Origin: Novosphingobium sp.
Lineage (GTDB): Bacteria > Pseudomonadota > Alphaproteobacteria > Sphingomonadales > Sphingomonadaceae
Assembly (NCBI GenBank): GCA_029247785.1
Contig: JAQWKP010000001.1
Span: forward strand, 1-61,360
Length of the DNA stretch: 61,360 bases
Direction of reading: 5' to 3'
Shown: positions 1-61,360 of the stretch, one piece after another
Numbering within the stretch: the first letter of the stretch is position 1
Layout: each line of letters begins with the position of its first letter
Notes under the pieces: generated by a model
The model's database searches: none
Told to the model about the DNA's origin: nothing
What the model saw: the letters and a program-made list of their open reading frames with translations, nothing else
Translations under genes and position numbers: made by a program

Positions 1-246
1 AAGGAAGCGCCGGTGATCGATGGCACCAGCGGCGACCAGCGCTTCTTCCTGGCCTGGGCGCAGGTCTGGCGATCCAAGGTGCGTGACCAGCTGGCACGGC
101 AATATCTCGTCACAGATCCGCATGCGCCGCCCAAATACCGGATCAACGGCATTGTCCGCAATTTTGACGAATGGTACCGGGCCTTCGATGTCAAACCGGA
201 GGATGAGCTGTACCTGCCGCCGGAGAAGCGCGTCCGCATCTGGTAA
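1..246 (+). CDS. C-terminal fragment of M13-family (neprilysin-like) metallopeptidase; 5' end outside window
   Basis: Frame open from the window edge; 'DGTSGDQRFFLAWAQVWRSKVRD...YRINGIVRNFDEWYRAFDV...KRVRIW' is a typical M13 C-terminus. Confidence 0.85.
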   Translation, partial: KEAPVIDGTSGDQRFFLAWAQVWRSKVRDQLARQYLVTDPHAPPKYRINGIVRNFDEWYRAFDVKPEDELYLPPEKRVRIW

Positions 247-323
247 TCTTGCGCTTGTTTCGAATTCTTGCCGGGTGCAACTGTCACATCCGGTTTCAAC
301 CCTGCCAAGGCCGCTAAAATCAA

Positions 324-1118
324 ATGACTTTCCTGCAGCAGCTGCTGATTGCCCTGGTCCAGGGCATTACCGAATTCCTCCCGATTTCATCCTCGGGGCA
401 TTTGATCCTAATTCCTCATTTGACCAATTGGCCCGATCAGGGGCCGATGATCGATGTCGCCGTGCATATCGGGTCGTTGCTGGCGATCATCATCTATTTC
501 TTCAAGGACGTGAAAGGCCTGGCACGAGGCGGGTTTGCGAGTATCGGCGTCGGCAAGGCCGATGACCAGCGGCGGCTGTTTCTGTGGGTGTTGATCGGCA
601 CGATCCCTGCCGTGGCAGTCGGTCTGTTTCTCAAGCTGGGTGGCCACCTTGAAAGCCTGCGCGTCACCGATCTCGTTGCCGTCAATCTGATCGTCTATGG
701 CGTACTGCTGGGCCTTGCCGACCGGTTCGGGCGCGAGACCAAGAGTTACGAAGACCTGACCCTGCGCGACGCGATCATCGTCGGTGTTGCCCAGGCATTT
801 GCGCTGATCCCGGGCACCAGCCGCTCAGGCGCGACCATGACTGCCGCGCGCGTGCTGGGCTACAAGCGGGTTGAGGCCGCGCGCTTCTCCTTCCTGCTCG
901 CGATACCGGCGGTGGCCGGTGCCGGCCTTCTGGCCGCGCTCGATCTTGCCGAGGCCTCGGCGCAGATGCAGATCGACGCGCTGGTAACTGGCGCGCTGAC
1001 CTTCGTGGCCGCATTTGCGACGATGGCTTTCCTGATGCGGTTCCTCGAGAAAGCCTCGATGCTGGTCTTCGTGGTCTATCGCGTGGCGCTGGGTTGTGCG
1101 CTGCTGGTGTTTTTCTAG
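324..1118 (+). CDS. uppP: Undecaprenyl-diphosphatase UppP/BacA
   Basis: 'QGITEFLPISSSGHLIL' and 'PGTSRSGATMTAARVLGY' motifs, multi-TM. Confidence 0.97.
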   Translation: MTFLQQLLIALVQGITEFLPISSSGHLILIPHLTNWPDQGPMIDVAVHIGSLLAIIIYFFKDVKGLARGGFASIGVGKADDQRRLFLWVLIGTIPAVAVGLFLKLGGHLESLRVTDLVAVNLIVYGVLLGLADRFGRETKSYEDLTLRDAIIVGVAQAFALIPGTSRSGATMTAARVLGYKRVEAARFSFLLAIPAVAGAGLLAALDLAEASAQMQIDALVTGALTFVAAFATMAFLMRFLEKASMLVFVVYRVALGCALLVFF

Positions 1119-1157
1119 AGTGGCGTGAGGCGCAGGCCGCCCTTTTGGGGAGATGAC

Positions 1158-1934
1158 ATGGGCAAGTTGAAGGGCAAGCGATACCGCGAACTGCTTGAGC
1201 CGATGGAAGAAGAGCTCGTCGCGATGGCGCGGTGGGCCGCAGCAACCGGCGCCCGTATCCTGGTGCTGTTCGAAGGACGTGATACCGCAGGCAAGGGCGG
1301 TGCGATCAAGGCTGTCGCCAGCCGCGTCAACCCGCGCCAATGCCGCATCGTCGCGCTGGCCAAGCCTGAAGAGCACGAGATGAGCCAGTGGTATTTCCAG
1401 CGCTATGCCGCTCACCTGCCCAGCAAGGGCGAGATCGTGCTGTTCGATCGCAGCTGGTATAACCGCGCAGGCGTCGAAAAGGTCATGGGCTTTGCCGATG
1501 ACGAACAGGTCGAAAGGTTCCTTGACGAAGTGCCGGCGTTTGAAAAGCTGCTGGTCGATGATGGCATACTGTTGTTCAAATATTGGCTGTCCTGCGACCA
1601 GGTGATGCAGGAGGAACGCCTAGCTGAACGGCTTGAAGATCCGCTCAAGCGCTGGAAATTGTCGCCGATCGATCTCGTGGCGCGCACCCAATATGAGGAC
1701 TATACTGCGGCGCGTGAGGAGATGCTGAGGGCGACGCATAGTGCGGTCGCGCCTTGGACGATCGTTGATTTCAACGACCAGAAGCTTGGCCGGCTGACAT
1801 TGCTGCGCGATCTGCTCGACCGTTTGCCCGATACCCATGTCGCGCCGAATGAGGTTGATTTCGAGCCACTGAGCCATGACCCGCTGGAAGAGGAATTCAA
1901 TGTGCTGGAGCCGATTGCGCCTTTCCCGGGCTGA
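1158..1934 (+). CDS. ppk2: Polyphosphate kinase 2 family protein (PPK2)
   Basis: Walker-A-like 'FEGRDTAGKGGAIKA', 'FDRSWYNRAGVEKVMGF'; ATG at 1158 is in frame with the listed ORF. Confidence 0.95.
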   Translation: MGKLKGKRYRELLEPMEEELVAMARWAAATGARILVLFEGRDTAGKGGAIKAVASRVNPRQCRIVALAKPEEHEMSQWYFQRYAAHLPSKGEIVLFDRSWYNRAGVEKVMGFADDEQVERFLDEVPAFEKLLVDDGILLFKYWLSCDQVMQEERLAERLEDPLKRWKLSPIDLVARTQYEDYTAAREEMLRATHSAVAPWTIVDFNDQKLGRLTLLRDLLDRLPDTHVAPNEVDFEPLSHDPLEEEFNVLEPIAPFPG

Positions 1935-2087
1935 CTCTGGCAGGCGCTTGTCTGCTTGACTTTATGCACTGCTTCGCGCAGGGGCCGCAGCCTTGAGGGG
2001 CGGCGGGTTTTCGCCGCTTTGTTTGTTTTTCAGCTGGACTGCGAATTTGCGCAGCGAGCGGCTGCCCGAGACGATTAGGATAACGCC

Positions 2088-2255
2088 ATGGCGAAGTCAG
2101 CAACCGTAAAAATCAAGCTGGTGTCGACCGCCGACACCGGGTTTTTCTATGTCACCAAGAAGAATCCGCGCAACACGACCGAGAAGATGGTCTTCCGCAA
2201 ATATGACCCGGTCGCGCGCAAGCACGTCGAGTTCAAGGAAGCCAAGATCAAATAG
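2088..2255 (+). CDS. rpmG: 50S ribosomal protein L33 (55 aa; below the ORF-track cutoff)
   Basis: Manual translation [55 protein letters not shown]. Confidence 0.96.
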
Positions 2256-2318
2256 GGCCTGTTTATAAGGCCTTTGCGATTCATTGCCGGTTCAAGCCCC
2301 CTACTTTAGGGGGAATCC

Positions 2319-2957
2319 ATGTTCCGCGCTTCCGCCATGATCCGAAACTTCGTCGTTGTCGCCATTTTGGCGGTTACACCTGTCGCCGCGCACCAGGCTG
2401 CGGCCCAGTCCAATGGCGTGACTCTCGATCAGGCCGTTGCCGCTCTGCGGGGCATTTCGACGCTCCGCGCTGATTTCATCCAGACCGATCGCAATGGCCA
2501 GCGCGTCAAAGGCGCGCTTACGCTCAAGCGGCCGGGCCGGATCCGGTTCCAATACGAAAAATCGGTCAACATGTTGATTGTCGGCGATGGCAAATCGCTC
2601 ACTCTGATCGATTATGACGTCAAGCAGGTCCAGCGCTGGCCGATCAAGAGAAGCCCGCTCGGCGCGCTGCTTGATCCCAAGCGTGACATGGCCCGCTATG
2701 GTAAACTCAAACCAACCAACAGTCCTGATATCGCCAGTGTCGAGGTGCGCGATAGCAGGCATCCTGAATACGGTACTATCACGCTGGTTTTCGTGCGCGA
2801 TCCTTCTGCGCCGGGTGGGCTCGAACTGGTGAGCTGGGTGGCGCTCGATTCGCAAAACAAGCGGACCACGATTCGGTTGACCAATCACCGTTATGGTGTC
2901 CCTGTTTCCAACAGCAGCTTTCGCTGGAGAGACCCGCGCCCGAGGGTTCGTCGATAG
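2319..2957 (+). CDS. LolA-family outer-membrane lipoprotein carrier protein
   Basis: Signal peptide; 'LRADFIQTDRNGQRVKGALTLKRPGRIRFQYEK' LolA signature. Confidence 0.9.
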   Translation: MFRASAMIRNFVVVAILAVTPVAAHQAAAQSNGVTLDQAVAALRGISTLRADFIQTDRNGQRVKGALTLKRPGRIRFQYEKSVNMLIVGDGKSLTLIDYDVKQVQRWPIKRSPLGALLDPKRDMARYGKLKPTNSPDIASVEVRDSRHPEYGTITLVFVRDPSAPGGLELVSWVALDSQNKRTTIRLTNHRYGVPVSNSSFRWRDPRPRVRR

Positions 2958-3060
2958 CAGGAAACGCATCGCCGCAGGCTGTGCGGGCATTGCGACAAAC
3001 TGCGACAATTCGTTCAGCCTCGTTCACTTGGCAGAAAGCAAAAACCTCCTAAATATATAG

Positions 3061-3187
3061 CTGTCAAAGCGGTCCGAGGCGGGTTTCCCCCCTGTTGCCC
3101 GCGCCTCCTGGTGGCAGCTTTGGCATTAGCGTGACGAACGCTCAAAGGAACCCTCGTCCCAATGCCCCCGGGGCGAGGGTTTTTCTT
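3061..3187 (+). ncRNA. Probable small RNA, suhB / alpha-r8 (MmgR)-like, ending in an intrinsic terminator
   Basis: Promoter-like TTGGCA (3028-3033), 16 nt, TAAATA (3050-3055); stem GAGGC-GGG/CCC-GCGCCTC with C-rich loop 'TTTCCCCCCTGTTG'; stem CTTTGgcattAGCGT/ACGCT-CAAAG; terminator ACCCTCG...CGAGGGTTTTTC. The C-rich loop resembles the UUUCCUCCCU motif I recall for alpha-r8 sRNAs. Confidence 0.55.
3150..3187 (+). terminator. Rho-independent terminator
   Basis: accctcg-tcccaatgcccccgggg-cgagggt followed by a T-rich tract (ttttctttcttt). Confidence 0.85.
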
Positions 3188-3203
3188 TCTTTCAGATGCG
3201 AAA

Positions 3204-3423
3204 TTCTTTGTTTGGTACGGTCATGACATCCGTCATGACCTTGGCATCACCGGCCCGCTCCCCCTACCCAACCACCCGACAGGATACGCTTGGGGTGGTT
3301 GGGTAGGGGGAGCGGGCCGGTGATGCTAGCCAGTCACGGATGTGATTGGCGTACCCGACAAGGACTCTGGGCCGGTTATGCTAGCCAGTCACGGATGTGA
3401 TTGGCGTACCCGACAAAGACTCC
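3204..3423. repeat. Intergenic palindromic repeat element, copy A, with long hairpin and tandemly duplicated right end
   Basis: Small palindrome GGTCATGAC-atcc-GTCATGACC (3219-3240); 34-bp perfect inverted repeat 3244-3277 / 3293-3326 with 15-nt loop; 55-bp tandem duplication (3314-3368, 3369-3423) ending 'CGTACCCGACAA(A/G)GACTC'. Confidence 0.9.
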
Positions 3424-3484
3424 TAGGCACCCAAAATACAAACTCGGGTTTTCCTTTCCTCGCCATCCGGCTAACGCCTTCCGC

Positions 3485-4279
3485 ATGGTCAAGATCGTCA
3501 GTTGGAACATCAATTCGGTGCGTCTGCGCATGCCGCAGATCGAGCGCTTCATCCTGCAACACGCGCCCGACGTGCTGTGCCTGCAGGAAATCAAGACTCT
3601 CGAGGAGTTCTTCCCGCATGAGGCCTTCGAGAAGCTCGGCTATGCCCATCGCGCTGTCCACGGCCAGAAAGGCTATCACGGCGTTGCCACGGTGAGCCGT
3701 ATTCCGATGCAGGAATACAGCCGGCATGACTGGCAGGCCAATGGTGAGGCGCGCCATGTCGGTATCGAATTGCTTGGCCCCGGCCAGGGAACGGTGGTCG
3801 AGAATGTCTATGTCCCCGCCGGGGGCGATGTCGCCGATCGCGAGGTGAACCCGAAATTCGGGCAGAAGCTGGATTTCCTGGGCCGGATGACGCGCTGGGC
3901 CGATACAATCGAGCGCCCGACCCTGATTGTTGGCGACTTCAATATCGCCCCGCTCGAATGCGATGTGTGGAATCACAAGCAATTGCTGAAGGTCGTCAGC
4001 CATACGCCGCTCGAAGTGGAAACGCTGGCTCGCTTTCAGCAAGCCCATGGCTGGGTCGATCTCGGCCGCGAATTTATCCCGGCGCCCGAGCGCTATTTCA
4101 GCTGGTGGAGCTACCGGGCAAAGGATTGGCGGGCGAATGATCGCGGCCGACGGCTCGATCATATGTGGGCATCGCCCGAACTGGCCAAACAGGCAAAGGG
4201 CCATGAAGTGTTCGAGGACACGCGCGACTGGGTGCAATGTTCCGACCATGTGCCGCTGATTACGGAATTCGACCTCTGA
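3485..4279 (+). CDS. xth: Exodeoxyribonuclease III
   Basis: 'MVKIVSWNINSVRLRMPQIERFI', 'DVLCLQEIKT', 'IVGDFNIAPLECDVWN', 'DHVPLITEFDL'; upstream part of the ORF is encoded by the repeat. Confidence 0.95.
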   Translation: MVKIVSWNINSVRLRMPQIERFILQHAPDVLCLQEIKTLEEFFPHEAFEKLGYAHRAVHGQKGYHGVATVSRIPMQEYSRHDWQANGEARHVGIELLGPGQGTVVENVYVPAGGDVADREVNPKFGQKLDFLGRMTRWADTIERPTLIVGDFNIAPLECDVWNHKQLLKVVSHTPLEVETLARFQQAHGWVDLGREFIPAPERYFSWWSYRAKDWRANDRGRRLDHMWASPELAKQAKGHEVFEDTRDWVQCSDHVPLITEFDL

Positions 4280-5349
4280 GCGGTTCCGATCAGCCGGCCG
4301 CCGCGCGGCGGGTCGCGCTGGCGCTTGATGCATTGCGCCATGGCTGGCCGATCCGCATTGGCGATGGCATCACGCTGCTGCCCGCAGAGACTGGCTTTGG
4401 CGAAGGTGTCCGCGCGGATCGCATGCTGATTTCCTCGGCGCGCGCGGTGACGCTCAAGCTGGCAAACCAGCGCGAAGCCGCAGTGCCCGAAGCGCCGGTC
4501 CTGATCCGGGCTGCTGAGCCGTTTACGCTGGAGATGGCGCGATCGCTGGCCGATCCCGCGCTGGACCTGCGCTACCCGATGAAGGGACCGTTCGCCGCCG
4601 AGCCAATCGAGCAACTGGCCGCGGCGAGCATGGCGATGGAGCTGGCGCGTCTGGCCGGCGTGCTCCCGGCATTCCTCGTCGAACCGGAGCCCAGCGGCCT
4701 GGCGCAGCCGGTCAATGTCGCTGACCTTGAGGCATGGACCGATAGTGCCAAGCTCGCGATTGCTGCCCGCGCTCGCCTGCCGATTTCCGCGAGCGAAGAT
4801 GCGGAGATCGTAGCCTTCCGATCGACTGACGATATGCGTGAACATGTCGCATTGATTATCGGACGCCAGAACGGCGAACGCGCGCCGCTCGTGCGGCTGC
4901 ACTCCGAATGCCTCACTGGCGACATTCTAGGCAGCCTGAAATGCGATTGTGGGCCGCAGCTCGATGCAGCTTTGGCCAGCATGGCCGGGGAAGCAAACAA
5001 CGGCGGCTGGGGTGTGTTGCTTTACTTGCGTCAGGAGGGGCGCGGCATTGGCTTGATCAACAAGCTCAGGGCTTATCAGCTGCAGGACCAGGGCTTTGAC
5101 ACCGTCGATGCCAATAACCGGCTAGGCTTGCCCACCGAAGCGCGCGACTTTCCGGTTGCTGCGCGCATGCTGTGGCTGCTCGGCGTCCAGCAAATCCGGC
5201 TGATGACCAACAATCCCGCCAAGCTCGCCGCGCTGGAAGCCGAAGGGGTGACGATCACCGAGCGCGTCGCCCACCAGCTGCCGGCCAACCCCCACAACCA
5301 GCGCTACCTTGCCACCAAGCGAGACCGGGCGGGGCATTTGCTGTTGTAG
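4276..5349 (+). CDS. ribA: GTP cyclohydrolase II with long N-terminal extension (exact start uncertain)
   Basis: 'VRLHSECLTGDILGSLKCDCGPQLDAAL', 'LRQEGRGIGLINKLRAYQLQDQGFDTVDANN'. Confidence 0.93.
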   Translation: MSGSDQPAAARRVALALDALRHGWPIRIGDGITLLPAETGFGEGVRADRMLISSARAVTLKLANQREAAVPEAPVLIRAAEPFTLEMARSLADPALDLRYPMKGPFAAEPIEQLAAASMAMELARLAGVLPAFLVEPEPSGLAQPVNVADLEAWTDSAKLAIAARARLPISASEDAEIVAFRSTDDMREHVALIIGRQNGERAPLVRLHSECLTGDILGSLKCDCGPQLDAALASMAGEANNGGWGVLLYLRQEGRGIGLINKLRAYQLQDQGFDTVDANNRLGLPTEARDFPVAARMLWLLGVQQIRLMTNNPAKLAALEAEGVTITERVAHQLPANPHNQRYLATKRDRAGHLLL

Positions 5350-5353
5350 CGAT

Positions 5354-6307
5354 TTAACGGCTTTCGAAGCGCTCCAGGCCCTCGGCAAGCACATTGTCTC
5401 CGATCGTCAGCGTCTCGCCGGTCCAGTCCGCGATGAAGGTGCTTTGCCGGTCGACGCCGGTGGCGAAGCGGGCGTCATTGCCGAATATCGTCAGGCCCTC
5501 GGAGCTGTTCCGGATTGTTTCGGCGCCGACTGCAATGAAGGCGGAATAGTTCTCCTTGTCGTGGCCCTGCACGAACCAGTTGCCGCCGATCCGTCCCCGC
5601 GCTCCGGCAGGCAGGTCGATCATGTAATTGGTGCCTTTTCCCGCCGAATCGTCGAAGCTCGAATCAAGGATCGTCACCTTGGCGCTGCGGCTCTTGACGT
5701 AGTGCCCGCCGCTGCCAGCCTCAAATCGGCTTCGGGTAACGGTGAGCGCGCCATAGTCGCCAATATAGATTGAGTGGGCACAGCCGCCGGACCCCTCGCA
5801 GGTGCCCAGCCGGGTGAAGGTCGATTTGTCGATGGTGATGGTAGAGCTGCGATCGTTGCCGGAAAGAATGCCCTGCTCGCTATCGCGGAACCAGCTTTGC
5901 GATACGGAAAGATTGCCATGTTCAAGCCTGATGCCCGAGCCGTTCTTGTCCGACACGCGGATGTTGGCGAAGACCAGCCCTTCGATGCGCGCATTGCGAC
6001 CGCGCAGCACCAATGCGGCCTTGCCCTCGCAGGCGACCCCATCAAGCACGGCCTGACCGGGAACAGCCGCGACATAGGCAATGTCTCCGGCCTGCTGGAC
6101 CGCGCAATCGATAAAGCGCGCCGACATGAAGCGAATGGTGCCGCTGCCTCCGCCAATCGCATTGACCGCGTCCTGCAATCGCTCATAGCCCTTGCCGGTC
6201 TCCACCACCGTATAGGCAGCTGCCTGCTGCGCAGGAGCCATGCCGGCGGGAAACACCAAGGCGGCAAGGGCAGCGCCCAGCAGCGTCAGACGAGTGTGCG
6301 GCTTCAT
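5354..6307 (-). CDS. Secreted right-handed beta-helix repeat protein
   Basis: Signal peptide; beta-helix-like repeats 'ARIEGLVFANIRVSDKNGSGIRLEHGNLSVSQSWFRDSEQGIL'. Confidence 0.75.
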   Translation of the reverse strand: MKPHTRLTLLGAALAALVFPAGMAPAQQAAAYTVVETGKGYERLQDAVNAIGGGSGTIRFMSARFIDCAVQQAGDIAYVAAVPGQAVLDGVACEGKAALVLRGRNARIEGLVFANIRVSDKNGSGIRLEHGNLSVSQSWFRDSEQGILSGNDRSSTITIDKSTFTRLGTCEGSGGCAHSIYIGDYGALTVTRSRFEAGSGGHYVKSRSAKVTILDSSFDDSAGKGTNYMIDLPAGARGRIGGNWFVQGHDKENYSAFIAVGAETIRNSSEGLTIFGNDARFATGVDRQSTFIADWTGETLTIGDNVLAEGLERFESR

Positions 6308-6609
6308 GGGTCTATTCTAGCGCGGGTTCGCGGATCGGGCACGCGCCATTTGCGCCGCGTCCGGTTCGGGGACAGCTTGCATGCAACTGATTACGATTTC
6401 CTGCATTGGCTGAATCCGGCCGTGCGCGGGCCCAGACTCAAGTGCCTTGCGTATTTTTACGGAATCGAACAAACCTGCGTGATTACTTGTTTTGGAGTCG
6501 CGACAGGCTCGCCGGGTTCGGCGCGAACAGCCGCGCCGATCTTCCGGTTCGAGTCCGGGGCGCCGGTGCGAAGTTCCCCTCGCGCCGGCGCTTTCCACTT
6601 GAGGTCCGT

Positions 6610-7173
6610 CTAGGCAGTTAATTGCAATTGAGGAAAGTCGACTAGCCACTGTTTGGCAGTCACGCGCTGGTCGAAGATATTTCGCTTTCTGTCATTGAAT
6701 GCGCCGGCTGGTCGCAGACGCAGGGTCATGAGGTCCTCCAAACCAAGGGGAGTGATGATCTCGCAAACGTCATCCTTGGTCCTGCGGACTGCGACAGCCG
6801 TGGCAGTTTCGGGCCAATAGTGCATCGCGTCTTCGCTGGACGAATATGGTCCGTCGCCATTGCGCAAGTGCATGCGTGCTTGGTTCTTGACTGACCACTT
6901 CACCGCGTCATCTCTCTGCCGCAGTTGTGACTCAGTTGTTCGGTCAAAAGTTTCACTGGCTCTGGCCGGGTCAAACCAGATTACGTCGACGTCTCCTGTG
7001 AGTATATCCGTCTCGCGCCCGTGCAATCTACTCCAAGCCAGATTCCTGACGAACCCCGCGGCAACCCAGCAATCGGGAAGATCGAGCGATCGAACATGGT
7101 CAAGTATCGTCCAGCGCACGGGATCGCTTTTGATCCACTCAATGAGCCTATCCGCATCTCGTACACACTTCAC
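6610..7173 (-). CDS. Nucleotidyltransferase family protein (DUF925-like)
   Basis: 'CWVAAGFVRNLAWSRLHGRETDILTGDVDVIWFDP'; start overlaps the nadA stop by 4 nt. Confidence 0.8.
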   Translation of the reverse strand: MKCVRDADRLIEWIKSDPVRWTILDHVRSLDLPDCWVAAGFVRNLAWSRLHGRETDILTGDVDVIWFDPARASETFDRTTESQLRQRDDAVKWSVKNQARMHLRNGDGPYSSSEDAMHYWPETATAVAVRRTKDDVCEIITPLGLEDLMTLRLRPAGAFNDRKRNIFDQRVTAKQWLVDFPQLQLTA

Positions 7174-8156
7174 CGCGCGCCCAGATCGCCCTTGCCGACC
7201 GTGCCGCTCGCCATCTCCAGCATCTTGTCGAGGCTGCGCTTGGCTGCCAGTCGCAGGTCTTCTTCGATCTCGATCCTAGGCTGCAGATCGCGCAGCGCCA
7301 AGTAAAGTTTCTCCAGAGTATTCAGTGCCATATAGGGACAGATATTGCAGGCGCAGTTGCCGTCTGCGCCCGGCGCACCGATGAAATTCTTGCCCGGCAG
7401 CGCCTTTTCCATCTGGTGGATGATATGCGGTTCGGTGGCGACGATCAGCGTGTCGCCTTCGAAATTCTTGGCGTATTTGAGGATCGAACTGGTCGAGCCG
7501 ACATGATCGGCATGGTCGAGGATATGCGGCGGGCATTCCGGATGGGCGGCGATCGGTGCGTCGGGATGCTGGGCCTTGAGCTTGAGCAGTTCGGTCTCGC
7601 TGAACGCCTCGTGGACGATGCACACGCCCGGCCATAGCAGCATTTCGCGGTCGAACTTGCGTGACAGCCAGCCGCCAAGATGCCGGTCCGGCCCGAAGAT
7701 GATCTTCTGGTCCTTGGGTATCTGCTGCAGGATAGTCTCGGCGCTGGAGGAGGTGACGATCACGTCTGACAGCGCTTTCACTTCGGTCGAACAATTGATG
7801 TAGGTCAGCGCGATGTGATCGGGATGGGCCTCGCGGAAGGCCTTGAATTTTTCGGGCGGGCAGGAATCTTCCAGCGAACAGCCGGCTTCGAGATCAGGCA
7901 GCACGACGATCTTTTCCGGGCTGAGGATCTTGGCCGTGTCGGCCATGAATTTGACGCCGCAAAAGGCGATGACGTCGGCATCGGTCTTCGCCGCTTCCTG
8001 ACTCAATTGCAGGCTGTCGCCGACGAAATCGGCCAGGTCCTGGATTTGCGGCTTCTGGTAATAGTGCGCCAGGATCACCGCATTGCGTTCCTTGCGCAGT
8101 CGCTCGATCTCGGCGAGTACGTCGATACCGGTGAGATCGGCGGTCATGACGGTCAT
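7170..8156 (-). CDS. nadA: Quinolinate synthase NadA
   Basis: 'NAVILAHYYQKPQIQDLADFVGDSLQLS', 'DGNCACNICPYMALNTLEKL'. Confidence 0.97.
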   Translation of the reverse strand: MTVMTADLTGIDVLAEIERLRKERNAVILAHYYQKPQIQDLADFVGDSLQLSQEAAKTDADVIAFCGVKFMADTAKILSPEKIVVLPDLEAGCSLEDSCPPEKFKAFREAHPDHIALTYINCSTEVKALSDVIVTSSSAETILQQIPKDQKIIFGPDRHLGGWLSRKFDREMLLWPGVCIVHEAFSETELLKLKAQHPDAPIAAHPECPPHILDHADHVGSTSSILKYAKNFEGDTLIVATEPHIIHQMEKALPGKNFIGAPGADGNCACNICPYMALNTLEKLYLALRDLQPRIEIEEDLRLAAKRSLDKMLEMASGTVGKGDLGAR

Positions 8157-8232
8157 TCTGGTAAATTCCTCTGCTTGCGATCCTGCCCTATCTAGGAAGC
8201 GGCAGGCGTTCACCCAAGGGAAAAATCGCCGA

Positions 8233-9108
8233 TCAGGTCGTGGCTGACCAGTCATCTCCCTCGCAAGATACTTTGCCCTTGCGTTGCAGATCGATCAGAT
8301 GGGCCAGCACTGAGCGTTCCGCCGCAGGCCACAGCCGCTGGTCCACACCCTTATACATTTGCGGCACCATCTCCGAAATTCGCCCGACATCCTTCTCTAG
8401 CATCTTGAGGATCTGAGTCTCGCGCTGGCGGCGATGGCCGATCATGCCGCGCACCAGCTGGCGCGGCTTCTTGATGACCGGGCCATGGGCCGAAAAGTAG
8501 ACCGAGTCTTCGCGGTCATAGAGCTTCTTCAGGCTGGCCATATATTGGGTCATGTCGCCGTCGGGCGGGGAGACGACGGTGGTTGACCAGCCCATCACAT
8601 GGTCGCCGGTGAACAGCGCGCCGGTTTCGGCCAGAGCATAGCACAGGTGATTGGAGGTGTGGCCGGGCGTGTAGATCGCGGTGAGCGTCCAGCCGTCGCC
8701 CGAAACAACATCGCCGTCTTCCATGATCTCGGCCGGCTTGTAAGTGGGATCGAAAGCGGCGTCCGAGCGCGGGCCATCGTCGTTCAGCGAAAATGGCGCG
8801 CAGCCGATGATCTTCGCGCCGGTCCGCTCGGCTAGGGGCGCAGCGGCGGGAGAGTGGTCGCGGTGGGTGTGGGTGCAGCAGATCGCGGTCAGCCGCGCAT
8901 CACCAATTGCAGCGACCAGTGCGTCGAGATGTTCCGGCTCATCGGGTCCCGGATCGATCACCGCAACATCGCTGGCATCGCCCACGATATAGCTCTGCGT
9001 GCCCGTAAAGGTGAAAGCAGACGGGTTGCGGCACAGCACGCGCCGGACCAGCGGGCCGACCTGTTCGGCGATGGTGAAAGGCGCATCATCGAGAGCGGAA
9101 CTATCCAT
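8233..9108 (-). CDS. MBL-fold metallo-hydrolase (LACTB2-like)
   Basis: 'CCTHTHRDHSPAAAPL', 'IYTPGHTSNHLCYAL', 'FTGDHVMGW'. Confidence 0.9.
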   Translation of the reverse strand: MDSSALDDAPFTIAEQVGPLVRRVLCRNPSAFTFTGTQSYIVGDASDVAVIDPGPDEPEHLDALVAAIGDARLTAICCTHTHRDHSPAAAPLAERTGAKIIGCAPFSLNDDGPRSDAAFDPTYKPAEIMEDGDVVSGDGWTLTAIYTPGHTSNHLCYALAETGALFTGDHVMGWSTTVVSPPDGDMTQYMASLKKLYDREDSVYFSAHGPVIKKPRQLVRGMIGHRRQRETQILKMLEKDVGRISEMVPQMYKGVDQRLWPAAERSVLAHLIDLQRKGKVSCEGDDWSATT

Positions 9109-9206
9109 GGCGTCGCTATGGCGCTTCGCGAGGTTTGTGTCGAGCGCGCTGGCGGGCTGCAACACACCTCTCGACTTCGCGGCGGGCGGACGGCATCTTC
9201 ACAGCC

Positions 9207-10679
9207 ATGTCAGGCGACCTTATCCTTGTCCTCGATGCCGGGACGACATCCACCCGGGCGATGGTATTTACCCGCGACGGCGGCGTGAAGTCCGTCGCCC
9301 AGCGCGAGCTTGAGCAACATTATCCGCAACCCGGCTGGGTCGAGCACGATGCAGCCGAAATCTGGGATTCGACACTGGCCTGCGCGCGCGATGCCATGGC
9401 CGAGGCCGGCGGGGCGGAGCAGATCGCCTGCATCGGCATCACCAACCAGCGCGAGACCGTCGTCGCGTGGGATCGCAATTCGGGCGCGCCGCTGGCCCGC
9501 GCCATCGTCTGGCAGGATCGCCGGACTGCCGCTTTTTGCGACGAGCTTCGCGCCGCCGGGCACGAAACAGCGATCCATGAGGCGACTGGCCTGCTGCTCG
9601 ATCCCTATTTCTCGGCCACCAAGATGCGCTGGCTGATGGACAACAGCGCCGAGGTGAAAGCTGCGTCCGAGGCAGGAAACCTGGCTTTCGGTACGGTGGA
9701 AAGCTGGCTGGTATTCAAGCTGACCGGCGGTGTGCATCTGTCCGATGCCAGCAATGCCAGCCGCACCAGCTTGCTGGCGCTGACCGGTGCCAGCTGGGAG
9801 GAAGGGCTATGCGACCTGTTCGGCATTCCGCATGCCGCTCTGCCCGAGCTGTGCGACAATGCCGGCATTTTCGGCATGACCAGCCCCGAACTGCTCGGCC
9901 GGGCGATCCCGATAACCGGCTTGGCCGGTGACCAGCAATCGGCGACGATCGGCCAGGGCTGTCTGGCTGTTGGCGATACCAAGGCGACCTTTGGAACCGG
10001 GGCCTTCGTGCTGACCAATATGGGCGCGGCGAAACCGGCTTCGGACAATCGGCTACTCGGCACGGTGCTGTGCCAGCTGGACGGAGAGCGCAGCTATGCG
10101 CTCGAAGGTTCGGTGTTCGTTGCCGGCAGCCTAATCAAATGGTTGCGCGACAGCCTTGGCATCATCGAGACGGCAGATGAAACGCAAGTGCTCGCGCGCT
10201 CGATCGATGACAGCGGCGGCGTGGTGATCGTTCCGGCCCATTCCGGCCTTGGCGCGCCGCATTGGCGGCCCGATGCACGCGCGAGCATCAGTGGGTTGAG
10301 CCTTGCGAGTGGGCGGGCCCATATCGCCCGGGCCGCGCTCGAGGCAATGGCGATGCAGACCCATGACCTTGCCGAAGCCTTCGCAGCAGACGGCGCGCAG
10401 TGGCGCGCTCTGAGGATCGACGGCGGCATGAGCGCCAATGATTGGATGGCGCAGGACACTGCGAACATTCTCGGCCTGCCGGTCGAGAGGCCGGAATTCG
10501 TTGAGACCACCGCACTGGGAGCGGCGGCGCTTGCAGGGCTGGGCGGCGGCATGTTCGCTTCGCTGGACGATGCTCTGGCCGGCATGCGCGGGACGGTGAG
10601 TCAGTTTGAACCGGAAATGCCGGAAGATGTGCGTAACGCTCGCCTGGAGAGCTGGCGCAAGGCACTATCGGCAGTTTAA
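9207..10679 (+). CDS. glpK: Glycerol kinase
   Basis: 'LILVLDAGTTSTRAMVF', 'CIGITNQRETVVAWDR', 'ATFGTGAFVLTNMG', 'LRIDGGMSANDWMAQ'. Confidence 0.96.
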   Translation: MSGDLILVLDAGTTSTRAMVFTRDGGVKSVAQRELEQHYPQPGWVEHDAAEIWDSTLACARDAMAEAGGAEQIACIGITNQRETVVAWDRNSGAPLARAIVWQDRRTAAFCDELRAAGHETAIHEATGLLLDPYFSATKMRWLMDNSAEVKAASEAGNLAFGTVESWLVFKLTGGVHLSDASNASRTSLLALTGASWEEGLCDLFGIPHAALPELCDNAGIFGMTSPELLGRAIPITGLAGDQQSATIGQGCLAVGDTKATFGTGAFVLTNMGAAKPASDNRLLGTVLCQLDGERSYALEGSVFVAGSLIKWLRDSLGIIETADETQVLARSIDDSGGVVIVPAHSGLGAPHWRPDARASISGLSLASGRAHIARAALEAMAMQTHDLAEAFAADGAQWRALRIDGGMSANDWMAQDTANILGLPVERPEFVETTALGAAALAGLGGGMFASLDDALAGMRGTVSQFEPEMPEDVRNARLESWRKALSAV

Positions 10680-10719
10680 GGCGGGAGCCGCAGGTGAATC
10701 CGCACCAGCGGAGCAAATC

Positions 10720-11184
10720 CTAATGCTCGACCGGCCGTTCGAAAGTCTGACGTAATCGATTGACGGCGCCCGGCAGTCCCGAATCGGGTTGTCGCCAGCC
10801 CCGATCGAGGCGCACCAGCCTTCGGTAGAAGCTCTGGGTCTCAGATATCAGTTCCTGAACCTCCACATCGAGCAAACCCAGCTGATCGGGATCAGATTCC
10901 TGTAGCTCAAGGCTCAGTCGACCGTGACGACGCAGCTGCATTTCCGAAAGTTCGCCCATGAAAAAAGCGCGGTGATTCAACAGCCAGGCGATCGCATGCA
11001 TCATTCGCGTCGTCGTGCGCAGCCCCTCGCTGGACAATGCAATGCGGGCAAGGTCTTTCTTCTCACCCGCCTCGTCGATTCGTCCCGAGAGGTTGAACGC
11101 GGAACGCACCTCGTCGGACAGGACGAGTGCATCGCAATATAGCGATTCCACGATTTGCGGATTTATCGACGTGGGTTGCGGCAT
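10720..11184 (-). CDS. DUF1465 / RcdA-like protein (CtrA-degradation regulator family)
   Basis: 'LYCDALVLSDEVRSAFN...ALSSEGLRTTTRMMHAIAWLLNHRAFFMGELS' typical of DUF1465. Confidence 0.85.
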   Translation of the reverse strand: MPQPTSINPQIVESLYCDALVLSDEVRSAFNLSGRIDEAGEKKDLARIALSSEGLRTTTRMMHAIAWLLNHRAFFMGELSEMQLRRHGRLSLELQESDPDQLGLLDVEVQELISETQSFYRRLVRLDRGWRQPDSGLPGAVNRLRQTFERPVEH

Positions 11185-11312
11185 CGATCGTGGGGATAGG
11201 GCCGCGCCGCGCCATCGGGCAAGGGGCCCAGGCCCCTCCAGCGCGATCCAGTTAGTACCTGTCCGAAAGCGGAACGGTTCTGGCTTTGCCCTTGAGCCTG
11301 TTTTTCACGCGC

Positions 11313-11510
11313 TCAGGCGATGATATCGGGGATTAGGCGATCCTCGATCTGGCTGATCTGGTCCCTCAGCCTGAGCTTGCGCTTCTTGAGCCGCGCGATC
11401 TGCAACTGGTCGGTCGAACCGGCAGCATCAAGCGCGTCTATCGCTGCATCAAGGTCCCGGTGTTCGATCCTCATAACCTCGAGGCGTTTGCGCATTTCCT
11501 GTTCGATCAC
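11313..11510 (-). CDS. YdcH/DUF465 family small protein
   Basis: 'LEVMRIEHRDLDAAIDAL...LQIARLKKRKLRLRDQISQIEDRLIPD'. Confidence 0.85.
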   Translation of the reverse strand: MIEQEMRKRLEVMRIEHRDLDAAIDALDAAGSTDQLQIARLKKRKLRLRDQISQIEDRLIPDIIA

Positions 11511-11695
11511 GCCCTAATCCCCGATCCCCAGGAAGGCTCCGGCGTCCGATCCGACACGTCCATGTGCTCCGTCCACCGAAATTTACCTCACGGCACTTCG
11601 CAAGATAGTTTGATTGTGGTTCTATGGCAATCACGCCGAACCGGGTCGATGCCGCGTCGGGCATCGCGGGACAGGCGGACAATGGAGGACCATCA

Positions 11696-11851
11696 ATGGA
11701 AGCTTCACATGTCAGTGCACTCGAGCTCAAGCACGCAGGAATCGAACGCAAGATCGAAGATGAGCTGAGCCGTCCCCTGCCTGACGAAGTAGTGCTTCAA
11801 TCCCTCAAGAAGCGAAAGCTCAGGCTAAAGGAAGAGCTTGTGCGCAACTGA
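11696..11851 (+). CDS. YdcH/DUF465 family small protein
   Basis: 'LELKHAGIERKIEDELSRPLPDEVVLQSLKKRKLRLKEELVR'. Confidence 0.8.
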   Translation: MEASHVSALELKHAGIERKIEDELSRPLPDEVVLQSLKKRKLRLKEELVRN

Positions 11852-11867
11852 GAGTTTATGGCTGGGT

Positions 11868-11910
11868 CGGTGGTCACGGATGTGACTAGCGCACCAGACA
11901 GGCAATCTCA
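11868..11910. repeat. Partial (right-end) copy C of the intergenic repeat family
   Basis: 'GGTCACGGATGTGACTAGCGCACCAGACAGGCAATCTC' aligns with 'AGTCACGGATGTGATTGGCGTACCCGACAAAGACTCC' of copy A. Confidence 0.65.
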
Positions 11911-11970
11911 GCGACACTGACTAACAAGAGGCACGTTCCCAAAGCGGTTGCTTTGGGCTAATCGTCGCGC

Positions 11971-14244
11971 ATGACCAGCGCCGCTGTCGAAGCCTCCCGG
12001 ACGATCCTTACTGGCCTGCACGATGTCATGGCATCGCGCAGCCATGCCCAGGCGAAGCTCAACGACGTCGTCGACGTGATCGGGAAATCCCTCGATAGCG
12101 AGGTTTGCTCGATCTATTTGTTGCGCGAAGGCATGCTTGAGCTGTTTGCGACGCGCGGCCTTGCGCAGGAAGCGGTGCACGTCACGCGGATGAGTATTGG
12201 TGAGGGCCTGGTCGGTGTGATCGGGGAGGGGATCGAGACCCTCAACCTCGCTGAAGCCACCTCCCATCCTGACTTTTCATATCGTCCCGAGACGGGCGAA
12301 GAGAAATTCCATTCCTTTGCCGGCGTTCCGATTGTGCGCCGGGAGCGCGCGGTTGGCGTGTTATGCGTGCAGCATGCCGATCCGCGCCGCTATGAGGATG
12401 TGGAGATTGAAGCGCTCCAGACTGTCGCGATGGTGCTGTCCGAGTTGATCACCAACGCTGAATTCGTCGATGAGGACGAAGTCGAAGGGCGCAACGCACA
12501 GACCGGCACGGAACAGATGCAGGGCTTCACTCTGGTCAAGGGCCTGGCGAGCGGTTTTGCAGTATACCACCAGCCACGTATCACCATCGAACATGTCGTT
12601 GCCGAAGATATCGAGGCAGAACGGCAGAGGGTCTATCTCGCCTTCGACAAAATGCGCGAGCAGATCGATCGCATGGCGGGCCAGGCCGAATTTGGCAGCG
12701 CCGGCGAGCATGACGAAGTGCTCGAGACCTACCGCATGTTCGCTTATGACGAGGGCTGGTCGCGGCGGATCAACGAAGCCATCGATTCCGGCTTGACTGC
12801 AGAGGCAGCGATCGAGCGCGTCCAGCAGCGCACGCGCATGCGCATGCGGGAGATCGACGACCCGCTGCTGGCCGATCGAATGCATGATCTGGAGGATTTG
12901 TCGAACCGCTTGCTCCGGATCGTCTCGGGCCAGATCGGCACGGCGGCGAGCCTTGGCCTGCGCCGCGACACGATCCTGATCGCCCGCAACCTTGGTCCTG
13001 CCGAGCTTCTCGAATATGACCGGCGGCGTCTCAAGGGCGTGATCCTTGAGGAGGGTTCGCTCACCTCGCATGTCGTCATCGTTGCCCGCGCGATGGGCTT
13101 GCCGGTGCTGGGCCGCGTGGCGGGTCTGCGTGGTTTCGTGCGTGAGGGCGATCACCTATTGCTCGACGCGGACGAAGGGTTGGCGACCGCCCGGCCTGCT
13201 CCGGGAATGGTCGACGCATTCGAGGCGCGTTTTGCCAAGAGCAGGGAACGCCAGGCGGCGCATGCTGCGCTCAGGGATGTCGAACCGATCACCCGCGACG
13301 GCACCCGGATCCAGGTCATGATCAATGCAGGCCTGCGTGACGATGCCGCCAATATCAGCCTGACCGGCGCTGACGGCATCGGCTTGTTCCGCACCGAATT
13401 TCAGTTTCTCGTATCGGCGACGTTGCCTTCGCGCGAACGCCAGACCCGGCTTTACCGCGATGTGCTTGACATTGCTGGCGACAAGCCGGTCAAGTTTCGC
13501 ACGGTCGATATCGGCGGCGACAAGTCGCTGCCCTATTTGCGTCATGACGACGGCGAGGGAGAGGAGAACCCGGCGATGGGCTGGCGCGCGCTGCGTGTCG
13601 CGCTGGAACGCGAGAGCCTGCTCAAGGTGCAGGCGCGGGCCTTGATTGAAGCCAGCGCTGGCCGAACTCTCAATGTGATGTTCCCGATGGTCGCCGAAGC
13701 CTGGGAGTTCGACGCGGCCAAGCAGGTCTTCGACACCCAAATCAGTTTCCTCAAGGGCAAGAAAAAGCAGCTGCCTGAGTCTATCCGCTACGGTGTGATG
13801 CTTGAGGTGCCGTCGCTGGCGGAACAGCTCGATCTGATCGCGCCCAAGGTCTCGTTCCTTTCGATCGGGACGAATGATCTTACCCAGTTCCTGTTTGCGG
13901 CGGATCGGGCCAATCCCAAGCTTGCAGCGCGTTACGACTGGTTGAGCCCGTCGATCCTGCGCTTTATCAGGCGGATCGTCACTACGCTCGAACCCTATGA
14001 AGTCGATCTTGCGGTCTGCGGCGAGATGGGCGGCCGGCAGCTTGAAGCGCTTGCCCTGATCGGGGTCGGCATCAAGCGCCTGTCGATCACCCCGGCTGCG
14101 GTCGGCCCGATCAAGGACCTGGTGCGCACGCTCAACGTTTCCGAAGTTGCCGAGGCGATGGACGGCTGGCTGGCATCGCCCCCGCCTAACCTGCGGGCTG
14201 CGCTTGAAGAATGGGCGTGCCTCAAGGGGATCCACTGCGATTGA
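11971..14244 (+). CDS. ptsP: PTS-Ntr enzyme I, PtsP (GAF + PEP-utilizing domains)
   Basis: N-terminal GAF; 'EEGSLTSHVVIVARAMGLPVL', 'GIGLFRTEFQFL', 'SIGTNDLTQFLFAADR'. Confidence 0.95.
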   Translation: MTSAAVEASRTILTGLHDVMASRSHAQAKLNDVVDVIGKSLDSEVCSIYLLREGMLELFATRGLAQEAVHVTRMSIGEGLVGVIGEGIETLNLAEATSHPDFSYRPETGEEKFHSFAGVPIVRRERAVGVLCVQHADPRRYEDVEIEALQTVAMVLSELITNAEFVDEDEVEGRNAQTGTEQMQGFTLVKGLASGFAVYHQPRITIEHVVAEDIEAERQRVYLAFDKMREQIDRMAGQAEFGSAGEHDEVLETYRMFAYDEGWSRRINEAIDSGLTAEAAIERVQQRTRMRMREIDDPLLADRMHDLEDLSNRLLRIVSGQIGTAASLGLRRDTILIARNLGPAELLEYDRRRLKGVILEEGSLTSHVVIVARAMGLPVLGRVAGLRGFVREGDHLLLDADEGLATARPAPGMVDAFEARFAKSRERQAAHAALRDVEPITRDGTRIQVMINAGLRDDAANISLTGADGIGLFRTEFQFLVSATLPSRERQTRLYRDVLDIAGDKPVKFRTVDIGGDKSLPYLRHDDGEGEENPAMGWRALRVALERESLLKVQARALIEASAGRTLNVMFPMVAEAWEFDAAKQVFDTQISFLKGKKKQLPESIRYGVMLEVPSLAEQLDLIAPKVSFLSIGTNDLTQFLFAADRANPKLAARYDWLSPSILRFIRRIVTTLEPYEVDLAVCGEMGGRQLEALALIGVGIKRLSITPAAVGPIKDLVRTLNVSEVAEAMDGWLASPPPNLRAALEEWACLKGIHCD

Positions 14245-14433
14245 GTCCTTATCGGGTGCGCAATCATCCTTCTCTGATTGCTCGCAACGCCGACCTGCTC
14301 TCCCGGTAATCACGGCGAGGTTATATTTCATGGGCATGTCTTGCCAGCGAAACCCCTCGCCGCATTGACATTGACATGGATGCAAAGATGATCGCGGCCA
14401 TCCTTACGCAACGAATACGGGTCGGAAAGGTGC

Positions 14434-15549
14434 ATGGAAGAGCAGGAAGAACAGCCAAGTCTTGATCTGCCCACATCGGTCGGCACGAGACTTCGTATTG
14501 CGCGTGAGGCAGCTGGCCTTGGCCTTGAGGATATCGTCGCACGGACCAAGATCGCGGAACGGCATCTATTGTCGATTGAGCAGGACCGGTTCTCTGATCT
14601 TGCTGGTCGAACCTATTCGGTTGGTTTTTCTCGGGCCTACGCCCGCTCAGTTGGCCTCGATGAAGCCGAAATCGCTGAGGCCGTGAGGGCCCAGCTCAGT
14701 GAGCACGAACAGGCCAATCCACGGGCGCAGCTCGAAACATTCGAACCCGGCGATCCGGCGCGTGTGCCGTCGGCGCGGCTTGCTTGGGCGGCTGCAATAG
14801 GCGGCGTGCTGGTCGTCGTCGTCCTGCTCATCCTGTTTTGGCCTAGTTTCCTGTCGCCGCAGGCCGATCTTCCCGATCTGCTGGCGGACGAGAGCGAGGT
14901 TCAGCCTGTAGCCGCGGCTCCCGATGCCGGGGGGCCGCCGGTTCAGGCGGGAAGCGCGGTCGTGTTCACGGCAACTGAGCCGCGAGTCTGGGTGAAATTT
15001 ACCGATGCTGCGGGTATCCAGCTGTTCCAGAAGGAACTGGCTTCAGGGGAGAGCTACTCCCTACCGCCGAATGTCGAAGGCCCGCTGCTATGGACCGCGC
15101 GCCCGGATGCGCTGGCGATCACTGTCGGCGGCAAGAGCGTCGCCAGACTGTCGGACAAGCCGGAAACAGTTAAAAACGTGCCGGTCAGCGCCAAGGTCCT
15201 GCTAGCGCGCGTGAATGCCTCAGCGCCCCGCACTGCCCCGCCAGGATCACGCGAAGCGGCGGTTGAACCGCCGCGCGCCATCTCGCGCCCTGCTCCACCG
15301 CCTACCGCCACCTCCCGAAGGACCACGCGCTCCGAACCAGCTTCGTCGCCACGCACGGCTGTGAGCCGACCTCGTGATGAAGCGGCTCCAAGGCCGGAAC
15401 CTGCCGCTTCAGCGCCGACGCCCGCTCAAGAAGCGCCGGTTTCAATTGCACCGGCACCCGCTGAAATAGCGGGTGAGGCGGAAGCAATGGTACCCGTAGT
15501 CGAGCCGGTTTCCGTTGATTCTACGCCGCCTTCCACCGTTTCCGAATAG
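14434..15549 (+). CDS. RodZ-like HTH protein with DUF4115 domain
   Basis: 'VGTRLRIAREAAGLGLEDIVARTKIAERHLLSIE', single TM, Pro/Ala-rich tail. Confidence 0.85.
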   Translation: MEEQEEQPSLDLPTSVGTRLRIAREAAGLGLEDIVARTKIAERHLLSIEQDRFSDLAGRTYSVGFSRAYARSVGLDEAEIAEAVRAQLSEHEQANPRAQLETFEPGDPARVPSARLAWAAAIGGVLVVVVLLILFWPSFLSPQADLPDLLADESEVQPVAAAPDAGGPPVQAGSAVVFTATEPRVWVKFTDAAGIQLFQKELASGESYSLPPNVEGPLLWTARPDALAITVGGKSVARLSDKPETVKNVPVSAKVLLARVNASAPRTAPPGSREAAVEPPRAISRPAPPPTATSRRTTRSEPASSPRTAVSRPRDEAAPRPEPAASAPTPAQEAPVSIAPAPAEIAGEAEAMVPVVEPVSVDSTPPSTVSE

Positions 15550-15633
15550 CGCGGCCTCGACAGTGCGGCCATGGATTGGCTAGCAAGCGCCCTGCAGCAG
15601 ACGATGCAGCGGACAAGGGAGTTTGGTGTGGCG

Positions 15634-16617
15634 ATGAAGGATGCAGTCTGGCTTGCCCGCCCGTTCAGAAGCCTCACTTGGGTGGCGGCGGCTTTGGCCG
15701 TCGTGGTCCCGGCAGCCCCGGCGCTGTCGCAGGATACGCTTGGCGAAGCGCGCGTTCGCAAGATGGAAGCGGAAATCCGCGCGCTTCAGCGAAAGGTATT
15801 TCCGGGTGGGGACGGCAAATTCTTCCAGCCTGAGATCAAGCAGCCCAATAATTCCGGCGGTACCAGCGCAACCGGGCAGCCGGCGTCATCTGCGGTGACT
15901 GACCTGCTGACTCGCATGGACGCTCTCGAAACCAGGATGGCCGGGCTGACCGCGCAAATCGAACAGAATTCGAACCGGCTTGCCCAACTTGAAGCCAGCG
16001 ATGCGGCAACCGCTTCGGCCGCATCGCTGGCGGCAGGCGAAGGCGTAGCGGCGCCTGCCGAAACGTCGGTTGCGCCCGCGACCGGCACAACGCCCCAAGC
16101 CAATCTCGATGCGATGACGGGCGGCGCATCCAAGCCCGCCACCACGACTACGCCAGCCACTACCAGCGCTCCTCCCGCCGAACGGGTCAGCGGCGTCTCT
16201 GCGGTTATCAAGCCGGAGACCGAAGATTCGGCTGACGACGAATATACCTACGGATTCCGCCTGTGGGACGCGAAATTCCACCCTGAAGCTCAGCAGCAGC
16301 TCAAGCTATTCCTCGACAAGCATCCCACTCATTGGCGTGCGACCTGGGGACGCAACCTGCTTGGCCGAGCCTATCTTGACGATGGCAATGCGCGTGAAGC
16401 TGCCAAGTGGTTTCTCCAGAACTACCAGGCGGACAAGACCTCCGCGCGCGCTCCGGACAGCCTGCTTTATCTGGGGGTCGCAATGAAACGGCTCGAAGAT
16501 ACCAAGCGCGCCTGTATTGCCCTGGCCGAGTTCAGCGAAACCTATGCAGCCGAAACCGCGGGTCGCCTCAAGGGCCTGTACGATACCACCCGCAATGGGC
16601 TCGACTGCAGCGGATAA
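15634..16617 (+). CDS. YbgF/CpoB-like tetratricopeptide protein
   Basis: Signal peptide, coiled coil 'MDALETRMAGLTAQIEQNSNRLAQLE', C-terminal TPR 'YTYGFRLWDAKFHPEAQQQLKLFLDKHP'. Confidence 0.82.
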   Translation: MKDAVWLARPFRSLTWVAAALAVVVPAAPALSQDTLGEARVRKMEAEIRALQRKVFPGGDGKFFQPEIKQPNNSGGTSATGQPASSAVTDLLTRMDALETRMAGLTAQIEQNSNRLAQLEASDAATASAASLAAGEGVAAPAETSVAPATGTTPQANLDAMTGGASKPATTTTPATTSAPPAERVSGVSAVIKPETEDSADDEYTYGFRLWDAKFHPEAQQQLKLFLDKHPTHWRATWGRNLLGRAYLDDGNAREAAKWFLQNYQADKTSARAPDSLLYLGVAMKRLEDTKRACIALAEFSETYAAETAGRLKGLYDTTRNGLDCSG

Positions 16618-17605
16618 GCACCCGGGCCCGCCTGCGGAGCTGGTCGAGCGGTTTCGCGCGGATCTGCAGGCGCTCTGGCCCGAAGGACTGCGCGATGCAG
16701 GCGCTCGCCTCGGTCTGGCCGTGTCAGGCGGGCCCGATAGCACCGCGATGCTGTTGCTTGCTGCGGCGGCGTTTCCGGGCCGGATCGCTGCAGCCACAGT
16801 CGATCATCGCCTGAGGCCCGAAAGTGCGCGAGAGGCTGGGGATGTTGCGCATCTGTGCGCCAAGCTCGCTGTTCCCCACCAGGTGCTGGAAGTCGATGTG
16901 GCGAGCGGCAATATCCAGGCCGAGGCCCGCAACGCCCGCTATGCGGCGATGGCTGCGTGGGTCGAGGCAGAGGGGCTCGCCGCCCTTGCCACCGGACATC
17001 ATGCCGAGGATCAGGCCGAAACCCTGCTGCTGCGCCTCAACCGGGCGAGCGGGGCCGCCGGGCTGGCCGGGACGAGAGCGCGAGGCCGGGTTCCGCAGAC
17101 CGAAATCGCTTTGTTGCGGCCTTTGTTGGGCTGGCGACGAAGCGAACTGGGCGACCTTTTGATGCATTGCGGGATCGAGGCGGCGCAAGACCCGAACAAT
17201 CGCGACGAAAAATATGATCGCGTTCGCATGCGCAAGGCGCTCGCTTCTGCCGACTGGCTCGATATCGCCGCGATTGCCGAGAGCGCGGGCCACCTTGCTG
17301 ACGCCGATGCTGCGCTCGAATGGGCGGCGCAGCGCGAATGGAGTGAATGCGTAAGGCGCGAGGGGCCTGGCCTGGTCTACCAGCCGCGCGCGCCGCGCGC
17401 CGTCGCCCTCAGGGTGCTTTCCCGGATCGTTTCCGAGCTCGACTATTCTCAGCCGCGCGGGGGAGCGATTGCCAGGCTGTTCGAGACACTTATGACGAAC
17501 AGCCCGGCATCGATCGGCGGTCTTGTTGCAAGACCGGGGCCCGAAGGCTGGGATTTTGCGCCCGCACCGCTGCGCAAGGCACCAAAGCAATCCCAAACGT
17601 CGTGA
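16595..17605 (+). CDS. tilS: tRNA(Ile)-lysidine synthetase
   Basis: 'LGLAVSGGPDSTAMLLLA' (SGGxDS), 'ATGHHAEDQAETLLLRLNRASG'. Confidence 0.95.
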   Translation: MGSTAADKHPGPPAELVERFRADLQALWPEGLRDAGARLGLAVSGGPDSTAMLLLAAAAFPGRIAAATVDHRLRPESAREAGDVAHLCAKLAVPHQVLEVDVASGNIQAEARNARYAAMAAWVEAEGLAALATGHHAEDQAETLLLRLNRASGAAGLAGTRARGRVPQTEIALLRPLLGWRRSELGDLLMHCGIEAAQDPNNRDEKYDRVRMRKALASADWLDIAAIAESAGHLADADAALEWAAQREWSECVRREGPGLVYQPRAPRAVALRVLSRIVSELDYSQPRGGAIARLFETLMTNSPASIGGLVARPGPEGWDFAPAPLRKAPKQSQTS

Positions 17606-17626
17606 GCTAGTCCACTCCGCCCTGGG

Positions 17627-18295
17627 TCAGGAATCGACCAGGGAGTCGCCGAGGTCAGCCTTTTTCCCGCGAGTGATGAACACGCGGTCGCCAACCTTGG
17701 TCTGAGCGAACACTTTTGCGGCGAAATCTTCCGGCATGCCGATGCAGCCATGGCTGGCATAGCCCCATTCCACTTCGGAGCCATGCAGCGAGATTCCGTC
17801 ATTGGTCAGCCGCTGCATATAAGGCATCGGCGCGCCATAGAGGTTGGAGACATGATGGCGTCGCTTCTGGGTAATCGGGAAGACGCCGGTTGGGGTGGGC
17901 TTCTCCTCGGTTCCTAGCAGCACTGCGGTTGCGCCAATCTCATGGCCGCCCTTGAAGATCGAAAGAACCCGCGCATCGAGATCGACCGTAATGACGATCG
18001 GACCGTCGAGAACATTGGCATCGTCCCAATGCCATTCGCCATATTTGATCGGTCCGGAAATCGGGAGAATTCGCTTGATGACGAAGGGGCCATCCGGGGC
18101 TGGCGCTGGTTCGGGCTTCGCTAGAACGGGTGTTTCAGCCTTGGCGGTCTGGACCGGCTCCGGCTCCTCGGCGGAGGCAGCGGCGGCTACGTTCATGCGA
18201 GCTACAGGACCAGCAATCATCACGCCGCCCGCCAATGTGGCCAGGGCGACGATGGATGCCGCCAGCAGGATTTTCGTGTGCTTTGCCGTTGTCAT
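17627..18295 (-). CDS. L,D-transpeptidase (YkuD family)
   Basis: 'DGISLHGSEVEWGYASHGCIGMPEDFAAKVF' catalytic motif; N-terminal signal/TM. Confidence 0.92.
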   Translation of the reverse strand: MTTAKHTKILLAASIVALATLAGGVMIAGPVARMNVAAAASAEEPEPVQTAKAETPVLAKPEPAPAPDGPFVIKRILPISGPIKYGEWHWDDANVLDGPIVITVDLDARVLSIFKGGHEIGATAVLLGTEEKPTPTGVFPITQKRRHHVSNLYGAPMPYMQRLTNDGISLHGSEVEWGYASHGCIGMPEDFAAKVFAQTKVGDRVFITRGKKADLGDSLVDS

Positions 18296-18438
18296 GGGCG
18301 GATTCCCGGTATGCGCATCATGCCTTTTCGCTCAGATACCATCAATTTGCCAGCTCGGCATCACGCGCGTCTCACTCAGGGACTACTACGCCCAGAAGGT
18401 TAACGCCCGCTGTCTCGCCCCGTTTTCGATCGCCTGCC

Positions 18439-19410
18439 TTACGAACCGTGCTCGGCGGCAAAGGCCCTGACGGCGCCGGTAAGACCCGGCTGCGGTTGGG
18501 TCAGCACCTTGACCGGAATGGCTGCCAGCATCACCTGGTAGCGGCCCTTGTCACAAAAGCCCCTGGTAAAGCCGGAATGCACGAGCTTCTCGCTGATCCT
18601 GAGACCGAGGCCGCCGGCAATGACCACGCCGGACGCGCCATGGGCGAGCGCAATGTCCCCCGCGACCCGGCCGAGCAGGAGGCAGAACCGATCGACTGCC
18701 TTGGCGGCCAGTATATCCTCACCGCCCAACCCGCGCTGCCAGATGGTGCGGTCATCGAGTTCCGATGCGGGACGCTCCTCCTGGGCGGTCAGGGCGGCAT
18801 ATATCTCGACAATCCCGGGACCCGAAACAACGCGCTCAACCGATAATCGCCCGTAGCGCTTGCGCATGCGATCAAGGATCGCGTCGTCCAGATCATCCTG
18901 GGGCGCAAAGCCGATGTGGCTGCCTTCGGTCGCCTGGACATGATAGCCACCGGCGAGGCGATGAAAGTGGGCAACGCCCAGCCCGGTACCCGGTCCGATC
19001 ACGCTGATCGTACCGATCTTGGGCAGCGGTGTGGCGGGGCCGGACAGGCTGAGAAATTCCTCCTCGCGAGCATTCGCCGCGGCATGGGCAACGGCGGCGA
19101 AATCATTGAGAACGGTGAATCGCTCGAGTCCGAGCTGTTTGCCAAGGCAGGCGGTATCGATCTCCCAGCTGTTATTGGTCATTCGAACCGTATCGGAGGC
19201 GACCGGCGCGGCAATCGCAATCGCCGCTGCCTTTGGCAATGTGGTGCGATGCTGGCTTGCGAATTCCTTCCAGGCCCCTTCTATGCCGGAAAATTCATCG
19301 GTCGCGAGCGTCACCAGCTCGCCCAGGGCGATTGATCCGTCAGAAGCTATCGTGGCGATTGCAAATCGTGTGTGGGTGCCGCCGATATCGATGGCGACCA
19401 GCTCGGTCAT
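18439..19410 (-). CDS. glk: Glucokinase
   Basis: 'LVAIDIGGTHTRFAIA', 'TVLNDFAAVAHA', 'VIGPGTGLGVAHF', 'TEGSHIGFAP'. Confidence 0.94.
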   Translation of the reverse strand: MTELVAIDIGGTHTRFAIATIASDGSIALGELVTLATDEFSGIEGAWKEFASQHRTTLPKAAAIAIAAPVASDTVRMTNNSWEIDTACLGKQLGLERFTVLNDFAAVAHAAANAREEEFLSLSGPATPLPKIGTISVIGPGTGLGVAHFHRLAGGYHVQATEGSHIGFAPQDDLDDAILDRMRKRYGRLSVERVVSGPGIVEIYAALTAQEERPASELDDRTIWQRGLGGEDILAAKAVDRFCLLLGRVAGDIALAHGASGVVIAGGLGLRISEKLVHSGFTRGFCDKGRYQVMLAAIPVKVLTQPQPGLTGAVRAFAAEHGS

Positions 19411-19554
19411 GGTCTCTGGGCTCCCAACAGGATGGCACGGGCGAATAACAGGCTCAAAGCGGCCGCGCTAGCGTTGGGGATCATGCACAGGCAATCAATC
19501 CGCGACTTTGAGACAATCCTTTTGAATTCGGAAGCGTCGCTCTAAGAGCCTCTT

Positions 19555-20538
19555 ATGGCCGTCGATAGTCTGCAGTTGCTTGAACATCTTCGGACCCCCG
19601 CGCTGATTGTCGCGAGGGGACAGGTCAAATTTGCCAATAGCGCTGCCAAGGCGCTGCTTGGCGGTCATGTTGTCGGACAGGACGTGCGAATTGCCATTCG
19701 CGATCCGGATGCGATTGCGGTAATTCTGGGCGACGGTGGCGGCACTGTGCAGGTCCGTGAATTGTCGGTGGGCGGCAGCGTCTGGGAAGTGGATTGTCGC
19801 GATCTCAGCGATGATGAGCGGCTGGTCAGCCTCTACGACCTCTCGGTCCAGGTCAGCGTTGCTCGCGCCCATGCCGATTTCGTCGCCAACGCCAGCCACG
19901 AATTGCGCACGCCCCTGGCGGCGTTGCTTGGCTATGTCGAAACGCTGATGGATCCTCGAGCCGGCGGCGATGAGGCGACGCGAGAGCGTTTCCTCAACAC
20001 CATCCAGCATGAGGCCCAGCGGATTCAGGCGCTGGTCTCCGATCTCATGTCGCTATCGCGGATCGAGGCCAACAAGCACGAGGCTCCAGCTGACACCGTC
20101 GACATGGTTGCCATGCTTCGCGAGGCGGCAGGCGAATTCAAGGATGGCGCGCAAGTTTCGGTCACGACCAATCGCGACACTGCAAGCATCGCCGGGGATC
20201 GCACGCAAATGGCCCAGGTCATGCGCAACCTGATCGACAACGCTTTGAAATACGGCAAGCCGGGAGGCCCCGTGCTCGTCGATCTTGAAGCAAGTGACAC
20301 CGGCTGGATTTTGGTCTCGGTCAAGGACGAGGGGGATGGCATTGCCCCGGAATATTTGCCGCGGCTCACCGAGCGTTTCTATCGGGCAGATACCAGCCGC
20401 AGCAGGGCCGTTGGCGGTACCGGGCTTGGCTTGTCGATCGTCAAGCATATCGTCGAACGCCATCGCGGGCGCTTCGATATAACCAGCCGCCAGGGCACGG
20501 GAACCACTGCGTCGGTGATGCTACCGCTTCGTAACTAA
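19555..20538 (+). CDS. phoR: PhoR-like sensor histidine kinase lacking transmembrane segments
   Basis: PAS-like N-terminus; 'FVANASHELRTPLAALLGYVETL', 'GGTGLGLSIVKHIVERHRG'; in-frame TAA 12 nt upstream of the ATG. Confidence 0.88.
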   Translation: MAVDSLQLLEHLRTPALIVARGQVKFANSAAKALLGGHVVGQDVRIAIRDPDAIAVILGDGGGTVQVRELSVGGSVWEVDCRDLSDDERLVSLYDLSVQVSVARAHADFVANASHELRTPLAALLGYVETLMDPRAGGDEATRERFLNTIQHEAQRIQALVSDLMSLSRIEANKHEAPADTVDMVAMLREAAGEFKDGAQVSVTTNRDTASIAGDRTQMAQVMRNLIDNALKYGKPGGPVLVDLEASDTGWILVSVKDEGDGIAPEYLPRLTERFYRADTSRSRAVGGTGLGLSIVKHIVERHRGRFDITSRQGTGTTASVMLPLRN

Positions 20539-20545
20539 CCGCAAA

Positions 20546-20585
20546 GCGTCATCAAAGCGTCACATAAGCGTCATGCAGCCGTAAC
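20546..20585 (+). promoter_or_regulatory. PHO-box array: four 11-bp direct repeats upstream of the porin
   Basis: GCGTCAT-caaa-GCGTCAC-ataa-GCGTCAT-gcag-CCGTAAC at 20546, 20557, 20568, 20579. Confidence 0.75.
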
Positions 20586-20645
20586 TCTGAAGACCTACCA
20601 GCGTCGCAAGACAGGCAAAGAATCGCAACGTGGGAAACCTCGAGA

Positions 20646-22043
20646 ATGCATGCAAGAATCTGTACGTCGCTAGTGGCGCTGGCAATTTCGACAGGCTGGG
20701 CTGTGCCGGCCCATGCCAATACAAACGCCATGGAATCGGTGCTGGAGCAATTGGCTACGATGCGCGCCGAAATGGACCAGATGGCCAGTCGCGTCGCCAC
20801 GCTCGAAGGCGAATTGACCACTGCCCGGGCAGACGTAGCCGCAGCGAATGCGGCGGCTGCCGCAGCCAGCAAGGCCGCCAGCACCGCCGTGGCCGTTGCC
20901 ACCGACAGCAAGGAAAACCCGCCGGTCAGGGTCAGTTGGAAAGGCGGACCCAAGATCGAAGGCGAAGGCGGCTGGAGCTTCAAGCCGCGCGGCAGGCTGA
21001 ACTATGATGCCGGCTTCGTCAGCGCGCCCAATTCAACTGGTCGGCCCGATGGTTGGGGCAATGAAGCACGCCGCGCCAGGCTGGGCGTGGAAGGCGATAT
21101 CCCGGGCGGCTTCGGCTACAAGTTCGAAGTCGACTTTGCCGGCAATGCGGTTGAGATTACCGACGCTATCCTGAGCTACAAGGATGATGGGCTGAAGGTT
21201 TCGGTCGGCCAGCAAAATAACTTCCAGGGTCTTGAGGAGCTCAGCAGCAGTCGCTTCATTTCCTTCATCGAGCGCGCGGCCTTCACCGACGCCTTTGGTT
21301 TCGAACGGCGTGTGGGACTTTCGGCGGAATATGGCGCCGGCGACTTTCTGGTGCAGGCGGGCGTATTCTCCGACAATATCAGCAATCTTTCCAACAAGAG
21401 CTTCAGCATCGACGGACGCGCCGTTTATATGCCGAAGTTGGGCGTGACCCAGCTCCACCTGGGCGGATCGGTTCACTACAGCAAGCTCAAGGACGCATCT
21501 GCCACCGTGCGCTACCGCCAGCGGCCACTTGTCCACTTCACCAGCGAACGCTTTATCAATACCGGCTCATTCTCAGCCGACAGCGAGCTGGGAATCGGCG
21601 TCGAGGCGGCGGCCATTGCTGGCCGGTTCCACGCGGCGGCAGAAGGCTATTGGCAGAAGGTCAACCGGCCGATGATGCTCGCCAGCCCCACCTTCTTCGG
21701 CGGTTCTGCAGAAGTTGGTTACTTCCTGACCGGTGGCGACTCGCGCGGCTACAAGAATGGTACGTTCAACCGCGTGAAGCCTGCCAATCCAGTGGATGAA
21801 GGCGGCATCGGCGCGGTCCAGGTCAATTTGCGCTACGATTATCTCGACCTGAACGATGCCGGGATCATTGGCGGGACGCAGAACGGTATCGGCGTGTCGG
21901 TAATCTGGACCCCGACCGACTACACCCGTTTCATGGTGAATTACGGCCGCATGGATTACAAAAACGCGGTGCACCCGGCCGTGGGCGGAGACACTTCCTA
22001 CGGCGTCGACGCCTTCGGTGTCCGCGCCCAGATCGACTTTTGA
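20646..22043 (+). CDS. OprP/OprO-like phosphate-selective porin
   Basis: Signal peptide, coiled coil, OprO/P barrel 'EARRARLGVEGDIPGGFGYKFEVDFAGNAVEITDAILSYK'. Confidence 0.9.
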   Translation: MHARICTSLVALAISTGWAVPAHANTNAMESVLEQLATMRAEMDQMASRVATLEGELTTARADVAAANAAAAAASKAASTAVAVATDSKENPPVRVSWKGGPKIEGEGGWSFKPRGRLNYDAGFVSAPNSTGRPDGWGNEARRARLGVEGDIPGGFGYKFEVDFAGNAVEITDAILSYKDDGLKVSVGQQNNFQGLEELSSSRFISFIERAAFTDAFGFERRVGLSAEYGAGDFLVQAGVFSDNISNLSNKSFSIDGRAVYMPKLGVTQLHLGGSVHYSKLKDASATVRYRQRPLVHFTSERFINTGSFSADSELGIGVEAAAIAGRFHAAAEGYWQKVNRPMMLASPTFFGGSAEVGYFLTGGDSRGYKNGTFNRVKPANPVDEGGIGAVQVNLRYDYLDLNDAGIIGGTQNGIGVSVIWTPTDYTRFMVNYGRMDYKNAVHPAVGGDTSYGVDAFGVRAQIDF

Positions 22044-22106
22044 TCGATTGCCCCATCGATCAACCGTCACCGGTTTCGCCTTCCGCTGACAGACCCCATC
22101 GCCCGA

Positions 22107-22124
22107 TTGTCACAGAAATGTCAT
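22107..22124 (+). promoter_or_regulatory. PHO box upstream of pstS
   Basis: TTGTCAC-agaa-ATGTCAT, 11-bp spaced direct repeat, about 45 nt upstream of the likely pstS start. Confidence 0.7.
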
Positions 22125-22169
22125 TCAACACCAATAGGAGCGTTCCACATGGGGCGCATGGAGGCCAAG

Positions 22170-23210
22170 ATGAGCAGAATTTCGACATTCGCACTTGCCG
22201 GAATTTCCGCCCTCGCCCTGACCGCTTGCGGCGGCCCGGGCGGCGGCTCGGGATCGCGTGACTATATCACCGGGGTCGGCTCTTCGACGGTCTATCCTTT
22301 CGCGACCGCCGTTGCTGAAAAGCTGGTCGAAGGCGGCGGAAAATCCCCCGTCATCGAATCGACCGGGACGGGCGGCGGCATGAATCTGTTCTGCTCCGGC
22401 GTCGGCGCAGAACATCCCGATGTCGAGAACGCCTCGCGCCGGATCAAGGCCTCCGAATATGAGATGTGCCAGACCAATGGCGTCAAGGAGATCGTCGAGA
22501 TCCAGGTCGGTATCGACGGGATCGCCTTCGCCGAGGCCAGCAATGGACAGAGCATGAAGTTCACTCCGGAAGTGGTTTACAAGGCCCTTGCTTCCAATCC
22601 TTTCGGCAAGCCGCAGGCCGCGAAGCTGTGGAGTGACGTCGATCCGAGCCTGCCCTCCTTACCGATCCTCGTTTATGGACCGCCAACCACGTCGGGAACG
22701 CGCGATGCGCTCGCTGAACTGATTCTCGAGGCAGGCTGTAAGACCAACGCGGACATGAAGGCCCTCAAGGACAGCGACAAGGACCTGTACAAGGCAACCT
22801 GCACCGAAATCCGCGAGGATGGTGCCTATGTCGATGCGGGTGAGAACGACAATCTGATTGTCCAGAAGATCGCGCAGAACCCCAAGGCGGTGGGCGTGTT
22901 CGGCTATTCCTTCCTCGAGGAGAATGGAGACAAGTTGAAGGGCATTCCAATGTCAGGTGTCGATCCGACCTATGAGACCATCTCGGACTTCAGCTATCCC
23001 GGTGCGCGCCCGCTCTACATCTATGTCAAGAAGGCACATCTCAGCGCGATCGAGCCGCTCGCCGGCTATGTCAGCGAATGGGCGAATGCCTGGGGCCCGG
23101 ATGGCTATCTCAAGTCAAAGGGAATGGTCGTTTCGCCTGAAAACGTGCGCGCCAAATATGCCGACGTCGTCAAGAACATGACGCCGCTCGATCCGGCGGA
23201 GCTCAAATGA
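22170..23210 (+). CDS. pstS: Phosphate ABC transporter substrate-binding lipoprotein PstS
   Basis: Lipobox-like 'LALTACGG'; 'ITGVGSSTVYPFATAVAEKL', 'ESTGTGGGMNLFC'. Confidence 0.95.
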   Translation: MSRISTFALAGISALALTACGGPGGGSGSRDYITGVGSSTVYPFATAVAEKLVEGGGKSPVIESTGTGGGMNLFCSGVGAEHPDVENASRRIKASEYEMCQTNGVKEIVEIQVGIDGIAFAEASNGQSMKFTPEVVYKALASNPFGKPQAAKLWSDVDPSLPSLPILVYGPPTTSGTRDALAELILEAGCKTNADMKALKDSDKDLYKATCTEIREDGAYVDAGENDNLIVQKIAQNPKAVGVFGYSFLEENGDKLKGIPMSGVDPTYETISDFSYPGARPLYIYVKKAHLSAIEPLAGYVSEWANAWGPDGYLKSKGMVVSPENVRAKYADVVKNMTPLDPAELK

Positions 23211-23226
23211 TCATGACCGTTAGCTG

Positions 23227-24600
23227 ATGACATCGGTCATCCTTTTCCTGGCAATTGCGGGCCTGGGTCTTGTCGGCTGGATTTCAGCCCGCGCCCGGGC
23301 CCGACTGCTGTTTGCGGGTCGCGGAACAGTAAAGGCGACGCCTAGCTACCACGCTGCGCATAATGCGCTGTGGATCGCCATTCCGGCCATTGCAGTATGG
23401 GTGGTCTGGTCATCGCTTGCGCCCGAATTGGTGATGTCCTCGGTCATGGGCCAGCCGGTTGCCGATCTGCTTCCGGCGTCTGAGTTCGAACGCGATTCGA
23501 TCCTCGGCGAAGCCTGGAACCTTGCGTCCAATCCCGATGCCGGAGTGTTCAATCCGCTCGCGCTTGAACTGGCCGGGCCAATCCGCGAGGCGCAGACCCG
23601 CTTCAACATCATCGGCGTCGTGCTCAGCTGCATCGCCCTGTTCGCAGGCGGCGCTTATGGGTTCACCAAGGTTCGTGCCGATTTCCCTGCTCGCGCTCGG
23701 GTTGAACGGGGTGTGATGGTGCTGTTGCTGACGGCATCGCTGATGGCGATTCTGACGACTTTCGGGATTGTCGCTTCGCTCATTTTCGAAACCGGGCGCT
23801 TCTTCAGTGTGGTTTCGCCGATCGATTTCCTGACCGGGCTGCACTGGAGCCCGGGCACCGCTCATGGCGGCGACATGGGTGATAAATTCGGCGCGGTCCC
23901 GTTGTTCTGGGGCACGCTGTTCATTGGCGCGATCATCGCCATGATCGTGGCAATTCCGCTGGGGCTGATGAGCGCGATCTTCCTCACGCAATATGCCAGT
24001 GTGACCATGCGAAAATGGCTCAAGCCGATGCTCGAGATTCTCGCCGGGGTGCCAACCGTGGTCTATGGCTATTTTGCGGCCCTGACCGTCGCCCCCTTCA
24101 TTCGCGACATTGCCGCTTCGCTGGGGAGCGCAAACCCCTCGACCGAAAGCGCGCTTGCTGCCGGGCTGGTGATGGGAGTGATGATCATTCCTTTCGTCTC
24201 ATCGATGGCTGACGACAGCATCGCTGCGGTGCCCAGTGCAATGAGCGACGGTTCGTTGGCAATGGGCGCGACCCGGTCCGAGACGATCAAGAAAGTGCTG
24301 CTGCCAGCGGCGCTGCCGGGCATCGTTGCCGGTGTGATGCTGGCGATCAGCCGCGCTATCGGTGAGACCATGATCGTTGTCATGGCCGCGGGCGCTGCCG
24401 CCAATCTTTCGGTGAACCCGCTCGATTCCATGACCACCGTGACGTTCCAGATTGTCCAGCTGCTCACGGGAGACCAGGAGTTTGACAGTCCCAAGACGCT
24501 TTCGGCTTTCGCGCTCGGCCTGGTTCTGTTCGTCGTAACCTTGATCCTCAACATCGTCGCGTTGCAAGTCGTCAAGCGGTTCAGGGAAGCCTATGACTAG
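23227..24600 (+). CDS. pstC: Phosphate ABC transporter permease PstC
   Basis: 'ILAGVPTVVYGYFAALTVAPFIRD', 'AMGATRSETIKKVLLPAALPGIVAGVMLAISRAIGETM'. Confidence 0.96.
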   Translation: MTSVILFLAIAGLGLVGWISARARARLLFAGRGTVKATPSYHAAHNALWIAIPAIAVWVVWSSLAPELVMSSVMGQPVADLLPASEFERDSILGEAWNLASNPDAGVFNPLALELAGPIREAQTRFNIIGVVLSCIALFAGGAYGFTKVRADFPARARVERGVMVLLLTASLMAILTTFGIVASLIFETGRFFSVVSPIDFLTGLHWSPGTAHGGDMGDKFGAVPLFWGTLFIGAIIAMIVAIPLGLMSAIFLTQYASVTMRKWLKPMLEILAGVPTVVYGYFAALTVAPFIRDIAASLGSANPSTESALAAGLVMGVMIIPFVSSMADDSIAAVPSAMSDGSLAMGATRSETIKKVLLPAALPGIVAGVMLAISRAIGETMIVVMAAGAAANLSVNPLDSMTTVTFQIVQLLTGDQEFDSPKTLSAFALGLVLFVVTLILNIVALQVVKRFREAYD

Positions 24601-25477
24601 CAATTGGCAAACGCCTGAAATGGCGCGGCGACTGGCTCGGCGTCACGCTGCTGAAAAGCGTTTTCGTCGGCTGGGGCTGGGCGCCATCGTTCTGTCGATG
24701 AGCTTCCTGGTGCTGCTGCTGGTGATCATGCTTGGCAATGGGTTGGGCGGGATCGACTGGGACTTTTTGAGCGGCTCCGATTCGACCAATCCCGATATTG
24801 CCGGGGTCTGGGGCTCAACCAAGGGCTCGATGCTGACGATGCTTATCACACTGGTGATTTCGTTCCCGATGGGAGTGCTGGCAGCGATCTATCTGGAGGA
24901 ATTCGCGCCGAAGAACCGCTGGACGGAGCTGATTGAGGTTTCGATCAACAATCTGGCAGCGGTGCCGTCGATCATCTTCGGGCTGCTTGGCCTTGCCGTG
25001 TTCATCAACACCATGCACATCCCCCGCTCCTCGCCGCTGGTTGGCGGGTTGACGCTGGCGCTGATGACGATGCCGGTGATCGTGATTTCAGGACGCAATG
25101 CCATCAAGGCGGTGCCGCCTTCGATCCGTGATGCCGCACTGGCCGTGGGCGCAAGCCAGGTGCAGACCGTGTTTCACCATGTCCTGCCGCTATCGCTGCC
25201 GGGTATCCTTACCGGCACGATTATCGGCATGGCCCGTGCGCTAGGCGAAACCGCGCCGCTGCTGATGATCGGAATGCGGGCCTTCGTTGCCACCCCTGCC
25301 AGCGGGTTCACCGATCCGTCCAGCGTCCTGCCGATGCAGATCTTCCTGTGGTCGGACGAGATCGATACAGGCTTCGTCCAGAATACCTCTGCGGCAATTA
25401 TCGTGTTGCTTGTGTTCCTGCTGGCGATGAATGGCCTCGCCATTTATCTACGCAATCGATTCGAGGTTCGTTGGTAG
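24593..25477 (+). CDS. pstA: Phosphate ABC transporter permease PstA
   Basis: 'NNLAAVPSIIFGLLGLAVF', 'GASQVQTVFHHVLPLSLPGILTGTIIGMARALGETAPLL'. Confidence 0.96.
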   Translation: MTSNWQTPEMARRLARRHAAEKRFRRLGLGAIVLSMSFLVLLLVIMLGNGLGGIDWDFLSGSDSTNPDIAGVWGSTKGSMLTMLITLVISFPMGVLAAIYLEEFAPKNRWTELIEVSINNLAAVPSIIFGLLGLAVFINTMHIPRSSPLVGGLTLALMTMPVIVISGRNAIKAVPPSIRDAALAVGASQVQTVFHHVLPLSLPGILTGTIIGMARALGETAPLLMIGMRAFVATPASGFTDPSSVLPMQIFLWSDEIDTGFVQNTSAAIIVLLVFLLAMNGLAIYLRNRFEVRW

Positions 25478-25480
25478 ATA

Positions 25481-26245
25481 ATGACTGCATCTCCTAAACT
25501 CACGGCACGCAATGTCGACGTCCACTATGGGTCCAAACAGGCGATCGACGACGTGTCGATCGATATCGACAGCGGCATCGTAACCGCCTTCATCGGACCG
25601 TCTGGTTGCGGAAAATCGACCTTCCTGCGCTGCTTCAATCGCATGAATGATACGATCGATGTCGCCCGGGTAACCGGTGATATCCGGCTGGATGGCGAAG
25701 ATATCTATGCCAGCGCCATGGATGTGGTGCAGCTTCGGGCGCGGGTTGGCATGGTGTTCCAGAAGCCCAATCCATTCCCCAAGTCGATCTATGAGAACGT
25801 CGCCTATGGTCCGCGCATTCACGGCCTTGCCACCAGCAAGGGCGCGATGGACGAAATCGTCGAAAGCTCATTGGTCAAGGCGGGACTGTGGGACGAGGTC
25901 AAGGACCGGCTGAGCGATGCAGGAACGGCGCTTTCCGGCGGCCAGCAGCAGCGGCTGTGCATTGCCCGGGCGATCGCGGTGAGCCCCGAGGTTATTCTCA
26001 TGGATGAGCCTTGCTCGGCTCTCGATCCCATCGCCACCGCGCGGATCGAGGAACTGATCGATGACCTCAAGACGAATTATGCTATCGTCATTGTCACCCA
26101 TTCGATGCAGCAGGCCGCGCGCGTATCGCAGCGGACTGCATTCTTTCATCTCGGGGTGATGGTCGAATATGGTGATACCTCGGAGATCTTCACCAATCCG
26201 ACGGAGAAGCGCACTCAGGACTATATCACCGGGCGCTACGGTTAA
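25481..26245 (+). CDS. pstB: Phosphate ABC transporter ATP-binding protein PstB
   Basis: Walker A 'GPSGCGKST', '[34 protein letters not shown]'. Confidence 0.98.
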
Positions 26246-26256
26246 CGGGAACTGTC

Positions 26257-26940
26257 ATGGTCGAACACACGGTAAAGGCATTCGAGAACGAGATCAGCCA
26301 GCTTCGCGGGCTGATTGCCGAGATGGGCGGGCTCGCTGAGGTCGCGATACGCGATGCGATCGATGCCCTGGTCCGTCATGATGACGAATTGGCCCGGAAG
26401 GTCGTTGCGCTCGATCCCAAGATCGATGCGCTGGAGGCCGAGGTCGACCGGCTTGCGGTGCGCACCATCGCCTTGCGAGCGCCCATGGCCGATGATTTGC
26501 GCGATGTTGTCGCCGCGCTCAAGATTTCCGGCGTGGTCGAACGGATCGGCGACTATGCCAAAAACATTGCAAAGCGCGTTGCCCGCTTCGAGACGCCGGG
26601 CAAGATCGCGCCGTTGACGCTGATTCCGGCAATGGCCGAGATCGCCCAAGGCATGGTTCGCGATGTGCTGGATGCCTATGGCGCGCGCGATGCCGATCTC
26701 GCGGTTGAGGTTATCCGGCGCGACGAAAAGGTCGATAATTTCTACGACAGTATTTTCCGCAACCTTGTCTCGCACATGATGGAAAACCCCTCGACCACGT
26801 CGGACGCAGCCCAATTGCTATTCGTCGCCCGCAATCTTGAACGCATCGGTGACCACTCCACGAATGTCGCCGAGATGGTCTATTTTGCCGCTACTGGCGA
26901 ATATTGCACAGAGCGCGACAAGCCCGACGCAAACGATTGA
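26257..26940 (+). CDS. phoU: Phosphate signalling protein PhoU
   Basis: 'HTVKAFENEISQLRGLIAEMGGLAE...VARNLERIGDHSTNVAEMVYF'. Confidence 0.96.
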   Translation: MVEHTVKAFENEISQLRGLIAEMGGLAEVAIRDAIDALVRHDDELARKVVALDPKIDALEAEVDRLAVRTIALRAPMADDLRDVVAALKISGVVERIGDYAKNIAKRVARFETPGKIAPLTLIPAMAEIAQGMVRDVLDAYGARDADLAVEVIRRDEKVDNFYDSIFRNLVSHMMENPSTTSDAAQLLFVARNLERIGDHSTNVAEMVYFAATGEYCTERDKPDAND

Positions 26941-26948
26941 GAGCGGCG

Positions 26949-27635
26949 ATGAACGCATCTGTCCTTGTCGTCGAAGACGATGCTGCACTGTGCGAACTCC
27001 TGACCTGGAACCTCAGCGCCGAAGGCTATGAGGTGCGCAGCACTGGCGATGGCGAAGAGGCCTTGCTGATGGTTCGCGAGCAGCAGCCCGATGCGATCAT
27101 CCTGGACTGGATGATCGAGCAGGTGCCCGGCATCGAGGTCTGCCGTCAGCTGCGCAAGGACAAGGAGACCGCGCGCATTCCCATCGTCATGCTGACGGCA
27201 AGGGGCGAAGAGGAAGACCGCATCCGCGGCCTCAAGACCGGTGCCGATGATTATGTCACCAAGCCGTTCTCTCCGCGCGAGCTGATGGCCCGGATCGAGG
27301 CGCTGCTGCGTCGGAGCCAGCCCTCGCTTGCCGGAGAGACCCTGCGCATCGGCGATTTAGAGCTTGATCCGGTGTCGCATCGGGTGCGCCGCGGCGAGGA
27401 GGCGATCCATCTCGGCCCGACCGAGTTTCGGCTGTTGCGCTATTTCATGGAGCGGCCGAATCGTGTGGTGTCGCGCCACCAGATCCTCGATGGGGTCTGG
27501 GACATGGATACCGATATCGATGAGCGCACGGTCGATGTGCACATCCGCCGCCTGCGCAAGGCGATCAATAGCTCTGGGGAAGGGGACCCAATCCGTACTG
27601 TGCGCGGCGCCGGTTATTCCTTCGAAGCGGCCTGA
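26949..27635 (+). CDS. phoB: Phosphate regulon response regulator PhoB
   Basis: Receiver 'VLVVEDDAALCELL...LDWMIEQVPGIEVC', winged-helix 'HLGPTEFRLLRYFMERPNRVVSR'. Confidence 0.96.
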   Translation: MNASVLVVEDDAALCELLTWNLSAEGYEVRSTGDGEEALLMVREQQPDAIILDWMIEQVPGIEVCRQLRKDKETARIPIVMLTARGEEEDRIRGLKTGADDYVTKPFSPRELMARIEALLRRSQPSLAGETLRIGDLELDPVSHRVRRGEEAIHLGPTEFRLLRYFMERPNRVVSRHQILDGVWDMDTDIDERTVDVHIRRLRKAINSSGEGDPIRTVRGAGYSFEAA

Positions 27636-27643
27636 GAGAGATT

Positions 27644-27737
27644 TTTTGTTTGGTACGGCCATGACATCCGTCATGGCCTTGCGGCACCGGCCCGCAAGCC
27701 GGTCGCGGATGCGACTGGCGCACCCGACAAAGACTCC
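27644..27737. repeat. Intergenic palindromic repeat element, copy B
   Basis: 'TTTGTTTGGTACGGCCATGACATCCGTCATGGCCTTGCGGCACCGGCCCGC...GCGGATGCGACTGGCGCACCCGACAAAGACTCC'; same two ends as copy A. Confidence 0.9.
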
Positions 27738-27794
27738 GACATTTGCACCGCGTGATATCCCGGCTAGGCTGTTTGTCAGACAGCCAATCGGGAG

Positions 27795-28814
27795 ATGACG
27801 GTGGCGCATAAGCTGACATTCGGTTTCATCTACGACTTTCGCAATCCGTCTGATTGGCCCCGGCCTTTGCCGCAGCTCTATTCCGAGACGCTCGATGTCA
27901 TGGTCGAGACCGAGCGGCTCGGTTTTGGCGCGGCCTGGCTGCCCGAACATCACCTTGCTGCCGACGATTATGTGCCATCGCCGATGATGGTCTTGTCCGC
28001 GCTGGCGGCGCGCACCAGCACGATCACGATTGGCTCGGCGATTGTGCTGGCTCCGCTCTACGACCCCGTTCGCTTTGCCGAGGATTGCGCGGTGCTCGAC
28101 ATCCTTGCCAATGGCCGGGTCGAGATGGGTCTGGCGATCGGCTATCGGCGGCGTGAATATGACGCTTTCGGGCTCGATTTCACCAAGCGCGGCGCGCGGT
28201 TCGATGAATTTCTCCAAATCGTGCATGCACTGTGGGCCGGCGAGACGGTCAATTTCGAGGGCAAGCATTACACCGTGAAGGACGCGCGGATCACGCCGCT
28301 CTCCCCGCGCGGGCAAATTCCGCTCAATATCGGTGGTTTCGTCGAAAAGGCGATCGACCGCGTGGCGAATTTCGGCGCCGGCTATTTCGGCAATCCCGAA
28401 TTCGCCGAGATCTATGCGAGTAAGTGGCAGGAGTACGGGCGGGACCCGGCAGATGCCGGCATGCTCGTGCCGGGGCTGTTCACAGCCGTCGCCCGCGATC
28501 CGGAAGCCGCGATGGAAGAGTTGGCACCCCATTTTCACTATATGAACGAGGCTTATGCCGTGTTCATGCGCGAGGATGAGGCGATTGGTATCGACGATGC
28601 CGCGATCGGCACGGTGATGGACCTCGATGCCTTCAAGGCCAGCGGCATTTTTCAGGTCTGGACGCCCGAGGAAGCGGTCGAAAACTTCCGGGCGATGCAG
28701 GCCAAGATGCCGCTCAAGCATTATGCCATGTCGATGCCGCCGGGCCTCTCCCCAGACCGTTTCCTGCATTATGCCGAGCAATTCGCTGCCGACGTGATCC
28801 CCGCGTTCCGGTGA
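27795..28814 (+). CDS. LLM-class flavin-dependent oxidoreductase
   Basis: 'RLGFGAAWLPEHHLAADDYVPSPMMVLSALAARTSTITIGSAIVLAPLYDPVRFAED'. Confidence 0.92.
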   Translation: MTVAHKLTFGFIYDFRNPSDWPRPLPQLYSETLDVMVETERLGFGAAWLPEHHLAADDYVPSPMMVLSALAARTSTITIGSAIVLAPLYDPVRFAEDCAVLDILANGRVEMGLAIGYRRREYDAFGLDFTKRGARFDEFLQIVHALWAGETVNFEGKHYTVKDARITPLSPRGQIPLNIGGFVEKAIDRVANFGAGYFGNPEFAEIYASKWQEYGRDPADAGMLVPGLFTAVARDPEAAMEELAPHFHYMNEAYAVFMREDEAIGIDDAAIGTVMDLDAFKASGIFQVWTPEEAVENFRAMQAKMPLKHYAMSMPPGLSPDRFLHYAEQFAADVIPAFR

Positions 28815-29617
28815 GCGCGGCGAAGGCCAGGGCTGAGGCGGAGGATCGCCGCGCGCCGCCACCGCAATCGGTGACGCGCGTCATGCGTATCCTCGAAGCG
28901 CTCTGCGCCAGCGCCGAACCGATCAGCCTGGCCGATCTTAGCCGCACGCTTGAATCCCCCAAGAGCAGCCTTGCCGCCTTGCTGCGCGGTCTTGCCGAGG
29001 AGAATTTCGTCGTCTCTGCCGATGGTGCATGGCGGCTCGGTCCGGGCGCTTTCGGCCTTGGCAGCGCGCTGACCGAGGCGCGGCGGCGCTTCCAATCCTC
29101 CGATCTCATCCGCGATGCCATGCGCCGCCTCGCAGGGCATTCTGGCGAGACGGTACTGCTTGGTGTCCTCGATGAGGATGCGCAGGTGATGACCTATGTC
29201 GATGTTGTCGAAAGCCGCAATGCCGTGCGCTTTGCCGTCGCGATAGGTGATCGTCGCCCGCTATATGCTACCGCCGGCGGACGGGTGCTTCTGGCTGCGC
29301 GCCCAACCGATGATGTGGCCGCCTATTTCGATCAATTGGCGCCTGGCACCCTCACTGCCAGCACTGAGACAGGCAAGGCGAGGCTCGCCGAAATTGTCGA
29401 TCACGCGCGCAATGCCGGATTTGCCCAGACAATCGACCAGGCCTCGGACGGCGTTACCGGCACGGCCAGCGTGATCCGGGATGCCGCCAGTGTCGTGATT
29501 GGCGCGTTGATCGTGGCTGCACCCAGCTCGCGCTCGCAAGACCGGCTCGATGCGCTGGCGCAGCTGGTCTGCGAGGAAGCCGGCGCAATTTCGCGCAGCC
29601 TTGGCTATCGCGGCTGA
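28811..29617 (+). CDS. IclR-family transcriptional regulator
   Basis: wHTH 'SVTRVMRILEALCASAEPISLADLSRTLESPKSSLAALLRGL' plus IclR effector domain; starts within the LLM stop. Confidence 0.9.
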   Translation: MSAAKARAEAEDRRAPPPQSVTRVMRILEALCASAEPISLADLSRTLESPKSSLAALLRGLAEENFVVSADGAWRLGPGAFGLGSALTEARRRFQSSDLIRDAMRRLAGHSGETVLLGVLDEDAQVMTYVDVVESRNAVRFAVAIGDRRPLYATAGGRVLLAARPTDDVAAYFDQLAPGTLTASTETGKARLAEIVDHARNAGFAQTIDQASDGVTGTASVIRDAASVVIGALIVAAPSSRSQDRLDALAQLVCEEAGAISRSLGYRG

Positions 29618-30918
29618 GGCATTTCCAGCATCCGCGCCAGGCTCGCGCCGAGGTCGCGGCTCTCCCACAGGCTCAGGAAATTGGTCGAAACATGGAGGAA
29701 TCCATGCACCACCTTGTCTTCGACCAGCAGTGGATCGAGCGGGGCGCTAGCTGTGCGAATTGAAGGCAAGCGCGTGGTGATCAGCGCGGGCGTGTCCATC
29801 ATCAGCGCGAGACCGAGCATCGCCAGCGACAGGTCGAAATGGAGTGCGAGCTCGTCAGGGTCGACATGCGGTCCGCCATGGGCCTCCAGCTCCGTCGTAA
29901 AATGGGCGAGCAGACTGCCAAGATGGCGAGCGAGAAAGTCCCCGTCGGCCGCCGAAAGTCCTCCCCATAGGCCGTATGCGACGTTCATCTGCCGGACCAT
30001 GCCCCAGTCGAGCAGCCCGCAATGGAGTCCTCCGCTTTCGTCCCGCCAGAACCAGGCATTATCGATATTCGAATTCCAGTGGCACAGCGCGATGAAGCGC
30101 GGATCGGCATGGAGGAAGCGGCGGACCTTCGCTTCATGCTCCTGAAAACGAACCACATCGCGTTCCATCCGGGCGAAGAATTCCGGAGCTGCAAGGCTAG
30201 CCGGAAACAGCTGCGGGGCAGCGCCAACAAATTTCCTATAGGCTATGACCTTGTCGCGTAATTCGCTCGCATTGTAGCCGATCGGCAAATCGGCAGCGGC
30301 GGCTTCGGCATCGAAGGGGAACAACCGCTCCAGATCGGGTGAAATGCGTCCGGTGTGCTGCGCCGCTGCCAGCCGGGCAAGGGCCGAAACCGTCTCCCGG
30401 TAATATTCCAGAGGATCGGCGAGCAGGTGATCCATGCATTTGGGATGGAGCGGCTCGATAGCGCCGCTGCCATAGGCGATGCGCTCGGTGATCAGCACGC
30501 CGGTGCCGGTTTCGTGGTTGAAATCGGCAAAATAGGGCTTTGCGACGCTGACTGGAAAGCCTGGCAAGTGCGACAACTGCGCGAGCTTGATCTCGCCTTC
30601 GAATTCATAGCGGCGGCGGTCGCGAAACGGGTCTGAGAATTCGCGCGAGAATTTTACGAACAGCTCGCTGTGCAGATCAGGCTCGGGCCGCTCATATTCG
30701 ACCGACAGAACCAGCTTCTGCCCGGAATTACCGCCGAGGAACGATTCGAAGCGAGTGACACGGGCGATCCGGTTATCTACTTCCAGCGAGCCATAGGCGT
30801 GCAGCAGCGCGGTAAGCTGTTCTTCGGGCCGGTCACGCAAAGCCCCTGGATGCGCCGGTATCGCCTGGCCTGTCGCATCGCCGCGAACGAATTCGGGTAT
30901 GGTGGGCGCGCTCGACAT
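29605..30918 (-). CDS. Phosphotransferase family protein (aminoglycoside phosphotransferase/EcKinase-like)
   Basis: 'ELFVKFSREF', 'FIALCHWNSNIDNAWFW...GLLDWGMVRQMNVAYGLWG'; His replaced in the usual HxDxxxxN loop. Confidence 0.7.
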   Translation of the reverse strand: MSSAPTIPEFVRGDATGQAIPAHPGALRDRPEEQLTALLHAYGSLEVDNRIARVTRFESFLGGNSGQKLVLSVEYERPEPDLHSELFVKFSREFSDPFRDRRRYEFEGEIKLAQLSHLPGFPVSVAKPYFADFNHETGTGVLITERIAYGSGAIEPLHPKCMDHLLADPLEYYRETVSALARLAAAQHTGRISPDLERLFPFDAEAAAADLPIGYNASELRDKVIAYRKFVGAAPQLFPASLAAPEFFARMERDVVRFQEHEAKVRRFLHADPRFIALCHWNSNIDNAWFWRDESGGLHCGLLDWGMVRQMNVAYGLWGGLSAADGDFLARHLGSLLAHFTTELEAHGGPHVDPDELALHFDLSLAMLGLALMMDTPALITTRLPSIRTASAPLDPLLVEDKVVHGFLHVSTNFLSLWESRDLGASLARMLEMPQPR

Positions 30919-30938
30919 GGTTTGTTGGCTGCCTCGGG

Positions 30939-32129
30939 TCAGGCTGCTGCGGGCAGCGAGACCGTGAGCGCGCGCGGCCCCCATAGTGCCCAGCTTTCAC
31001 CAAAGTCGGCATTTTCGATTTGCAGTGCTGGAAGACTGTCGATCATCGCCTCGACCAGCGCGATTGCTTCGGTTCGGGCAATGTTGAGGCCGAGGCAGTG
31101 GTGAAAGCCGAACCCAAATCCGAGATTGCTCTGCACCACGCGGTCAATGTCGAAATTGTCTGGATCGGCGAAGGCCTCGGCGTCGCGATTGGCTGCGCCG
31201 AGCATGACCAGCACGGCATCTCCCTGCTTCATCGCCTGCCCGCATAATTCGACGCCGTCGTCCTTGACCCGGCGCTGGATCGTCTGGGCGACGGTGTCAA
31301 AGCGCATCACCTCGTCGATCAGTCTGCCGATCAAGGCAGGGTCGGCGCACACTTGCGCCAATAGCTGCGGGTCGCGGTAGAGTCGGCAGGTGATATTGCC
31401 GAACCATTTTTCCGAAGTGTCGAGCGCGCCGAGCATGAAGTTGAAGATATTGTCCGCGCCGATCGAAGGGGTGATGCCGTCACTCCCTTCGGCGGCGACC
31501 ATCAGCGCGATCAGGTCGGCGGGTTCTTCGACGCGCGCCATGCGCACCTTGCGGTCGGCAACCTGCTCGGCGATGAGGTCGAAGACGTCCTGCCGCACCG
31601 CGAAATGGCGTTGCTGTTCGTCGCTGCCTTCGGCCATCTCCATTGCCGGGGTGTCGGCGGAATTCTCACTCCAGCGGATAAACACATCAGTTCGGTCCAG
31701 CGGCACGTCGAAAGTGCTGGCGATCACCTTGAGCACATAGTCGCGAAACACCGGGACGAGGTCGATGCTTTCACCCGATGCCAGCAGTTTCCTCGCCGGC
31801 TCCAGCACCTCGCGCGCAAAGCCGACGAACTCTGCGTGCCGCTCAGCCATGGCAGCGACGCCGACGCGCTTGGCCCACACCGCGCGGATGCGATGATGCA
31901 TTGCGGTATCATTGACCAGCATGGCTTCGCCGCCGAACGCCTCGGCCACCGGGGTGCCCGCCGATGTGAAGCGCGACACATCCGACAGCACTTCGCGCAC
32001 GGCATCATAGGAGTTGACCAGCCAGCCTTGCATCGCATCGGACCAGACGACCGGCCCGGCACCGCGCAATTGGCGCAAGACGACCCCCGGCAAATCCTCG
32101 CCTTCCCGCAATGCGAAGTCGAAATCCAT
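30939..32129 (-). CDS. Cytochrome P450
   Basis: Heme-binding 'GFGFHHCLGLNIARTEA'; 'EVMRFDTVAQTIQRR'. Confidence 0.93.
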   Translation of the reverse strand: MDFDFALREGEDLPGVVLRQLRGAGPVVWSDAMQGWLVNSYDAVREVLSDVSRFTSAGTPVAEAFGGEAMLVNDTAMHHRIRAVWAKRVGVAAMAERHAEFVGFAREVLEPARKLLASGESIDLVPVFRDYVLKVIASTFDVPLDRTDVFIRWSENSADTPAMEMAEGSDEQQRHFAVRQDVFDLIAEQVADRKVRMARVEEPADLIALMVAAEGSDGITPSIGADNIFNFMLGALDTSEKWFGNITCRLYRDPQLLAQVCADPALIGRLIDEVMRFDTVAQTIQRRVKDDGVELCGQAMKQGDAVLVMLGAANRDAEAFADPDNFDIDRVVQSNLGFGFGFHHCLGLNIARTEAIALVEAMIDSLPALQIENADFGESWALWGPRALTVSLPAAA

Positions 32130-32142
32130 CGAGAGGCCGCTC

Positions 32143-34059
32143 CTATTCCGCTTCGAACACCAGCAGCACGTTTCCGGTCATCTTAGAGGCAAAGCCATAG
32201 CCGGAAGGGACGATCAGCTGCCCGCCTTCGACGACCGGCGCCGAGCCGCCGCTGAACGCGCCGCCATGCGCATTGACGCCGTTCACCGTCTTGAAATCCT
32301 TTAGCGCATCGAAGTCCCACAGGACTTCTCCGGTGGCGCTATCGAAGATCCGCAAATGCCCGTCATCCGAACCGGCAAACAGCAAGTCTTCGCTCACCGA
32401 GATCGCCGCCGCATAGCCCTTGATGCAGTGTTTGCGCTCTCCGCAGGTGTCGGGCGAGGGCGCGTCCCACAGCCGTTTTCCGCTGGCGATGTCGAGCGCA
32501 TAGACGCCCGGGCTCAGTGGGAAATCCGCGGGCTCTCCGGTCGGCAGATCGCTGACCGGCGCGAACAGGGTGCCATCGGCTGCGGCGATGCCGAAATGAA
32601 TGCCGCCCGCTGCGCCGCCCCGTCCAAGCCGGGTCTGCCAGAGGAGTTCATGCGTATCGGGATCGAAGCCATAGGCGATGCCCGACTTCTGTCCGGCCAG
32701 CAGATACTGCTTGCCGTCCTTGCCCTTGGCGAGAATCGGTGCCGATCCGAAGTCGTAATCGGGTCCTGCATCCTCGGGGCAGTTGCCGGTCTGGACGTAG
32801 CAGGCGACGTTCCAGGCATCGCCTTCGGTCACCTGATTGTGCCACCGGATTGCGCCGCTCTCAAGATCGAGCGCGACCACGGCATCGCTCAGCTCGGTTG
32901 CCGGATTGGTGTAATTGTCGCCGGTGGTGACATAGAGCAACCCGCGCTTTTCATCGACCACCGGGGCGGTCCACACCGCGACGCCGCTGGGGCCGAGAAA
33001 CACCGTACCATTCGATTCCGGTTCCTGCTTCACAGGCACGCCGACCATATAGGTCCGCCATCTCTCCGTCCCGGTCGCCGCATCCAACGCGAGCACCGAG
33101 CCTCTGAAATCGCAGCATTTATATCCGGGCGATGCCGCCGAAGCCTCTTCGAGCGAGGATATCGGGACGAACAGCGTGCCGTCGTGCAGCGAGGGCGTTC
33201 CGGTCAGCACGCTCGCGGGATGGGGATCGGCTTCCACCTTCCAGACCTGCTTGCCGGTGAAGGCCTCCACCGCATAGGCATTGCCGGCAAAATCGCCGAA
33301 GTAAGCCAACGGATTGGCGCTCGCGTCATTCGCATCCCATGGGTCGAGCACGATGCCGGTGCGCACCTCGGCCAGGGCCATGTAATTCCAGCGTACGCAG
33401 CCGGTCTCACGGTCGAGTGCGAAGACCGATCCGTCCTGCGCCCCGACAAAGATCGCCCCGCCGCCCAGCGCTGGCTGCGAACGCGCGCGGTTGGCTCCGG
33501 CAAAGCCGAATGCCCATTTCAGCTTGAGATTGCCCAGGTCGTCCTTGCCGATCCCGGCAACGTCTCCGGGAATCGCGTGGCTGCCGTGCTTGTCAAAGCC
33601 CCAATTGGCAAAGGGCGGCGTCTTGCTGCGGTCGAACACGGCTTGCTCGCCTTCGCACATTTTCAATGCAGGCATGTCTTGCGCCGCGCCCATTTCTGTA
33701 TTGGCGAGATGCTGGGCGACTGCGACTTTCTGTTCATCATTGAGCGCTGAACCCTGCGCCTGCATGCTGCCGCTGGTCAGCGCGCGGTGGATCGCCTCGG
33801 GAGTCATATAGCTCAGCACGATGCGCTGGGGTGCGCGGGCGAGCCCGTTTTCGTGGCAGCTAGCGCAATTTTGCTTGTAGACGGTGTCGCCCAGAGGGAA
33901 GCGGCTTACGATTGGAACGACGCCGGGCGTTTCTTCCAGCGTGGGAGCCCCGGCAGCCTCGCCGGGCGCAGGAGCCAGCAAGGAAGCGGCAAGCGCGAGC
34001 ACCGCTGATGCCAGGGTCAACCTACCTGCGGGAAATGCAATTCGAAGTTTCACTGGCAT
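32143..34059 (-). CDS. PQQ-dependent dehydrogenase with N-terminal cytochrome c domain (polyvinyl-alcohol-dehydrogenase-like)
   Basis: Signal peptide; heme-c 'YKQNCASCHENG' at the N-terminus; PQQ propeller repeats; vicinal cysteines 'YKCCDFRGSVLALDAATGTERW'. Confidence 0.85.
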   Translation of the reverse strand: MPVKLRIAFPAGRLTLASAVLALAASLLAPAPGEAAGAPTLEETPGVVPIVSRFPLGDTVYKQNCASCHENGLARAPQRIVLSYMTPEAIHRALTSGSMQAQGSALNDEQKVAVAQHLANTEMGAAQDMPALKMCEGEQAVFDRSKTPPFANWGFDKHGSHAIPGDVAGIGKDDLGNLKLKWAFGFAGANRARSQPALGGGAIFVGAQDGSVFALDRETGCVRWNYMALAEVRTGIVLDPWDANDASANPLAYFGDFAGNAYAVEAFTGKQVWKVEADPHPASVLTGTPSLHDGTLFVPISSLEEASAASPGYKCCDFRGSVLALDAATGTERWRTYMVGVPVKQEPESNGTVFLGPSGVAVWTAPVVDEKRGLLYVTTGDNYTNPATELSDAVVALDLESGAIRWHNQVTEGDAWNVACYVQTGNCPEDAGPDYDFGSAPILAKGKDGKQYLLAGQKSGIAYGFDPDTHELLWQTRLGRGGAAGGIHFGIAAADGTLFAPVSDLPTGEPADFPLSPGVYALDIASGKRLWDAPSPDTCGERKHCIKGYAAAISVSEDLLFAGSDDGHLRIFDSATGEVLWDFDALKDFKTVNGVNAHGGAFSGGSAPVVEGGQLIVPSGYGFASKMTGNVLLVFEAE

Positions 34060-34193
34060 CCTCTCGTCCGTCACTCGGTCGCGATGGTCGATAGCACATG
34101 TTGGAAAGCAGGAAAGAGCCCGGTAGTTGCGAAGCCAGCCGCCGCGTGGCAAGTCTGCTCTGAGATCGATCTTGCGGCGCATCGCGCCCGGAT

Positions 34194-34539
34194 GGAGAAT
34201 GCGGTGATACAAATTCAGTCCACAAGGCCATCAGTTTTTTGCCGTGCAGCAAGGGCGATGCTCTTGTTTCCGGCGCTGGCACTGGCCTCGCCCGCATTGG
34301 CACAGTCCGGCGGCGATCCGGCAGGCAGCGGACCGATCGTTTCGGCGCTGCTGTGGTTGCAGGGCACGCTGCTGGGCAATGTCGCGACGGCGGTGGCTGT
34401 GATGGCCGTCGCTGCTGTCGGTTTCATGATGTTGACCGGTCGGCTGAACTGGCGCTTCGGAGCCACCGTGATCATCGGCTGCTTCATCCTGTTCGGCGCA
34501 AGTGCGATCGTTGCGGGGATTCAGTCGGCGGCGGGATGA
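34194..34539 (+). CDS. TrbC/VirB2-family pilin-like protein
   Basis: Signal-like N-terminus then two hydrophobic helices 'IVSALLWLQGTLLGNVATAVAVMAVAAVGFMMLTGRLNWRFGATVIIGCFILFGASAIVAGI'. Confidence 0.82.
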
Positions 34540-34547
34540 ATTGAGCC

Positions 34548-35561
34548 ATGGTGGCAGATATCCATCCTCTTGATCCGGCAGGCGAAGGATCGCCGCACCA
34601 CCAGCGTGGCCAGCGCAGCGTCTATCTTGATGCCTATCTCGCGCCTTTGCGTCCCTGGCTTGAGCGCGAAAGTGTGACTGAGATTCTTGTCAACCAGCCC
34701 GGCGAAATCTGGATCGAGGATGCCTTGCAGCCCGGTATGCAGTGCATTGCCATGCCCGAGATGGACGACAAGCTGCTGCAGCGTCTGGCTGAACAGGTCG
34801 CCCGGGTTAGCCACCAGGGCATCAACCGCGAACACCCGCTGTTGGCGGCGACGCTGCCTGATGGCGCGCGCATCCAGCTGGTCGGGCCACCTGCCACGCG
34901 CCAGCACTGGGCGCTGGCGATCCGCCGGCATCGCATGCTCGACTTGCCGCTTGATGCCTATGATCGCGGGCCGATCTTGCGGAGCGAACAGCCGCCCCTG
35001 CCCGATGCCATGGCAGAACCAATTGCCTTCTTGCGCGATGCGATCGGCAGGTGCCAAACCATTCTGATCTCCGGCGGGACATCGACTGGCAAGACGACAT
35101 TCCTCAATGCCATGTTGCGAGAAATTCCCGGCGAAGAGCGCGTGGTGCTGGTCGAGGATACGGCCGAACTCAGGCTTGCCGGTCCGAACGGCGTCGGGCT
35201 GATCGCGGTGCGCGGCGAGTTGGGCGAAGCAAAGGTTTCCGCCAATGAATTACTGCAGGCGGCCTTGCGGCTGAGGCCTGACCGGATTGTGCTGGGCGAG
35301 CTGCGCGGTATCGAGACGGTCAGCTTCCTGCGTGCGATCAACACCGGTCACCCCGGATCGTTCTCGACGGTTCACGCCAACAGCCCGCGCGGTGCGCTTG
35401 AACAGATTGCGCTGATGGCGATGCAGACCAACATCGGCCTGACCCGATCCGAAACCCTGGAATATGCAGCCTCGGTGATCGATATCGTCGTGCAGCTCGA
35501 GCGGGTGGACGGCCACCGCGGCATTTCAGACATTGCGCACAGCCACGCGCTGCTTGCCTAA
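34548..35561 (+). CDS. VirB11/TrbB-family conjugal transfer ATPase
   Basis: 'ILISGGTSTGKTTFLNAMLREIPGEERVVLVEDTAEL', 'LRPDRIVLGELRGIETVSFLRAINTGHPGSFSTVHANSP'. Confidence 0.94.
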   Translation: MVADIHPLDPAGEGSPHHQRGQRSVYLDAYLAPLRPWLERESVTEILVNQPGEIWIEDALQPGMQCIAMPEMDDKLLQRLAEQVARVSHQGINREHPLLAATLPDGARIQLVGPPATRQHWALAIRRHRMLDLPLDAYDRGPILRSEQPPLPDAMAEPIAFLRDAIGRCQTILISGGTSTGKTTFLNAMLREIPGEERVVLVEDTAELRLAGPNGVGLIAVRGELGEAKVSANELLQAALRLRPDRIVLGELRGIETVSFLRAINTGHPGSFSTVHANSPRGALEQIALMAMQTNIGLTRSETLEYAASVIDIVVQLERVDGHRGISDIAHSHALLA

Positions 35562-35564
35562 AGA

Positions 35565-37034
35565 TCAGCCAACTTTCTGGCCCTTGGCCAGGAAATCGAT
35601 CGACCACTCAAGGCCCAGCCATTCGGCGAGGTTACGCAGGTTCTTGGCAACGCTGTTGCTGGTAAGTGCTTGCATCGGCTCCTCGAGTTCGAGGATCAGG
35701 CGTGTGTCATCGCGTATCAGCGCCGTCTGCTCCAGCGCTTGCTCGGCGGTGCCGGTCAGCTTCTGGCAGAGCCGCACGCCCAGGCCCCAGGCGATCGCCT
35801 GTTTGAAGTCGCTCTCGCTCGTCAGCGGAGCCAGCGCCTCGGGAATATCGGTGTGGCCGGTATTGGCAAAGACCGTCATCGCCAGCATTGCCCGGCCCCG
35901 CGCATTGAGGCCGATCCAGCGCTTGCGCAGGGCCCAGGCGATCGCCTGGTCGGCGCGCAAATTTGGCTCGCTCCGCAATGAGGCCAGCGCCAGCATGGTG
36001 CCGGCAAGCCGCAGATTGCCATTGGCCTGATCGTCGTCTTCGTAGCTAATCGCGCTGGTCCAGCGGGTGACTCTTTCGGCGGTGACGAAGGAGACCCTGG
36101 CATCCGCGGCAAAGGCCGCAACACCCGACAGCATCGGATCCTGTGCCCGAGTCTTCTTGTCGAGACGGCTATAGAGCAGCCCCTCGCGCAGGCCCCAGGA
36201 GGAGAATACGATACGCGATGGCTCCAGCCGGTCGACAAGCAATCCAAGCAGGGCGGCAGCATCGGGCAGGGTTGCGCGCCGTGACGACGATATCCGGGGG
36301 TCGGTTCCATCGACCTCGCCCAACGCCAGCGGCGCGAAGAGGTCGAGAGCTTCGTCCGGAGCCAGTTCGAAGTCGTGCGGATCGTCCAGCGGCCAGCCGG
36401 TCTGTTGCATGCAATGCAGCGCCAGGGCGCGCCACGAACCACCGACAATGAATAGCGGCAGGCCGGCGCCAGCCTTCCAGTTGGCGTGCTTCAGCCCTTT
36501 GCGCACGCGCTCGGCAAAGCGTTCAGCGCCGTCCTCGCGCAATGCGGGCAGCTTCAGCGTGCCGAAGGGCAGCGTAATCCCGGGGTCGCAATTTCCCCCA
36601 TCAAAGGCGAGGAGCTCTAGGCTACCGCCGCCAAGGTCACCGACTACGCCCTTGGTCCCCGGAAAAGCGGCGATCACTCCCATCGCGCTGGCCTGTGCTT
36701 CCTCCTCGCCCGAGAGCACGCGGGGCGCGAGGCCCAGCCTTTCGACCGCCGCGAGAAATTCTGCGCGATTGCTGGCATCGCGCACGGCTGCCGTTGCAAC
36801 GGTCTGGATATCGCTGATTTCCCGCATGCGAAGCAACAGGGCGAAGCGCGACAGGGCCGCGAGCGCGAGTTCCATGGCATTGTCAGATAGTCGCCCGTCC
36901 ACCGCGACATCCTTGCCGAGCCGCGGCGTTACCTTCTCATTGAGCAGGACGATCGGTGCGCGCGGCGGTCCGTTATAGATAACCAGCCGGACGGTGTTCG
37001 ACCCGATGTCGATGATGGCGCGCTGATCGGTCAC
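35565..37034 (-). CDS. ppx: Ppx/GppA family exopolyphosphatase
   Basis: 'AIIDIGSNTVRLVIY', 'GVVGDLGGGSLELLAF'. Confidence 0.92.
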   Translation of the reverse strand: MTDQRAIIDIGSNTVRLVIYNGPPRAPIVLLNEKVTPRLGKDVAVDGRLSDNAMELALAALSRFALLLRMREISDIQTVATAAVRDASNRAEFLAAVERLGLAPRVLSGEEEAQASAMGVIAAFPGTKGVVGDLGGGSLELLAFDGGNCDPGITLPFGTLKLPALREDGAERFAERVRKGLKHANWKAGAGLPLFIVGGSWRALALHCMQQTGWPLDDPHDFELAPDEALDLFAPLALGEVDGTDPRISSSRRATLPDAAALLGLLVDRLEPSRIVFSSWGLREGLLYSRLDKKTRAQDPMLSGVAAFAADARVSFVTAERVTRWTSAISYEDDDQANGNLRLAGTMLALASLRSEPNLRADQAIAWALRKRWIGLNARGRAMLAMTVFANTGHTDIPEALAPLTSESDFKQAIAWGLGVRLCQKLTGTAEQALEQTALIRDDTRLILELEEPMQALTSNSVAKNLRNLAEWLGLEWSIDFLAKGQKVG

Positions 37035-37088
37035 TCACCAAGCCTGTTTGCCGCAAACTGCGGGTTTCCCTGAACTGCGGGGCTTATG

Positions 37089-39263
37089 TCAGATATCGTC
37101 GCTGCGAAGCGAGAGCTTGGGTACGCTTCTTCCACTGGCGAGTGACGCACCGCGCCCTGATAGCGAAGGATTGGTCATGAAATAGCTGTGCAGATTGAAC
37201 GGCTCGTCGCTTTCGCCAACGCGTTCGTAGCTGCCATCGGGCTTCATGATCCAGCTCTGTTCGGTGTCGAGCAGATTGGCCAGCATGACCTGACCAAGTA
37301 CCTGGTCGTGGACGGTCTTGTTGCGGATCGGCACGAGCAACTCGACCCGGCGGTCGAGGTTGCGGCTCATCCCGTCGGCCGAAGAGATGAAAACCCGGGC
37401 GCGACGGTTGGGCAAGGGCTGGCCTGCTGCAAAGGCCCAGATGCGGCTGTGTTCCAGGAAGCGGCCGATGATCGATTTGACCGCGATATTTTCCGACATG
37501 CCCGGAACGCCGGGGCGCAAGCAGCAGATTCCCCTTACGACGAGGTCGATTTCGACCCCGGCATTGCTGGCCTCATAGAGTTTCTCGATCAGGTCCGGGT
37601 CACTCAACTGGTTCATCTTCGCCCAGATTGCCGCCGGCTGGCCCGCGCCTGCATTGGCGATCTCGGCATCGATACACTCATTGAGCTTGGCGCGCAGGCC
37701 GATCGGCGAGATCGCCAGCAATTCGGTTCGCTTTGGCTCGATATAACCGGTGATGAAGTTGAACAGCCGACTCGCGTCCAGGCCCATTTTCGGATCGGCG
37801 GTGAAAAAGCTGAGGTCGGTGTAGATGCGCGCGGTGAACGGGTGGTAATTGCCGGTGCCGAAATGGCAGTAGGTGCGGTAGCTATCGCCCTCGCGCCGCA
37901 CCACCATCGACACCTTGGCATGGGTTTTCCAGTCGATGAACCCGTAGATCACCTGCACGCCGGCGCGTTCGAGTTGGCTGGCCCAGAGCAGGTTCTGCTC
38001 CTCATCGAACCGAGCCTTGAGTTCGACTACCGCAGTCACCGATTTGCCCGCTTCCGCCGCAGCGATCAGCGCGGCAACAACCGCGGATTGCTTTCCCGCG
38101 CGGTAGAGCGTTTGTTTGATCGCAACGACCTCGGGATCGTCGGCGGCTTGGCGCAGGAAGTCGACTACCACCTCGAAACTCTCATAGGGGTGCTGGATGA
38201 CGATGTCCTTCTCGCGGATAGCCGCGAAGCAATCGCCGTCATGTTCGAGAATACGTTCGGGATAACGCGAGCTGTAAGGCTCGAACTTGAGCTCGGGGCG
38301 ATCTTCTTCGACGATCACCGATAGTCCGTTGATACCGATCAGCCCGTCCGTCTTGATCACCAGTGCGCGGTCGAGGCCCAACTGGTTGCGCAGCAATTCC
38401 TCGGCATCGGGATCGAATTTACCCTGCAATTGCAGCATGATGACCATGCCTCGGCGGCGGCGCTGGATCGCTGAACGGAAGTGGCGGACAAGGTCTTCGG
38501 CGTCTTCCTCGATCTCGATATCACTATCGCGCAGCACCCGGAACACGCCGTGGCCGCCCACGCGGAAGCCGGGAAAGATCTGATCGGCGTGGCGGGCCAG
38601 CAGGTCCTCCACGCTGATGAAGACTGCTTCCTCGCCCGGAACACGGATGAAGCGAGGAAGCGCCGAGGGGATCAGCACCATCTCCATCACTGGCGCATCG
38701 TCGGCCAGTCGAGTCAGTGAGAACAGGATACCCATCCCGGTATTGGCGACGAAGGGGAATGGATGCACCGGATCGATCGCCTGGGGGGTGATAATCGGCA
38801 TGATATGCTCAAGGAAATAATCCTTGAGCCAGCGCTTGCGCGCGGTGTCGAGGCGTTCCTCGCCGATGATGCGAATGCCGGATTCGGCGAGCAGCCGGTC
38901 CAGCTCTGTCCAGGCCTGCTGCTGTTCGACTTCGAGAGTGAGGACCTTGTCGTGGATCTCGGCGAGCTGCTGGGACGGCGTCCTGCCGTCAATCGAGACT
39001 TCCTCGATCTGGCGGCGTAGCTGGCCAGCCAGTCCGGCGACTCTCACGGTCAGGAATTCGTCGAGGTTGCTTCCCGAAATAGACAGGAAACGCAGCCGTT
39101 CGAGCAGCGGGTAATGGGCGTTCCCAGCCTCGGCAAGGACGCGCTCATTAAAGGCGATCCAGCTCAGCTCGCGGTTGAAAAAACGGATGTCTGCAGCGGC
39201 ATCGGTTGCACCGCCAACACCGGTCTTGCTGACCTCCGATATTTCCTGAGCTTCGAGCATCAT
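37089..39263 (-). CDS. ppk1: Polyphosphate kinase 1
   Basis: 'FFNRELSWIAFNERVLAEA', 'LKARFDEEQNLLWASQLERAGVQVIYGF', 'GTGNYHPFTARIYTDLSFFTAD'. Confidence 0.97.
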   Translation of the reverse strand: MMLEAQEISEVSKTGVGGATDAAADIRFFNRELSWIAFNERVLAEAGNAHYPLLERLRFLSISGSNLDEFLTVRVAGLAGQLRRQIEEVSIDGRTPSQQLAEIHDKVLTLEVEQQQAWTELDRLLAESGIRIIGEERLDTARKRWLKDYFLEHIMPIITPQAIDPVHPFPFVANTGMGILFSLTRLADDAPVMEMVLIPSALPRFIRVPGEEAVFISVEDLLARHADQIFPGFRVGGHGVFRVLRDSDIEIEEDAEDLVRHFRSAIQRRRRGMVIMLQLQGKFDPDAEELLRNQLGLDRALVIKTDGLIGINGLSVIVEEDRPELKFEPYSSRYPERILEHDGDCFAAIREKDIVIQHPYESFEVVVDFLRQAADDPEVVAIKQTLYRAGKQSAVVAALIAAAEAGKSVTAVVELKARFDEEQNLLWASQLERAGVQVIYGFIDWKTHAKVSMVVRREGDSYRTYCHFGTGNYHPFTARIYTDLSFFTADPKMGLDASRLFNFITGYIEPKRTELLAISPIGLRAKLNECIDAEIANAGAGQPAAIWAKMNQLSDPDLIEKLYEASNAGVEIDLVVRGICCLRPGVPGMSENIAVKSIIGRFLEHSRIWAFAAGQPLPNRRARVFISSADGMSRNLDRRVELLVPIRNKTVHDQVLGQVMLANLLDTEQSWIMKPDGSYERVGESDEPFNLHSYFMTNPSLSGRGASLASGRSVPKLSLRSDDI

Positions 39264-39288
39264 GTCCTTTAATCTGGAGCATACCGGA

Positions 39289-39310
39289 ATTGTCACACGC
39301 GCGTGACAAT
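39289..39310. promoter_or_regulatory. Palindromic operator candidate upstream of ppk1
   Basis: ATTGTCAC-acgcgc-GTGACAAT, 8-bp perfect arms, about 26 nt upstream of the likely ppk1 start. Confidence 0.45.
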
Positions 39311-39530
39311 CTTGTTGCGGTCGCCGACCGCGACCAGTGCATTCCCCTCTGTATGAGATAGGGGCGTCCCGGCCATAGGCAATGGTCTCGCGCAATGGCG
39401 CTCAGCCAAGGATCAGACGCGCCGCAGGCAATCAGTGCAGGTTTCGCGGGGGTCACCGGCAGCGTTGACCCGCCAATGGAGCGGCGCTACCAATGTGACG
39501 AACAGGCAATGCGTGAGATGGAGAGAATCG

Positions 39531-40298
39531 ATGAGTGACAGTTTGAAGCGGCTCGCGGGCAAGGTCGCAATCATCACCGGCGCCGGACAGGGCATCGGCG
39601 CGGCGATTGCCGAAAGCTATGCGCACGAAGGCGCGAACGTGCTGATCACTGGGCGCACGCTGAGCAAGCTTGAGGAGGTAGCCGGCAAGATTGGCGAGGC
39701 TGGCGGCACCTGCCTGGCGATGGTGGCTCTTGCGGGCGAGAAGAAGGATGCCGTGGCGACGGTCGAACGCGCGATTTCCGAGTGGGGCCGGGTCGATATA
39801 CTGGTCAACAACGCACACACATTTACCGATTATCTGCCGATCCTCGACGAGAAGATGGAAGAGAACTGCAATATCGATTTCCAGTCGGCCTTTTTCGGTT
39901 CGCTTCAGCTGATGCAGCTGTGCCACCCGCATATGAAGGAGCAGGGCGGCGGCGCGATCATCAATATGGGATCGAGCTATGGCCCGCGCAGCGAACCGGG
40001 TTTCCTTGCCTATTCTGCCAGCAAGGAGGCGATCCGCTCGCTTACCCGCACGGCAGCCAAGGAATGGGGCAGCGACGGCATTCGGGTGAACACGATCCTG
40101 CCATCGGCGCTGACACCCAAGTCGATCTGGTATCTTGAGGACAGCGGCACTTACGATCTCGAACTGGCCAAGGTGGCGATGGGCCGCTTCGGCGGGCCCG
40201 AGGATATCGCCCCGACCTGTCTGTTCCTCGCCAGCGATGAGGGCAATTTCGTAACCGGCCAGACCATCGGTGTCGATGGCGGATCGACGATGTTCTGA
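39531..40298 (+). CDS. SDR-family oxidoreductase
   Basis: 'VAIITGAGQGIGAAIAESYAHEGA', 'YSASKEAIRSLTR'. Confidence 0.92.
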   Translation: MSDSLKRLAGKVAIITGAGQGIGAAIAESYAHEGANVLITGRTLSKLEEVAGKIGEAGGTCLAMVALAGEKKDAVATVERAISEWGRVDILVNNAHTFTDYLPILDEKMEENCNIDFQSAFFGSLQLMQLCHPHMKEQGGGAIINMGSSYGPRSEPGFLAYSASKEAIRSLTRTAAKEWGSDGIRVNTILPSALTPKSIWYLEDSGTYDLELAKVAMGRFGGPEDIAPTCLFLASDEGNFVTGQTIGVDGGSTMF

Positions 40299-41440
40299 TG
40301 AGCGATGTGCTGCCCAATGGCGGATTGCAGATCCGCTCGACCGTGACGGAAGCCGGCAAGCTGGAAATCGTGCTGGCCCATGTGCCGATCCTCCAGCCTG
40401 AGGCTGACCAGCTTGTCGTGCGCGTGGAAGCCGCGCCGATTAATCCGTCGGATATCATTCCGCTGCTTGCCGGCAACAATCCCGCCGATGCGACATTCGA
40501 GGGTCCGGCAGACGAACCGCGCGTTATGATCGACCTTTCGCCTGACGCGCAGTCGGCGCTGGCCGGGCGCGTTGGCCAGGCTATGCCGGTCGGTCTTGAA
40601 GGGGCGGGCATTGTCGTTGCGGCAGGCGAACAGGCGCAGCATCTGCTGGGCAAGCGCGTCGCTTTCCTCTCGCTGAGCGCCGGGTCATTCGGCGAATATT
40701 GCACCGTTGCGCTGTCCGAATGTGCGCCGCTTCCCGAGGGTGTAACAGCCCGCGAGGGCGCGGATCTGTTCTGCAATCCGATGACCGTCATGGCGATGGT
40801 TGAGACTCTGGCGCAGATGGGCGAGACAGCGATGATTCACACCGCTGCTGCGTCCAATCTCGGGCAGATGCTGGTCAAGGTCTGTGCCCAGGACGGCATC
40901 CCGCTGGTCAATGTCGTGCGGCGCGAAGAGCATGTCGAATTGCTGCGCAGGATGGGCGCAGAGCATGTCTGCAATTCGTCCACACCGACATTTGGCGAAG
41001 ATCTGGCGCGCGCGGTCGCTGCGACCGGGGCGACGGTTGCGTTTGATGCGATTGGCGGCGGCACTATGGCGAGCGAGCTGCTGGTGGCGATGGAAGCCGG
41101 AGCGGCGGCGCGGATGCCCGCCTATAGCGCTTATGGTTCGCGGGACATGAAGCATGTCTACATCTATGGCCTGCTTGATCCGGGGCCGACGCAGCTGTCG
41201 CGCCAGGGCTATGGCATGTTGTGGAATGTCGAAGGCTGGGCGATGCCGCCAATCCTGGAACGGGCCGGAGCTGAACGGGCAATGGCGCTGACACAGCGCG
41301 TGGTCGATAACATCACCACCACATTCGCCAGCGACTATGGACATGAGATTTCCCTGGCCGAAGCATTGCAGCGTGAGTCCATGCTGGGCTTCTGCCGCAA
41401 GGCAACCGGCGAGAAATATCTTATTGTGCCTGATAGGTAG
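40298..41440 (+). CDS. MDR/quinone-oxidoreductase-like zinc-type dehydrogenase
   Basis: GroES-like N-terminus, 'GLEGAGIVVAAGEQAQHLLGKRVAFLS'; start overlaps the SDR stop. Confidence 0.85.
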   Translation: MSDVLPNGGLQIRSTVTEAGKLEIVLAHVPILQPEADQLVVRVEAAPINPSDIIPLLAGNNPADATFEGPADEPRVMIDLSPDAQSALAGRVGQAMPVGLEGAGIVVAAGEQAQHLLGKRVAFLSLSAGSFGEYCTVALSECAPLPEGVTAREGADLFCNPMTVMAMVETLAQMGETAMIHTAAASNLGQMLVKVCAQDGIPLVNVVRREEHVELLRRMGAEHVCNSSTPTFGEDLARAVAATGATVAFDAIGGGTMASELLVAMEAGAAARMPAYSAYGSRDMKHVYIYGLLDPGPTQLSRQGYGMLWNVEGWAMPPILERAGAERAMALTQRVVDNITTTFASDYGHEISLAEALQRESMLGFCRKATGEKYLIVPDR

Positions 41441-41502
41441 ATGAAACGAACCAGCATGCATCTCCAGCGGGGAGCAAGGCCAGTCAGGAGGGTGGCAAAG
41501 CG

Positions 41503-42084
41503 ATGAATGTCGTCAGGCGCATGGGGCCGAAGGGTTCCGAAATATGGGTATCGATGCTCGATGCGGCCGAGGACATCTTGTGCGAGGAGGGCTATGGCGG
41601 GCTAACCTCGCGCAATGTCGCTGATCGCATCGGCGTCAAGCAGCGCCTGGTATATTATTACTTCCGGACGATGGATGAACTCATCGTCGAAACATTCCGC
41701 CGGCTCGCGATCCGTGAGAAGGAGCGCCTCGCCAAGGCGCTGGCAAGCGCGCAGCCGCTCCGCGAGGTGTGGAACGTTTATATCGAGACCAATGACACGC
41801 GGCTGGTGTCTGAATTCATGGCCCTGGCCAACCGCATCGATGATCTGCGGGTGGAAGTGAAGCTGTTCATCGAAGAGAGCCGCAAGCTGCAGATTGCCGC
41901 GCTGGAACAGGCCAGGTCTGCGGGCAAGGCTGAAGAGGCACTCCCGGCGATTGCCACTGCTTTTTTCGCCACCAGCGCCGCTCTGGCGATGCACCGCGAG
42001 GCCGCGCTCGGCATCGAAGGCGGCCATGACGAGGTGCGCGCGGCGATCGATGAGTTCATTTCGACCATTGAGCCCGGCAGCTGA
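41503..42084 (+). CDS. TetR/AcrR-family regulator
   Basis: 'MLDAAEDILCEEGYGGLTSRNVADRIGVKQRLVYYYFRTMDELIVE'. Confidence 0.92.
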   Translation: MNVVRRMGPKGSEIWVSMLDAAEDILCEEGYGGLTSRNVADRIGVKQRLVYYYFRTMDELIVETFRRLAIREKERLAKALASAQPLREVWNVYIETNDTRLVSEFMALANRIDDLRVEVKLFIEESRKLQIAALEQARSAGKAEEALPAIATAFFATSAALAMHREAALGIEGGHDEVRAAIDEFISTIEPGS

Positions 42085-42101
42085 CGGCGAGAGGAAACCA
42101 C

Positions 42102-43019
42102 ATGGCAGGCAGTGAAATCCGCTTCGACAACCAGGCTGTGGTCGTCACCGGGGCCGGGCGCGGGCTGGGCAAGGCGCAGGCGGTTCTGCTGGCCGCGCGC
42201 GGTGCGAAAGTGGTGGTTGCCGACAATGGCTCGGCGATGGACGGCGGCGATGCCAGCGCTGGACCGGCCGAACAGGTCGCTGCCGAAATCCGCGAAGCGG
42301 GCGGCGAGGCGGTGCCGGCAAGCGGGGACCTGTCCACGCTTGAAGGCGCCAATGGTGCGATTCAGGACTGCGTCGATGCATACGGGCGGATCGACGGCCT
42401 CGCCCATTACGCCAGCACCTGTCCGGACCTCAAAGGACCGGAGGAGATGGAAGATCGGGACATCGAGCTGTTGCTCGCAGTCAATCCGCTGGCCGGCATG
42501 CGCATGGCCCGCGCAGCCTGGCCTCATATGCAAAGCCAGGGCTTTGGTCGGTTGCTGTTCTGTCCATCCGCAGCGGTCTATGGCGCGCGTGGTAATGCTC
42601 CCTATGCTGCGGCCAAGGCCGCCCATATCGGCGTGGTGCGCTGCCTTGCGCTGGAAGGCGCAGACCATAATATCCGCGTCAACGGCATCTTGCCGGGTGC
42701 CAATACCCGGATGACCGAGGCCTTCCTGCCGTCCTCCTACGGCCAGTGGTTCTTCAAACAGATGCCGCCCGAACGCGTCGCGGTGGCGGGCGCCTTCCTG
42801 CTGAGCGACGCCAGCGACATCAACGGCGAGTTCTTCGCCGTAGGCGGCGGCAGAATAGCCCGCGTCACCTTCGCCGAGGCGGATGGCGTGTTCGATGCCG
42901 GCGAATCGATCGAAGCCGTGCAAGAGGCGATGCCGAACGTGATGGCAGACAAGCGCTGGTCCTATCCGGATGATTTGACCGAGCGGACTCTCAAGGTGAA
43001 CGCGCTGTTCGGGCAGTAG
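42102..43019 (+). CDS. SDR-family oxidoreductase
   Basis: 'VVVTGAGRGLGKAQAVLLAARGAKVVVADNGS', 'YAAAKAAHIGVVRCLALE'. Confidence 0.92.
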   Translation: MAGSEIRFDNQAVVVTGAGRGLGKAQAVLLAARGAKVVVADNGSAMDGGDASAGPAEQVAAEIREAGGEAVPASGDLSTLEGANGAIQDCVDAYGRIDGLAHYASTCPDLKGPEEMEDRDIELLLAVNPLAGMRMARAAWPHMQSQGFGRLLFCPSAAVYGARGNAPYAAAKAAHIGVVRCLALEGADHNIRVNGILPGANTRMTEAFLPSSYGQWFFKQMPPERVAVAGAFLLSDASDINGEFFAVGGGRIARVTFAEADGVFDAGESIEAVQEAMPNVMADKRWSYPDDLTERTLKVNALFGQ

Positions 43020-43077
43020 GGGCTTGGGGTCGGCCGGCGGATTCGCGCGCGCAGCAACCATTGCCTCGCAAAGTGTC

Positions 43078-43575
43078 TTAGTCCGTAAGCGCGGGTAATT
43101 CCTCGAGAGGCAGCAGCATGATGACCGGGATCACCCTATTGGATGCGACCCGTTCATAGCGCTCAACAAGAGGATGGAGATCGCACATATAGTCCCAGGC
43201 GCGCTGCCGTTCCTCGCCTTGTGCCTCACGCCACGAACAGCGAAAGACCTGGGTGGCGACTTGCATCTCGCATTCGGACTGCTCGAGGAGATTGAGATAC
43301 CAGGCGGGGTGCTCGGGCGTACCGCCCTTGGTTCCGATCAGCACCCATTCGCGGCCCAACAGTCCATAGCCGAGCGGTACCCGACGGACCTTGCCGGTCT
43401 TCCGTCCGCGCGTCTGTAGGAGCAAGGTTGGAGTGAAGCGCGGGTTTTCGAACGACGTGGTGTCGATGATATGCCCTTCGCGTCCCGCCGAGTCGCAATA
43501 TTGTGTGAGATGGTCCTTGACCAAACGGCCCAGGCCGGGGCGGTACGCAGCTACTTTCATATCGTTATCGCTCAT
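43078..43575 (-). CDS. Nitroreductase/deazaflavin-dependent (Ddn-like) oxidoreductase family protein
   Basis: 'PTLLLQTRGRKTGKVRRVPLGYGLLGREWVLIGTKGGTPEHPAWYLNL'. Confidence 0.88.
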   Translation of the reverse strand: MSDNDMKVAAYRPGLGRLVKDHLTQYCDSAGREGHIIDTTSFENPRFTPTLLLQTRGRKTGKVRRVPLGYGLLGREWVLIGTKGGTPEHPAWYLNLLEQSECEMQVATQVFRCSWREAQGEERQRAWDYMCDLHPLVERYERVASNRVIPVIMLLPLEELPALTD

Positions 43576-43797
43576 CGGCATTCCTCTCCACCGTTTAGAT
43601 AAATTTCCCCAATTGGACCAAAGTTGCAAGGCCTCTCAACTTGGGAAATGATCTGAAGGTGACGAAGCGAATTCCTGCAGCGATCAGGCTGAAACGAGCC
43701 AACCGCCTTTCCTACACCGCCTAGGCATGCCACACTTCAACCCATGCCACCCGACTAATCTCAGCGATCCCGATAGGCACCACCGTCACATCTCACC

Positions 43798-43828
43798 CCA
43801 AGGCCGCGACCAGCAAGCGCGGCCTTGG
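43798..43828 (-). terminator. Strong hairpin between two minus-strand genes
   Basis: CCAAGGCCGCG-accagcaag-CGCGGCCTTGG, 11-bp perfect arms; no clear T-tract. Confidence 0.5.
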
Positions 43829-43920
43829 TGATTCTGAGGGTTTGTTCATGAAAGAGAGAAGCGTTTGCCCCGCATGTGTTTCATCAACTAACTTTTCCGC
43901 AAACGGGTCGCGGGCAGCCG

Positions 43921-44553
43921 TCAGCGATAGCGAAATCCGGCCTTGGGCGGCACGCGCAGCGAGTTTTGCTGGAAGGCGGTCATCAGGTAGGAACCGATCA
44001 GCATCGGAAGTTCGAGCAGCTGCTTTTCGTCATAGGTCTTGGTCAGGGTCTCCCAGGTCACATCGCCAATGCACTGGTCGGCGAGGCATTCCTCGACCGC
44101 GCGCAGCACGGCAGCCTCGTGCTCGCTCCAGCCGGTGGCCGAGGAGCCTTCCTTGATGCGGTCGATTTCTTCCTGGGTGACGCCGAATTTCTTGCCGATG
44201 TCGACATGTTCGGACCATTCGAAAGCAGCGCCCGCCAGCCAGGCGAGGCGCAGCACGGCCAGCTCGCGCTCACGGCCGGGAATGGTACCATTGCCGGCAA
44301 GCTCGATACCCATTGCCATCTGGCAGCTGAACATCGCGGGGTTGCGCAGGGTGATCAGGCTGACATCGGGAATCGGGGTGTCATGCGGCAGGTTGAATGC
44401 GCTCTGGATGTTTTGGATTTGCGCCATCGCATCCTCGCCGATCTCTTCCAGCTTGAGCGGTGCCAATCGTGGCCCCTCTCCGATGATCTGCTTTTCGCGC
44501 GCATCGATATCAAAATCGAATTTGCCGGTCGGAACCTTGCCGATCCTGCCCAT
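43921..44553 (-). CDS. Carboxymuconolactone-decarboxylase-family protein
   Basis: 'RELAVLRLAWLAGAAFEWSEHVDIGKKFGVTQEEIDRIKEG'. Confidence 0.9.
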   Translation of the reverse strand: MGRIGKVPTGKFDFDIDAREKQIIGEGPRLAPLKLEEIGEDAMAQIQNIQSAFNLPHDTPIPDVSLITLRNPAMFSCQMAMGIELAGNGTIPGRERELAVLRLAWLAGAAFEWSEHVDIGKKFGVTQEEIDRIKEGSSATGWSEHEAAVLRAVEECLADQCIGDVTWETLTKTYDEKQLLELPMLIGSYLMTAFQQNSLRVPPKAGFRYR

Positions 44554-44588
44554 GTCATTCCCCTGTGTGTTGAAATTGAATTCTGGCG

Positions 44589-45743
44589 CTAGCCTGCCGT
44601 GGCGCTGTTTTCCTCATAGGGAGCCCAGCTGCCCATCCGCTCAAGATAGCCCGAAAACAGCTTGCGCACATCGTCGTAATCGATGCCGAACACCGAAGGA
44701 TCGGGCTTGGTGTAACGCTCGCGCGCCTCGTTCTGCTCCCACCACAGCTGCATCGCTTCTTCGAATTCGGGCGAAACGCTTTCGCCGAGCCAGTCATACA
44801 GCCCGCGCACCTGACCCGCCGGATCGTCATGCATGGCGCGAAAATGGATGTCGAAGAAGCGGGAATCATTGCCGTCCTGCTCACGGAAATCGATCAGCCG
44901 ACGCATGCCTTCGGACCAGCAGCGGGTGTTGAGCTCGCCAAGATAGAGGTGATCGACCGTGTCGGAGAAGCTGCCGTTGAATTCGGCATAGAGCGAGGCG
45001 ACCGACAGGATCACATCGGTCGGGTCGCGATGGGTCATGACGTAGCGGGCATCGGGAAAAGCATTGTCCAGAAAAGGCATGTAGAGAATGTGAGTGGGGC
45101 ATTTGAGCCGCCATGGCTTGCTGGGTTCTCCCCATTGCAGCAGCTTGAGCACGCGCCGCTCGTAGAGATAGGTCTCTGTCAGATCGGCATCGAGAAACCA
45201 GTCCGAATAGCGCGGAATCTTGGCATAGGCCTGGAAAGTCTGCGACGTGAAGGTAAGTGCCATCATGTCCTGGCATTCCATCGCCCCGTCGACACCGGTG
45301 GGCGTGCGCTGGGGAGTCGGGCTGGTTCCCATCCGCTCGGCAAAGGCCGCGCGCCGCGGATCGGGGCCATCTACCGTGGAAGGCGGCGGGCAGGGCTGCT
45401 GCGATTCCCATGTCCTGAGATAGCGAATGTCCGGATCGCTCGACAGCAGGAAGGACAGCGCCGAAGAGCCGGTGCGTGGCAGGCTGACGCCGATCAGCGG
45501 GCGGCCAAGCTCAACCTCGTCGATTTCCGGGTGGCGGCGATACCAGTCTTCGATCTGCAGGCGTTGCGAAAGGTAGTTGAGGATCTGTTCGCGGATAAAC
45601 CCCTCGCCGGTCGCATTGAGTTTTCCCTCGTCGTTCAGCGAGCCGACCAGGATCTCCAAGCCTTCCCTGAAAGTGTCTCCACCGAAGTCATCGAGACCGG
45701 TGTTGCTTTTCGCAACCTCGATGAGGTCCTTGTATCCTTCCAC
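44589..45743 (-). CDS. Sulfotransferase-family protein
   Basis: 5'-PSB-like 'PLIGVSLPRTGSSALSFLLSSDPDIRYLRTWE'; 'YVMTHRDPTDVILSVASLY'. Confidence 0.9.
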   Translation of the reverse strand: MEGYKDLIEVAKSNTGLDDFGGDTFREGLEILVGSLNDEGKLNATGEGFIREQILNYLSQRLQIEDWYRRHPEIDEVELGRPLIGVSLPRTGSSALSFLLSSDPDIRYLRTWESQQPCPPPSTVDGPDPRRAAFAERMGTSPTPQRTPTGVDGAMECQDMMALTFTSQTFQAYAKIPRYSDWFLDADLTETYLYERRVLKLLQWGEPSKPWRLKCPTHILYMPFLDNAFPDARYVMTHRDPTDVILSVASLYAEFNGSFSDTVDHLYLGELNTRCWSEGMRRLIDFREQDGNDSRFFDIHFRAMHDDPAGQVRGLYDWLGESVSPEFEEAMQLWWEQNEARERYTKPDPSVFGIDYDDVRKLFSGYLERMGSWAPYEENSATAG

Positions 45744-45764
45744 GTGATTCCTCTCCGTTTCGAC

Positions 45765-46613
45765 TCAGGCGGGTACTTTCATGCGGGCAAGACTGGTGCG
45801 GTGCATCATCCGGCCGGAATCGACCTTGTAGGGCGCCACTCGGTGCATCGCGCCAAGATTCTTCCACATCACGAGGTCACCCTCCTGCCAGTTGTGCCGG
45901 TATTTGAAATCGGGCTGGGTTGCCCATTCCATCAGCCGCTGGATCATCGCGCGGGCCTCGATCATTTTCATGCCTACAATCTGTTCCATCTGCACGCCGA
46001 GTACCAGCGACTTGCGGCCGGATTCGTGAGTCCAGACGAGCGGGTGGTCAAACTTGGAATACGTTCCATCCCAGTCTTCCGGACGAATGCTGTAATCGAG
46101 CAGCGGCCGCACGCCGGCATAGACGCTGTGAGACGCGCGCAGCTCGCCCAGCATCGCCTTCTGCTTGTCAGGCAGTGTTTCATAGGCGGCTATCGTGCTG
46201 GCAAATTCGGTCTGGCCGCCATCGCCTGCGACGTTGCGCGCGGAAATCAGAGTGGCAGCAGGTGGGTCCTGCATCGCGGTCACGCCATCCATATGCCAGA
46301 ACCAGGTCGCGTAGACATATTGCGTGTCCATCTTGATCTCGGGATCAAGCGTGACTTGGTAGATCTCCGAGCTTTCGTCTTCGTCCTCGCCGTCTTCCTG
46401 CATATTGGCGCCATAGTCGCTGCGCATACCCAAGAGGTCGGAAAAGACGATCTGTTCTTCGTCGGAAAGATTCGCCTCCGGGAAGATGAGCACCGTGCGT
46501 TCCTCTAGCAATTCGCGGCATTCATCCGCGAATTGGGCATCAGCAAATTGCGCCTTGTCGGCGTCGACGATCGCCCCGACCAGAGGCTTGGCGTGTTCGT
46601 AGCGAATGGCCAT
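45765..46613 (-). CDS. TauD/TfdA-family dioxygenase
   Basis: 'YATWFWHMDGVTAMQDPPAATLISARNV', 'NWQEGDLVMWKNLGAMHRV'. Confidence 0.92.
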   Translation of the reverse strand: MAIRYEHAKPLVGAIVDADKAQFADAQFADECRELLEERTVLIFPEANLSDEEQIVFSDLLGMRSDYGANMQEDGEDEDESSEIYQVTLDPEIKMDTQYVYATWFWHMDGVTAMQDPPAATLISARNVAGDGGQTEFASTIAAYETLPDKQKAMLGELRASHSVYAGVRPLLDYSIRPEDWDGTYSKFDHPLVWTHESGRKSLVLGVQMEQIVGMKMIEARAMIQRLMEWATQPDFKYRHNWQEGDLVMWKNLGAMHRVAPYKVDSGRMMHRTSLARMKVPA

Positions 46614-46724
46614 GCGTTTCTGTCTCGCTATCTTCTTGGGTGCCGGATTGGAAACGCCTGCCGGGCCCGCTTGTCAAGGAGCACGTGGATTTTCCGTGCT
46701 ATCCCCGCGACGATTAGGGGCGTG

Positions 46725-47972
46725 TCATCGTTCCGCGATGGCGTGTGCGATCACGTTATAGATGTGGTCGAGATCGCTATCGTCGATGCAATAAGGCGGC
46801 ATCACATAGATCGTATTGCCAAGCGGCCGGAGCAGCACGTCGTGCTCGCGAAAATATGCCATCAGCCTGGGTGCAGCCTCGTCGAGGTAGCTATCCTCGC
46901 CAGCCACTTCGAAGGCGGCGATGGTGCCGCACCTGCGTGGATTTCGGATCGGCGCAGTGGCGGCGAGCGCGTCGAGACATTCGGCCTGGCGCTGGGCGAG
47001 GTTGGCGACCCGCTCCAGTACCGGCTCCTCGCGCCAGATAGCGAGATTGGCGAGAGCAGCAGCGCAGGCGATCGGATTGGCGGTGTAGCTGGAGGAATGA
47101 AAGAACATCCGGGCGCGGTCGGTGCTGTAGTGTGCCTGGAACACCTCCTCGCTCGCCATGGTCACCGCAAGAGGCACCGATCCGCCGGTGAGCCCTTTCG
47201 ACAGGCACATGATGTCCGGCACGATCCCGGCCTGTTCGCAGGCCCGCAGCGTGCCGGTCCTGCCCCAGCCAGTCATCACTTCGTCGGCGATGAACAGCAC
47301 TCCCGCGCGCGCGCAGATCGCATGCATTTCGGTCAGGATCGCGGGCGGGTACATCATCATGCCACCCGCGCCGAGCACCAGGGGCTCGACAATCAGGGCG
47401 GCAGCTTCATCATCGGCGCAAGCGCGGGCGAGTGCGTCGAGCGTATCCTGTTCGCTGCCCGCGGCGGGAAACGGAATGCGCGTCACGTCGAACAGCAACG
47501 GTTCATAGGTCCGGTTGAAGGTGCCGCGCGCGCCCACCGACATCGCACCGATGGTGTCGCCATGATAGGAATGGTCCATGACGATGATTCGGTGGCGCAG
47601 CTTGCCGCGCGCCGCCCAGGTGCCCAGCGCCATCTTCAGCGCGACCTCGACGCTGGTTGAACCCGAATCGGTATAGAAGACGCGGGTGAGCTGGTCCGGC
47701 ATTGTTGCGCAAAGCTCGCGGGCTAGGGCTTCGGCGGGCTCATGCGTCCAACCGGCAAAGATCAGCTGGTCGAGCTGCCCGGCCTGTTCGGCGATCGCCG
47801 CCATGATGCGCGGCTCGCAGTGGCCGTGGGTCGTCACCCACCAGGAGGAGATCCCGTCGATGATCCGTCGACCGTCCACTGTGTAGAGCGCCGCTCCTTC
47901 GCTGCGCACGACTTGCGGGATCGGCTCTTCGAGGCCGTGCTGTGTAAAGGGATGCCAGACCGGGGACGTCAC
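46725..47972 (-). CDS. bioA: Adenosylmethionine-8-amino-7-oxononanoate aminotransferase
   Basis: 'VWHPFTQHGLEEPIPQVVRSEGAALYTVDGRRIIDGISSWWVTTHGHCEP', 'FIADEVMTGWGRTG'. Confidence 0.96.
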   Translation of the reverse strand: MTSPVWHPFTQHGLEEPIPQVVRSEGAALYTVDGRRIIDGISSWWVTTHGHCEPRIMAAIAEQAGQLDQLIFAGWTHEPAEALARELCATMPDQLTRVFYTDSGSTSVEVALKMALGTWAARGKLRHRIIVMDHSYHGDTIGAMSVGARGTFNRTYEPLLFDVTRIPFPAAGSEQDTLDALARACADDEAAALIVEPLVLGAGGMMMYPPAILTEMHAICARAGVLFIADEVMTGWGRTGTLRACEQAGIVPDIMCLSKGLTGGSVPLAVTMASEEVFQAHYSTDRARMFFHSSSYTANPIACAAALANLAIWREEPVLERVANLAQRQAECLDALAATAPIRNPRRCGTIAAFEVAGEDSYLDEAAPRLMAYFREHDVLLRPLGNTIYVMPPYCIDDSDLDHIYNVIAHAIAER

Positions 47973-48607
47973 GAGGCGAAATCCGCTAGGTTGAAGTTTG
48001 CCTGGAAAGCCTCATCGAGCGTTTCATGGGTCAGCGGGTTTAGCCACGGCAGCCGCCCGAGCCTGCGCACCCCACCTATTTCGGCAATTGTCCGCTCGCT
48101 GTCCTCATTTGTCTCACCGACGAAGGCAATACCATGAACTGGCACCCCCCGGCTGGTGAGTGCTTCGATTGAGAGCAGGCTGTGATTGATCGTGCCGAGC
48201 CGAGTTGATGCGACCAGCACTACCGGAGCGCCCCAGCGAGCGAAGATATTGGCGAAGGTAACATGCCGGGTGAGGGGTACCATCACCCCGCCTGCACCTT
48301 CGACGACCAGCGAAGAAACGATATCGGGCAGGGCCAAAAGCTCCGGATCGATGGCAACCCCGTCGATCTCGGCAGCGCGATGGGGCGAGCAGGGGGTTAC
48401 GAGCCGATGGGCTTCGGGGAGAATGCGATTCCCCGCAATGCCAGCCAACGTAGCGACACGCTCACTGTCCGACATACCATCCTGGTCGAGCCCTGCCTGC
48501 ACTGGCTTCCAATATGTCGCTCCGAGCGCTCCTGTCAGCGCGGCTGCAAATACTGTCTTGCCGATACCGGTATCGGTTCCTGTGACGATGAAACGCGCCG
48601 CGCTCAT
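47969..48607 (-). CDS. bioD: Dethiobiotin synthetase
   Basis: 'FIVTGTDTGIGKTVFAAALTGALGATYWKPVQAG'. Confidence 0.96.
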   Translation of the reverse strand: MSAARFIVTGTDTGIGKTVFAAALTGALGATYWKPVQAGLDQDGMSDSERVATLAGIAGNRILPEAHRLVTPCSPHRAAEIDGVAIDPELLALPDIVSSLVVEGAGGVMVPLTRHVTFANIFARWGAPVVLVASTRLGTINHSLLSIEALTSRGVPVHGIAFVGETNEDSERTIAEIGGVRRLGRLPWLNPLTHETLDEAFQANFNLADFAS

Positions 48608-49389
48608 TGCTCTCGATCAGGCAGGTGTTGGAAATGTCCTGTCGCTGTCTCATATGTCACCGACGCGCCCTGCTCCTCGAAGCGCTTCATGACGCGGCGC
48701 AGATCGGTTGGTGCGAGCGGGCGGTGACCGGCAGTGGCGGTATGCGCGCCGATAGCTTTGAGGGAATGCAGGAAGTTTGGCGCACTTTCATGCTGTTCGG
48801 TCAGACGTTCGATCTGGAGCGGGCCGCAACGTGCTGTCGAATGCATGGTCTCCAACTCGGCGGCTTTGCAAAAGCGCGGTGTGCCGCAAGACAGTCCTTC
48901 GGCATCATGCGCGGTGCGCCACTCGACAAAGCTGCCCGCCGCCAGCGTTGAGAACAGGCAATGCCCGCTCGGTGCGAGCCAGCTGAGCATACGGGAAAGC
49001 GCGGCGGCGGAATCATCGAACCATTGCATGACAAGGCTCGAACAAATGAGATCAAAGGGTTCGGCCTCACCCGGTTCGCCATATTCGCCATCAAGCAACG
49101 CAAAGCGGCGATTCTCGCTTTCTCCGATCCGTGCCCGGCAGCGCTCAACCATTGCGGGGGCGATATCGGTAATCAGCCACTCGCCGTCGATGTTCCGTTC
49201 GATCAGCGCCTCGGTCAAAAAGCCGGTGCCGCAGCCGATCTCAAGAATGCGGGGGCGAGCAGGCAGCGGCAGTTCGACAATGCGCTGGGCCAGGCGTCGC
49301 GCGACAACGCGTTGCACCCGTGCATGCCGGTCGTAATCCTGCGCGGCGGAAAAGGCATCCCGGACCTGGAGGCGGTGCATTGCGTTCAT
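48604..49389 (-). CDS. bioC: Malonyl-ACP O-methyltransferase BioC
   Basis: 'FSAAQDYDRHARVQRVVARRLAQRI', 'RILEIGCGTGFLTEALIER'; operon context. Confidence 0.92.
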   Translation of the reverse strand: MNAMHRLQVRDAFSAAQDYDRHARVQRVVARRLAQRIVELPLPARPRILEIGCGTGFLTEALIERNIDGEWLITDIAPAMVERCRARIGESENRRFALLDGEYGEPGEAEPFDLICSSLVMQWFDDSAAALSRMLSWLAPSGHCLFSTLAAGSFVEWRTAHDAEGLSCGTPRFCKAAELETMHSTARCGPLQIERLTEQHESAPNFLHSLKAIGAHTATAGHRPLAPTDLRRVMKRFEEQGASVTYETATGHFQHLPDREQ

Positions 49390-50015
49390 CTCAGTCGCTC
49401 CATGAACGCGGAGATGGCATCGGCGCAAGTGGCCGGGTGCTGCAACGGCAGCAAATGGCCGCCGGTTTCGTGGGTGCGATGCTCGCAGCGACTGGCTCCA
49501 GCAAACACTGCGTCGCGCATAGCGGCTGGCAAGATAGCGTCGTAAGCGCCCTGCAGAGACAGGATCGGCAGGTCGCAATGCGCGGCTTGTGACCTGCAGT
49601 CGCTATCGCGCAAGGCGACGAGGTCTTCCAGTAGCTTCGTTTCGTCCATCTTCCCGAAGGGCGTATCGCAGCCGCACCGGCCACGGAATTCGCCGAGTTC
49701 CTCTCTGGGCGCATCCACGAATCGCGCGATCATGCGATCCACCATGCGGGCCGGGACTCCCGGATAGTCCTTGCTCGCGGTGAAGCGGTCGAAGCTGTTG
49801 ATCGCGACAATGCCGCAGCAATCCGGTTGCAGTCCAGCGAGTAGGCGCATTGTTCCGAAGCTATGGGTGACTGCGATGAAGTCGCCTCCAGGATTCGCCT
49901 CGGTCGGCGCGCCGAAATAGCCCCTTTCGGAAAAGCTGTGGTCCGCAAAATTCCGGGCCAGCTCGGCCCAGATCCTGCTGTCGAATCCCCAGCCATGGAC
50001 GAAGACCAGCCTCAC
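49386..50015 (-). CDS. Alpha/beta hydrolase, candidate pimeloyl-ACP methyl ester esterase (BioH/BioG analog)
   Basis: 'MRLVFVHGWGFDSRIWAELA', nucleophile elbow 'VTHSFGTMRL', 'HETGGHLLPL'; between bioF and bioC with 4-nt overlaps. Confidence 0.8.
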   Translation of the reverse strand: MRLVFVHGWGFDSRIWAELARNFADHSFSERGYFGAPTEANPGGDFIAVTHSFGTMRLLAGLQPDCCGIVAINSFDRFTASKDYPGVPARMVDRMIARFVDAPREELGEFRGRCGCDTPFGKMDETKLLEDLVALRDSDCRSQAAHCDLPILSLQGAYDAILPAAMRDAVFAGASRCEHRTHETGGHLLPLQHPATCADAISAFMERLR

Positions 50016-51175
50016 CGTGAGGCCCGGATCGCCGCGACCAGCATGTCGATATCGTCATGTGAGTGCGTCGCGCGCAGAGCGAGACGCAGGCGGCTGGTGC
50101 CGGGCGGCACTGTTGGTGGACGGATCGCCGAGGCGACGATGTTCCGGTCCGCCAGCGCTTCGCTCAGCCTCACGGCCTCACCTGCATCGCCGACGATCGC
50201 TGGGACGATGTGGGTGGTGGAATTGAGGCTGTCCACTCCGAGGGTGCTGAGGCCGCGCCGCAGTGTATCGCCCAGCTCGCCGAGATGGGCGCGCTTCCTG
50301 TCCATGAGCGGGACGAGTTCGAACGCCGCATCAATCGCGCCGAGCACCGCTGGCGGTGGTGCGGTCGAGAAGATGAAGCTGGAGCAGGTGTTGACGAGGT
50401 AATCGCACAGCAGGCGCGAGCCGGCGACATAGGCACCAAAACAGCCCAATGCCTTGCTGAATGTTCCCATGACCAGATCGACACTGCCGGGAAAGCCCGC
50501 GGAAAGCCCGGCTCCTCCGGGGCCGACCACACCGGTTGCATGGGCCTCGTCCAGATAGAGGAAGGCATCGAGACGCTGGGCGATGTCAACCAGCCGGGCG
50601 AGGTCGGCCATGTCGCCATCCATGCTGAAAACGCTTTCGGTTATGATGATTCGAGCCGGTGAATCGGCTCCCTTGTTCGCAAGCAGTTCCTCGAGGTGGT
50701 CGAGATCATTGTGACGAAAACGGTGCTGCTTCGCGCCGGCAGCGGCGCAGCCATGATGCAGGCTGGCGTGGATCAGCCGATCGGTGAACACTGCCGCGCC
50801 CGGTGCAGCGGCTAGCAGCGCAGGCACCACGGCGGCATTTGCCTGCCAGCCAGTAGCGAACAACAATGCCGCCTCGGTGCCCTTGAACGCTGCAATCCTA
50901 GCTTCGAGTGCGAGATGTGCCTCTCTTGTCCCGGTTACCAGCCGCGATGCGCCTGCACCCGCTCCCAGCTTCTTGCTCCATTCGCTTGCACGCTCAATCA
51001 GCAGAGGGTGCTGCGACAGGTTGAGATAATCATTGCTGGAGAAATCAAGGCAGTTGCGGCCCTCAAGTTGCAGTCGCCCCTGCGGCTTCATTTCCGTCGA
51101 GCGCAGGCTCCGGTGTTGTCCGCGCGCTTCGATGGCGCGCAGTGCTTCGGAGAAATTGTCGTTCAGGCTGCTCAT
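50012..51175 (-). CDS. bioF: 8-amino-7-oxononanoate synthase
   Basis: 'LDFSSNDYLNLSQHPLLIERASEWSKKLGAGAGASRLVTGT', 'DEAHATGVVGPGGAG'. Confidence 0.95.
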   Translation of the reverse strand: MSSLNDNFSEALRAIEARGQHRSLRSTEMKPQGRLQLEGRNCLDFSSNDYLNLSQHPLLIERASEWSKKLGAGAGASRLVTGTREAHLALEARIAAFKGTEAALLFATGWQANAAVVPALLAAAPGAAVFTDRLIHASLHHGCAAAGAKQHRFRHNDLDHLEELLANKGADSPARIIITESVFSMDGDMADLARLVDIAQRLDAFLYLDEAHATGVVGPGGAGLSAGFPGSVDLVMGTFSKALGCFGAYVAGSRLLCDYLVNTCSSFIFSTAPPPAVLGAIDAAFELVPLMDRKRAHLGELGDTLRRGLSTLGVDSLNSTTHIVPAIVGDAGEAVRLSEALADRNIVASAIRPPTVPPGTSRLRLALRATHSHDDIDMLVAAIRASR

Positions 51176-51309
51176 ACATCGATCCGGTATTGGATGAGGC
51201 GGCTGCGCACAATGGTCAGCCTGCGCCGCGCGGGGCGGATAAAGGGTGCGCGGAGCACCCATGTAGGATAGAATGATGTCAAGAATGACGTGATGGGAGG
51301 AGAAGGCGC

Positions 51310-53562
51310 ATGGCGACCGCTGCAAAAGTTCGGCCCGAGGAGACGGCCCTCGCAGAAAAGAAGCGCGGCACTTGCCCGATTTGCGGGGTCGGCTGTTTTG
51401 TCGAGGCCAAGATTGAGAACAAGCGCGCGGTTTCGATCCGGCCAGATCGCACCGCTGGTTTTCCAGCCGACTGCCCGCGTGCTGGCCAGGCGATCGACTA
51501 TCACGATCACAAGGACCGGATAAATCACCCGATGAAGCGCGTCGGTAAGCGCGGCGAGGGCAAGTGGGAACAGATCAGCTGGGATCAGGCACTTGATGAG
51601 ATCGCCGAGAAGCTTGCGAGCATCCGTGAACGACACGGGCCTGAGGCGGTTCAGACCATGGGTGGGTCCTACAAGGGCGCGGGCGACATGTCGTGCTGGC
51701 GCTGGTCGAACCTGTGGGGCACACCCAACATCCTTTTCCAGGGCAAGAATTGCGGCGAGGCCGAGCTGCTCGCCGAATGGGCGGTCTATGGCGACCAGGC
51801 CTGCATCGGCAACGCGCCAATTCCGGGGCTCACCAAGAGCCTGATTCTGTGGGGAGTCGGTGGTTCGATGTCGACATCGGGCCAGGTCAAGAATCTCAAG
51901 GCCTATAAGGAGGCGGGCGGAAAGCTGATCGTCATTGATCCGCGATCAACCGACCTCACTGAAATGGCCGATATCTGGATGCAGATCAGGCCCGGCTCGG
52001 ACGGCGCGCTGGCCTATGGCATGATCAACGTGATCATATCCGAGAAGCTTTATGACGCGACTTTCGTTGATAAATGGTGCGTGGGGCTGGATGATCTCGC
52101 CGAGAAGGTGCGCAGCTTCACGCCCGAACGGACCGCGGAACTCACCTGGGTTCCTGCCGATACGATCGTTGCAGCCGCGCGGATGTTCGCAACTAACACC
52201 CCCGGCCACATCCCGTTTGGGCTCGGGACTGCCGAATCGGGCAAGAGCACCACGGCTGCGGTTTTCGGAAAAACCTATCTGCGCGCGATCACTGGCAATC
52301 TCGATATCGAAGGCGGTTCGCGCTTCGCTGATGAGCCGGTCTCGACCCGGCTGATCGAGGAAATGCATTGGGACACGCTGATCAATCACCCCCAGCGCAC
52401 ACGCGACAATATCAGCTCCGAAACCTATCCGATTGCTTCGGTCAGGGGTCTGAAGGCCTATCGCAAGGCGATGGCGAAGGTCCATCCCAGGGGCATCGGC
52501 CCGATGATCTATAATATGGTGGTGGCACCCGCAGCCATCCCGATCGCGATTCTCGAAGGCAAGCCCTATCCGGTGAAGGCCTGGATCCTGCAGGCCGGCA
52601 ATCCTCTGGTCGCGCTAAGCGATTCGAAGCGCCTGCATGAAGCTATGATGAGCGATGAGCTCGAACTCAGCGTCAATATGGACCACTGGATTACGCCCTG
52701 TACCGAGCTGGCAGATTATGTCCTGCCGGCAACCGACGGTCTGGAACGGCCGCTATTGAGCAATATGTGGGGGTTTGCCGATGCCCATTCCGCCGCGCCG
52801 CGTATCGTCGAGCCGCTCTATGAGCGCCGAGACGATTACCAGCTGTGGCGCGAGCTCGGCAACAGGCTCGGTCAGCAGGGCATGTGGCCCGACACGATGG
52901 AACAATGGTTCGACAACATCCTCGAGCCTACCGGCATGTCTCATGCCGACCTGTCCGACAAATCCATGCCCTGGTTGATGCCCGAGCCGCAGCACCAGCG
53001 CTATGAGGACACCGGTTTTGCGACTGCTTCTGGCAAGGTCGAGCTGTCGTCGGCGCTGCTCGAAAGCCTGGGCTATGACCCGATTCCTGAATATGAGGAG
53101 CCAAGCTGGAGCCCGGAAGCGAGCCCCGAACTGTTCGAACAGTTTCCGCTGGTGTTGACTACCGGTAATTCGCTCAAATGGTACTATCGCTCGCAGCACA
53201 AGCATCTCGAAGTGATGCGCCGGCAGCATCCTTATGCGCAGGTCACCCTGCATCCCGACACTGCCTCTGAGCTGGGCATCGCCCATGACGAAATCGTCTG
53301 GGTGGAAACGCCAATGGGGCGGGTCAAACAGCAAGCCAAGCTCGATCCCGGGATGCACCTGCGGGTCGCCCATGCCGACAGCCACATGTGGTATCCCGAA
53401 AGAAAAGCCGAAGGTGATGCGCATTACGGCGTGTGGGAATCGAACATCAACGCGATCCTGCCCGATGGCGAGGAATATTCCGACTATGCCGGCGACAACT
53501 ACATGCGCGGGCTGATCTGCCGGCTGTATCCGGTCGAGGAGGTGGCGGTGGCAGCCGAATAG
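51310..53562 (+). CDS. Molybdopterin (bis-MGD) oxidoreductase, formate-dehydrogenase/arsenate-reductase superfamily
   Basis: [4Fe-4S] 'CPICGVGCFVE...CPRAG'; candidate Mo-ligand 'FQGKNCGEAELLAEW'; C-terminal MopB domain 'PLVLTTGNSLKWYYRSQHKHLEVMRRQHPYAQVTLHPDTASELGI'. Confidence 0.92.
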   Translation: MATAAKVRPEETALAEKKRGTCPICGVGCFVEAKIENKRAVSIRPDRTAGFPADCPRAGQAIDYHDHKDRINHPMKRVGKRGEGKWEQISWDQALDEIAEKLASIRERHGPEAVQTMGGSYKGAGDMSCWRWSNLWGTPNILFQGKNCGEAELLAEWAVYGDQACIGNAPIPGLTKSLILWGVGGSMSTSGQVKNLKAYKEAGGKLIVIDPRSTDLTEMADIWMQIRPGSDGALAYGMINVIISEKLYDATFVDKWCVGLDDLAEKVRSFTPERTAELTWVPADTIVAAARMFATNTPGHIPFGLGTAESGKSTTAAVFGKTYLRAITGNLDIEGGSRFADEPVSTRLIEEMHWDTLINHPQRTRDNISSETYPIASVRGLKAYRKAMAKVHPRGIGPMIYNMVVAPAAIPIAILEGKPYPVKAWILQAGNPLVALSDSKRLHEAMMSDELELSVNMDHWITPCTELADYVLPATDGLERPLLSNMWGFADAHSAAPRIVEPLYERRDDYQLWRELGNRLGQQGMWPDTMEQWFDNILEPTGMSHADLSDKSMPWLMPEPQHQRYEDTGFATASGKVELSSALLESLGYDPIPEYEEPSWSPEASPELFEQFPLVLTTGNSLKWYYRSQHKHLEVMRRQHPYAQVTLHPDTASELGIAHDEIVWVETPMGRVKQQAKLDPGMHLRVAHADSHMWYPERKAEGDAHYGVWESNINAILPDGEEYSDYAGDNYMRGLICRLYPVEEVAVAAE

Positions 53563-53569
53563 GCGTGCG

Positions 53570-54565
53570 TCACGCCGAACAGCTTGCGCCGCCCAGCACG
53601 CAAAACCGCGCACAATGGGGGTGGTTCAGCGCGACCGGAAGGGCCGCTTCGGCGAGCGACTGGCCCAAGCTAAAGTCTGGCTCATAGGGCAGCAGCGTAC
53701 AGGCGACGATGCTCGGTGCGGATTCGCCCTTGCGGTGCACCACCATGCGGCTGGTCGCGCACATCACATCTTCTGGAGACTTTTTGAGGATCGACCAGCA
53801 TCCAGTGGTGATCTCGGCAATGTCGGCAGTCGCGTCCATTTCCGGAAAGAGGATCAGGTCCTCTGGATTTTGTGCATCCAGTTCAAGGCCTAGTTTATCG
53901 AACAGCGCTGCGAAGCCGGTGCGTGCGGCAGCTGTTTCCTCTTCGGCTAATTGGCGTCCGGCAACAGCGATCCGCAGCCCGTTGCCAGCAAGCCATTGCA
54001 GGCCGGCGAGGACGGGCCCCCAATTGCCCGCGCCTCGCTCGGCTTCGTGGATGGCGCTTGTGTGATGATCCAGGCTGACGCGCAGGGTCAGTCTGTCGCC
54101 GAAGCGCTTACCAAGTTCCAGCAGTTTTGCTTCGCGCCGCCGCATGGGCTGCATCGCATTGGTCAGCACAAGTACGTCAAAGCCACGCGTAAGCGTGTCT
54201 TCCAGCACCATGAGGAATTCGGGGTTCATGAAGGGCTCGCCGCCGGTGAAGCCAATCTCGCGCGTCGACAGGTCGGTGTTTGCGATTTCGTCGAGAAAAG
54301 CGCGGACATTCGCTGAAGACAGATACACCAGCGCGTCGTTGGTAGGGCTGCTTTCGATATAGCAATTGGCGCAGGCCAGGTTGCACAGCGTGCCGGTGTT
54401 GAACCACAGCGTCTTTAGCCCCGTGAAAGCGACCGTTGCGCGCGGCTCGCCATTCGCAGTCCATTGCGGATCCGTGAATTTTTCGCTGGGAAGTGGCGAG
54501 GCCGGGACGCGGAACGGCGATGGTCCGGCAGGCGCATTGCGGCTCTTGCTGCGGGTCGCCATCAT
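53570..54565 (-). CDS. Radical SAM protein with SPASM-like Cys-rich C-terminus
   Basis: 'LCNLACANCYIESSP' (CxxxCxxC), 'GFTGGEPFMNPEF', C-terminal 'HPHCARFCVLGGASCSA'. Confidence 0.88.
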   Translation of the reverse strand: MMATRSKSRNAPAGPSPFRVPASPLPSEKFTDPQWTANGEPRATVAFTGLKTLWFNTGTLCNLACANCYIESSPTNDALVYLSSANVRAFLDEIANTDLSTREIGFTGGEPFMNPEFLMVLEDTLTRGFDVLVLTNAMQPMRRREAKLLELGKRFGDRLTLRVSLDHHTSAIHEAERGAGNWGPVLAGLQWLAGNGLRIAVAGRQLAEEETAAARTGFAALFDKLGLELDAQNPEDLILFPEMDATADIAEITTGCWSILKKSPEDVMCATSRMVVHRKGESAPSIVACTLLPYEPDFSLGQSLAEAALPVALNHPHCARFCVLGGASCSA

Positions 54566-55980
54566 CCGAGCAACCTGCGCGTTCCGGCGACCAAAGCGGC
54601 CCAGCGTTTCGGCCATGTGCCAAAGAGGACCGGTTCCCACACAGCAAAGCTCGCGGCCTTCGAAATCTCGCCGCGGGTCGGATAGGCGACGATCGCCGAT
54701 CCCAGCGCGAAGGTGGAGGCTTTGCCGCCGATGATTTGCGCCCACGGAAGCAATAGGTCTCCGGCATGGGTGCCGATGACGGTGACGCCCAGAACCTTGC
54801 GACCTTTCATCACCAACTTGAGGAAGCCGTTCGCCTCACCTTCGGCAATTGCTCGGTCATTGTCGCCGAAATCTTCGCGAATCACCTTCACTTTTGAGCC
54901 ATAGCTTTCTCGTGCTTGCGATTCGGTAAGCCCGATCTGGGCAAGTTCGGGGTGAGTGAAGGTGCAATGCGGAAGCGCGGACCAGTTCACTTTCTGGGCA
55001 AGCCCAAGCGCGACCTCTACAGCGACTAGCGATCCCTCATAGCCTGCCGCATGGGTAAAACGCGGCCCCTCGCGGCAGTCGCCAATCGCATAGATGCGGC
55101 GGTTTGATGTTCGGCGCCGACGATCGACCGGTATGCCCTTCTTGCCGGATTCGACCCCGGCAATGTCGAGCGCAAGCCCTGTGACATTGGCCGTGCGCCC
55201 CGCAGCGACCAACAGGTGGCTCCCCGAAACGCGCTGTCCGTCGTTGCACACCACCGCGATGCCAGTTTCGGTCCTGGAGACACTTTCAGCCTCGTTCCTC
55301 ATCATTCGCACGCCTTCATCCGCCAGACTGCGGGTCAGTATGTCCGCAGCGTCCCGATCGTCGCGGCCAAGCGGCTGTCCCCTGCCGATCACCGTCACCT
55401 CGCTGCCAAGGCGCCGGAAGGCTTGCGCCATCTCCACTCCGATCGCGCCTGCGCCGATAATGACGAGGTGATCGGGCAACTCGTCCAGTTCGAACAGGTT
55501 CTCGTTGGTCAGGAATTTGATCTCATCAATCCCGGCGATCTGTGGGATCGCCGGCTTCGAACCGGTGGCGATGACGATTCTCGGAGCACGCAGCTCGCGC
55601 GTTCCTGCCCGAATTCGGTCCTTGCTGATGAATTCGGCCCAAGAGCGGATCACTTCAACGCCCATTGCCTCAAAGCGCTCCTGCGAATCGTGTGGTTCGA
55701 TCGCGGCGATGGCTTCGCGAATATGTGCTGAAACGCCTTCCCACGCGACTTGCGGCGGTCCCAGTGTCACGCCGAAGCAGTCGTCCTGCCTGCCCTGATG
55801 CGCTCGGGCGGCGGCGGCGATCAGGGCCTTGGAAGGTACGCAGCCGGTATTGAGACATTCCCCGCCCATCCGGTCTGCTTCGATCAGCGCGACTTTGAGG
55901 CCGAACAGCGCCGCGCCGCCCGCTGCGGTCAACCCGGCCGCGCCGCCGCCGATAACGATCAAGTCATGGGTGAAGGACAT
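54562..55980 (-). CDS. FAD-dependent pyridine nucleotide-disulfide oxidoreductase (mercuric reductase/dihydrolipoyl dehydrogenase-like)
   Basis: 'DLIVIGGGAAGLTAAGGAALFG', redox disulfide 'GGECLNTGCVPSKALI', C-terminal dimerisation domain. Confidence 0.92.
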   Translation of the reverse strand: MSFTHDLIVIGGGAAGLTAAGGAALFGLKVALIEADRMGGECLNTGCVPSKALIAAAARAHQGRQDDCFGVTLGPPQVAWEGVSAHIREAIAAIEPHDSQERFEAMGVEVIRSWAEFISKDRIRAGTRELRAPRIVIATGSKPAIPQIAGIDEIKFLTNENLFELDELPDHLVIIGAGAIGVEMAQAFRRLGSEVTVIGRGQPLGRDDRDAADILTRSLADEGVRMMRNEAESVSRTETGIAVVCNDGQRVSGSHLLVAAGRTANVTGLALDIAGVESGKKGIPVDRRRRTSNRRIYAIGDCREGPRFTHAAGYEGSLVAVEVALGLAQKVNWSALPHCTFTHPELAQIGLTESQARESYGSKVKVIREDFGDNDRAIAEGEANGFLKLVMKGRKVLGVTVIGTHAGDLLLPWAQIIGGKASTFALGSAIVAYPTRGEISKAASFAVWEPVLFGTWPKRWAALVAGTRRLLG

Positions 55981-56032
55981 CGCGGAAGGGTAACCGATCC
56001 TGGTTGCGCTGCGAATAGTTCATCAGCATGCT

Positions 56033-57115
56033 TTGAGCTGTCAGTCGGATAGAAGGCCAGCGTATCTCGTGAATCTTGAAAATAGTCAGAACTACTACGG
56101 CAAGGTCCTGGGTTCCTCGGACGATTTGCGCAGCGACGCTTGCTGCACGGTCGATGCAATGCCGCCCGCCATCCAGCAAGCGCTGCGCAATGTCCATGAG
56201 GAGGTGCGTGCGCGTTACTTCGGTTGCGGCCTTGTCGTGCCCCAGGCGATTGAAGGAGCGGCGGTTCTCGATCTTGGTTCAGGCTCCGGACAGGACGCTT
56301 ATCTCCTGTCTCAATTCGTCGGCGAGGCGGGGTCGGTTACAGGCGTCGACGCCACGCCTGAGCAGCTGGAAGTGGCTGAGCGCCACAGCGACTGGCATCG
56401 CGAGCGCTTCGGCTATGCGCGCTCAAATCTGCGCTTTGTCGAGGGCGATATCGAGCGACTCGGCGAGTTGGGGCTGCCTGAAAGCCATTTCGACGTGATC
56501 GTCTCGAACTGCGTCATCAATCTGGTTGCTGACAAGTCTGCCGTATTCGCCGCTGCCCATCGGCTATTGAAGCCCGGCGGCGAGCTCTATTTCTCCGATG
56601 TCTATGCCGATCGGCGCGTGCCGAGTCACTTGCTGGACGATCCGGTGCTGCATGGCGAGTGCCTGTCTGGAGCGCTCTATTGGGGTGATTTCAATGCGCT
56701 TGCGAAGAAGGCAGGCTTTGCCGACCCGCGCCTTGTCACACATCGTCCGCTGGCAATCGGCGATCCCCAGATTGCGGCGAAGCTGGAAACAGTCAAATTT
56801 CACTCGGCAACTTACCGGCTGTTCAAGCTCGATGACCTTGAACCGCAATGCGAGGACTACGGCCAGGCGGCAAGCTACAAGGGCACCGTCGCAGGGTCGG
56901 AGCAGGTCTTCGAACTCGATGCTCATCACCATATCGAGGCGGGCCGCTTCTTCCGCATCTGCGGCAATAGCTGGCGGATGCTCGCCGATACGCGCTTCGC
57001 GCCGCATTTCGATTTTCTCGGCGATTTCTCCCGCCATTTCGGGATTTTCCCCGGATGCGGAACACTGATGCCGTTCGTCGAGGACAATGCCGTGCAATCG
57101 GACGGCTGTTGCTGA
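56033..57115 (+). CDS. arsM: ArsM-like arsenite S-adenosylmethyltransferase (true start possibly GTG near 56068)
   Basis: 'NYYGKVLGSSDDLRSDACC', SAM motif 'VLDLGSGSGQDAYLLSQFVG', 'DVIVSNCVINLVADK', 'HGECLSGALYWGDF', C-terminal 'SDGCC'. Confidence 0.88.
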   Translation: MSCQSDRRPAYLVNLENSQNYYGKVLGSSDDLRSDACCTVDAMPPAIQQALRNVHEEVRARYFGCGLVVPQAIEGAAVLDLGSGSGQDAYLLSQFVGEAGSVTGVDATPEQLEVAERHSDWHRERFGYARSNLRFVEGDIERLGELGLPESHFDVIVSNCVINLVADKSAVFAAAHRLLKPGGELYFSDVYADRRVPSHLLDDPVLHGECLSGALYWGDFNALAKKAGFADPRLVTHRPLAIGDPQIAAKLETVKFHSATYRLFKLDDLEPQCEDYGQAASYKGTVAGSEQVFELDAHHHIEAGRFFRICGNSWRMLADTRFAPHFDFLGDFSRHFGIFPGCGTLMPFVEDNAVQSDGCC

Positions 57116-58200
57116 ACATTCTCGTCACCGGCGCCGCCGGGCTGGTCGGTGGCGAAGTCTGTGCGCAATTGTGCCGCGATGGCCACCAGGTAACCGCCTT
57201 GGTGCATCGCAATCGCAATGTCCGGGGCAATGACGGTGCGCAGGTGCCGGTTGCCGGGATTATTCCTGTCGATGTCACTTTGCCACAATTCGGTCACGAT
57301 GACGCAAACTGGTCACGGCTGGCGGAAGCGAGTGACGTGTTGATTCATTGCGCCGCCGTCACGCGCTTCGACCTGCCTGAGGCGGAATACCGCAAGGTCA
57401 ATATCGTCGGCACCGCCTATGCTATCGAACTGGCGCGATGCGCTGGTCTGAACTTGCTGCATGTCAGCACCGCCTACGTCTGCGGCGTGCGCGACGGGCT
57501 GATCCGCGAGATCGATCCCCTGCCGGAGAGCGGATTTGCCAATGCTTACGAGACCAGCAAGGCCGCAGCCGAGCAGCTGGTGAGGGCAAGCGGCCTGCCC
57601 TTCGTAATCGTCCGGCCGAGCATAATCGTCGGTGATAGTCGGACCGGGGCAATCCGCGACTTTGAAACTACCTATGCGGTGTTCAAGGCGATTGCGGAGG
57701 GGCGGATCGGCTCTTTGCCGTTCCGCAAGGGGGCGACGCTCGATTTCGTTCCAATCGACCATGTCGCTTCGTCGATTTCGGCGTTGTCCGTGCAATTTCC
57801 CAGGGTGGCACGTCAAACCGCGCACCTGGTATCAGGCCAGCCGATCACGGTTGAGGATTTCGTGGCCGCGATTGGCGACTTCCCGCAATTTCATGTTCCG
57901 GAACTGGTGGAGGCGCAAGATTTCGATCCTGGGCAGCTACTGCCGCTAGAGCGGCGTCTATTTATCCGGTTGGCGGGTCCCTATGCCAGTTACTTCCGAC
58001 GCGATCCGCGGTTTGACGCCAGCGGTTTGCACTCGATCACCGGCAAGGTCTGTCCAGCAACGGATGCGGCCTGGCTGCGCGGGTTGATCCGCTACTGCAT
58101 TTCCCGAGGTTTCCTGCCTGACGACGAACTCAGCGAATATCGGGATAGAGTTTCGCCAGCCGCTTGCGCGCGCCCAATGCCCACATCGCCCCTACCTTGA
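57109..58200 (+). CDS. NAD-dependent epimerase/dehydratase (extended SDR)
   Basis: 'ILVTGAAGLVGGEVCAQL', 'HVSTAYVCGVRDG', 'YETSKAAAEQLV'; TTG start overlaps the arsM stop (ttgctga). Confidence 0.88.
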   Translation: MLNILVTGAAGLVGGEVCAQLCRDGHQVTALVHRNRNVRGNDGAQVPVAGIIPVDVTLPQFGHDDANWSRLAEASDVLIHCAAVTRFDLPEAEYRKVNIVGTAYAIELARCAGLNLLHVSTAYVCGVRDGLIREIDPLPESGFANAYETSKAAAEQLVRASGLPFVIVRPSIIVGDSRTGAIRDFETTYAVFKAIAEGRIGSLPFRKGATLDFVPIDHVASSISALSVQFPRVARQTAHLVSGQPITVEDFVAAIGDFPQFHVPELVEAQDFDPGQLLPLERRLFIRLAGPYASYFRRDPRFDASGLHSITGKVCPATDAAWLRGLIRYCISRGFLPDDELSEYRDRVSPAACARPMPTSPLP

Positions 58201-58870
58201 GGTAAATCCAATTGGCCTTGAGCGGGCCCCAGGCAGCAATGCGGCGGTCGGAGCTGCGGACGATACGTGGCACCAATCGCACTTTGCCGAGACGGGCAAG
58301 CTTGATGCACAAATCGGCATCTTCCATCACCGGCATGCCCTGATCGCAGCCGCCAACCGCAAGAAAATCCTTCCGGCGAAAAAACATAGCATGGTCGCCA
58401 AACAGCAGGCGTACGCCGCGCAGGAACAGGTGCGGGCGAAACAGCATCGGCGCGTACCAAGTCTTGATCCAGTTGTGAAAGCTGGTGCCCCAACGGATCT
58501 TCTCGCCGCAGAGCAACGGGGTGAAACCGGCCAGCGCGACACGCCTGTCTGCCAGGACTTTCTCTATGACGGCAATTGCGTCCGTCGGCGGGATGGTGTC
58601 GGCATGGAGGACGCAGACGCTTTCCTTGGATGCTGTAGCGACACCGGCATTGATCTGGGATGCCCGGCCCCTGGGGGCGTCGACCAGTCGCCAGCCAGCC
58701 GCCCGGATGATGTCCTTGCTGGCATCGCTGCTGCCACCATCGACCGCGACAATCTCGGCGGGTGGCGGGTCGAGCTTTGCCAGACATTCGACAAGTTGCG
58801 GCAATGCCCGCTCCTCGTCGAGCACCGGTATGACCAGCGAAACGGGGCTCACTCCAACAGCTCCGGCCAT
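58130..58870 (-). CDS. TIGR04283-like glycosyltransferase 2 (rSAM/selenodomain- or arsenosugar-associated)
   Basis: 'VSLVIPVLDEERALPQLVECLAKL', 'EIVAVDGGSSDASKDII', 'VCVLHADTIPP', 'FGDHAMFFRRKDFLAVGGCDQGMPVMEDADL'. Confidence 0.9.
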   Translation of the reverse strand: MAGAVGVSPVSLVIPVLDEERALPQLVECLAKLDPPPAEIVAVDGGSSDASKDIIRAAGWRLVDAPRGRASQINAGVATASKESVCVLHADTIPPTDAIAVIEKVLADRRVALAGFTPLLCGEKIRWGTSFHNWIKTWYAPMLFRPHLFLRGVRLLFGDHAMFFRRKDFLAVGGCDQGMPVMEDADLCIKLARLGKVRLVPRIVRSSDRRIAAWGPLKANWIYLKVGAMWALGARKRLAKLYPDIR

Positions 58871-59427
58871 TGGGCAAGGTCTTCAGGTCGATCGATATCT
58901 CCAAGCACGGGAAGTAGTGCCGGTTCGATTCCATTTGCCTCAAGCCGCCGCAGCGTTTCGGGCAGAACCTCTGGCGTGCTCCAGGCCATGGCGCTGAAAG
59001 CGAAGGGAATGGGGCGAGTAAAGCCGATCAGGTAATAGCCTCCGTCGCTGGCCGGGCCAATTACCGCCTCGTGGCTTTCAAGCGCAACGCGGGCCTGGCG
59101 CAGCATCTTGTCGTCAAGCGCCGGTGCGTCGCTGCCGATGATAATCGCCGGAGCAGGCACGCGCGCGAGCCTCTCGCCAAGATCGCCTCCGCCCTGCTGG
59201 GCAATCTCATGGCCATCTCCGCAAAGCGCGACGAACGCTTCGCGTGATCCCCCTGTGACTCGCAACTCGATTTCCAATCCGCTCTTTGTCGCGTTGGCGA
59301 GAGTGTTTTCGAGGAGCCGTGCATAAAGCCGCGCCGCCCCATCTGGCCCCAGCGCTGGGATCAGCCTGGTCTTGGCCTTTCCGGCTTCGGGAAAACGGGC
59401 AAAAATGGTCAGGCGCGGTTGAGGCAT
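58849..59427 (-). CDS. TIGR04282-like glycosyltransferase (DUF2064; rSAM/selenodomain- or arsenosugar-associated)
   Basis: 'LTIFARFPEAGKAKTRLIPALGPDGAARLYARLLE', 'IIIGSDAPALDDKMLRQA', 'VIGPASDGGYYLIGF'. Confidence 0.92.
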   Translation of the reverse strand: MPQPRLTIFARFPEAGKAKTRLIPALGPDGAARLYARLLENTLANATKSGLEIELRVTGGSREAFVALCGDGHEIAQQGGGDLGERLARVPAPAIIIGSDAPALDDKMLRQARVALESHEAVIGPASDGGYYLIGFTRPIPFAFSAMAWSTPEVLPETLRRLEANGIEPALLPVLGDIDRPEDLAQWPELLE

Positions 59428-59480
59428 GGATTGGTTCTTAGCGGCTCGACGGATAGCTGCCCATCCGCCATGGTCAGGGC

Positions 59481-60278
59481 ATGCGCAGGATCCTTCGTAC
59501 AGCCTTGTTCGTGGCCGCAGGTGCTGCGGTTACGGCGCTCGCCGTCTCGGAGCGCAAACGCCCCTTGCGCCGTCGGACCAAGGTAACTGCGCCGCGCACG
59601 GCGGCGAACCTTGCCCTGGGGGCAAGTTGTGCGGCAGTGATCCAGGCAGTCGAGGAACCGCTATGCCGTGCTATCGCGCGCAGCAATGAAGCGCAGAACG
59701 CCGGTTTCGCCGGGTCGTTCCCAAGGCGGCTGAGGCTTCTCGCTGGGCTCGCTGCGATGGATTACGGCTTCTACCTTTGGCATGTTGCGACCCATAAAGT
59801 GCCGTTGTTGTGGCGCTTTCACCGGGTTCACCATGTCGATCCCGATCTCGATATGTCGACGGCAGTCCGCTTTCACACGCTGGATATGCTTGTCTCACTG
59901 CCCTGGAGATTGGCGCAGGTGCGGTTGAGTGGGGTTGGCCCAAAGGCGCTCACTCTGTGGCGACATTTCTTCAACGCCTCGATCCTGTTCCATCACGCCA
60001 ATCTGTGCCTGTCAGGGCGCTGGGACGACCGTCTTTCGTGGCTACTGACCACGCCGGAAATGCACGGTGTCCACCATTCCGCAGCCAGGGCCGAACGGGA
60101 CAGCAATTGGTCGAGTGGCTTTAGCATCTGGGACCGGCTGCATGGGACCTTGCGAAACGATGTTACGCAAGGTGATCTCACGATCGGCCTCGATGACCCC
60201 TGTGCCAATGAGGATATTGCCTTTGTTCCGGCTCTGGCGGCGCCTTTCCGGCCCGATGATCAGCTTGACCAGTCCTGA
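59481..60278 (+). CDS. Sterol desaturase/fatty acid hydroxylase superfamily membrane protein
   Basis: His boxes 'HVATHKVPLLWRFHRVHHVD', 'LLTTPEMHGVHHSA'; hydrophobic N-terminus. Confidence 0.9.
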   Translation: MRRILRTALFVAAGAAVTALAVSERKRPLRRRTKVTAPRTAANLALGASCAAVIQAVEEPLCRAIARSNEAQNAGFAGSFPRRLRLLAGLAAMDYGFYLWHVATHKVPLLWRFHRVHHVDPDLDMSTAVRFHTLDMLVSLPWRLAQVRLSGVGPKALTLWRHFFNASILFHHANLCLSGRWDDRLSWLLTTPEMHGVHHSAARAERDSNWSSGFSIWDRLHGTLRNDVTQGDLTIGLDDPCANEDIAFVPALAAPFRPDDQLDQS

Positions 60279-61360
60279 CCGGCCTCATTGCGGGTCAGCG
60301 AATACATCGGAAAGGTGCCGTAGTCCTTGGCGAGGCTGATTCGTCCGACGTAGCGGCAGCGAAATTCCTCTGGCGATTCAAGCGCCAGGATTGCAGCTAA
60401 AGGCTCGGTAACGAAGACTGCGCCGGGAGGTGTGACAGGCTCGATCCGTGCCGCTCGCGAGACTTCGGTGCCATAGTAGTTCACACGGCCGGTGATCCGA
60501 TCGTCGGTGCGAAAAGCCGGGCCGAAATGAGCGCCGATGCGCATGCCGCCACAGTTGTCGAGACCGAGCCTGCTATAGTCAAAGTTTCGCAAACGGTCCT
60601 GCAGGTCGAGGGCGATCCTGGCGGCATCGGCTGCACTGGAAGCGACCGCATAGAGCGCATCGCCCCAGCTGTTCTGCGTCAGAACTGTGGATCTGTGATC
60701 CTCGATCACATCGGCAATGCTTCCCATCACTCCGTCCCAGAAGATCGGAAGGACTGTTTCGGTAAGCTTGGAGAAACCGGGAAAGTCGGTGAATAGCATG
60801 GCGGCCAGCACACGCTCGTGAGGCAAGGCATCGGGAGATGGTGGACGTGCCAGATTGCGGCTAATTCCGCTGGGCTCAAGGACTCGAGACTCGCCCGCCA
60901 GCTTACGCCATATCGCGACGTCGCCTCCTGTGCCACCGGCTCCGCGCGCGGCTTGTCCATCCCACAGTGCCAGCTGCAACGGCTTGTTCCCGAGATGCTG
61001 GGAGCGCAGCTTGGCCAGACCCATGGCGACCCGACTGCCATAGGCGAATTGTTCGGGATCTCCGACATAGGCCATTTCGGTGGCCATTGTCAGGCTGGCT
61101 GCGGCATCGAGGCATCGTTTGAAGCGGGGAACCCAGCTCTCCCCAGCAGGACGGAGCGATTGCTCGATGAAATCGTCAACAGCAAAGGGCAGTACGATGT
61201 TGAGTTCAGCGCCGCGTGCCAACACGGCCTCGGCGACTAGAAGATCGGCTCCTGCCGCCAGCGCTCCGAAGGCAATGCCGACATTGCGTTCATCAAGCCA
61301 ATCATCGATCTGCTGTCTCAATCCGGCTTCGATCTGCGCATCACCGGCGAAGATATGGCC
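60260..61360 (-). CDS. Class III adenylate/guanylate cyclase domain protein with N-terminal SLOG-like Rossmann domain; 5' end beyond window
   Basis: Frame open to the window edge (GHIFAGDAQIEAGL-RQQIDDWLDERNVGIAFGALAAGADLLVAEAVLARGAELNIVLPF); cyclase 'AAMLFTDFPGFSKLTE', 'LTQNSWGDALYAVASSAADAA', 'RIGAHFGPAFRTDD'. Confidence 0.85.
   Translation of the reverse strand, partial: GHIFAGDAQIEAGLRQQIDDWLDERNVGIAFGALAAGADLLVAEAVLARGAELNIVLPFAVDDFIEQSLRPAGESWVPRFKRCLDAAASLTMATEMAYVGDPEQFAYGSRVAMGLAKLRSQHLGNKPLQLALWDGQAARGAGGTGGDVAIWRKLAGESRVLEPSGISRNLARPPSPDALPHERVLAAMLFTDFPGFSKLTETVLPIFWDGVMGSIADVIEDHRSTVLTQNSWGDALYAVASSAADAARIALDLQDRLRNFDYSRLGLDNCGGMRIGAHFGPAFRTDDRITGRVNYYGTEVSRAARIEPVTPPGAVFVTEPLAAILALESPEEFRCRYVGRISLAKDYGTFPMYSLTRNEAGQDWSS

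Follow-up and report, generated by a model that had tools for sequence, protein, structure and literature searches.

What is the long palindromic repeat that separates lolA from xthA in the window, the stretch of 61,360 nt of Novosphingobium DNA analysed here, and how did it come to lie behind a gene? An earlier note had read it as a non-autonomous REP/MITE-like element. The features of this repeat (copy A) and of the other copies in the window are collected in Table 1.

Table 1. Features of copy A, its flanking genes and the other copies in the window
Feature	Position	Strand	Basis or remark
Copy A, right end duplicated; left end maybe from about 3199	3204–3423		Sequence, own-genome copies
Arm A hairpin, GGTCATGAC-ATCC-GTCATGACC	3219–3240		Sequence and fold
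Core hairpin; arms 3244–3277 and 3293–3326, loop 3278–3292	3244–3326	−	
Conserved apical loop motif GTATCCT (consensus GTAYCCT)	3281–3287	−	
Arm B hairpin, GCCAGTCAC-GGAT-GTGATTGGC	3329–3350		Sequence and fold
First right end, minus strand GAGTCCTTGTCGGGTACGC	3349–3367	−	Sequence
Tandem duplicate of the right end (arm B and end), outer end 3405–3422	3369–3422		
lolA, upstream of copy A, outside the element	2319–2957	+	Pfam LolA
xthA, downstream of copy A, outside the element	3485–4279	+	Pfam Exo_endo_phos, orthologues
Copy B, both end regions and arms, no core hairpin	27638–27737		
Degenerate end remnant	14243–14304		Its GAGTCC shares bases with the TGA stop of a gene that ends at 14244
Degenerate right-end remnant	11873–11908		

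Architecture and distribution of the repeat

The description of the locus given in the earlier note is borne out by measurement. The inverted repeat formed by the core arms is perfect, with 34 nt of 100% complementarity around a 15-nt loop; the right end is duplicated in tandem (3314–3367 against 3369–3422, 54 nt, 96%, 55 nt from start to start); the inverted ends are reflected in a 79% match of 3205–3364 to its own reverse complement; the repeat stops 62 nt before the xthA ATG (3485), where about 60 had been given; and no transposase is found inside copy A. The folding energy of copy A is −80.7 kcal/mol, versus −35.6 ± 3.5 kcal/mol for shuffled sequences (z = −13; 0 of 200 as low), and by its loop motif the core has its canonical orientation on the minus strand. 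The hairpin is not an assembly artefact, because the same hairpin recurs in many independent genomes, and copies in its own genome together with relatives in other genomes exclude a repeat confined to this locus.

When the own draft genome (3.99 Mb in 385 contigs) was searched at the DNA level, 48 matches at ~25 places came up, several of them at contig ends, as is usual for a repeat, and a covariance model of the core recognised 12 core copies (24 matches, counting both strands). Across 24 selected genomes the core count went from 0 to at least about 70 (matches halved), the high counts being lower bounds, as scoring was limited to 150 candidates per genome. A class-wide sample of 289 genomes contained 24 with a core match (E ≤ 1e-5), from 17 families, and a pattern scan of named genomes yielded at least 119 core stretches. 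Among the matches listed are Sphingomonas, Novosphingobium, Sphingopyxis, Sphingobium, Hephaestia and erythrobacters and, beyond Sphingomonadales, records of Kiloniellales, Minwuiaceae, Roseospira and Acetobacteraceae; the listed titles outside that group ('Bacillus', 'Arthrobacter', a 'Mesoflavibacter' MAG) may be mislabelled. The family consists of multiple dispersed copies devoid of genes, as expected of MITEs.

Full copies are bounded by terminal inverted repeats and contain three hairpins (arm A, core and arm B). In the congeneric genome G005 the order is end GAGNCYGTTTG, arm A, core, arm B, end, and the arms are drawn from three modules, which were spotted by eye first and typed by script afterwards. 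Arms A and B carried the same module in none of the 15 typed copies, 5.0 being expected (p = 2e-4). Like arms could pair into one long palindrome, and avoidance of this pairing may be the reason for the difference. Copies lacking the core occur, copy B of the window among them; it starts directly after a TGA stop, and the CGA at its other end differs by a single base from a repeat of that TGA. Two bases of another TGA stop come from the remnant at 14243.

In relatives, the orthologous lolA-xthA gaps that were readable lack the element; that of G019 holds a short stretch, maybe a remnant. The same gap in the window contains, at about 2990–3190 (+), a conserved stretch that resembles a small RNA gene, with conserved blocks GGCGGGTTTCCCCCC and GCGTGACGAACGC and a terminator-like end, CCCTCG...CGAGGGTTTTT; it occupies this gap in at least 10 relatives and has no Rfam match. 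Partial duplications of the ends recur near the base of the core in several genomes (window 3367–3369; L016, L067, L306), with GACTC adjoining GGGCCGG or its equivalent at the junction; one possible cause is a nested insertion with a later deletion.

Ends, targets and the candidate transposase

The terminal inverted repeats of the best-preserved copies read GAGNCYGTTTGRAAA. The G005 end motif occurs 31 times in that genome; the reversed control and six further genomes of the genus have none. Exact 3-bp repeats accompany 9 of 20 end pairs in G005. When core-bearing copies with both ends recognised were considered (15 end pairs of 14 elements from four genomes, including a Novosphingobium resinovorum plasmid, L208), nine pairs had an exact 3-bp repeat, in all cases TNA (permutation p = 1.5e-4), and the flanking triplets were TNA in 33 of 61. 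Gene calling relied on a simple codon model of our own that missed lolA of the window, and the stop-codon counts are therefore approximate: a called gene stops within 60 nt of 27 ends, and 12 of these ends lay at offset 0 or −1, where the target triplet is the stop codon or the first base of the element completes it. The position right behind genes follows from the target, because TNA includes TGA and TAA. No filled and empty site pair with exact junctions was obtained. CcrM sites were rejected as a reading of the ends: GANTC is present in some of them, but the G005 ends vary (GAGCC, GAGAC).

The GAGNCYGTTTGRAAA subfamily shares its terminal inverted repeats with insertion sequences in three sister genomes. 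The one in G007 is a 905-bp IS5-family element with ends GAGGCTGTTTGGAAAAT and GAGTCTGTTTGGAAAAT, a duplicated TTA and an intact transposase frame (NF033580); similar IS5-family elements are found in G451 (TTA) and G035 (TAA). A MITE and an IS with identical ends were not found together in one genome, the IS that matches the G005 ends sitting in other genomes. G005 has another IS5 element, in 7 copies with GAG ends, which shows 3-bp repeats at 7 of 7 sites, TNA at six. In the own genome, contig C164 carries an IS5-family gene flanked by GAGCCCG ends, with TCA at either side. Elements of the IS1031 group are known to prefer TNA and to make a 3-bp repeat (PMC12016507).

Considering what is observed, namely (i) the family and its architecture, (ii) the 3-bp duplications, (iii) the coincidence with stop codons, and (iv) the autonomous IS of sister genomes that share these ends, we propose a model in which the IS5 transposases of the sister genomes would have moved copies of this family. 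It is probable that the repeat is a gene-less mobile element whose best-preserved copies were brought to stop codons by an IS5-type transposase. In the model, the enzyme acts on the terminal inverted repeats and would insert the element at TNA, duplicating those 3 bp. A TTA target joined to the GAG end of the element would give TAG. Insertion at a stop codon would leave the upstream gene intact, and surviving copies would sit just behind genes. The difference between arms A and B would hinder their mutual pairing. The structure seems to be maintained at the level of DNA, not of RNA.

The copies in the window fall into a subfamily whose ends are a variant, GAGTCTTTGTYGGGTRCG. It is their architecture and their core that assign them to the family, and not a target duplication, because no exact one was seen in this subfamily, copy A included, and a pattern search of 41 genomes retrieved no IS with the GAGTCTTTGTYGGGTRCG ends, only scattered ends and element-sized pairs. 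We infer that this subfamily moved as the best-preserved copies did.

The core hairpin and what maintains it

The function of the conserved core is the most interesting question raised here. In an alignment of 85 cores, restricted to rows in which the loop motif has no more than one mismatch, 97.4% of cells pair, and 210 double changes were counted, where shuffles gave 53 and slid controls no more than 32. Conservation of the outer arm base is overstated, as the search pattern included it; the pattern did not extend to the inner pairs or the loop. Among 250 cores not chosen for their loop, 106 match GTAYCCT exactly, versus 0.7 with shuffled loops. The surroundings of the core differ by lineage and the core is present in distant families; IS5 ends alone are insufficient to explain this. 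Copies flanked by CTAG are seen in Kiloniellales, for which an IS630-type TA target is a candidate reading only.

Tentatively, and with low confidence, it can be suggested that recognition of the loop GTAYCCT and the arm base GGCCCGCTCCCCC by a putative protein keeps an ancient DNA hairpin across alphaproteobacterial orders. The IS5-type ends would then be its current vehicle only, and two unlike side arms would be selected so that the element folds into a junction and not into one long palindrome.

Somewhat less likely still is that the core is a DNA-hairpin element of its own, bound by a putative mobilising or structural protein, to which IS5-type ends served as a vehicle in some lineages. 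Its occurrence in 17 families among varying surroundings, the existence of elements without it and its conserved loop motif would suit such an element, as would a core likeness of 0.81 within genomes versus 0.69 between genomes, although the latter is also expected from amplification of whole elements. No candidate for a core-recognising protein was found and no insertion boundary at the core itself was demonstrated. An independent core would be compatible with, not opposed to, the explanation by IS5 ends.

An RNA element, in which a hairpin in the 3′ untranslated region protects upstream transcripts or tunes operon expression and copies are kept for that reason, would account for the median of 36 nt from stop codon to core, for the enrichment in convergent and depletion in divergent gaps (44 convergent and 19 divergent, versus 63 and 112 in other gaps; p = 4e-6), for copies inside operons, such as the rpsL-rpsG gap of three genomes and the capsid/adaptor junction of phage-like clusters, and for the strong compensatory changes in the core. 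However, on the transcribed strand of tandem contexts, as inferred from the flanking genes, G-U pairs (44) do not exceed A-C pairs (65), the loop motif is unoriented relative to genes (34 versus 33), and the place behind stops equally follows from the TNA target. By these two measures, G-U against A-C and loop orientation, no RNA selection on the hairpin was detected. Maintenance as DNA, or self-correction of the palindrome in replication, fits better, because RNA selection should favour G-U; self-correction could produce the compensatory changes without any selection. Rfam gave no family at gathering score, the sub-threshold matches being mostly to microRNA models that fit any long hairpin. 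We regard the RNA element as improbable; an effect of the hairpin on mRNA may be a by-product.

The copies within operons include divergent ones in the rpsL-rpsG gap of three genomes of the genus (L029 917–1034, L044, L045; genes identified by eye), and this essential operon therefore tolerates the hairpin. In two phage-like contigs of about 14–15 kb (L181 6351–6417, L192 8807–8872), the core separates the major capsid gene from the head-tail adaptor gene, a junction shared by both, and the contigs may represent clusters for a gene transfer agent.

A REP/REPIN element whose hairpins are recognised by a RAYT (HUH tyrosine transposase) is very improbable, even though the element is palindromic, intergenic and placed in tandem and convergent gaps as REPs are (PMC3733652): RAYT is rejected as the general mobiliser because Y1 transposase genes are absent from 9 of 12 core-rich genomes, the only one in the own genome is by our reading of the IS200 type, and both the 3-bp target duplications and the match of the ends to IS5 speak for a DDE enzyme. 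By eye, neither a GTAG nor a CGTC tag is regularly found next to arm A, arm B or the core among the copies read. The IS200-type gene lies at a contig end and is apparently split over two contigs (G000:C134:39-395 and C136:5-103; L031, L032).

Hence the two halves of the original reading part company. Its MITE-like half holds, in that the repeat is multicopy, dispersed and bounded by terminal inverted repeats, with 3-bp duplications in its best-preserved relatives and autonomous IS5-family partners in sister genomes; the REP-like half, taken strictly, is not supported, since no RAYT was found in the own genome, most core-rich genomes have no Y1 transposase, and the architecture is unlike that of tagged REPs. 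Overall, the repeat represents an IS5-type MITE family whose interior is unusual.

Relation to known systems

As far as we searched, in Rfam 15 and open-access papers (ISfinder and the subscription literature lying outside this scope), the repeat is widespread and unnamed: looking in open-access papers for palindromes of Sphingomonadales, or for the core sequence as text, returned nothing relevant. If the proposal is borne out, the TNA target would explain the stop-codon position of a widespread mobile repeat of Alphaproteobacteria, and the repeat would provide a hairpin of DNA, deeply conserved and with a fixed loop motif, for which a binding partner can be sought directly. Counting G-U against A-C pairs on the transcribed strand offers in itself a simple way to tell whether bacterial palindromes are maintained as RNA or as DNA.

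The rhizobial intergenic mosaic elements (RIME) are likewise alphaproteobacterial, intergenic mosaics of palindromes, a likeness by description only; our literature search found no description of RIME. GTAG- and CGTC-tagged REPs resemble the repeat in being palindromic and intergenic, behind genes, in Alphaproteobacteria (PMC3733652). Many REP families prefer dimers of unlike units, and the CGTC repeats have no dedicated transposase (PMC3733652). REP stems, however, measure 5–13 bp and carry a terminal tag (PMC3733652), whereas the core stem exceeds 30 bp, with a conserved 7-nt loop motif, and the element has IS5-type ends and duplications.

The closest likeness is to the IS1031 group of the IS5 family and the MITEs derived from IS5-type elements, with which the repeat shares GAG ends and a TNA target with 3-bp duplication (PMC12016507), as well as the lack of coding capacity and the presence in the genus of IS5-family elements with the same ends. 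It differs from them in the variant ends of the window subfamily, for which no partner is known, in an interior that is not a shortened IS but three hairpins with unlike arms, and in a core that is conserved over a far wider range than any one end sequence.
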